Part shown: positions 1-64,000 of the stretch, piece by piece | Numbering within the stretch: position 1 is the stretch's first letter | Layout: each line of letters opens with the position of its first letter | Origin: Owenia fusiformis | Taxonomy: Eukaryota > Annelida > Polychaeta > Sabellida > Oweniidae | DNA: 64,000 nucleotides | NCBI GenBank assembly: GCA_903813345.2 | Contig: CAIIXF020000001.1 | Coordinates: forward strand, 2,666,001-2,730,000 | Reading direction: 5' to 3' | The notes under the pieces: generated by a model | Databases searched by the model: none | Told to the model about the DNA's origin: nothing | What the model saw: the letters and a program-made list of their open reading frames with translations, nothing else | Program-made: the position numbers and the translations under genes

Positions 1-607
1 GTAATCCCCCTAGTTGTTCCCAAGGAGTGTAAGAGGGAGTAAGGGATACAGGAGCTTAATGCAAGACTATGAACCAATTTTAATTGGATCTTTCTCGAAA
101 ATATGGGCATTTTGTATGGTAAAAATGTTAATGACGTGGGGAAAAATTGGCAAATTACTTCATCAATAAATTACTCCCAAAACAAAGATCAATCAAAAAT
201 CGAGTACATAGATAGATATTATAAATATTTATTTTGGTTGATTTTCATTTTGTTGTTGTAAAAAATGAATTATTGCAAGGATCATCTGATCATACATGAA
301 CTCTAAACATAGAAAATGAATTTACATCAGTGCAAAATGTACACAATTGTGGGTGTTATTCCATGAACAGGGTGTAAACCACACAGCCATCTGATCAACA
401 AATAACACCCACTTCTATCAAAATATTATTTTTCCTCAAAGATTTATTGTCTTTTCCTGAAATTGTCTTAGATTTGAATTCTGTCCAACAGTGTGGTATT
501 TGGGTGTATCAATAACATGGAATGAGTGTCTAACATGAGTGTTTAACATGAGTAAGTCATGTGATCTAGATTCACGTATCATATGCCATTATTACAAAAG
601 TCACTGT
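1..607. other. 3' flank of VCP, no gene seen
   Basis: Noncoding sequence downstream of the VCP stop codon. On the minus strand an AATAAA signal lies at 443-448, about 160 bases past the stop, and is a plausible poly(A) signal. I see no other gene or clear repeat in this stretch. Confidence 0.5.
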
Positions 608-19605
<18,998 letters not shown>

Positions 19606-19925
19606 TGTAACTTCTGTTTTTTGCAGATATTTAAGTTTTAACTCGGATATTTTTTTCCGGCGACCGACGCTGTTTCAAAATGGCTGCTTACGACACGTGT
19701 GCTCACGTCATCGAATGATGTGTAGGAATTCCGTTTGATAAAAATAATATTAACCATGTATATTCCGAAATACTTATACATAAAGACAAGGCAACACTCA
19801 GTGTCATGATTTTGTAATATTGAATGAAACAACAAAACTTCTTTGCGAAACTCATATATTATCCAGAAACTTAAATTTATTATGTACACACATTCTGATG
19901 ACGTAAATTTGGAAAACACCTAAAA
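19606..19925. promoter_or_regulatory. Bidirectional VCP/LEPROT promoter
   Basis: Only 320 bases separate the VCP start codon (minus) from the LEPROT start codon (plus). Visible motifs are a TCACGTCA CRE/ATF-type site at 19703-19710, a TGACGTAA site at 19899-19906, a CACGTG E-box at about 19694-19699, TTTCCGG (ETS-like, about 19657) and CAAAATGGCTGC (YY1-like, about 19676). No TATA box is evident for either gene. Motif functions are inferred from consensus only. Confidence 0.7.
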
Positions 19926-22900
19926 ATGGCAGGAATCAGAGGTAAAAAAATCTCTATGTTTTCTTAGTGTTCTAGCACTGACTGTACCATTTGGTACAAT
20001 CATTTTACTATAAACATATGTACAAGCTCAATGTGATTTCATATGCACATAAATTGAGACGATATTTTCACAATCCATTTCAAGTAATCAATATTTCACA
20101 AATAGATTGAAATATCATTCATTTGAAACATTTTTAGGATGAGGAATGCAGGAAACTGTCAGTCATGTATATTTTTCCAAATGACTCATTTCAATGTGAT
20201 ACCTGAAGTATATATCGACACTGTACATGTAGCACATTGAGCATTTATTATTACTAGGGGCGATCTGTGAAGGTTCTAGTTTTTGGTTCGGTTTTCGTGT
20301 ATGCGCATCAAATCTAGCAATTTGATTAGTTCAAATTATTAAAGTAGATCTAGTAGATCTTCAGTGCTTATAGTAAATAATAAAGGATGGGTTTTCAAAC
20401 TCAACAGAGTGCTCTTACCTTATCCCGTGCCAGGACTATAGTCCTGTAACGAGCGCATTCTTTTCCCTGTACGATTACAACTTGGGAGAATTTTTCTTTT
20501 TCATCGAGAGATATTCCATCACTTTCAAAGATGGCAGTTGGATTTAAAAGGGGATTCCCCGTTTGACTGACCCGGAAGTGGCCCGGATAACCAATAAATG
20601 GAAGAATTTGACGGTTGAAATAAGTTAAATATTACACGCAAATATTGCGTTCAAAAACGAAAATTTCTTTGTTGTGCCGATAAACCCAGACAATTGTAGA
20701 TTCAACTACAGGAAAAGAATGCTAAAATACCAAGGAATCTATTGGAATAGGTATCTCAAGTGTAAGAAGCGTAGAAAATCCTCCCATGTTGTAATCGTAC
20801 AGGCAAAAGAATAAGACGTTCGCAGGATTATAGTCCTGGTACGTGATAACTCTTACCTTACCTTCTTCTAAGGCCACTGTATCGTGACCTTCGTCCAAAG
20901 ATAAATTACTGCATGTATAACAGGTCATGTCGTAATCATAAAATTTGAAATCAAATGTCCACCATTTTTCCACATCACAATTTGAATTGGGAGGTTTGGT
21001 CTTATTACCTCAGCAAAAATTCCAAAACACACATGATGTGATCAATGTATTAGTTCACATCTTCTGGATCGCTAACTTAGAATTAACACTCAGTTACTAA
21101 TGTCAGACATTAACAACATTCCATCCAGTTTTCGAATATCGCCATTTTTCTTGGAGCCATTTTGTTTTAATTTTAGACGAAAGCCTGACGAAATCATGAA
21201 GTATCTCATCAAGGTGCTGAGCCGGTCCCATTTTAATTAATGATTTATTTATCCAGCGATTTTTAGAGTATTCGATAAACTTATGACATGCCGGCCAGCT
21301 TTTTTCAAATGGAGTTCACAGTATCCCAGATGAAATTACCTAGAAATTGGCTAGAGACTCGAGAGACTCTTACCAAAATGGATTTGCCTATATACCCCTG
21401 AGACTCTTATCTGATAGAAAGAATGTACAAATAAAACAAAAGTTTTGCTATTGTAGGTAAAAAGCTCTCTTAAATTTCGAAGTGATTTTACCTGTTAATT
21501 CTGTCATTGGTCGCCATTTTTGCGGAAGTTACACTGGAACACAAACTCCATGGAACGAATCGAAATCACTAGAAAAAAACATGGCACAGAACGTGCGCAT
21601 GCGCTCTAAAGTTAAAACAAATCAGACTATTTGATTATTTCACTAAAAGAAATATACCCGCTGAATTCATAATACTGTTATTTGTCATTTTCCAGGCCTG
21701 TAGCCAGGAGGGGGGGGGGGGGGGTTAGATGGCATTAGAGAACCCCCCTGGCCAAAAATTCCTTGAAGGAGCAATTTATGTTTCTTTTATCATTCAAAAA
21801 CTTTCATATATTGTACAAAAATGTATTAACATCAGAGGTAGGTCTCAGGTTACAAAAGCATTATTGCTCCCCTCGCTTACTAGTATATATAATGTTTTGC
21901 ATACCTTTCTTTTATTTATTTCCATGTATTGTTCCTGTTCCATCTCTGCTGTATGGTTGGTCCCATTATCTCATATATAGCGTAAGTTGAAATTAATGTT
22001 AATAACTTCAACAAACTTTACATAATCATATGGGGGTTCCTTGAATAACTTACATTTGTCTGGGGCCCTAATTTTTGTAAAAATAATGTAGTTAAACATT
22101 TATACGTGGCACTATTAGAAATGAGTGTGTAGTGACGGTATTATTACAATAGTAATATTAAAAGAAATGTTTCCTCAATTTCACAACCCTGACTTAACTT
22201 CCAGTTTTGCAAATTTTTCTTTTTCTCACTGGTTGGCAATGTGATTTCAAGTAGTCACTATTCAGTATTTCCAAATCAAAATCCTGTTTCTCATTAACTT
22301 AATGTAGAATGAACCTCTGTAGGTGGAACACCTCCCAAGTATGACAATAGTTTGAGGTACCACATGTGTTCCACTCACACAGGTCTTACTGTATTGGAAT
22401 GTTGAATGTTGAAATTAACGATTACATTGTACATATTCTTTGTAGCCTGATTGGCCTGGCTTTTGCTGCTGCAGCAGGGATCACATTATTAGTGCTAGGA
22501 TGTGCTCTTCCACAATACAAGTATGTCTGAACAAAGCTTTATTCTATAAGTATAACTAATCACTCAAATACTGTACTCCTGGTCATTTTCGCATGCTACT
22601 ATATTTCACGTTTTTATGAGTTTTGGAAATAGTTCTAGTACATGTAGTTTTGATTATCAAAATATAATAGTTGCAAAAAGAAACAAGAAAATGCCTTATT
22701 TATATTGCTTATATGTTCTGGCTATTCTCACAAATTTTTTCTCATAATTCCAGCAACTGGTGGCCGATGTTTGTACTGTTTTTCTACGTCCTGTCACCCG
22801 TGCCGACAATCATATCCAGACGACTTGCTGACAGTCTAGAGTCAAGTAATGCATTGACAGAAGCCATGATATTTACAACTGCTGCAATAGTGGTATCAGC

Positions 22901-25900
22901 ATATGGTCTTCCTGTGGTCTTAGCACACACTCCTGTCGGGTCACCTATAGTAAGTATTTTCTATGTACACAGCAAAAGTACAATTTGAAATATTCACTTA
23001 TGCATGAGCTAAACCAATGGAATTTCTGATTAGAAGTGTGAGGGTTTCATTTGCAGCAGCAAATAGGCGATTTTGGACTTTTCGTTGGTTGTTTTAGCAA
23101 AAACCTGTTGTTTGATCCCAAGAATCCCATGCTGAAATTATAAATTCCAATAATTTTGACTGCTTCCATTTATTTTGCCCAATATTGTCAGAAATTCTAA
23201 TGAAACTCTTGAAAGTGTACATATCTCATTTAGGTTTATCACTGCTTAAAACCTCCAAAGTACAAATCATGTATATGTACTATTCTCAAAGGGAATCTAA
23301 TTTCTCATTCTCAATTATTACAAAGAATTCCAAGGGACAACTGTATTTTTATTTAGATTGCTGACTTTTAATGAAGCCTAATGTTAATATAAGGAACAAG
23401 AGAAAAGCAACTGAATTGTCATATTAAATTATTATTCTTAGTTGTCCTTTTATCCCGGGCCTTTTATCTCGTTTTCACCAGTGAGGTCATGACCACCCTA
23501 ACAGCAAATACCTGAAGTTGCTGATTACAGTTAGTTTTATTAAGTCTTGGTCAGGTGTAAATAAAGATTTCCTCTTTGTATATATGTCTCCTGTCTAAAG
23601 TGGCTATAACATACTTAGGGGGAGGGGGGTAGTTTTCAGCATTAGTTGTTGTTCAATTTAAAGGTCAATTCAGACAATAATGTTACTCCAACAATAATAT
23701 AAGGCAAAAGACATGCAATTATTTAATGAGTCAGATGATACATTTCTTGCCGAACCATTAAATAGCTTGTGAACTATTTTTCATTTTTTGTAAAACTCTT
23801 TCTGCACATTTTATGATATTTTCTCAGTTGATTTTTTTCTGATTATCAGTTCTTTATTACATGTTTAATGTTGTTAAACATTTTTTGAATACTTTTGAAA
23901 TGTCAATTGATTTTACATTGTTACATTTTTTGTCTGATTCTAATAAAATCTTCCTATTCCAAATGAAATTACATGTACATTGTAATTTAATTCTTCAACA
24001 ACTGATGAATATTAGACATATCCTTAAGGTAGTTCTGTAAGTTCAGAAATTTTAATGGTTTCTTAATTGAAGTCCCATGATTTTTTCAAGAACATGGTCC
24101 ACATCTTTCAGTTTTGCACAAAGAGTACACAAATGTATCTTGATTATAACTTGAGGGTAAATAATTTTCTACAATGTATAATTTTAAAAGGTCACTGAAT
24201 TTTCTCCTTTTATATAGGCCATGTTATGCTATGATCCTTAACTTTACAATCTAGATATATTTGAGCACCATTTGTGCTAAAACTTAAAGAGGTGGATCGT
24301 ATATAGAAAGAGTTATGTGTACCTGAAAATAACATTGGACTCAAATTAATTAGCCATTATAATTTTGAACATACGGAATTACCTTAAGGAGTATTCAGAT
24401 TAAGGCACTACAAAATGTTGCAGATCCAGCCAGTTCCCTGTATACTTGTCAGTATCGGGAACACTATTATATTTGGAACAATTGGAGTATACTTCAAATT
24501 ATTTGCTGGTGACAATGATTTTGAATTCTCCAGATGGTGATATTAATGTACAAATATTTGCTTTAATTATCTGTGTTTTTATATACAAGGAATTATATAA
24601 GCTTATACAGTATGTAAGAATATGATAGCTTAAAATATTCTCTTTGGGCAATCATGGGGTACTATGGCATTAGAGCTTTTTTTGTAAAAAGATGTTATGA
24701 GTACTAGTATCAGAATGATAGGAGATTTCAAATCTTCTCACATTTAGTATTATTATTTGGAAATTAATATAGCACATTTGATTCTGTTTTGAAATTATCA
24801 TGCTTCAATATATTCAAATATTTCATTCTCTTGAATTGAATACCAGACTATTTTTAATGATTTGGGCAAAGTGTACTTGTATTCCTGAAGCTCAAACAGC
24901 TATCACAAGGGGAAAATATCTTGCAAAAATCTTGAAAAAATTGATTACAGCAAAACCTGTATATGATATATCCAAATACCTCTGTAGTCTGAACACATCT
25001 CATCCATGTCAAGGCGAATACTTTTTTGGTCCCATTTTTTCAACTGCCACCGACTTTCATGTTTAAAAGTGAAGCCAATCTAAAAACTTTTGGTCAAGCC
25101 CAGTGTTATTTGGAATTAACAGATTTTACTGCATGATTATGTACAGTAGTACTGTTGTATATCATCTCAATATGGGATCTCATTGAGAATATTCATCTGT
25201 TAGTGCCATGTTCTAATGCTGCAGAGTTGATGAGCAGCAGTAAGATTGAAGCATTAAGTATTTTTTAAGAATATAAGATAAGTTTATTAATTTTGGAAAA
25301 GTAGACTTGCTTTTTATTTAGTTTCTATTTGTAAATCTTCACTTTTATATAAAAGTGAGAAATAGTATGCCATATATAGTCTTAGATAGTTTAAAGCGAC
25401 GGCAAAGGACGTTGGAAGCAAGCTTTTCAATATAAAATACATGTATATCCCTTACAATTTCAAAATATATGAAAACATTTGAGAAATCTTATGCGTTGGA
25501 TGAATGTTGAAAAAATTAGAAATCAGTCATAATATGTTTTTTGCAATAACATCTGTTTTTGAAATGCTCTATAAGAAATGTTGATTTTGTATGATTTTAT
25601 AAAATTGTGACAATTTCTTAAATACTTTCACTCAGCCCATCTCTATCTTTTGCTGTTTCTTTGATGATTATGAGTTTTTATTGAGTTAAGCTTGGTTGCT
25701 TATGACAGTTGAAGTGCCTATTGAAGTGCCTATTGTATTGCCAATGTTATATTTTAATGAAGCACCATATTTAAATTACCAAGTCCAGTATATTACCTAG
25801 CTTATCTGTGTTTTAGCAGAACATTCACCTTAATTTATATTTTACAAAAATGGTCTTGGTAGGACTACATTTTGATAAAATTGATACAACTGTGTAATGA

Positions 25901-26804
25901 TTCATTCAGAGTAACATTTTTACAGTCTAACTAACTATATTTGAACTATTTTCGTCTATTTCTTGCAGATAAGTTTAGGTGCTATGGCCCTTGTCATGGC
26001 AGGAAACACAGTTTCATTTGGGACTATTTTAGCCTATTTCATAGTGTTCAATGAGGATTCCATGGACTATAGTAGTTGGTGAAGCAACAACAACAACGAA
26101 ATCCAGAGAAAACTAGGACTCAATTGTTTATTAATGTATATTTTGACAGAATATATTACATACATGTACATATTGCATAAACGATAGCTACACATTTAAG
26201 TTTTAGTTACTTTCTGCTGTAAATAGTGTTGTATAGTACCTTTAGAATTGTGCAAAATGTTTGATTTGTTAAATATACTGTATACATATTCTAGTGAAAT
26301 ATACAGTATAATTAAATATTGTTTTAATTTCCTTGGCAATGTCAACTGAGTTAAGATTTTGGAGGACACCTATAATTTAATGCATGCCATTGCTTACTGT
26401 ATCACTTATTTGTGTATTAACTTATTTCTTTTCTTTGTGTTCAATGTTTTCAAACAACTTTTTCTTGTATGCTTTGCTTTCTAGATAGATCTCGACATGC
26501 TTCCTTTACTTTAGTTCCATTTAACATGTAATTTATAGAATCAAACATGGTTCTTTTGTTTCTTTGATTTTTGTAATCACAGTATCAGTAGTGACAACTC
26601 TTTCAAACCATGTACAGATGATGATGCTATTACATTTGAAAAATCAAAGTGAGTCAAATAACTTTACTGCTCATTTTTCTGCAGATAGCCTGGGGGGCGT
26701 GTGCTTTAGTGCTATTTGGAAACACAGTTGTCTTTCTTACCATCCTAGCCTACTTTGTCATGTTTGGGAACCATGACGATATGGACTACAGTAGCTGGCA
26801 ATGA
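19926..26804 (+). CDS. LEPROT: Endospanin / leptin receptor overlapping transcript protein
   Basis: Four-helix membrane protein of the LEPROT/Vps55 family, which acts in endosome-to-vacuole/lysosome sorting and limits surface display of receptors. Exon 1 19926-19941 (MAGIR, 16 bases as in human), exon 2 22446-22520 ([11 protein letters not shown] to GCALPQY), exon 3 22754-22949 ([19 protein letters not shown] to HTPVGSPI), then one of three last exons: 24424-24540, 25969-26082 or 26685-26804. Length and spacing match human endospanin almost residue for residue. Oddity: exon 1 plus exon 2 as read are one base short of frame, because the donor AGAG|GTAAA supplies 16 bases where 17 are needed before CCTGATTGG. 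A sequence error, an unusual junction or another first exon could explain this. An in-frame NAGNAG acceptor further on (CAGCAGGGATC) restores frame but cuts most of helix 1. Confidence 0.88.
20417..20855. repeat. Inverted-repeat element with about 65-bp arms
   Basis: The left arm contains CCAGGACTATAGTCCTG and CCTGTACGATTACAACTTGG. The right arm contains the inverse CATGTTGTAATCGTACAGG and CAGGATTATAGTCCTGG. About 300 bases lie between. The arms match only imperfectly, so the element is not fresh. Confidence 0.65.
21690..21765. repeat. Fragment of 'GTAGCCAGG + poly-G' repeat, copy 1
   Basis: GCCTGTAGCCAGGA is followed by an uninterrupted G run and an inverse CCCCCCTGGCC. Similar G/C runs next to GTAGCC or GGCTACGCCCC occur at 41921-41940, 42776-42832 and 47365-47625, so this is a dispersed family. 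Confidence 0.5.
22950..24423. other. LEPROT intron before the terminal exons
   Basis: AT-rich intron with no recognised repeat or coding segment apart from the LEPROT last-exon array that begins at 24424. Further noncoding sequence at 24541-25968 and 26083-26684 separates the three last exons. Confidence 0.5.
24424..24540 (+). CDS. LEPROT: LEPROT alternative last exon A
   Basis: Follows TTGCAG and reads [20 protein letters not shown] onward to [10 protein letters not shown] and a stop. It aligns with the fourth helix and tail of endospanin (human [15 protein letters not shown] end). It is the most diverged of the three copies and has a weak polypyrimidine tract. It may be a working exon or a pseudo-exon whose frame has stayed open. 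Confidence 0.65.
   Translation: MQPVPCILVSIGNTIIFGTIGVYFKLFAGDNDFEFSRW
25969..26082 (+). CDS. LEPROT: LEPROT alternative last exon B
   Basis: Preceded by a strong acceptor TTTCTTGCAG. Reads [20 protein letters not shown] onward to MDYSSW and a stop, 37 residues. It joins in phase 0 to exon 3 (GSPI). Homologous to exons A and C. Confidence 0.88.
   Translation: MSLGAMALVMAGNTVSFGTILAYFIVFNEDSMDYSSW
26685..26804 (+). CDS. LEPROT: LEPROT alternative last exon C
   Basis: Preceded by CATTTTTCTGCAG. Reads [20 protein letters not shown] onward to DDMDYSSWQ and a stop, 39 residues. This copy is closest to vertebrate endospanin ([20 protein letters not shown]), so it is probably the ancestral terminal exon. 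Confidence 0.9.
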   Translation: MAWGACALVLFGNTVVFLTILAYFVMFGNHDDMDYSSWQ

Positions 26805-27794
26805 TTATAACAGCATGTTATAATCCACTACATGTTCTACCATGTACATGCAAACTAACCAGGTTCAACTAACACTACTACAATTAATTACTGTTAATTG
26901 GGTAGATTTGGCGCCTGTTTTTATTTGGCGATTTAGCAGTTCAATACATGGTTTTAATCACCACCAATAACAAGTTTACAATATATATATATATCATGTG
27001 TTATATTGTATTTTATGGAACTTTTACAAAAACTAGCAAATTAAAAATCAACCAATATCCAGAAAATGGTGAAAATTCCAAAGAACACAGTGCCAAATTA
27101 ACCCAGTTAAGAGTAGACAACAGTGTACATGATTACATGCACAATTGTAGTTGTATTCAGGATCCAAATATGACTGATGTTTTTTTACTTAAATTTTAAA
27201 CACTAGTATACAATGCAATCTTTTGTCTTGTGTGAGATAATTGTGCATTGCAATTTGTATACATTGCAGGGCAAAATACAACAGCTAAATACCCTAGAAT
27301 GTGCTCATATTCTTGATGGTTGATGCTTTAATTCCTATACTACTTGTATCTCAGTGTTCTACCATTAACACCTACATAACATTCTTTTAAAATCATAGGT
27401 TTAAGGTGGATATAAAGATGGCAGCAGTTGTAGTTTTCATAAAACAGATTGATTACACTGCCATCTTTATTTAAAAATCATTTCAATCGCCCTTTAGCTT
27501 TTCATTAAAATACTAACAATGGGCTTGGAAACTGTTCATAACATAGATTAAGGATTTCTATTTCTTCTCCTTTTCTATCTGTATATGTGCATTTCGCATA
27601 ATGAACACTATATGTGTCATATTCCATGTTATATGTTTGTGAGTAAATATCACTGCAATCAACATACTTACAATTAACCAAAAAGGTTCACTGAGATCAT
27701 ATCACTCATTTAAGGAGAAATCATGGATTTTAAACAGTCATTGTTGAACTAATTCCTCACTTTGTAAAAATTGCTTTGATATGAACATCTTACT

Positions 27795-28153
27795 AATATG
27801 CATTGCTTTGTAATGAAAAAAAGTCACACATTATATACGTATAGAGCAATACTCCCTGGTAGTGAATAGAATTACACTCCCCTCCATAAGTTTGGCAACC
27901 AGAGGTATTCATTGGATTGCATATTAAAGCATGGCAATGTTTGAATCTGAATTTTGTTCCTTGATTACAATATTTTGAAAATTTGATGATTTTTTAAATC
28001 TCCAAACACAAACAAGTTTTTGAAGAGAATCATCCAGAAGGACACTTCCAGTTGCCAAACTTATGGAAGGGAGTGTAATTCTGTTCACTACCAGGGACTA
28101 TTGCTATATAGATAATGTGTGACATTTTTTTTCATTACAAAGCAATGCATATT
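27795..28153. mobile_element. Palindromic miniature element with a second element at its centre
   Basis: Outer arms of about 80 bp (AATATGCATTGCTTTGTAAT and its inverse ending GCAATGCATATT) flank an inner element at 27875-28075. The inner element has CACTCCCCTCCATAAGTTTG termini and TA on each side. The centre of the outer palindrome reads AGAAT-TA-ATTCT once the insert is removed by eye. Confidence 0.75.
27875..28075. mobile_element. CACTCCCC-type TIR element, short copy
   Basis: 201 bp bounded by CACTCCCCTCCATAAGTTTG and its inverse, with flanking TA. The same termini bound the longer copy at 58839-59714. TA target site and lack of coding capacity point to a non-autonomous Tc1/mariner-group element. 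Confidence 0.8.
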
Positions 28154-29639
28154 GTGTTTTTAAATTGTGTATATATGAACTACATGTGCAATGTACCATA
28201 CAGTACATATGGTTTTATGTGTACATATGGATCTACACTCTAAAAAAGTGTACCACGTTGACTAACATAAGTTCATTCATGTTAAGTCATTTGGTTGTGA
28301 GACTGAAACATGTTTCATTTACTGAGGTGTTCCTCTTTACAAGTTTCACAGTATATTCTATATGCATTGTGAATCTGGTGGATCTGAATATATGATTTAA
28401 TATGTATAAAACATGGAAAAATAAACAAATTAATGAATAGACTTAAGTTGCTTTGAGGTTAGTTAAATTACTAAAGTTATTTAATTGTATCCACAGGTCT
28501 ATTGTATTTTATGGTTTTAGATTTCAAGGTACCACTAAACTAAAGTCTCAGGTAAACTTTAAGGCCACTTGTACTGTATTTTGTCATTTCCCCTTTCCAT
28601 GTGTGTTTTTAGACCTCCATTCAATATATATGTGACTGTTGGTCTTTCTATTGTAAATTTTGTAAATATATATTTTGTCATACAATGGCATTTTAAAATG
28701 AATATTCATTTATTAACTATTTAAACTTGAATGTCTATCAAGTTGCCATTGCAAGCCTAGCTAGAAATAGAACTCTTGTAAATTAGTGTAAATAGTTTTC
28801 ATAAACTGTAAATCTAAAAGTCTAAAGGCAGGCAACCCATTAAATCAAACGGTCTCTTGGAAATTGTTTTGGTTCATAATGAACTGGTAACTGATATATG
28901 TTTTACTGTATGTAGCCTCTCTTCAACTGAATTTGTTTGGCCTCTTTGATTCTCCAAGACATTTAATGGTATTGTCTTTATTTATGTGGTATGTTTGTCT
29001 AAAAGAATGAGCCATTAATCATGCTTTCAAAATACACTAAAGAGGGTTGATCTTTATTGAATACATGGGCATTTCTATCATAAATTAGTTATGTGATGCA
29101 AAAATACTAGCCATTCAACAACTGGAGTAATGCACCAGAACTTCAGAACAACATACATTTGTGCAATAGGCAAGAATTATGGGGTGTAGTTCACCCAATT
29201 ATCTTTCATGTAGTGCAAGCAGCTAATTGACTGGTTTCTCTTATATCAACGTCAGACAAAATGTTGTATTTTTACATGTTTTTTTCAAGCCATCAATAAT
29301 GCCAAATATGTATTTATTGTATTGTATGGTTATGTGAGGGTTCACTGGTTCAAACACTACACAGAACAATTTATATATTAAGAACAAATATATTTCAGTA
29401 GGTTTGTATGAATAACTAGTCTGTATATTATTGAAGTAATTGTAATTTATAATAAACTGCCTTGAAACAGAGAAATTCTACATTTTGTCTGTTAACTGTA
29501 TAGTTACCCTTTGCAGACTGTGTTCACAACTTCCCCTTTGTTAAGTAATATTCAGTACACATATATGAATAAAATTGAATACCAAACACGGCTTACAAGC
29601 ATTAATCCACCTGATAATGTATTCATCTTATAGACACGA

Positions 29640-29935
29640 TGGAATTTCAAACATTATTCCATAATAACATGTTTTCCCTGGGAAAATAACAGGGAATAAA
29701 ATTGATATTCAAAAGATTCAGCCAATATCCCGTATCACATCCTGTATCAGCCAAAATCCCATATAAGATCCCGTATCAGAACTATCAGAAAATTTCATGA
29801 GACTTAACAATGTGTTATTATGGTATATTATGATCCAAAATTAAAAATATATTTTCCTTGGTCAATATCATATTTTCCCTCAAAATAAAATTCATATTCC
29901 ATCCCTCCCATTAAATAACCTCTCTATATTGAGCT
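29640..29935. repeat. Dispersed repeat family R3, copy 1
   Basis: Shares CATGTTTTCCCTG, GGGAATAAAATTG, clustered ATCCCGTATCAG units and the end TTCATATTCCATCCCTCCCA with 51425-51890 and in part 51965-52120. The terminal part can fold, as GGAATATGAATTTT and its inverse are both present in the fuller copies. Confidence 0.7.
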
Positions 29936-30958
29936 GTTTAAAGGAAATGCAAAAGTTAATTCAAAAATTGTGTACTGCAATAAGCCCCCTTTTCTATAGG
30001 CCTAATCAAACTTGATTTTCTCCAACAGGCCATTTTCTCAAAACTTTTTGTTGTCAATATTGCCAATACCTAAAAATCTGAGATTACCTAGAAAATGGCC
30101 AACAGTGTTGATGGATGCTCAGATGGATAGATGCCTAGACGATCCTAAATGCCCATTAAACTAAGAAATTCATGATGAAATAACGAGGCAGTAGTATGAA
30201 ATGAAAGCAAGGTTATTTCTCACACCACCCTTGCACCTTGCAGCTACTTATAATGACCAGGTGAGTGTGCTAGTGGTGCTAGTGTGACTGGGGCAGTACC
30301 AATGATTGTTTTTGAATTCGAAGTTTTAATTTATCTAAATATCTAGGAGCTGCCGAACACTCCAAGGCATCATAGATTTCAAATTTGACACCCAAAAGTT
30401 GAAATTAAGCAATATATGGGTAACTTAATTCGCAAACAAGTGTTGGCATCACACCAGTTATACTATCGCAGTGGTCTGGTCCATTATCGAAAGCTACACA
30501 AACCAAGGGTGTTATAAAACCTGTCAAATGGTATTCAAGTTAAAGCAAAACTTCTGATTTTTACCTAAAATGATCAAAGGGCTGAAGGATGGGAATAACT
30601 GATTTTGGTGCAGAAGTATAATATTTTTCCAAGTAATATCAAGAGATTTATGCTCTTTCCCAAGGAGTTTTTAAAAACATTTTTCATCAGTATCAGTAAA
30701 GTATTCTTTGAATTGAGGTTATCACATCGATGGAAAAATAAATGAAACAACAGACCTCGTTTTGTTGGATAATAATACCCAATGGTACTTTATTGAAAGT
30801 ACATTATGAGGGTAAACATACAAAATGAGCCATTTATTTTCATTGGAGCCTTTCCATGAGAAAATCCAGAATGAAGTCCTCTCAGCCTGTCAGTACTGCA
30901 AAGTTATGCATTTGTACTACCATTTCCAATGCTTGTTGGATTGTTATTTGTAATTTCA

Positions 30959-33900
30959 CTATTGTTTAAACTTTTTGCTGAAGTTCTTTTTAGTAGGTGG
31001 TTTATATATTTCATCTGGTCTCAGTTTGTATTTTGCCATGGCTTCATTTTTTAGTTTCAATCTATCTTTACGGTTTTTATTATTCCCTCCAATTGACGTG
31101 AACTCCACATTTATTTGTCGTCCCAAAAGTTCTGTGTGGTGAAGCATCAAGGCAAACTGAAACAGGTATGGGAAACAATGTAGATGACATCATATAGCAA
31201 AAGCAGACATGGGAAATAATGTAGATGACATCATACAGCAAAAACAGACATGGGAAATAATGTAGATGACATCATACAGCAAAAACAGACATGGGAAATA
31301 ATGTAGATGACATCATATAGCAAAAATGGACATGGGAAATAATGTAGATGACATCATATAGCAAAAACAGACATGGGAAATAATGAAGATGACATCATAT
31401 AGCAAAAACAGACATGGGAAATAATGCAGATGATATCATATAGCAAAATAGAGAGTTTTCATGATTCATTTATTAAAACAACATAATATACATCATTGAC
31501 AGGGCCTAAGCCAAGGCATTATTGACCCTGTATATCTGTATATTTATATGGCAATCATCACTTAGACAACAGAACAAGAGTTTCACAAACACTGATGATG
31601 ATGTAACAAGTGAAGAATTAAATAAAATGATCAAAAAATGAAGAATGAAACCTCCAAATTTTGTGAACGCTTTCATTTACTATAAATTAATTCTGTTCTG
31701 TATATTACTTGTACTAAAAGCAATCTGTAACTGTTGGCCAATATGAGGTTGTACTGATTCATAAGTATTATAAATCATCAAATTTTTCATCCCTTCCTCA
31801 CCTGATCAAATCATTTACTGTACGCCCGGTATTATTTGCGAGCTTTAATTTCGCGAATTTTGCGAAAACACGGTTTCGCGGCTATTAAATTTTGCAAATT
31901 CTCAAGCTAAATTACTAGTAGATGTACAGTAATTGCACTTACCTGATGTCAAAGTTGGATCAGATTTACAATAACTGGGATCTTTATCATCGGCAAGCTG
32001 CATATCAACTTCTATTATCGCATCGTTAATTTCGGTCTTATTTTAAAACGAAAAAGCAGTTTGAATTCGTATTTTGTATTACATGTTGGTGGAAATCATC
32101 CAATTATCGCCCAATAACACTAGACGAAACGTTTTACACAAAACGAAATGCATGTTGTAGTTCTTCTTACAGATGTACAAATGGAGGGATCAGAAGTTGA
32201 CAAAATGCATCAGAGCCCCGGGTAAAAACAAATTCCCGGGGATTTAATTGGCAATTTCGCGACAATAATTTTTCGCGATTTTAACACCATCGCGAAAAGC
32301 GCGAAAGTTAATCGCACGCGAATAATACCGGGCGTACAGTATTTCCACATGTATGTACAAGTATAGACTCTACAAATTAGAAAGTATACCTACCATAAAT
32401 GCCTTGTTGTTTTTGAATTCTATGTAAGCAAAGCCCCTAGGTTTACCAGTTGTCTTTTCAGTAGGAAGTCTTATAGTCTTGACACCCCCTTGAAATAAAA
32501 TAAAAAGGATATTAGGCCTTTTCCATTATAATACTTATAAAGGTTCCAGCCAAGGGAATATATATATGTATCTCATACTTGAGTGGGTTTGGGGTAGATA
32601 TCACCCGGGAATATATATCGTATCTGAGGAGCGGGCAGGATATATTGTATATGTCCCGCTCCAGGCCAAATGCGGGCAGATATAAAATATCCATCCCGCT
32701 CCCGGGAATTTTTCAAAAGTTTAAAAAAGTTTAAATATCAAAAGTTTTAATTTTTTAATTTTAAAATTTAATTTTTTTAAGTTTAAATGTTACAATTTCA
32801 TTGTATTGAACAAAAAGAATATTACGAAAATGTTAAATATAAATATCTTGTCATTATATCTACCCTAAACCCACTCAAGTATGAGATACACCAGTTATGC
32901 ACGGTCGGTTTGGATACATGGAATATCCCTTGGAATATACAATACATCTTCCCTCAGTCTCTTCGGTCCCTCGGGAAGATATATTGTATATCCCTCGGGA
33001 TATTCCCTGTATCCAAAACCTCCCAGTGCATAACCCCTATATATACCTGTATCTGTATGAAACAATTATGTACATTTCTAACAGGTGAAATCTCACCATT
33101 TTCAATCAAATTCATACATTTCATGCTATATTTTCGAGTTTAGTGTGATGCAGTTTTTTTAATATCAGTATTTGGGTTAATTGGGAAAGAGGGGCTAGTC
33201 ACTTCACTCTTAAAGCCCAGTGAGTGCCCTTCTACTCTTTACATTTGTTTGCCTCTGCTTCTTAAAAAAAGAGCTTCATCTATTGAGTTTGTAACTTGAC
33301 TCTACACGCAATATTCCGGTTTTGTCTGTTTACCTGTTCTGATGAAGTGCTCTTCTAGTTGTTGCTTAGTGACATTATATGGTAAGTTTCCAACAAAGAG
33401 AACATAACTTTTCTTTTGTGCTTTCTTTTCAGGCTTCTTAGCAGTTTCTTTGCTATCTTTCTCTGATTTGTCCAACTCTTTCTCATTGTTCTCAGATTCT
33501 TGCTTTGTTTCTAGAAGATTGGATACTTTGTCTTTATTTTTTGATTTTTTGTTTCTTCTTCGTTTCTTGGCGGGTCTTTCAGAATCCTCCTCTGCAACAG
33601 CTTGACTCTCTGAAACAAGAAAAAATATTTAAAATAATGAAATGAAGCACTTTATGAAACTCTCTATACAGGTATAAGAGGTCACATACAATGCCTAACC
33701 AAAAAATATAATAAAAATTTGTTAATCTTGGATTGATTGTGGTTTGGCAACTAAAATGAGTGGCCTCTTGTATTTTGATTTTTGATGCTTCTCTAACATG
33801 CCTCGTATGTAATTGTTATTCTTGAAACTTTAGGGACCTACATGTAGGGACCTGTACATGTCATAGGGACCTACATGTAGATATTGAGTCTCATTCTGTA

Positions 33901-36900
33901 TCTGAACTACTGTTCAGACCATAGGAGACAGGTTACCTGAAAAGGAAGATAGATATCATTATCTCTTATCTCAAGGACTGAAACTGAGGCAAGTCTACCC
34001 TGGCTGAAATCAGCTCTGAAATAACAATTACTGCATGTCAAGCCGTCATTCAATGCTGATTTTGTAGAAAACAGATCTGTCCATCCTTCTACATGTGAGT
34101 TTTTCCCATAAAGATGCTTGATTAAGTAGAAATTCATCAAATTATACCCCTAGAATATCAAAGTTCAACTGTACATCAATCGCGTGAGGAAAAAAAACAA
34201 ATCCATTCTTCACCTTCTGTTCACAAACCCTTCTTCTTCTTCTTGGAAAAGTTGTCCCTCATTTGACTAACAGCAAATGTGTATGTTTATGCAGCAATAT
34301 ATGTTAGTTTAGAAAATGATTAATTACAATCTTACCTGTACTTCACAGAAACATCCTAAGTATGAAAATATTTCACTAAAAATACATGCTTCCATTTTGT
34401 CACATGTTCATAATAATTTAAATATTGATCATGTGATGTTGACAGGGAGTGTAAACGCACCTAGCGTACAGGAAATATGTTATGATATTTATTAAGAAAT
34501 TAGGTATGGTAATCATTATTAATTAAGCATTAAGTATTAAGCCCCCAACCCACTTCACAAAGTTCATGAAATACCAAGGAAAGACCAAATATTAAATAAA
34601 TTAGAAAAATTTGAATTTCCAAAAAAATCAAGTGGGCGATAATAGAGTCTCTGAAACATTAAATTTTTCCTTCATTAACTTATTACATACATTTTTTTTA
34701 GATAATATTAGTTTGTATGTATGTATAATTTATTTGCCTCTTAATATAAAGAGAGTTACATTCATATTTTACATAAAATGATTAATAAGTGACCAGCATC
34801 ACAAAAATTATTAATAATAGTAATGATTTGATAAAAGCAGTTGTCTCTGCTTGTGCATTATATAAACGTACTGTGATATTTCTAATAGCTTCTCATGATC
34901 ACAACTAATGATACCTAATATTGACTTGAGAATAAAATTGTCATCTTGGACGTTAAAGATGCTTGTTACAATGTTAATCATCGGAACCCTCACTCCAGAA
35001 AAAGCTGGACATTTGAGTAAAAAATGTTTAACAGTTTCATTTTCATTAAGCTCACAAAGCACACATGTTTTACACATAGGTGTATCACCCTCGCGACGTC
35101 TACTGTTTAAACCGTAAGTTCCAGTTAGTAATTTTATCATAAGTTTTGTGCAGTACATATAATTGGGATTATTTCTTGCAATAATCCACCAAACATTTGG
35201 TTTCAATTCTACCAAGGAACCTGCCATCATATTGAGATTATTGTACATCAGTGCTGAGAGCACAGTGCTACGAGCATGAACATTTTTGACTCTATTGTAA
35301 ATGGTCTCTCTAAATTTTGATTTACTTGGAAATTTAGCATTGAAAATCATTTCCTTCACATAGTCAGTAAGATTATACTTCAGAACTGTTTCCCACATAT
35401 AAAATGAAGGGGATTTCATGCTTTTACAGGTAACAGATGTGTACATCATTCTTATTAATCGCTCTAAACATATGACTTTATATATACAATTCATAGGCAA
35501 ACATAACAGCATGAACAAAAACATAAGTCGGTCACAATCAATCTTCGCTTGAACTGACATCCAGCCAAGCAGCCTGACTGCCACAGGATCTGGTGTGTTC
35601 TTTGGCAATGACTGGATTCGCTTGCCAATCTCCCTGTGCGCACAATCCATCAGTTTAAAGTCATCCTCTGAGTATGGTATCACTGCACATCCATAAGTCA
35701 TGGTGGGGAAAGCAAAAGACCAGTACAGTTTTGAAGCTAATAATGGGTGAATGCCGCCACACCCGCTTCCTAGGCCCAAAAGTGAGCAGAACTTTCTTCT
35801 TGCTGCGGATATAGCACCTTTTACGTGTTCGGTTGTTTTCCCAAGAGGAATCCCAACGTGATGAGCTGACTGAACAGTTTTTATGACCGCCGTTCCGAGT
35901 TTAAAGTCGCAAATCGTCCTTTTTGCCGGGCCATACGTCATTATCACACACTTATCTGGATGAAATTCAAAACGCCATCGTCTACTGTATTCGTACGCTA
36001 TCTGAAGAAGTTCATTCATATGTCCTGGGTCAGTTGTTATAAGCGCGAGATCATCGGCATATGCAGGACAGCCTAGAGGGTGTCTTCCGATCTTTGCAAC
36101 AAATTGACTGTTTATTAATTCGTTTAAAAGGTCGGCAATGAAGAATTGGTAGAGATGCATACTGCAGATTCCTCCTTGATGGACTCCCCTGTGCACATGA
36201 AAAGATTCAGGATTTAGTACACCATTTACAAGAACTTTACATTTATATTTACAATATGAATTATACAAGAGTCGCCAAGCGAGGCCATTTATACCGATTT
36301 TGTACAGTTTCCAGAACAACCCATCTATCCAGGTACCATCGAAGGCTTTCCTAATGTCCATTAACGCCAAAAATACCCCTTCCTTAACATTATGTGCAAT
36401 AACTTCTTGAAGCAAAAATGATGTGTGAAGAGAAGAACACTTTTCGACAGAGGCACCCTGAAGTTGAGGGATAGCATTTCTGAGCCTTGGAAGCATCCTA
36501 GCGAGTACCATATTATCAAACAATTTTCTCAAAATACTCATTAAAGTAATACCTCTGTGGTGGTCTCTGTTAAGGCAATCTTTGTTACCTGACTTTAAAA
36601 GAGGAATAAGGATTCCTGTACAAAAGTTTTCTGGGATGTACTCACTTATACGAATTACGTTAAAAAGTAGTGTTATGACTATTGTCATATACTGACCACC
36701 ATATTTTATATGTTCTGCATTTAAACCATCATGACCAGCGGCTTTATTATTATTCAGTTTAAGTATACATTCATTAACTTCCTCAGTTGTAAAATCAGTG
36801 TCTAAAATAGCATCCTTATTTAATACAGACTCCATTTTCATTACTTCCATGTCTGAAACAACCTCACTTTCAAAATTACTGTCAAAAATGTCTCTATTGT

Positions 36901-39900
36901 CATATGAAGCCAGATTACAAAAATATGATTGCCACTCGTTACAAACTGCACTTGGATCCATAAGAATCTCCCCATTGTCTGCTCTTACAGCGCTGGATTG
37001 TTTACCTTTACAATGCCGGCTTTTATTTAAAAGATACCAGAAGGTCCGTTGATCTAAGTTCTCTGACTCATAGATCTCGTTCAACGTTTTATGTTCATAC
37101 TCTGTTTTAGATCTGTTGAATGCCACCCGGAAAATCCTCTTTGAGTCCTTATAATTCATTCTTGTTTGGTCCATTACGTCCCTCGGTCTCCCTGCGTTCA
37201 CCCAAGCGTGCCAAGCCCTTTTCTGCAGCTTCTTCAAACGAGTTAGTTCACTGTTCCAGAACGGCTTCTGATGCTTCATGAACTTTTTAACTGGAATAGC
37301 AGAATCAGCTCTTGATTTAATTACTTTGATTAATCTATCAATGTGATTGTCTATAGTTTTACTGTCAATATTGACCGTGGTTGACATTTCGTTAAACAAA
37401 GGCATTAAATCTGTTTGCATTGGGTTTGTAAAATGTTCAGTAATATCATTTTTGGTCACCCTGGTCCACGCATAAGTTTTCATTTCGCTAATAGGCATTG
37501 AATTAGTCATATGTTTTAAAGATGGCAGGTCAAATACACTCCGTATAGCTAGATGACCAAAATCTGCAGTGTGAGCGCTAGTCATTACGTCACAGCTAAT
37601 TACATGTTTCAATAAAAATTCAGATATTACAATATGGTCTATATAAGTTCTGTGCCCAGTGGCAGTTACATATGAATATCGTGGACCTTGTGAAATATTA
37701 TGTATATCAAGGGCTAATAAGCCATTGCGTTGCATCGTTTGAAACAATAATTGACCATTAACACTATGCTTACCAGTAGACCGTCGCGTTTCACATAAAC
37801 TGCCCAAATTGGCATTAAAATCCCCAGCAATAATACAATTTGCATCTTGTTTACATTGGCTTACACAATCTTCGAGAAAAATTAAAACATCCTCAAAAAT
37901 ATCATTTTTGCACCCTATTTGGGGCAAATATACAGAAAATACATAAATTGGTGTATTCGTTTCAACCTTAATACATGCAACCCTGTCAGTACAATATTTT
38001 CTAATCGGTGACACCGGATATTTTAAGGACTTTCGCCACATTAAGGCTATACCCCCATGTCCCCATGTTAGGCCACATTGCATTGAATCAAGTGATTTGC
38101 AGCTATAAGCAAGAGTGTTAAAATCAGAATCAACAGAACTTAATTTGTTAAGGTTACATTCAAACAAACGGTGCTCTGAAACAGCAACTATGTCGCTCGA
38201 CCTAAGCAGATCTCTCAGGTACACCTCCGAAGAATTCAGACCGTTGATGTTCCATTGCGATATAGATACCATTAACTGTATTAAAGTAACAAAGGTAAAC
38301 AGTAATTGCACTAAGAATATAATCTTGAATGTGATAGTTATGAAATGTATCTCGGTCTTAAATCAACATCACTTCTATCATCACTGTCAAAATAACGTCG
38401 TCTCCGACGTTCCCATACCCTACATTTAATAGGAACAGGCCACAAATCAACACAAAGAGCCCTATCTACCTGGTGTTTGGGTATCGTTATCTTGCATCCG
38501 ACTTTGTCACAGGATATCCGGTTATGCACAACATGTATCTGTTTCAACCTGATATTATTATCCAATGCAAAACGTTTCACATTATTGATTGTATCCTCGT
38601 CGTCCTCCTCACTTGATTGATAGATATTTTCTAAATAGAGCACACTCACTTCCTCATACTCAATGCCTCTCAGGCCACTATTTCGGGGTCGTGTGCTTAC
38701 ATTGTCACGCGTTGTAATCGGTCTTGTGGGGACTGTGTTAACATATTCCTTTTGTTTCGCCGCCGCCTTCTTTCGCCGAAGCTGATTATTTCCGAGCCAC
38801 GTCTGCCATTCCTTCCCAGGGGGATCTGGGCCCTTCCATACTCCGCGATCAGTGGGGGGTGGGCCGCGCCATACACCAGTCTCCGTCACACCATAGGTCA
38901 CCTGCTCACTCGTCCCTTTAAGCGTATTCAGGTTAAGATTCGATCTTGGGGGTCTGGGAGGAGTGGGACTCAGGGTTCTCGGCTGCGTAGGGGTTTGGGT
39001 TCTCGGGTACGTCTTCTGGGGACTGCCACGGGATGTGGGACTCTTAATACGTTGCTTGGATGGTTCAACGTTCGGTTTATTACATCCGTTGTTAGCTGCC
39101 GAACGGCATTCGGAGGGCAGCTGTGTATGCGACACATAGGTATTTTTCGATGCATCAGGGTAATCTTTATCAGGAGCCATACGATTTACATCACAAGCTG
39201 GGGTCGCACTGACCTGGTTCGATTCGGAAAGAATGTTATTGTTTACATTATTTGACCCATCGCTGGAATTCGGAACGACTGGGTCATTTTGCGTACTCAA
39301 CGACTTACTGGCATTCAATCCACTAATACAGGATTCGGCGAAATTAGTCATTACCTGTTGAGTTTGTTTAGGGGGTGCATTCGAATTCACTAGGTCGGAA
39401 GGTTTAGAGCTAGTTACAATACGTGTAATAGATGCTAGATTGCCCTGCATAGAGTTCGTATTCTGGGTTAGCTTTTCAAGCTCAGATTGCAACGTTTTAC
39501 ATGTTCCCGTGATCTGGTCAAGTTTCGAAGACAAAGTACAAATGTCCTTTCTCATAGAATCCCTCTCAACTTCTAGCTCCTTTACCTTCTGTGTTAGTAC
39601 TGTTATTGTAACATCCATAGATGCAGCACGTTCATTTCGATGCATGTTATTAGAGGCCTCCCTGGACACGGTTACCTCGGGCAGGAAACTGTTCGTACTC
39701 AAAACACCCTTTGGGAACATATCTACGTTATCTGTCAGGTATAAATATAAGTCGCATATGTCCATAACTGTATTAGTAAGCTTGTTCTTACCCTGGCGTT
39801 TCTTAGGCTGCAGATTTACAGGGACTTCATGTTCCTCGCGCTCTGCTAACGGTCCAAATAAAGAGTCACAATGCTCCGTGACTTTTGATTTTGCCTTTTC

Positions 39901-41351
39901 GAAGAAGTAATCACGTATCATGTCAAAATCCTCCTCGGATCCATCATGCAATAGCTGCTCGACAACGTCGTTCCTCGGTCCTTCAGTTAGTAAATTCAGA
40001 ATCTTCTCATAATATTGTAAATCCTCATCAGATGGCGGAGACATTTTGGAAACGTGTTTCCACCATTACACCGGAAGTATGTTTGATTGATATTGATACC
40101 ATTGATATGGTGTGGAAAGCACACAATGATAGATAATTATCGGGAGTATGCATTGAAAATTACAAAATATGTCACTTTTGCCATGTTTCAGAGGCTCTAT
40201 TATCGCCCACTTGATTTTTTTGGAAATTCAAATTTTTCTAATTTATTTAATATTTGGTCTTTCCTTGGTACTTCATGAACTTTGTGAAGTGGGTTGGGGG
40301 CTTAATACTTAATGCTTAATTAATAATGATTACCATACCTAATTTCTTAATAAATATCATAACATATTTCCTGTACGATAGGTGCGTTTACACTCCCTGT
40401 CAACATCACATGGTCAATATGTAAATTATTATGAACATGTGACAAAATGGAAGCATGTATTTTTAGTGAAATATTTTCATACTTAGGATGTTTCTGTGAA
40501 TTACAGGTAAGATTGTAATTAATCATTTTCTAAACTAACATATATTGCTGCATAAACATACACATTTGCTGTTAGTCAAATGAGGGACAACTTTTCCAAG
40601 AAGAAGGGTTTGTGAACAGAAGGTGAAGAATGGATTTGTTTTTTTTCCTCACGCGATTGATGTACAGTTGAACTTTGATATTCTAGGGGTATAATTTGAT
40701 GAATTTCTAGTTTCTACTTAATCAAGCATCTTTATGGGAAAAACTCACATGTAGAAGGATGGACAGATCTGTTTTCTACAAAATCAGCATTTAATGACGG
40801 CTTGACATGCAGTAATTGTTATTTCAGAGCTGATTTCAGCCAGGGTAGACTTGCCTCAGTTTCAGTCCTTGAGATAAGAGATAATGATATCTATCTTCCT
40901 TTTCAGGTAACCTGTCTCCTATGGTTCAGACGACACGTCCCATGTTATATCTTAAAAAAATCAGAGACGAGATTCGCTACAGTATCTACAAGGGACCACA
41001 GATTCATTGTACGTAAAACTAATTCATCTGAAATAAACAAACATTTTGCGAGTAAAAAGTGTATTTTTCGATATGATATTGCACTGTTTATTGAGCCCAT
41101 GATTGACACAAAGACTCCATGGTACCTGATTTATTATCATTTTGAGCATCAATCTTATCTTCAGATTTAACATCTTGATCCTCTTGGTCTTTAGATTGAA
41201 TCTTTATACATAAATTATTCCCATTCTGCTCCACTGGACTGACTGCAGCAACTGTGTCATCGGGCTCTTCTTTGAACATCCCATCTGCTTTTTTCCTATG
41301 TTTATCCCACCATGCTTTACGTCTATTAGCTCGCTCTTCGGCTTTACTCAT
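30959..41351 (-). CDS. Single-RRM, Nop6-like nucleolar RNA-binding protein
   Basis: Four coding exons: 41351-41126, 33609-33334, 32488-32394, 31156-30959; 795 bases, 264 residues, all joins in frame. The N-terminal 140 residues are charged and lysine-rich (AKKRRRNKKSKNK), as in nucleolar proteins. One RRM follows, with RNP2 LFVGNL at about 146-151 and RNP1 KPRGFAYIEF at about 183-192. The tail runs LLGRQINVEF, then a basic stretch ending KKFSKKF-like residues. The RRM plus GRxINVE and NRKDRLKLKN resembles yeast Nop6 and fission-yeast C365.04c, ribosome-biogenesis factors. Human RBM34 is a poorer fit because it has two RRMs. Intron 1 (7.5 kb) is host to a LINE inside inverted arms. The start is chosen at MSKAEERANRRK, 342 bases from the divergent MLF start. 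Confidence 0.87.
31160..31447. repeat. 41-bp minisatellite beside an RRM-gene splice acceptor
   Basis: ATGGGAAA.AATG recurs at 31168, 31209, 31250, 31291, 31332, 31373 and 31414, an exact 41-bp period over about seven units. On the transcript strand the array ends within a few bases of the acceptor (CCTGTTTCAG) of the last exon. The unit reads CCCATGTCTGTTTTTGC, similar to the CCCATACCTGTTTCAG junction. Confidence 0.93.
31817..32339. mobile_element. 523-bp TIR element with TA target site
   Basis: Termini CTGTACGCCCGGTATTATT and the inverse are flanked by TA. The arms carry many TTTCGCG/CGCGAAA motifs, unusually CpG-rich for this window. Non-coding. It lies in the last intron of the RRM gene, between the minisatellite and exon 32394-32488. 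Confidence 0.75.
32566..33043. repeat. Dispersed repeat family R2, copy 2
   Basis: Matches 16390-16908 over most of its length, including GGGTTTGGGGTAGATATCAC, GAGGAGCGGGCAGGATATAT and CCAAAACCTCCCAGT. It lies in the RRM gene intron between exons 32394-32488 and 33334-33609. Overlapping open frames are not genes. Confidence 0.75.
33918..34659. repeat. Left 742-bp inverted arm flanking the LINE
   Basis: Begins ACCATAGGAGACAGGTTACC and ends at GAGTCTCTGAAACAT. It is near-identical, in reverse orientation, to 40183-40925. A four-base TCAG abuts the outer end (33914-33917), and another TCAG abuts the outer end of the right arm. The outermost part encodes an open peptide with DFSQGRLASVSVLEIRDND and a GTAACC donor-like site, of unknown meaning. 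Confidence 0.88.
34811..38311 (-). CDS. LINE ORF2 protein: endonuclease and reverse transcriptase, 1166 aa
   Basis: The N-terminal APE-like endonuclease (about residues 15-250) has QWNINGL, SEHRLFE, AGDFNANLG and a TYIDHIVIS motif. The reverse transcriptase (about 500-800) has NNKAAGHDGL, ALMDIRKAFDGTW, GVHQGG and the catalytic AYADDLAL. Near the end CKTCVLCELNENETVKHFL..C forms the cysteine/histidine cluster common in CR1/Jockey-type elements. The first methionine is 26 bases after the ORF1 stop, so ORF2 could be made by reinitiation. No internal stop is present. Confidence 0.93.
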   Translation of the reverse strand: MQLLFTFVTLIQLMVSISQWNINGLNSSEVYLRDLLRSSDIVAVSEHRLFECNLNKLSSVDSDFNTLAYSCKSLDSMQCGLTWGHGGIALMWRKSLKYPVSPIRKYCTDRVACIKVETNTPIYVFSVYLPQIGCKNDIFEDVLIFLEDCVSQCKQDANCIIAGDFNANLGSLCETRRSTGKHSVNGQLLFQTMQRNGLLALDIHNISQGPRYSYVTATGHRTYIDHIVISEFLLKHVISCDVMTSAHTADFGHLAIRSVFDLPSLKHMTNSMPISEMKTYAWTRVTKNDITEHFTNPMQTDLMPLFNEMSTTVNIDSKTIDNHIDRLIKVIKSRADSAIPVKKFMKHQKPFWNSELTRLKKLQKRAWHAWVNAGRPRDVMDQTRMNYKDSKRIFRVAFNRSKTEYEHKTLNEIYESENLDQRTFWYLLNKSRHCKGKQSSAVRADNGEILMDPSAVCNEWQSYFCNLASYDNRDIFDSNFESEVVSDMEVMKMESVLNKDAILDTDFTTEEVNECILKLNNNKAAGHDGLNAEHIKYGGQYMTIVITLLFNVIRISEYIPENFCTGILIPLLKSGNKDCLNRDHHRGITLMSILRKLFDNMVLARMLPRLRNAIPQLQGASVEKCSSLHTSFLLQEVIAHNVKEGVFLALMDIRKAFDGTWIDGLFWKLYKIGINGLAWRLLYNSYCKYKCKVLVNGVLNPESFHVHRGVHQGGICSMHLYQFFIADLLNELINSQFVAKIGRHPLGCPAYADDLALITTDPGHMNELLQIAYEYSRRWRFEFHPDKCVIMTYGPAKRTICDFKLGTAVIKTVQSAHHVGIPLGKTTEHVKGAISAARRKFCSLLGLGSGCGGIHPLLASKLYWSFAFPTMTYGCAVIPYSEDDFKLMDCAHREIGKRIQSLPKNTPDPVAVRLLGWMSVQAKIDCDRLMFLFMLLCLPMNCIYKVICLERLIRMMYTSVTCKSMKSPSFYMWETVLKYNLTDYVKEMIFNAKFPSKSKFRETIYNRVKNVHARSTVLSALMYNNLNMMAGSLVELKPNVWWIIARNNPNYMYCTKLMIKLLTGTYGLNSRRREGDTPMCKTCVLCELNENETVKHFLLKCPAFSGVRVPMINIVTSIFNVQDDNFILKSILGIISCDHEKLLEISQYVYIMHKQRQLLLSNHYYY
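38338..40044 (-). CDS. LINE ORF1 protein, 568 aa
   Basis: Nucleic-acid-binding chaperone-type ORF1 expected upstream of LINE ORF2. Visible parts: an acidic N-terminal helical region (from MSPPSDEDLQYYEKILNLL), a coiled coil around residues 140-210 (VKELEVERDSMRKD), a low-complexity asparagine/serine stretch and a proline-rich stretch (PTQPRTLSPTPPRPPRS). Two GVW-GP repeats follow (GVWRGPPP, GVWKGPDPP). The C-terminal domain contains VSVLYLENI and WPVPIKCRVWERRRRR, the fold seen at the end of many invertebrate LINE ORF1 proteins. No zinc knuckle was seen. Uninterrupted. Confidence 0.85.
   Translation of the reverse strand: MSPPSDEDLQYYEKILNLLTEGPRNDVVEQLLHDGSEEDFDMIRDYFFEKAKSKVTEHCDSLFGPLAEREEHEVPVNLQPKKRQGKNKLTNTVMDICDLYLYLTDNVDMFPKGVLSTNSFLPEVTVSREASNNMHRNERAASMDVTITVLTQKVKELEVERDSMRKDICTLSSKLDQITGTCKTLQSELEKLTQNTNSMQGNLASITRIVTSSKPSDLVNSNAPPKQTQQVMTNFAESCISGLNASKSLSTQNDPVVPNSSDGSNNVNNNILSESNQVSATPACDVNRMAPDKDYPDASKNTYVSHTQLPSECRSAANNGCNKPNVEPSKQRIKSPTSRGSPQKTYPRTQTPTQPRTLSPTPPRPPRSNLNLNTLKGTSEQVTYGVTETGVWRGPPPTDRGVWKGPDPPGKEWQTWLGNNQLRRKKAAAKQKEYVNTVPTRPITTRDNVSTRPRNSGLRGIEYEEVSVLYLENIYQSSEEDDEDTINNVKRFALDNNIRLKQIHVVHNRISCDKVGCKITIPKHQVDRALCVDLWPVPIKCRVWERRRRRYFDSDDRSDVDLRPRYIS
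40183..40925. repeat. Right 743-bp inverted arm flanking the LINE
   Basis: Starts ATGTTTCAGAGGCTCTATTA at the LINE 5' end and finishes CAGGTAACCTGTCTCCTATGGT, the inverse of 33918-34659 with only scattered differences. TCAG follows at 40926-40929. The two arms meet the LINE at GAAACAT and ATGTTTC, so without the LINE they would form one long palindrome. Confidence 0.88.
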
Positions 41352-41693
41352 TACGAGTATCTTTTTCTGACAATATTTTGGGGCTTTTTCTTTATCCTAA
41401 TCAAGCGTCTAGCTTATGAGCAGTGGCTTAAATGATAAAATATTGAAAATATCCTTAACCGGAAATTGTAATGATGGGCGCAGACATCTTTAAAATTGAG
41501 AATTAACCAATAGAAACCGAGTTTACAGTGTTTGATAACGATTGTCAAACAGCTTTTCATTGGTTATTTATGTTATCCATTTTCCACAGATTTCTAGAAA
41601 TAATTTTGTTTATGTTTTCAAGTATATATCCAGATACACGTTGATAAGGATAAAGTTGACTTCTTAGAATAGTTTTCAACATTCATAGCAACT
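41352..41693. promoter_or_regulatory. Bidirectional promoter of RRM gene and MLF
   Basis: 342 bases between divergent start codons. ACCGGAAAT at about 41458-41466 fits an ETS site. No TATA box was identified. It is the second compact head-to-head arrangement in the window. Confidence 0.6.
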
Positions 41694-44600
41694 ATGTTGG
41701 GCGGTAATTTCTTCAAAGCTTTTGACGAAGACCCATTTTTTAGGTAAGTTTTGATATATTTGTTTTTCTCATTCTCTTCCACTTCCAGATCCAGCTTCTA
41801 GATCTACTACTTTTTCCATGTCCCGACTACGTCGGTTGATCTTTAAATATAAGAGTTACTTAAAGATTGAGAGTCTTACTTACCTTCTAGAGGTTAGTAC
41901 ACACTATTTTTGTTGGTCATGGGGGGGGGGTGCTACGCCTATGAGTTAGGCGCACAATACTACAGTGCAGGGTTTGTAGAAAAAACAGGTACCGGGTAGT
42001 AAATCCTCCATGCTGGGTTCAAACTTGGTACCCGGTCGAAAAAACCGGGTACCCCAAAAACGTAAAATACGAATATATAACATAATTAGATCATTAGAAA
42101 ACGTCATGGGCTTTCAACTACAGCGTAGAAGGGTAGGCAACTTCCCATATTTCATACATAAGCATTGCCTTTTGGGTTTTCAAAATTGGAGAATGTACAA
42201 ATTCCAAGAAAATCTTATTTTGTCCTTTTATGGATGATTTAAAGAAATAACTCAAAAATAAAAACATGATTATCTCCATACATGTTGATAATTTAATAAA
42301 AAATGGAATTCATCATAATTATGACAATACAGAAAGTGAACATTCTCCCACAAATTATATTTTTATTGGAAGGTGTTCTTAAATAATGCAATACTCGAAG
42401 AGATTATCTTGATACCTCTTATTCTTATTGGCCTTTTTGTTTATTGTTTACTTTTACATGAGATTGAATATATTTTATGCTTTAATCATATTGAAAATTG
42501 ATTTTTATTCAACATAATTCTAAAACATGTACATTTATCTAATACTTTTTGAAATATTACTATAAAAGGAGAGCATGGCATTGCTCATTTTGAAAGTCTC
42601 ATGTTATTACACAGAGTTGCATACCCTCTAATTGAAAGCCCATGGAAAACGTGTAAGATTTGTTTTGAATTCACAAAAATGTATGTAACTTCCTTCAAAA
42701 TTGAGCTAGAAGCTTCAAATCAAAAGAATTTTAAGGCTCTTTTCTTCCTCTATCATAATGGTCATATTTTCATTGGTTATGGGGGGGGGGGCTGCGATCG
42801 CACCATCGAACCCCCTCCTGGCTACGCCCCAATTTTGAAGGAAGTTTCAGACATTTTTGTAAATTCAAAACAAATGTTACACATTTTCTAATGATCTAAT
42901 GGGAGCCAGGATAGATGGCAGTTAACTACTAGGTTGTTCTCCACAACTGGTCCATTGGTTTATGTGTAAATATTGCTGTTTTGAAACTTCAATTTCTCTA
43001 CAAATATCAAATAAATATCATATTTTCCTTCATCATTATTTACAAACATGTTTTAAGATCCAAAATGAGAAGTTTTGGATATATTCAATAAAATTTATCT
43101 TGGGAGATTTTTGGAACATTCTTTACATGTTAAGTATGCTACTAAACCTACTGAATTTTTTGGCATCTATTGACAGTCCTGATGGCCATTATGTTTTTTG
43201 GGTACCCGTTTTTTCGACCAGGTACCAAGTTTGAACCCAGCATGGAGGATTTACTACCCTGTACCTGTTTTTATCTCCATACCTCTACAGTGCAGTCTCT
43301 AGGGAATTGATTGTCCTTTGTACACGATACAAATGTGTACCTTTGGTTAGGAGAGTTACAGTGTAAAAAGAAGTAAAATGCCTTGGCGAAGTAACCTCAT
43401 TTAAATGAGCCTCTACAGGGTTTTCACCAGGAAATTTTTAGACCCCGGATTTTTCGCGGTATCGGGACTACTCCTCCCCAATGTGAGATCAGAGATATCA
43501 GAATTAGAATACTTTTGATTCAAATTTTTTACTAAACTTGTCATTTTGACTATACTCTGAAAACACTGCTGTTATTTAAGCCAACCAAACTTAGATAAAA
43601 AATATTTTGATAACAAATACAATGGCTACTCACACTGTCCTTCGGTATTTAGTATACATCCCTGTCACACCATAGTCTTCAAATATGAAAAAACGTAAGC
43701 ACAATTATCCAAGAGAAAATAAATGAATGTCAATGAATGGTAATTTCTGGAAGTCTCAATCAGTGGGAAAAGTTGCTATTTTACACATGCAAGATCTGAT
43801 TCTTGATTTGTCAATTTAACATTTCATAAGTTCGCGGATTCATAGAAATCTCTGTCTCAGTTTCAGTGTGCCACCAATGTGTCTTCTTTGCTCGGTGAAC
43901 AAACACCAGTGCAGATAAATCAGCCATAATATTTTTATTATAAATAATGATAAATTTGTTCTCAGATGAGTAAAATGCTGTATTTTAAATTTCCTAGTGG
44001 TCACAGAGAGCATATGCAGCGGATGAGTGAAATGTTCAACCAACCATTTGGTGGAATTCCGGCTATATCACAACAAGGTATTACAGATGGCAGACAGAGG
44101 GCCCCTAGAGGAGAACAGAGGCAGTCTCGAAGTATGGCATTGTCTCCATTTGGAATGTTTGATCAAAACCCATTTAGTGGGTTTGGAGGAATGTTTCAGA
44201 ATATGCAAAATATGCAGTCAATGATGATGGGAGGGATGCAGGGAAGAATGGTTTGTACTTTTATTTTTAAAACATTTTACATACAGATACATACATACAA
44301 TCTCATTATAAAAGAGAATTCCATGTGAAGGAAAAAGATGCCTTTTAAAGTTTTCATAACTTTCATATTTCAAGTCATTTTTAATGTAACCAATTTACTG
44401 GTATCTGATTTGATATCTTACAATTTTCTCACTTTCTCATATGCTGTAAGTGAATTCTTGTGCTACCATTCTTGTTACTCTATATAATTACATACTAAAT
44501 CTGCATGTGTACTATTGTTTCAGATGGACTTACAGAATGATCCAAACTGCCACTCCTTCTCCTCTAGCAGTGTAATGACATATTCCAACACAGGGAATGG

Positions 44601-46036
44601 TCAGCCAGAGATCTACCAAGCTTCCACATCAAGAACTACAGCTCCTGGTGGCGTAAGAACAAATCAAATGCTTACAAATAATACAGTGAAACCTGTCTAA
44701 TCTGAACACCATTAGGACTGGCTAAAGTTGTTTAGGATTGGCGAGTGTTCACATTTTGTTTCTTTAACATAGAGGTTTATGGCAAAATGGTACACACAAA
44801 AAGTGTTGACATAAGAAGTGTTTAAATTAGAGAGGTTGTCAAATATACAGGTTTTTACCTTTATTTAAACCTCTTGAAGAGGGAGACCATCTTCATAGTG
44901 CTGCTTAGAAATTAAGATTTGATTTTTTGGCCAATCATTTGCTCTGTTTCCTTTCCTTTTCATGCTTGGTTACCCCGACTAATAATATAAAAAAATAAGG
45001 CTAAAAATATCTGTACATTAGGCTCCATTATAAAATTATATTAAATCAAGATGGAAAAGAAATTGGTGAATAGATGTACTTGGAGAAGAAGTTGGTGAAT
45101 AGGGGTACTTGGTCCATTCATTTATAAAAAACATAAATCAATATTTGTTTGTTCACATGAGTTTCACATAGAGTATTTCAACCAGTTGATCAGACTCTTA
45201 GAAAAAATATTGCTTGCCATAATTCATACTTTGTTGCATGAATTCCAGGTGCGAGAAGAGCGGAAAGCCGTTCGTGATTCTCGGTCTGGTTTAGAGAGAC
45301 AGTCAGTTGGACATCATATCAGAGACAGAGGTCATGTCATTGAAAGGTCACGCAATCACAACACTGGCGACCGGGAGGAAAATCATAACTATGAAAATCT
45401 TGATGAAGGTACTTGGTACTAGTATTTTCCTGTGCAGTATATTATAGTTTGATATGGTGAAATATCAACACTACCAGCTCTATATAAACAAGACAAATCA
45501 CATCATGCAAATCATGCAATCCTTGGTTGTTCCCATATCATGCTTCCATTTGAAATATCAAATGCTTCCTCTAAGCTTTCCTTATCAAATGCCAGCTACT
45601 AATTCATGGATAGACACCATGGTCATAGTGATAGGTGCTTGTCAAGAGACTCAAACCAGTCATTTTTATCTTGACCAACTTATATTTTATTTCTTGTTGT
45701 CTTACTGTAACCTGAAATCATTTCAACACATCCTGGCCATGATGCTATATCAATTAACACATTTCAAGTATTTCTCTTAATGTTCTATTTGTAGATGAGG
45801 CGGAAGGATTCCACAGAGAATTCAACACTCATATGAGCAGACATCCATACAATAATAGGTCTCGTCAACAACACGCAATCACAGACCGCTCTAGGGATAA
45901 CAGGGATCGTAGCTTTAACAGCATAGATCAGGGTCAGTATCAAAGAGATCAAGGAAATGATCGCAGGGTTCGGGAGAGAGATCGTGATCGTCATCATAGG
46001 AGTGATCGAAGAAGAGCAAGGGATGATACTCATTAA
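41694..46036 (+). CDS. MLF: Myeloid leukemia factor family protein
   Basis: Nucleo-cytoplasmic adaptor of the MLF1/MLF2 family; the family associates with chaperones and 14-3-3 and affects transcription and proteostasis. Five exons: 41694-41743, 43998-44250, 44524-44652, 45249-45408, 45795-46036; 834 bases, 277 residues. Family landmarks in order are [23 protein letters not shown], a methionine-rich [16 protein letters not shown] stretch, the core [52 protein letters not shown] and [18 protein letters not shown]. The C-terminus is arginine- and aspartate-rich ([17 protein letters not shown]), more RD-repetitive than vertebrate MLF. An AATAAA lies at 46049-46054, very close to the stop; others are at about 47312 and 47792. 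Confidence 0.95.
41971..43284. mobile_element. 1.3-kb TIR element with 11-bp target duplication (Mutator-like)
   Basis: Ends carry AACAGGTACCGGGTAG and the inverse CTACCCTGTACCTGTT, extended by GGTTCAAACTTGGTACCCGG and its inverse, about 80 bp of TIR. The direct repeat CTACAGTGCAG lies at both flanks (41960-41970, 43285-43295). An 11-bp duplication suits a non-autonomous Mutator-like element. It lies in MLF intron 1 and contains another G-rich repeat fragment (42776-42832). Confidence 0.8.
42640..42895. repeat. Dispersed repeat with G-run, copy 2
   Basis: ACTTCCTTCAAAATTGAGCT, GAAGCTTC, a G run with GCGATCGCACC, then CCTGGCTACGCCCC. The same blocks occur in inverse order and strand at 47365-47625. 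It is carried inside the Mutator-like element. Confidence 0.6.
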
Positions 46037-48460
46037 ATGAAACAACAAATAAAACATCTACACTCATTCTTTACAGGTGAATATCACTGTTATCCAATAT
46101 GAATTGAAGTAAATCACTTAGTATTATTAATTACTAATTATTATAAGGATGTATTGTTTCCAGAAATTCATGAGTAAAGTATCGATAAAAAAGTTCATGG
46201 TAATGGACACTCGAAGCAGATGTATATATCTGTTAATCATCCTGCAAAGTTAAATTTTTTATATGTAAATACCAGCTTGGGCTTTGATTGTATTAATAGT
46301 TTGCAATTTTTGGTTAATTTTAAGCTTCAGTTACTGCCTTATCTTAAAACATATTTTTGGAATAGGAATTGGAAAAAAGTGATACTTATGAACTCTTATT
46401 TCTATCACACCTTGTTATGCTGTAGGATTTCCATCAGAGCCCACAATTAAAACCAACCCACTTATTGTTCATAGTTTAACATTTATTTTCCAGGTAACTG
46501 ATCTCTTTGTGTGAAGGACTATGGTATGAAAGGACACTGGACTATATCTACTCTATGTTAAATGTAATTTTGGGTCTTTTCAAGTGTACGATGAATATTT
46601 TCATGAAGATATTGCAAAAGTTTGCGTCATATCACTAAAGAAATGTACATGAAGTGTATTTGTATTTATTTATCAATGTGATAAAAGTTGAAAAGACCCT
46701 TTTTGTACATACAGTACTATATTCAGAAACAAAAAGAAAGAATCTAAGCCATATTTGATGTTTTTTTGTAAATAAGGGAGATAATGCAGATATTTCATTG
46801 ATCATTGTTTGTATTGTTATCTTTATTTTAATTGACTTACTGTCACACGCATCACATTCTCTTAATACCTCTAATTAAATGTATGTTGTTTTGATTCAGT
46901 TGTAAATAATGATCTGCCAAATGTTGATACTTACTCAAATGCAATAACAAACGTTTGGCTTTAAATTGACTTTCTATACCCACACATCACATTCTCTTAT
47001 TAAATATACCTCTAATATACATTCTATTGATAAAGTTGTAAATAAATTTCTGTCAAATGTTAATGTTTACTTGAAATGCACCCACAAGCGTTTGTTTGTG
47101 CACCATGTGTATGGAAAATGCATACACTTACTCCAATGGAGATTTGGATATGGCAATATTGTACTTGTACATAGCATGGCGTAAACCCACCAGCATTATA
47201 TTTTCCAATTTTTCAAGATAGACAGGATACCATTTCTGATAATATTTCTTTATAATTTGAACAACAGTGCGTGATTGTAGCAAATTTAAGTATGTGAGGC
47301 AAAACTAACTCAAGTAAATAAAATACTATGGGACATAATTTTCACATTTTTCGAAAAAGGCATAGGTATAGCCACGGGGGGTGCGATCTCCCCCCCCCCA
47401 TAACCAATAACAAAAGAACCATGAGATAGAGGAAGAAGGGAGCTTTAAAATGCTTTTCCTTTGAAGCTTCTAGCTCAATTTTGAAGGAAGTTACATCAAT
47501 TTTTGTAAAATTCAAAACAAATCTTATTTTTCGGCTTGGTTATTGCACAATCACACCTCTGACTGAAAACAGCATTTTTTATGGCGATCGCACCCCCCTG
47601 GCTGAAAGCTAGCTACGCCCCTGAAAGGTCAAATATTTTTTGTAAAATACTGCTGAGGCAGTTGCCTCACCTGCCTCATAACTAGCTGCACCCACGCTGG
47701 TGACACAACAGTTAAACTATATGACAATGCTGTCTTTTTTCATCTCATTTCCATATTTCTGTACCTAAGTATATTCTGTCTCCTATCTGAATAAAGAAGT
47801 AAAATTGAACAAATTATTTTTGTTTGTTGTGTGGCAAAGAATCATTGTTGGACATTGCCCTTATGGATATTAAACAAGGAGTTAGTCAACAATTCATGAA
47901 AACTTTTTTTTAGGTCATAACAACTGGCAAAAGATGGCTCCATGGTATTTCATAGGAGAAATTATTTGACAAGTTTTAAGCTTTAGGACGTGATATCACT
48001 CTTTTTAAAATCAGTATTTTGGTTAACATAAAATAGCTTACGTTATTTTTATAAATGGATTCAATAGAATATACCTAGATATGGCATTTTAATACAGTTT
48101 TGTTGTACTTTGCTACATAATTGAAAAAATAGATGACAATAAGAGGATTTTATCAAAAAGCAATAACAAAAACAGAATCTTTGAACTATAATTTTTTATT
48201 TTTCTTAAATGAACTATTTACGATGAAACTTTGGAACTTTCTGCTTCAGTATTGTTTGATTAAGAATCAGTCATTCTTATTATATGTTGTTTGGTATTTT
48301 CAATAACCCATTGAAAAACAGGAACGCATATTATCTATACAAGTACGTCTATGCAGTAAGTTTTACATCATTTTTAAACAATGTTAAATGGGCCTTAAAA
48401 CACCAGTTCATGACTTTGATCCATCCTAAAATAGTTTAGCTGTTTAGTGGTCTTGAACAT
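46037..48460. other. MLF 3' UTR and convergent intergenic region
   Basis: Mostly AT-rich sequence that fits 3' UTRs of MLF (plus) and the ATP-grasp gene (minus; AATAAA on minus at 48195-48200). One dispersed repeat lies at 47365-47625. No other gene is seen. Confidence 0.5.
47365..47625. repeat. Dispersed repeat with C-run, copy 3
   Basis: Inverse relative of 42640-42895: TATAGCCACGGGGGGTGCGA, a C run, AGCTTCTAGCTCAATTTTGA and CCCTGGCTGAAAGC..CTACGCCCC. It probably belongs to the GTAGCCAGG family also seen at 21690-21765. Confidence 0.6.
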
Positions 48461-50035
48461 TCAGAGCAAAGTCACCTGAGTTCCGATAACATTTTTCTCC
48501 TCAACTTTCGTCAGTTCTGGTATGGTTTGGGTAAATGGAGATGGTACACCTCCAAATGGTGGTGGGCTCTTTGGACTAATCACAGAAGGACTCAGTTGTT
48601 TGGATGGCAGGGCATCGGCTTTAACTTCTAATTTAGTTGCGCCTGGGGGTAGTCCAGCTTGAGCCAATGCACCCGGAGGCGGTCCGCCTTGAGCCAATAC
48701 ACCCGGAGGAGGTCCACCTTGAGCCAATACACCCAGAGGCGGTCCACCTTGAGTCATTGCACCCGGAGGCGGCCCACCTTGAGTCATTACACCCGGAGGC
48801 GGTCCACCATGAGTCATTACACCAGGGGGCGGTCCACCTTGAGCCAATACACCCGGAGGTGGGCCTCCAGAACCCATACCTGGTGGAGGGCCACCCATTT
48901 CAGGAAAGAATTCATCTTTGATCGCTTTTACTCTTTCAAGAGTTGTGGCGAATATGCATATCTGACATAGCTGAAGTATATTAGGCACAAGTGGAATTGT
49001 GCTGAGGACAACAATCTTGCCGTCCGTCACCGTTTCCGATTTTTTCAAGATGTCTTCGACTGTGCCCGCCGCTGCGACACCGTACTTTAAAACCGCCACT
49101 GGCATACCGCAACTTCCCATTTCTCGCGCCAAAATCATCAATGGCGTTGCTGTATCAAATGGAGCGTTGATATCAATTGCGTAGAGTTTACCATCTTTGT
49201 CTTCTAACACGTCCATAGCAACGAGGCCAAAGTAGTTGTTTTTCTTGAACGCTTTGCTCGCTGGAATCACGATTTCCTGAAGTTTTGCTTCGGTTGCCTT
49301 TTGCTTTTCGTTGTACCAGACGGCACCTTGCCACTGTTGTTCCGAGTCAACCATTGATTCTGTGGCTCCTATCCAAGTTACATTACCGGCTTTGTCTAAG
49401 TAGAACTGACAACTGTAATTGCACACCGCTTCGATCAACTCGGTGTAAAGTAGCTCCGCATCAGGCGTATATTTCTCAATCTTGCTTTTCGCCTTGTGAA
49501 GATCTTCCTCACTTTTTACAATAAATGTGCCATATCCTGCAAATCCATGAGACGTTTTCATGACGCATGGAATCTTTGGTTCGGACAGTACTTTAGGCTG
49601 GGGACATTCGGTCTCAGTAATAAAAAGCTTTGATGCAACTTTATAATGTTCTTCTGGATCGACCGTTTGTAACTTAGCGTCTAATTCTTCGACGGGGAAG
49701 AGCATTAGATGTGGCACGCTCGTCCCATATTCTTCCGTCCAAACGGGTTCCTCATAAAACGAGCCCAGTGTTGTCTTCCAGTGGTCGACTAGACATTGAG
49801 GTGGACGTTGGGGAAGGTATACTTTTATTGCATTCCCCGTTATTGGCAACATCGTATGCAGCAACATTCGGGCGCCCGACCCACCGTCATCTTTGTAATC
49901 CCTGATATCGTGAATCTTATACTTGGTCGTATTGTTGAATTGAGCCGATGGAGCCCCATGACTTGATACCAGACTCATCATAAAGATGGCATCTCCGGAC
50001 AAATCCTTCCTGTAAAGGTCCGACAACTTAGTCAT
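48461..50035 (-). CDS. ATP-grasp domain protein with GGPPPG repeat tail
   Basis: Single coding exon, 524 residues, starting MTKLSDLYRKDLSGD. The frame opens a further 7 codons upstream, but TATGTTTCAG just before ATGACTAAG looks like the acceptor of a 5' UTR intron, so the second methionine is chosen. The middle third has ATP-grasp signatures: PCVMKTSHGFAGYG (nucleotide-binding lysine and flexible loop), a central YTELIEAVCNYS strand region and YAIDINAPFD, where D and N fit metal ligands. The substrate is unknown; the family makes carboxylate-amine or -thiol bonds. From about residue 390 the chain holds GGPPPG followed by VLAQ, VMTH, VMTQ or similar, eight or nine times. The end is TKVEEKNVIGTQVTLL. 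AATAAA on minus lies about 260 bases past the stop. Confidence 0.82.
   Translation of the reverse strand: MTKLSDLYRKDLSGDAIFMMSLVSSHGAPSAQFNNTTKYKIHDIRDYKDDGGSGARMLLHTMLPITGNAIKVYLPQRPPQCLVDHWKTTLGSFYEEPVWTEEYGTSVPHLMLFPVEELDAKLQTVDPEEHYKVASKLFITETECPQPKVLSEPKIPCVMKTSHGFAGYGTFIVKSEEDLHKAKSKIEKYTPDAELLYTELIEAVCNYSCQFYLDKAGNVTWIGATESMVDSEQQWQGAVWYNEKQKATEAKLQEIVIPASKAFKKNNYFGLVAMDVLEDKDGKLYAIDINAPFDTATPLMILAREMGSCGMPVAVLKYGVAAAGTVEDILKKSETVTDGKIVVLSTIPLVPNILQLCQICIFATTLERVKAIKDEFFPEMGGPPPGMGSGGPPPGVLAQGGPPPGVMTHGGPPPGVMTQGGPPPGAMTQGGPPLGVLAQGGPPPGVLAQGGPPPGALAQAGLPPGATKLEVKADALPSKQLSPSVISPKSPPPFGGVPSPFTQTIPELTKVEEKNVIGTQVTLL
48648..48895. repeat. 30-bp coding minisatellite
   Basis: In-frame 30-base units (CACCCGGAGGCGGTCCACCT type) encode the 10-residue GGPPPG repeats of the ATP-grasp protein. 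The unit is a multiple of three, so copy-number change would not break the frame. Confidence 0.85.
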
Positions 50036-50509
50036 CTTGAGACTGAAACATACCAAAAATCGTTAGATGAAACAGTAAAAAGGTAAGAGCGTAAAAAGCG
50101 TAAAACAAAGGACGAGATATAGATTCTCGTTTCGTACGCCAGGTAAAGAAGGACTGTGGAAAGATAAGTCTGTAATTTCGGATACTTCACAAAAATTGTG
50201 TGATGAACTGGACGTAGACTGGTAGATCAAATGAAAAATAATGGTTATGAATAAAGATCTGGGCAATTATAAATTGGCGGAAACATTGAATGGAATTAAT
50301 ATTTAGATTGAGATAAAATTGTTTCTTGTAGCGCAGATGAGAGTTGAAAATGGTTTCGAAATAATTTTATAAGTTGTTATTTTAATTTAATTTATAAACT
50401 GTAAAACGCTGATTAATAGCGTTCGCCGTCTTATCATTGTAATTAGTGGAATATGTAGGTGCTTATCTATAAGTGTCGTAAGTGTGAATCTTCAAGAGGA
50501 ACTATTCAT

Positions 50510-50760
50510 TAAAACCTGTCTAATCCGAACACCAATGTGACTGGGCAAAAGTGTTCGCACTGAGAGGTGTTTATGGTAGAATCAACAGACCTAACATGCA
50601 AAATATCACATCACCACCTGCTATTTGTTACAGACACCGACCGCCAAATCCAGAAATCCGTCCTTAAAAAAGTTAATAGCGCTGGCATAAAAATAGGATC
50701 GAAAATGTGCCCATTTTGAGAGGCGTTCAGATTAGAGAGGTGTTCGGATAACACTTATAA
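50510..50760. repeat. Repeat family R4 (CTAATCYGAACACC), fullest copy
   Basis: Starts AAAACCTGTCTAATCCGAAC and ends in the inverse-like GATTAGAGAGGTGTTCGGAT. Related fragments occur at 18625-18770, 22310-22400, 24955-25135 and 44690-44845, each beginning or ending with variants of CCTGTCTAATCTGAACACC. The family is dispersed in introns and flanks. Confidence 0.6.
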
Positions 50761-50969
50761 ACCAAAATGTACTGACTTGAATTCGGTATATGAAGACGAA
50801 TATTTATATTCTATGTCAATGACATATTTGACTTCTGATCGGAGAATCTATGTTACGAGGACATGATACTAATTGAAATTAACAAATTGCTATTTTAAGA
50901 GTAAACACTTAACTTTGTATAACTCGATAAGACATTAGTATATTATTGGATAGATGTAGTTACGAAAGC

Positions 50970-51273
50970 CAAGGAGGATTGGCTCCCAGAGTGCAACATC
51001 GATATTCTGTCCCATATATGGGCATGTCGTGCTACAAAATTTGAATTCCAACAGCCGCCATTTTGTTCACTTCAACATTTGAATCGTAAATTTTGGTCTT
51101 ATTTCCTAACGAAAAATTCCAAAACTCACAGGAAATGATTGAGATATTGGTTCGAATCTTTTGAACTGTTTATTTTGAATTTATAATCGGTTATAATTTC
51201 AGAAAATAACGACATCTCGGCGTTTTCATTGTTGGAAAATATCGACTTCGATTCTGGGAGCCAATCCTCCTTG
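50970..51273. mobile_element. 304-bp TIR element with 9-bp target duplication
   Basis: Termini CAAGGAGGATTGGCTCCCAG and the exact inverse. The 9-base direct repeat TACGAAAGC lies at 50961-50969 and 51274-51282. Short, non-coding, with a 9-bp duplication: most likely a Mutator-like miniature element. Confidence 0.85.
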
Positions 51274-51424
51274 TACGAAAGCAAAAGTACACGATCCTCA
51301 TGAATTCAGAATACCTAATTAAAAGTTAATACGATTTTCCCCAGTCAGTACGAGTTTTTCAGTCAAAACTATTTTTGTTCTTTTATATTTCCCTTGGAAG
51401 ACTAATTAGTATCTATGGAATGAA

Positions 51425-51890
51425 AAGAGTTTATTTATTCCATTTTACATGTTTTCCCTGAGAAATAAACCGGGAATAAAATTGGAATTAAAAAAATCCC
51501 GTATCAGATCCCGTATCAGTCTAAATCCCATATCTGATCCCGTATTGGGTCCCGTATCAGCCAAAAATCCCGCATCAGATCCAGTATCACAACTATCAGA
51601 TTTCATGAGACTAAATATTGTGTTATTCATTTTTAGATCCATTTTGGTATTACAAATGATTCTTATTTTAAAACTTGTTAATAATTAAATTGTATCATTT
51701 TATGTCACCATCATTGGGTGACGACATGCAAAATAAGTTTCAGAAAAAATATTATAGAATAAATAGGTTATTGATGGTCGTGATGGAATATGAATTTTCC
51801 CTCGAGAAAATATGATATTGGCCTATATCATATTTCCCTCGGAATAAAATTCATATTCCATCCCTCCCATTAAATAACCTCTATTTACTG
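51425..51890. repeat. Dispersed repeat family R3, copy 2
   Basis: Contains several ATCCCGTATCAGATCCCGTA units, then GATGGAATATGAATTTTCCC and its inverse TTCATATTCCATCCC around ATATGATATTGG. Closely related to 29640-29935. Confidence 0.7.
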
Positions 51891-51964
51891 AGAGGGATTC
51901 AAAATGGATGTTATATAAAATTAAGTTTTATGTCATCATCATTGATTGATGACAAATCATTTGA

Positions 51965-52120
51965 AAATAAATAATAAATAAGTTATTGATGGCCGTGATG
52001 GAATATGAATTTTTTCCTTGAGAATATATTGCATTTGCCTCGAAAAATGATCAATATGATATTTTTCTTATCCAATTTTCGGGATAAAATTTATATTCAA
52101 TCCCTCCCATTAAATAACAT
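51965..52120. repeat. Dispersed repeat family R3, partial copy 3
   Basis: Only the terminal foldback part is present, from TTATTGATGGCCGTGATGGA to CAATCCCTCCCATTAAATAA, immediately downstream of copy 2. Confidence 0.6.
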
Positions 52121-53272
52121 CATATTTTTTTACCTTCGAAACACCAAATACCCCTTTTAATGAACACTTTTCCTGTTGTGTTAACGTCCATATGAACTCT
52201 GTTCTAGTCAATATTCCGCTTTTTATCAAACAAGTATACACTCGTTTTATTTTAAGTATGCTTTTACAATAAAAAGTCACAGTGACAGAGTTTACATAGT
52301 TTAAGCCTAGTGTGTTTCTTACATTTACAAATTATAAATATGTCATTCTGATCTAAGCAGCGAAAGAAGAGTGACATATATAGCACATGAAAACGAACAA
52401 GTCTTAAAAACTTTCGTTGACTTTCATACTTACTCCTAATAAGGTAGTGTGATATACCCTCCTGAGATGTCCTACTTGCAGCTGTGATATCATATATAAG
52501 ATGTGTCTTATAACTCTCCTCATATGTAGGGACATCAAAGACATAAATATTGAGGTTGGGCCCTACACTCCCCGACACGAATTGCAAAGTCGTTCTAACA
52601 AATTGCAGACGGTACACTAGCCTGCAAAATGACACCAGAAATTAGGCTTGCTTATCTAAAAGGTTATTGTGAACAGGTTAAAGCCCCTGGGTTTATTCAT
52701 ATGCCCCTCCCCGTGGTTATTTTGATGACCCCCTAGCTGTAGGGTCTCACCTCTAAAATTTTACCACAAGATAAGATTCATGAAAACCATTTTTTTGGTC
52801 CCAAATTAAGTGAATCAAATTGTGATATGATTAGACGTTCAAACACCGAACGCCAAGAGCGTACCCTTATAACTGATGATGTCCTTACATGTATCAATGA
52901 CACTATACCTTTACACCTTTACGAAACTAGATATAGTATTTTATATAACTGATTAATTCGTTTTTGAACTCATTAATTAAATGTTGATCTAGTTCAATCA
53001 CGTTCAAAAAACATTATAAAGGGTAATTTTATCTATGACCTTTCACCATCGTGAAAAATCCCAGGTGTCTAAAAGTTCTTTTAGATGAGAAGATATGGTC
53101 TGAGTATCAAGATGAGTGTTCATAATTTTAGTAAGCATTTGGATATGTATTTTCTGCAAAATATTCACAAGGGTAATTGATTATAAAGATGATAAAAAGT
53201 AAAGCTTAAAAAGTACGTTGTATGAGCCTCGATGATTTACTTGTTTATTTAATTAGGTGCATGTACGATATA

Positions 53273-53350
53273 CAGCGTGGGCCAAAAAAACAATACCCCT
53301 TTTAAATCATGTATTATTTACTTATCTATATTGTTTTTTGGCCCACCCTG
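53273..53350. mobile_element. 78-bp palindromic miniature element
   Basis: CAGCGTGGGCCAAAAAAAC and the inverse GTTTTTTGGCCCACCCTG flank a loop of about 40 bases, with TA on each side. A half-site ACCGGGTGGGCCCATAAC occurs at about 53515. The termini resemble those of mariner-type elements. Confidence 0.65.
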
Positions 53351-53670
53351 TACATATCCCAGATACATCACAGCACAACTTTACATGATATTTTAGTGGC
53401 CATAATCTAATCTCATGATTAATTAATGGCAGATTAGACTTATCTTCTTTTCAATTTTCACAAGAACAGCTAATTTATTATTAAATGTTTTAATTGGTCC
53501 GATATACACAGCTACCGGGTGGGCCCATAACAAAAACACGATTTACTTAGAATTGTGATTTCTATCATATATAGTATTACCGGCAAACTTGTCTCCTAAC
53601 TAGTGTTGAATTTTAGGTAAAAAAAAGTGTTCACTATTTTTGTACAGTCACTTTTCACATCTATTGAACT

Positions 53671-55204
53671 TTAAGTAGTGGCGGCTATAAGCCCGCCAAT
53701 ATATTCAGAATTAATTCTTGTCAGAAAAAAGTGCATCCTGTGGGAAAGAACATCTTCACCAGCTTGAAAGCTGAACGAAGTTTTAAAAATTTTAGCCAAC
53801 CATTCATAGTAGGCATCGCGTTCTTCGATATCTTCAACTAGAAAACTTTCCTCGAGATCTTCTGGGTCGTCAGGCTCAATATGAATAGTCTCTGAATCAC
53901 TCGCACTCTTTATAACGTCATCACTAACGTGCAACATGCTTAGTACATCCAGTGGCTTGGGCAGCTTTTTGCCCTTCCATGGCATAAGAACAACTTCAAT
54001 GTCAGAGTCCCGTTCATTACCATCAGCCACACATTTGGCTTCAACAAGTTGAGACTTGTGAAGAAGAGTTGTAAGTTTGTGGACAGCAGTTGCAAGAGAC
54101 ATATAGTCGATATCTGGATTGGGATCAAATCCGTATGGTACAAATGTATTTGGTACAATGATTCCACAATTCCATCGAGATGGCACACACGTGAAGACCG
54201 TTCGTTGTTTGGATGTGTTGACTTGTTTCTGAAGAAAGCGGCAGCCATGAGACCAGTCGTCCAAACATCCAGTCAGCATACCTGGTCTAACATCAAAATT
54301 ATACTGGGCCCACTTGTACCAGAATTTCTGCTCTGAAAATATAAAAAGGTATTCCAGAAGGTATTGAAATGTATATATGACAAATAATTCTAAAAATGGA
54401 GACCGGTGCTTTTTTCAAAGAATAATAGAGAGATTTTGAAAGGTAGAAATACAAACAGAGCAAGGTTCTAAAAACTGCTTCAAATTCAATCGGAAAGACG
54501 ACTTTCATTATAAGCATACCTTTTCTGGAAAGATACGTTTTCCATAGTTTACAGACCATACTGCATTTTCCAATGTTGACAGGGTCAACGTAAAGAAGGA
54601 TATCCTGAAGAAGAAATTTACACTTCAACACCCTCTCATTCCCCCTCAGAGTGGTCTTGTCCGATTCTTTTGGGTTTAAGTTTGTTTCTTTTGTTGATTT
54701 TGGAGTTTTTCCAACTAACGCAGACGACGCGTTTGCCTTCTTTTTAGTTGATTTAATAAGTTGGCTTTCTTTGATAGATGTTGGCGTTGTATTTTGATCA
54801 CCTCTATTGACACCATTTGGAGGTGTACCATTTGTTCCTCGTTTATTTGTAGACTTTGGCGGTGTGCCTGATGCATCCACTCTTCTAGGTGGAGTGCTTT
54901 GAGACGCTCTTTTGACACCAGCAGATGTTGCCTTTGGTGGTGTATTTTGCGATCCCCGCCTTGCAGCAGACATCGGTGGCTTTTGAGGCGAATTTTGAGA
55001 CTCCATCCGCAGAGCAGATGTCGGAGACATTCCCTTCTTAGTCTTAGTATTTGTATTCTGTCCAGCAGATTTTGGGGGTTTATTCGGTGGCCTGTCAACA
55101 GAGACACTCTTCGGTGGAGTCTCATCTGGATCGTTGGCAATTTCTTTTGAGAGAACTGTTTTGTTTTTAAATCCATCATTGGGACGTTGATATTTGGATG
55201 ACAT
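53671..55204 (-). CDS. F-box-like protein with proline/threonine-rich N-terminus
   Basis: Two exons, 55204-54520 and 54332-53671, joined in phase; 1347 bases, 448 residues. Residues 1-185 are low-complexity and basic, with many TPPK, TPPR and NTPP motifs (possible proline-directed kinase sites). An F-box-like segment follows, about 190-235: LKCKFLLQDILLYVDP, VNIGKCSMVCKLWKTYLSRK and then EQKFWYKW, matching the L-P-x-x-I..V.K.W pattern. If so, it would link substrates to an SCF ubiquitin ligase. The C-terminal 200 residues (MLTGCLDDWSHGCRFLQKQ to GGLIAATT) match nothing I recognise; two acidic stretches (HIEPDDPEDLEES) are present. The start codon is the first methionine after a stop-rich 5' region. 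Confidence 0.75.
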
Positions 55205-58200
55205 AATCGTCTTTAAGATCGTTTAGAACTTGTTGTTAAATGCGGTGATCTCGCTATAGAATTGATTTGTTCTCCAGCTTATAAGTGCACTAGGTTTTCC
55301 AATCAAAACCTCTCGGGAGTCTAGAAAAAACATAAGATCACGTTCAGGAGTTTTGTCAATAAAAAGTATAGATTCCCTTTACTGTGTACAGCACTTCTAT
55401 GTAATTGAACAGTTTATTACCCGATCCCATAAGTGTTAAATTGCATTTCACCAATACATTTTTAATATTTTGACGACGTAGATAAATAATATTAATTTTG
55501 TTATATCTTACTTATTTTAGATTTTTGTTGCTAGAGTAACACAACCACAGTAGTAAAGTTTTTGGTATACATATTGTAAAAACAATTTACCATTGCGATA
55601 AATGGTATAAAAAGTCATGATATATCAAAACAAATAAGTGATATATTTAATTTGAAAAGATACATACCTTATCCTATCGAGTTTCGTGAAATGATTGACG
55701 TCTCATCTATAAAACAGAAATCGCAAACTGTGGAACAAACAACATATGAAATCGTTACAAACTGTGGAACAAACAACATATGAAATCGTTACAAACTTTG
55801 CAGTTACAGATTGGTATTGATCCAAAACTAGTACAGTACATAGAGATTTCTTATATCAAATACAATTTAGAGTTCTAATGTGTTCACTTACTTCACAAGG
55901 CTGTGTGTCGATTGGGTTGTGCAAATATTTACTTGAGCGAGTATTGTTGAAGTTTTATAGAAACTTGAAGTTGCTCTTCATTGTTGGATAAATCTACTAA
56001 TATAGTAGATAAATCTAGACCTAGTGTAAGAAGGTAATATCTTCAGTAGTAGCCCGTAAAACCCATTTGTATTTTAGACATTATGTAGCATTTCTGGGGT
56101 AACATTCTAGGTATTAATTCATCAATAACACCATGTCAAAGAAGATTGTTCTTAGACGCGATTATGTAATTGCACAAAATGTGCATTTGTCACAGCACCC
56201 AGATTCACAACATATATTTCACGATGTATAGTTTCGATAAAGACAAAACAAGACCTTTCATATGGTACCAAATATGAAAAGTTGTATGGGGTGTTTCTCA
56301 CATACCATGCTGTAAAGGTCTTCTACGAGAATAACTAACTTTTCTGCGTCCTTTTGGCTGCCATCTTTTATCGTAACACTTACATTTTCTTTGGTATTCT
56401 TCACTGTCAGGGTTTGGCGATTTTGGGGGCTGTCGAGTTGCCTAAATGGGTTTTGTAAAAACGCAGCATGTTAGACTGACCATCGTAGCCCCGGGGGTCG
56501 CGATGTCCACACTCACACCCCTCCCGGCGATGACCAGTCTAACATGCAAGCTTCTGCCATCTAACCAACTGCACACGCCATGTTTTGTTATTATATTGGG
56601 AGAGGGATCATGGACATTACCAACTGTTGTGGATATGACTTAAAGAAATGCATGTGGTGATCTTTGTTTAGTCGTTATCTTCAGCTTAATGACCGAACAA
56701 GCTTTCATTAAGACTTTTCAAAGAAAGTAAACCCAGGAATTTACCATAAACAGTGTGATATATGGAATTTGTAAATAAATTCAGGTAAACGTCTTGGATC
56801 GAATGGCCAGTAACCTATCGTAACCCGATCCGTCATCATGAGAAATCATGGCCTCCTATTAGCTTCACACTAGTATAGCTGGTTGAAGACAGAAAGATGT
56901 GATGAGTATCAGAATTCCGATCCGTTTATCATCGGTTTCTTGTGGTAGTCGACTTCAAGGCATGCTTGATTTCAACCTAACACTCATGGAAGTCGACGAG
57001 GGTTGTTATATTTGAACCGGACTTGAATTATACATATTTTTTAGACGTTGGGTATTTATCCCACGATTATTGTGTTATTTGTACTTTTGTACTCATGTGT
57101 TATTATGTTCTCACCCAATGATATTTCCCAATATCAGATAATTTCTTATGATATCATTTTATTGTCTGGTAGATATCAAATATCAACACTCATTCGACTC
57201 GCCCAGAGACTTGTGTTGATAAAAGATATCAAATCATCGATAAAATGATTACACTCAAAATGATCTGATATTCTGTCTTTATATTTGATTTTTCCATATT
57301 CACTTACAGCAAGTTAAAAAAATGGTACATCATGGGATAAATTCGTCAATTGTAAGACATCAATTTGTCTCTGGCCTTTTCAAATGGGTTGATATACCTC
57401 TTATTTCTCGCCAACAAACTTGAAATGCGGAATACAGAGACCAACGTAAGAAGGTTAGGTTAATGTGAAATGGATAATATACATCGATATATGCAAACTG
57501 CAAAATTAAAGAAGGATTGCGAGGGAAACATTTGCAGCGATTGGAAGATACACTCTCTAAACAGTTATTCTACAGCCGGGGTGACACAAAACCACTACAA
57601 TACCTTTCTCAACTATGCTGACCTACGTAGATAGAACGGTGTTCATGGCGGGAAAGAGTGGATGCTTATTATTTGAAATTCACGACTTTGAGATTTAGAG
57701 ATATCACTTTTTCGGCTTTAAATTTACGCCATATCACTCAAACTCCATGTTAAGAATATGTAATAATGTGTCATGTTTACAAAATAATTAATCATTCCAT
57801 AAAAGTGATCGTTAGTAGATTAGTAACAATTTGTATGAAACAAATCCAGAAATACAAGGTGACACAAAAATGCCACCCACTTATTTTGGAATAACTTTCT
57901 CAGTAATGAGGGAATCTTCATTACTTTTTATACGTAAAGTGATTGGTATTTTTTGTGTATTGATAGACTGTTCAATGGGAGAAAGACTGCTTTAGTTGTG
58001 TAGCATCAAATTTCTACAAAGTCGTTTATGTTACATCTGAAATTTTAAAGCATATACTAGAAAATCGAGACGATTATGTACATCTTAACTGGGAAAATCA
58101 GAAACTTTCATCTATGTGCTTCCCTGTATGATTAAACAAAATATCAAAATATTTTCTTGCAATCATATAACCTCTTTATTTCTAAAATACATACCCAAGA

Positions 58201-58597
58201 TGACACACAGTGTCGAAGTAATACATAAATTATGAACACATTCATAGAATACGTCAGTTTTAAACCTTTGGGTACTAATAGTGAAATGACCAAAATGACT
58301 TGTGTGCATGTCATGCTAGTACTAAAGAAATCTAAGAGATTCGTCATGCAAATATATGCACATTTCTACATGCTCTAAAATACACGAAAATACACGAGCC
58401 GAAAGTCAAAGAACAATATTATATTGCACAATATGAAGTTATGAAGTGAGTGAACTCGATATTCACCAAGAAGAGTATTCTGACTTTGCATTCACGGCTG
58501 AAATAAATATTCTACAAGCTAACTATGAGTCCAGATTCATATCCGTTGTCACATGCTGTTCGTTTTCCGTATCGTCCTATTTAGTATTAATATTTTG
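55205..58597. other. Intergenic region between F-box and DSL genes
   Basis: Contains the 5' flank of the F-box gene, a direct duplication of about 34 bases at 55729-55796, a short foldback at 56464-56550 and the 3' UTR of the DSL gene (minus-strand AATAAA at 58175-58180). I see no additional gene. Confidence 0.5.
56464..56550. repeat. Short foldback with GTAGCC/CCCGGGGG core
   Basis: GCATGTTAGACTG at the left pairs with CAGTCTAACATGC at the right, with ATCGTAGCCCCGGGGG inside. Probably related to the GTAGCCAGG repeat family. Confidence 0.55.
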
Positions 58598-61500
58598 TTA
58601 GTGTCTTACAACGCCTGAAATGGTTCTGGGTCCTTTATTAAAACCATATTTGTAGTCCGCTGGTTCACTAAAATGCTCAGAATCATATTTGTTGCTTCGT
58701 GTAACTTCAAACTTCTGTTTCTCTAGGTCTTTTCCACTTCTCCTGGAAAGTCAAAAATCAGGGGCTCATTTTAGTTGTTATTTTAGATTATATAAGTGTC
58801 AGGTAAAAGACTAAAGAGATACTCTATTGGTAGATATACACTCCCCTCCATAAGTTTGGCAACCTTTTCCCCCCATTGAACTACGTGTTAAAGCCTCTTT
58901 ACCTTTGAATTTTTATTTACTTAACCTGCGATGAAAATACTTATACTATTGATGGAAACGTAATTTGATTTTAATTCCAATACCTCCAAATTTTCTCAAT
59001 TTTTTTCCTCAATTACAATAGGTCGAAAATTGATGATGAATTTGATGAATTTTTGAAAATCGACATTCCCATGTTAACCAATGGGAAATGGTAGGTTTGC
59101 CGCAAGTCATATGACAGAATATCCATCCATCCGAGTCCTTGCAAAAAATACGAGTTAGGCAGGTAATTGAATTTGCTAACTTTATCTAACAAAAAATTGA
59201 TATGTTTCTTCAGGTTCAACAAAGTTATAGGGCTTTAAACTGTCAAAATTGATTTTTAAAAAACCTCTCCCATTGAAATAACACAGGAGGCGAAAAATAA
59301 TTTTCAAAAATGACTTTGAAGCGCTGTAACTTTAATATTCATCAAATAAACTAAACACTTAGTGTTCAAAAAGTTAGACAATTCAATTTTCTATATGAAA
59401 ATATTTTTTTGCTGAATTTTTTACTGAAAAGATATCCTGATTTCTGATTTGCCCTGAACCCTCCATTTCCCATTGGATTACATGAGAATGACGATTTTCA
59501 AAAATTCATCAAATTTATCATCAATTTTCGACCTATTTTAATTGAGGAAAAAATTGAGAAAATTTGGAGGTATTGGGAATAAAGTCAAGTTACGTTTCCA
59601 TCAATATCATAAGTTATTATATCGCCGGTTAAGTAAATAAAAATTCAAACGTAAAGAGGCTTTAACACGTAGTTCAATAGAGAAAATAGGTTGCCAAACT
59701 TATGGAGGGGAGTGTAGAACCATTCAGGGTGACCTGAATGATGAAATATGATTTATATTTTGCCTGAAAATGGTCTGACCAAAGTACATATTCAAATACA
59801 AATGATTTGGAATTATAACGTCATGCCGTACAATAATAATAGTCACCTACCTTTTCATACTGCAGCATAAGGCTATCAAAAGCACAAGGAGAACAAGGAC
59901 GAGGAGTCCACCAAATATAGCCACCCAGAACCACCATTTTCTCCAAACTGGATCCGCTTTACGTGGCGCGGGAGCTACAAAGTCAAACACTACAAAACAT
60001 ATATGCTTCTTAAGAATGTATCACAATCAATTTTTACGCCGTAATTTAAGAGAGATTTCGGAACGCGCACTGCATATGGGTCAGTGTTTTGTAATGTGAC
60101 TCTTCTCAAAATTACTTAGATAACTGTAAATTGAAATACTTACTTGCTTTAGTAGGCGTCTTAGTTGTTGGAAGCGCCGTACTTGAACCCGGAATAATTC
60201 TGTTTTCACATAATCTTCCCGTGAAACCATCAGGACAAACACAACTAGAGGTATCAGCATCGTTCCTACACGTCCCTCCGTTCTGACAGACAACAGCGTT
60301 TGGTCTGTCACATGGGAGAACATACGTTTCACACAGATCACCTCTATAGTTTCTACGACAGCAACATGTCTTCTTGAAACATATTCCATCATTTCTACAA
60401 TTCCCAGCATCTGGACATTCAGGGTCGTTTGCAATGTTTGGTGATTTTACTGTGCAGTTATTTGGAGGTCCCCAATTTTGTTCACACAACTTCTCTCCAG
60501 TTGTAGGATGGCAGGTGTAGTGCCCGCGTTCACAACTACTCTCATCTGCTTTACATCTCACAGAACAGGTTGGACCATAATACCCATCTCGGCAAACTAA
60601 CCTGGTTGTTGTTCTCGCCGTAGAAGGACTGGTTATTCGACTTGATTGTAATGTTACGACAGTTGATGTTGTGGGTACTGCAGTCGTCATGTTGCTCGAT
60701 GGATCAATACAATCCCGACTATTATTGGCATTGCGACAGCACAGTCCTTTTCCATCTTCATTTCGACAGAAAACGCCTGTTATGTTATCACATTTCACAT
60801 CTTCGCATGGAAGTTTGACAATGTTACATCCTTCTCCTTTGAAACCTGGATTACAACAGCACTGGTTATTAAAACAATGAGAATTTCGCGTATCGCAACC
60901 GACTGTTGGACAGTCTGTATGATCCTCATTGATTTTGTCAATGCAATTTTGATCTGGATTTCTATAACCATCAAGACAGATCTTAGCCCCTGTGTTTTGA
61001 TCACATCTGTAATGACCAGCACAAGAGTTCTCTGGTTTACAATGCACATCACAGTTTGGACCATATTTATGCCTTTCACAACGCATCCTAGTTTCACAAT
61101 TGTTCCCAGTGTAAAATGATGTGCAATCACATTTGTAATTGAAAGGACCATCCCGGCTACATGTTCCTCCATTGGCGCATGGATTACTTCCACATGGGTT
61201 CATCTGTTCCTGACAAAGATCCCCTGTATATCCTAGCATACAGCAACAAGACTTCGCAAAACAGGAACCCATATCGCACTGGCCGGAATCTGGACATTCT
61301 GGGTCGGCAGCAGGTGAAACGGCACGAACTGTACAGTTGGTGCTTACGTCAGCCCAGCCATCTCGACAGATTTTAGTCCCGCCATTACATATATAGTGAC
61401 CTTCAGCGCAGTTATCTCTAGGGCTACATGAATCTTGTGATTCAACTTTGAAAAATTCACTCTCAATGTCACGTTTTATTCTACCAGTTTCATTTGTTGT

Positions 61501-64000
61501 TGTCTCATTAACGTTGGTATCATTGGAATAACGAGGTGGCAATGGTGTTGCAGGATTAAATATATCACAATATGGTCCAGTCCACCCATAATGACAACAG
61601 CATGTCTGTCTATGACATTCCCCATAGCGACACATTTCTCCATTTGGGCCAATTGGTGGGCATTCGGTATCGTTCCATTTCGGCCAGTATCTTGTTCTAC
61701 AGTCACTTGCCACGCATTCCCAGTGTTCTCTACAGATCTTACTGCCATCTGGACCACAAGTGTAGTGGCCTTCACTACAGCTATCAGCTTCCCTACAGAA
61801 AACATTACATGCAGGTGGGTTGAAATAATTTGGTGGACATCCATTCCAGGTTGTATCGCATAATAAGCCAGTCCACTGAGGAGGACATATGCATCGGAAA
61901 TCTCCATCAAATCCTGGAGAGAGGTTTACACACGTCCCTCCATTCATACACCTATTTCTTTCACAAGGCATATTTTGTATCTCACATAATTCTCCTCTAA
62001 AGTTTCTAGGACAGCAACATGTTTTCTGAAAGCATGCTCCTCCGTTGAGACATACACCTCTGTCAGGGCATTCTCTATCAGAACTAGGCGGGGTCTCCTT
62101 TACTGTGCAGTTAGCTTCTGGTCTCATCCAGCCATCAAGGCACACCTTATTGCCTGTCTGACAATCACATGTGAAGTGACCATCACAATCATTCTGAGGA
62201 AGACAATAACGTTCGCAACGTTGACCATAATAATTAGGTGGACATCTTTGTACGTATCTCTCACAGTTCGTTCCTTCAAAGTTCTGGCAACAGCTACATG
62301 TATAGCCTCCTATTCGTGGTGTACATGTTCCACCATTAAGACAGGGTTGACTTGCGCAATAATCAATAAACGTTTCACATCGACGTCCAGTGTAATGTTC
62401 ATCACAGCAACAATTACCTTTATAGCATCTACCATACAAACAAGGAGAGTCTCTTGGGCAATCGGGGTCAGCTGGTGGAGGGATGGTCTTTATTTTACAA
62501 TCCACATCGGGGTTGGTGTACCCCGGCAAGCACTCCTTGGCTCCAGTGAATGGGTTACAGGTATAATGACCTCTCTCACAATCATCGGCTGCAAGACAGT
62601 ACACATTGCAAGCCGGTGGGTTGTAGTAATTTGGTGGACATTGCGGATCATATGTTTCGCAATGAGTACCAGTGTAGTCCCTCAAGCAGATGCATGTGTA
62701 CCCACCGACCGTTGGACTACATGTACCTCCATTTTGACAAGGTCGGCTTACGCAATAGTCTATAAATGTTCCACATCTTGCACCAGTGTAATGTGTATTG
62801 CAGCAACACGTTCGTCTATAGCATCTCCCATAAATACATGGAGAGTCAGTTGGGCAATCTGGATCATTTGGTGGAGGGAGTGTTTTTACTTTGCAGTCAT
62901 TTTCAGGAACTGCATATCCAGGAAGACAAACCTTCGCCCCTGTGTTTGGATCACATGTATAATGGCCTCTGTCACAATCATCTGCAGCAAGACAGTAAAC
63001 ATTGCAAGCTGGTGGGTTGTAGTAATTGGGAGGACATTGCGGATCATATGTTTCACACCATCTCCCTGTGTAGTCTCTTGGACATGTACACGTAAACCCT
63101 CCAACAGTGGGATTGCAAGTCCCACCATTTTGGCATGGACGACTGACACAATAATCTATAAATGTTTCACATCTAACTCCAGTGTAATGTTCATTACAGC
63201 AACATGCTCGTCTGTAGCATCTTCCATAAACACATGGAGAGTCAGTTGGACAATCTGGATCAGTTGGTGGAGGGATTGTTTTTACTTTACAATCATTTTC
63301 AGGAACTGCATACCCAGGTAGACAAACCTTCGCTCCTGTGTTTGGATCACATGTATAATGGCCTCTGTCACAATCATCTGCAGCAAAACAGTACACATTA
63401 CACGCTGGTGGGTTGTAGTAATTGGGAGGACATTGCGGATCATATGTTTCACAATGTGTACCCGTGTAGTCCCTTAAGCAAGTGCATGTGTATCCACCTA
63501 CCATTGGATTACACGTACCTCCATTTTGACAAGGCTGACTTACACAATAGTCAATAAATGTTTCACATCTTACACCAGTGTAATGTTCATTACAGCAACA
63601 CGACTGTCTGTAGCATCTTCCATAAACACATGGAGAGTCAGTTGGGCAATCTGGATCAGTTGGTGGAGGAATAGTTTTGAGTTTACAATCATTTTCAGGT
63701 ACTGCATATCCAGGTAAACAAACCTTGGCTCCTGTGTTTGGGTCGCAAGTATAATGGCCTCTATCACAATCATCTGCGGCAAGACAGTATACATTGCAAG
63801 CAGGTGGATTGTAGTAATTTGGGGGACATTGCGGGTCATATGTTTCACAATGAGTGCCTGTGTAGTCCCTCAAACATGTACATGTGTAACCACCAACGAT
63901 AGGGTTGCACGTTCCGCCATTTAAACATGGTTGACTTGTACAGTAGTTGATGAACGTTTCACATCTAGTGCCAGTGTAGTGCTCGTTGCAACAACATCCA
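58598..64000 (-). CDS. Multi-DSL, EGF-repeat type I membrane protein (partial, 5' end outside window)
   Basis: Exons 64000-60144 (open to the edge), 59974-59851 and 58742-58598; at least 1374 residues. The ectodomain repeats a module of one DSL-like domain (C.P.YY...C...C..ADDC..GHYTC......C......C), a CCC-type EGF (C-x5-C-x4-C-x4-CCC-x8-C) and in most modules a classical EGF. At least nine modules are visible; the seventh DSL lacks its N-terminal half. Classical EGFs carry CVSRPC/CVSQPC (O-glucose consensus) and CQNGGTC (O-fucose consensus), as in Notch-pathway proteins. GRIKRD between modules 6 and 7 fits a furin site. A Thr/Ser-rich stalk, a helix from WFWVAIFGG to ALCC and a 49-residue tail ending SGVVRH follow. 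Notch ligands have one DSL domain after an MNNL domain; whether MNNL exists here is unknown. It could be a ligand, decoy or adhesion receptor. Confidence 0.9.
58839..59714. mobile_element. CACTCCCC-type TIR element, 876-bp copy
   Basis: Termini CACTCCCCTCCATAAGTTTG and the exact inverse, flanked by TA. The arms continue for roughly 270 bases each (for example CAATACCTCCAAATTTTCTC and GAGAAAATTTGGAGGTATTG), so the whole element can fold. It fills most of the last intron of the DSL gene. Same family as 27875-28075. Confidence 0.88.
62250..64000 (-). repeat. 396-bp coding tandem repeat (DSL-EGF-EGF modules)
   Basis: GGACATTGCGG recurs at 62636, 63032, 63428 and 63824, an exact 396-base (132-codon) period. 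Modules are near-identical between about 62650 and the window edge and diverge gradually below that. The array continues out of the window, so the full copy number is unknown. No intron interrupts it in view. Confidence 0.93.

Follow-up and report, generated by a model that had tools for sequence, protein, structure and literature searches.

A predicted membrane-anchored array of DSL and EGF-like modules in the annelid Owenia fusiformis, with no full Notch-binding face in its visible DSL domains

Notch ligands normally carry one DSL module. A Delta protein is defined by a signal peptide, an MNLL/MNNL domain, a DSL domain, at least nine EGF repeats, a transmembrane region and an intracellular domain, and the ancestral bilaterian Delta ends in a C-terminal ATEV motif, according to the available part of PMC5356439. 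Proteins with several DSL domains have also been published, and the following is given as stated in the available parts of the sources. Genes of the cnidarian Nematostella hold 1-11 DSL repeats each, one of them combining an MNLL domain with three DSL domains (PMC2770060). A screen of 138 lophotrochozoan DSL genes includes a DSL+EGF branch and, in bivalves, genes with DSL tandem repeats (PMC8166818). The Delta-like receptor tyrosine kinase of Capsaspora has two DSL domains (PMC4810162).

The locus considered here lies in a 64,000-nucleotide stretch of Owenia fusiformis DNA (the window), to whose numbering all coordinates refer. The gene is an animal gene and, as predicted from the letters, the 3' part held in the window codes for a type I membrane protein. 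The repeat ectodomain is encoded on the minus strand by one large exon (63999-60144), whose 5' end lies beyond the window and whose frame is open throughout, with no stop codon in its 1285 visible codons. The frame stays open past the donor at 60144, and the visible translation comprises 1295 residues. The membrane helix and short tail that the sequence-only reading had described are indeed reached, through two splices that are both GT..AG with matching phases, in a model built from the sequence rather than from a transcript; an alternative acceptor, with the helix exon starting at 59974, also keeps the frame. The modelled cytoplasmic tail, of about 50 residues, contains lysine and terminates in GVVRH. 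Below position 57000 of the window, tblastn (E 1e-3) found no further DSL or EGF copies. The features, all on the minus strand, are as follows, with their basis in brackets.

60144-63999, minus: large exon with the repeat ectodomain, running out of the window at its 5' end (open frame; donor GTAAGT after 60144, phase 1)
63829-63999, minus: partial unit 0, end of a CCC EGF-like domain and a complete EGF (translation, cysteine count)
63679-63834, minus: DSL segment 1 (Pfam DSL 30.4 bits)
63568-63684, minus: CCC EGF-like domain 1 (seven cysteines; no Pfam family above cut-off)
63445-63564, minus: EGF 1 (Pfam search and cysteine pattern)
63283-63438, minus: DSL segment 2 (Pfam DSL 30.4 bits)
63172-63288, minus: CCC EGF-like domain 2 (cysteine pattern)
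63049-63168, minus: EGF 2 (Pfam search and cysteine pattern)
62887-63042, minus: DSL segment 3 (Pfam DSL 31.3 bits)
62776-62892, minus: CCC EGF-like domain 3 (cysteine pattern)
62653-62772, minus: EGF 3 (Pfam search and cysteine pattern)
62491-62646, minus: DSL segment 4 (Pfam DSL 31.8 bits)
62380-62496, minus: CCC EGF-like domain 4 (cysteine pattern)
62257-62376, minus: EGF 4, with one extra cysteine (cysteine pattern)
62101-62250, minus: DSL segment 5, top DSL score, one further extra cysteine (Pfam DSL 46.5 bits; Jagged-2 E 7.6e-12)
61987-62106, minus: CCC EGF-like domain 5 (cysteine pattern)
61852-61983, minus: EGF 5 (Pfam search and cysteine pattern)
61693-61845, minus: DSL segment 6, with a further extra cysteine (Pfam DSL 28.6 bits)
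61564-61698, minus: CCC EGF-like domain 6, second EGF missing (cysteine pattern)
61429-61566, minus: cysteine-free linker of 46 residues; holds three N-glycosylation sequons and a furin-like RIKR motif (sequence)
61327-61452, minus: DSL segment 7, truncated, without C1 and C2 (Pfam DSL 20.2 bits; cut-off 24.2)
61216-61332, minus: CCC EGF-like domain 7 (cysteine pattern)
61090-61212, minus: EGF 7 (cysteine pattern)
60937-61086, minus: DSL segment 8 (Pfam DSL 36.1 bits)
60829-60942, minus: CCC EGF-like domain 8 (cysteine pattern)
60700-60825, minus: degenerate cysteine-rich EGF-like stretch 8 (cysteine pattern)
60448-60600, minus: DSL segment 9 (Pfam DSL 25.8 bits)
60331-60453, minus: CCC EGF-like domain 9 (cysteine pattern)
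60196-60330, minus: EGF 9 (Pfam search and cysteine pattern)
59851-59989, minus: exon with the membrane helix (splice model)
59868-59924, minus: membrane helix core, 19 residues, mean hydropathy 3.25 (position counted back from the exon end)
58598-58742, minus: last coding exon, with cytoplasmic tail and stop codon (splice model)
58175-58180, minus: possible poly-A signal AATAAA (sequence)

The repeating unit is a DSL segment, directly followed in all nine cases by a CCC EGF-like domain and usually then by an ordinary EGF (seven of nine units; missing in unit 6 and degenerate in unit 8). From the partial unit 0, cut by the window edge, at least one more DSL domain is expected beyond it, in a putative tenth module. 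With regard to smaller motifs, RIKR was considered as a planned cleavage site and is not claimed as such, as the one match compares with 0.38 expected by shuffling (P 0.32); an RGD at residue 1219 is probably due to chance.

As the sequence-only reading had proposed, there are at least nine DSL-type copies, each with an EGF behind it: Pfam finds nine DSL stretches in the translation (E 2.5e-24). The GHYTC motif said to mark every copy is exact in six of them and reads GHFTC, GHYIC and GHYRC in segments 5, 7 and 8, respectively. It should be noted that in a scan of the whole protein EGF_TEN (E 1.6e-34) outscores DSL. Nonetheless, when the segments were scanned singly, a check that could have moved them to an unrelated family, DSL (PF01414) was the best family for all nine and eight exceeded its curated gathering cut-off of 24.2 bits, and the nine CCC EGF-like domains, scanned singly as controls, gave no DSL hit and no family above cut-off. 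Assignment of these segments to an unrelated EGF family is thus rejected segment by segment. In Foldseek, the seven best matches of a unit model (mean pLDDT 89.9) are all Notch ligands, although its inter-domain angles differ from those of solved ligands and two of the five unit models are poor (pLDDT 69.3 and 61.4). Sequence searches of the PDB returned Notch ligands as 12 of the 13 sequences matched by DSL 5 and 11 of the 12 matched by DSL 8, several in each case being versions of one protein. Taken with the splice model, the Pfam, Foldseek and PDB matches support genuine DSL domains arrayed on a membrane protein.

Delta and Jagged (Serrate) are among the known proteins to which the modules are closest, being their best structural and best DSL sequence matches and sharing the DSL fold, the short EGF after it, further EGFs and a membrane helix. 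However, they have one DSL domain with six cysteines and an F-x-R-P-R...F face, whereas the Owenia protein has at least nine DSL domains, none with the full face. Nor does it follow the Delta layout, where the DSL domain is taken as single: its nine are spread among EGFs, even though a transmembrane region and tail are present in the splice model. The VWC domain of Jagged/Serrate is not among the six Pfam families found at E up to 1, a search that covers the membrane-adjacent part and not the 5' part of the protein. In having several DSL domains, here nine, the protein resembles the cnidarian and bivalve ones. The Nematostella genes reportedly contain DSL domains only, and misassembly was left open by their authors (PMC2770060, available part). 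The bivalve genes likewise reach several DSL domains by tandem repetition, but their 'DSL or DSL tandem repeats' branch is without the EGFs of the Owenia array, and the available part of that source makes no mention of an extra-cysteine module, a membrane helix or a loss of the Notch face (PMC8166818). The Capsaspora receptor shares more than one DSL domain and EGF repeats in its outer part, but it has a kinase where the Owenia protein has only its short tail (PMC4810162, available part). To speak of an undescribed system, as had been done, was consequently too strong given these three publications (PMC2770060, PMC8166818, PMC4810162), and we rate the membrane-anchored DSL-EGF array as a new variation on multi-DSL proteins already published. 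The open-licence literature gave nothing on multiple DSL domains as such, nor on a mussel DSL domain with EGF-like domains, which is no proof of absence; in a search for relatives by peptide pattern, four prokaryote-genome stretches matched, none of which was confirmed, and viral contigs gave 0 matches.

The cysteines set the modules apart. Eight of the nine segments have the six core DSL cysteines (segment 7 has four), with totals of seven in six segments, eight in two and five in the truncated segment 7, and exact YYG occurs solely in segments 5 and 9. All nine modules carry an extra DSL cysteine in the Notch-face loop, which is absent from JAG1, JAG2 and DLL1, the three ligands compared, and in all nine the next EGF, a short seven-cysteine domain, has an extra cysteine, part of its CCC motif. 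This co-occurrence suggests that the two extra cysteines of a module may pair, a disulphide that would lock the DSL domain onto its EGF and stiffen the chain. One cysteine of DSL 6 has no evident partner, which speaks against such pairing.

The Notch-binding face consists, in JAG1 numbering, of F199, R201, R203 and F207 (PMC3415683, available part). JAG1, JAG2, DLL1 and Drosophila Delta have all four residues and none of the nine segments does: F207 is lost in all nine, R201 and R203 are each kept in one (segment 9 being ambiguous at R203), and F199 is kept in one, with an aromatic residue in six. This comparison covers the nine visible DSL domains and uses contacts defined on vertebrate and fly ligands, so the loss does not prove that Notch binding is lost in another phylum. 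Repeats without the residues that grip Notch are nevertheless more likely to belong to a repurposed cell-surface binding protein than to a many-headed Notch ligand. The Owenia protein thus probably serves adhesion or recognition outside Notch signalling. The nine or more modules strung together in its outer part would project from the cell and bind a partner by avidity through many near-identical DSL surfaces, and the protein would not act as a classical Notch agonist. To this reading as a whole (type I membrane array, locked modules, avidity binding, non-Notch role) we give a probability of about 55%. A new cell-surface recognition family is the favoured option among those proposed.

C-x4-[ST]-C and C-x-S-x-[PA]-C are O-fucose-type and O-glucose-type motifs, respectively, found in EGFs of the Notch pathway and common to many other EGFs. 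Here, the former occurs in eight EGFs and the latter in six (three more C-x4-[ST]-C matches, in DSL segments, were not counted), as might be expected of a decoy or cis-inhibitor, one whose EGFs or residual DSL contacts bind Notch or its ligands but cause no activation. As such motifs are widespread and the loss of the Notch face applies equally, we consider a modulator of this kind unlikely.

A structural or matrix protein (adhesive, cuticle or shell related), with DSL-EGF only as a rigid cysteine-rich spacer, would fit the repeat build, the cysteine content (14% of the visible protein), the Thr/Ser-rich or glycosylated linkers and a match to the mussel foot protein PVFP-5 (E 2.1e-8; 1.5e-9 in a second search). 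This match is, however, confined to EGF, the splice model supplies a membrane helix and tail, and among units 1-3 the DSL is the least-changed part. Replacement and synonymous changes, summed over pairs 1-2 and 2-3, number 2 and 24 in the DSL part as against 29 and 64 in the EGF part (P 0.02 by Fisher's test). These changes are few and rounded, the two pairs share unit 2 and are not significant singly (P 0.09 and 0.25), and unit 4, in whose pairs the DSL part shows 12.7-13.2 replacements, was excluded. A matrix role appears no more probable than that of a modulator.

The general Delta plan (true DSL, short EGF, EGF, membrane helix, lysine-containing tail) would suit a multivalent canonical ligand whose array engages and activates several Notch receptors. 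This proposal is weakened by the face results and seems improbable: Pfam finds no MNNL domain in the visible 1295 residues, although the missing 5' part may code for this domain and for a canonical first DSL, and the modelled C-terminus lacks the ATEV of bilaterian Delta (PMC5356439, available part).

Finally, an assembly artefact or pseudogene, which a tandem array of this length (4.2 copies of a 396-base period) might suggest, is rejected as very improbable, as the frame is free of stops and DNA differences among the four full 132-residue units amount to 12.6-28.5%, with dS of 0.6-2.2 and dN/dS of 0.04-0.10 over all six pairs. These values show that the units are under purifying selection; the partial unit 0 (57 residues; dN 0.07-0.24 against the others, dS not computable) is not included in these ranges.

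A DSL domain is usually read as the sign of a Notch ligand, and 'Delta-like' genes are counted on that basis. With adhesion or recognition outside Notch signalling as the preferred role for the Owenia protein, it is possible, and we say so tentatively, that the DSL domain, regarded as the Notch-binding module, has here been freed from Notch to become a general repeat unit. A disulphide-locked DSL-EGF brick would then recur many times in a membrane protein, either a receptor or an adhesion molecule, that has a partner of its own and belongs to a cell-surface recognition family apart from Notch signalling. None of the nine constrained DSL domains has the full Notch face, which suggests that this domain can be selected for another role, and the array warns against calling such genes Notch ligands.

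The tandem-DSL protein is a real multi-DSL membrane protein. Its gene lies on the minus strand, where a stop-free frame running from 63999 to past 60144 translates into 1295 residues (protein P0001), 185 of them cysteines. Our splice model, built from sequence alone rather than from transcripts, joins three exons in one frame:

63999-60144, minus strand: large repeat exon, 5' end beyond the window; donor GTAAGT after 60144, phase 1
59989-59851, or starting at 59974, minus strand: middle exon with the membrane helix (splice model)
58742-58598, minus strand: last exon with the tail (splice model)

The model predicts a 19-residue helix core (mean hydropathy 3.25) and a tail of some 50 residues with the C-terminal end GVVRH. 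That the sequence comes from an animal or a close relative is indicated by the DSL domains and by the spliced genes. The last intron holds an element (58838-59715) with 27-base terminal inverted repeats, palindromic along its length (76% self-match), which resembles a MITE-type DNA transposon; its terminal repeat is shared with a shorter element (27874-28076), which it likewise bounds. The window also contains, at 33918-40925, a two-ORF LINE-like retroelement between two inverted repeats, which seem an unusual flank for a LINE, and two further coding features:

34811-38362, minus strand: endonuclease and reverse transcriptase ORF of the LINE-like element
38338-40065, minus strand: its other ORF
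33918-34659 and 40183-40925: flanking inverted repeats, about 745 bases, 97% identical
8650-16543, minus strand: exons of a CDC48/VCP-like AAA ATPase (AAA and CDC48_2 matches)
48461-50062: open frame of 533 codons, with ATP-grasp-like matches and, near the C-terminal end, a GGPPPGV-type repeat

A Pfam scan of the whole protein gave nine DSL stretches (E 2.5e-24) and eight EGF stretches, but at this level the long Teneurin EGF profile outscored DSL (E 1.6e-34). An unrelated EGF family for the DSL segments, which the sequence-only reading had named as refuting it, was checked for and rejected: when each was cut out and scanned singly, DSL was the best family in all nine, with 30.4, 30.4, 31.3, 31.8, 46.5, 28.6, 20.2, 36.1 and 25.8 bits for segments 1-9, numbered from the 5' side. 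Against the Pfam DSL cut-off of 24.2 bits, eight of nine pass and segment 7, which is without C1 and C2, falls short. The identification of these segments as DSL domains therefore held. The protein's own nine CCC EGF-like segments served as a control: none matched DSL at E up to 1, nor did any Pfam family reach its own cut-off there. Among PDB sequences, DSL 5 had 13 matches with E up to 0.1, of which 12 were Notch ligands (several being versions of one protein) and Jagged-2 was the best (E 7.6e-12). For DSL 8, Notch ligands made up 11 of the 12 matches with E up to 1.

The sequence-only reading had put this forward as the best candidate for an undescribed system, which goes too far, as several DSL domains per gene are already published. 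The available parts of the papers report cnidarian genes with 1 to 11 DSL repeats, one having one MNLL and 3 DSL (PMC2770060), a screen of 138 lophotrochozoan DSL genes, expanded chiefly via bivalve tandem repeats and with one branch carrying EGF and one without (PMC8166818), and a receptor kinase of Capsaspora that has two DSL (PMC4810162); that of PMC10970066 adds nothing further on DSL arrays. In these same parts, we found no description of an extra-cysteine DSL with a CCC-EGF, or of a missing Notch face.

In the alignment of the nine units (A1), each a DSL segment, a CCC EGF-like domain and usually an ordinary EGF, two cysteines beyond the canonical set are invariant (9/9): one in the DSL loop between C3 and C4, and the middle one of CCC. 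JAG1, JAG2 and DLL1, in contrast, all lack the loop cysteine, and in the printed alignments their first EGFs read C-x-C with no cysteine between. The DSL segments 1-9 hold 7, 7, 7, 7, 8, 8, 5, 7 and 7 cysteines, and every CCC EGF-like domain holds 7. Units 1-3, 8 and 9 total 20 each; units 4 and 5 have 21, with the extras in adjoining domains (EGF 4 and DSL 5), unit 7 has 18, C1 and C2 being lost together, and unit 6 has an odd 15. As DSL disulphides pair consecutive cysteines, according to the part of PMC3415683 available, this pattern suggests a disulphide between DSL and CCC in each module. Units 6 and 7 are separated by a cysteine-free linker (61429-61566) with three N-glycosylation sequons and one RIKR motif, which could permit shedding of the outer array; the motif's frequency is not above chance.

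Of the five unit models, two were poor (pLDDT 69.3 and 61.4). The unit 1 model, made from the nine-unit alignment, reached a mean pLDDT of 89.9 and a pTM of 0.64, and its seven best Foldseek matches, with E from 8.9e-10 to 1.5e-7, were chains of Jagged-1, DLL4 and DLL1. Notch EGF chains came next among the 45 matches with E no higher than 0.001. Since TM-scores by query length were 0.27 to 0.38 among the 50 matches listed, and rmsd to the ligand chains 6.5 to 23.7 Å, the likeness is domain by domain, with differing inter-domain angles. The two-unit model (pLDDT 85.1, pTM 0.50) placed DLL1 on top, with Notch EGF chains interspersed.

The same partial source describes JAG1 F199, R201, R203 and F207 as a conserved face whose importance was confirmed by mutants (PMC3415683). 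All four are present in JAG1, JAG2, DLL1 and Drosophila Delta, as printed in the alignments; DLL4 and Serrate also matched, but with no alignment printed they fall outside this comparison. The F199 place, before C3, holds Y in five of the nine segments, F in one and S, H or R in the rest. Read in order for segments 1-9, the R201 place (after C3) has L, F, L, L, L, R, S, K, K; the R203 place has A, A, A, A, Q, A, R, E and an ambiguous D or E; and the F207 place has R, R, R, R, D, E, E, A, R. F207 is thus kept in none, nor does any segment keep all four. The C3-C4 spacing is the canonical 11 in segments 5 and 8, so their reading is gap-free, and 12 or 13 in the other seven.

Between the four full units (132 residues each), DNA differences amount to 12.6 to 28.5%, with dS of 0.6 to 2.2 and dN/dS of 0.04 to 0.10 over all six pairs. 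Units 1 to 3 appear to be old copies kept similar through selection on the protein. Among these three, the DSL part is least changed (2 replacement, 24 synonymous) as compared with the EGF part (29 and 64; Fisher P 0.02 pooled, 0.09 and 0.25 per single pair). It should be considered that this test used rounded counts from pairs 1-2 and 2-3, both including unit 2, and left out pairs with unit 4, where the DSL part shows 12.7 to 13.2 replacement changes.

The membrane-protein DSL array proposed by the sequence-only reading is thus upheld by the nine DSL segments and by the helix of the splice model. As to function, a Notch modulator and a structural protein both appear improbable, to a similar degree. 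The multivalent Notch ligand proposed earlier is slightly less probable still, weakened by the full face being absent from all nine segments. We favor as most likely, at a probability of 0.55, an adhesion or recognition protein of disulphide-locked DSL-EGF modules, rather than a classical Notch ligand.
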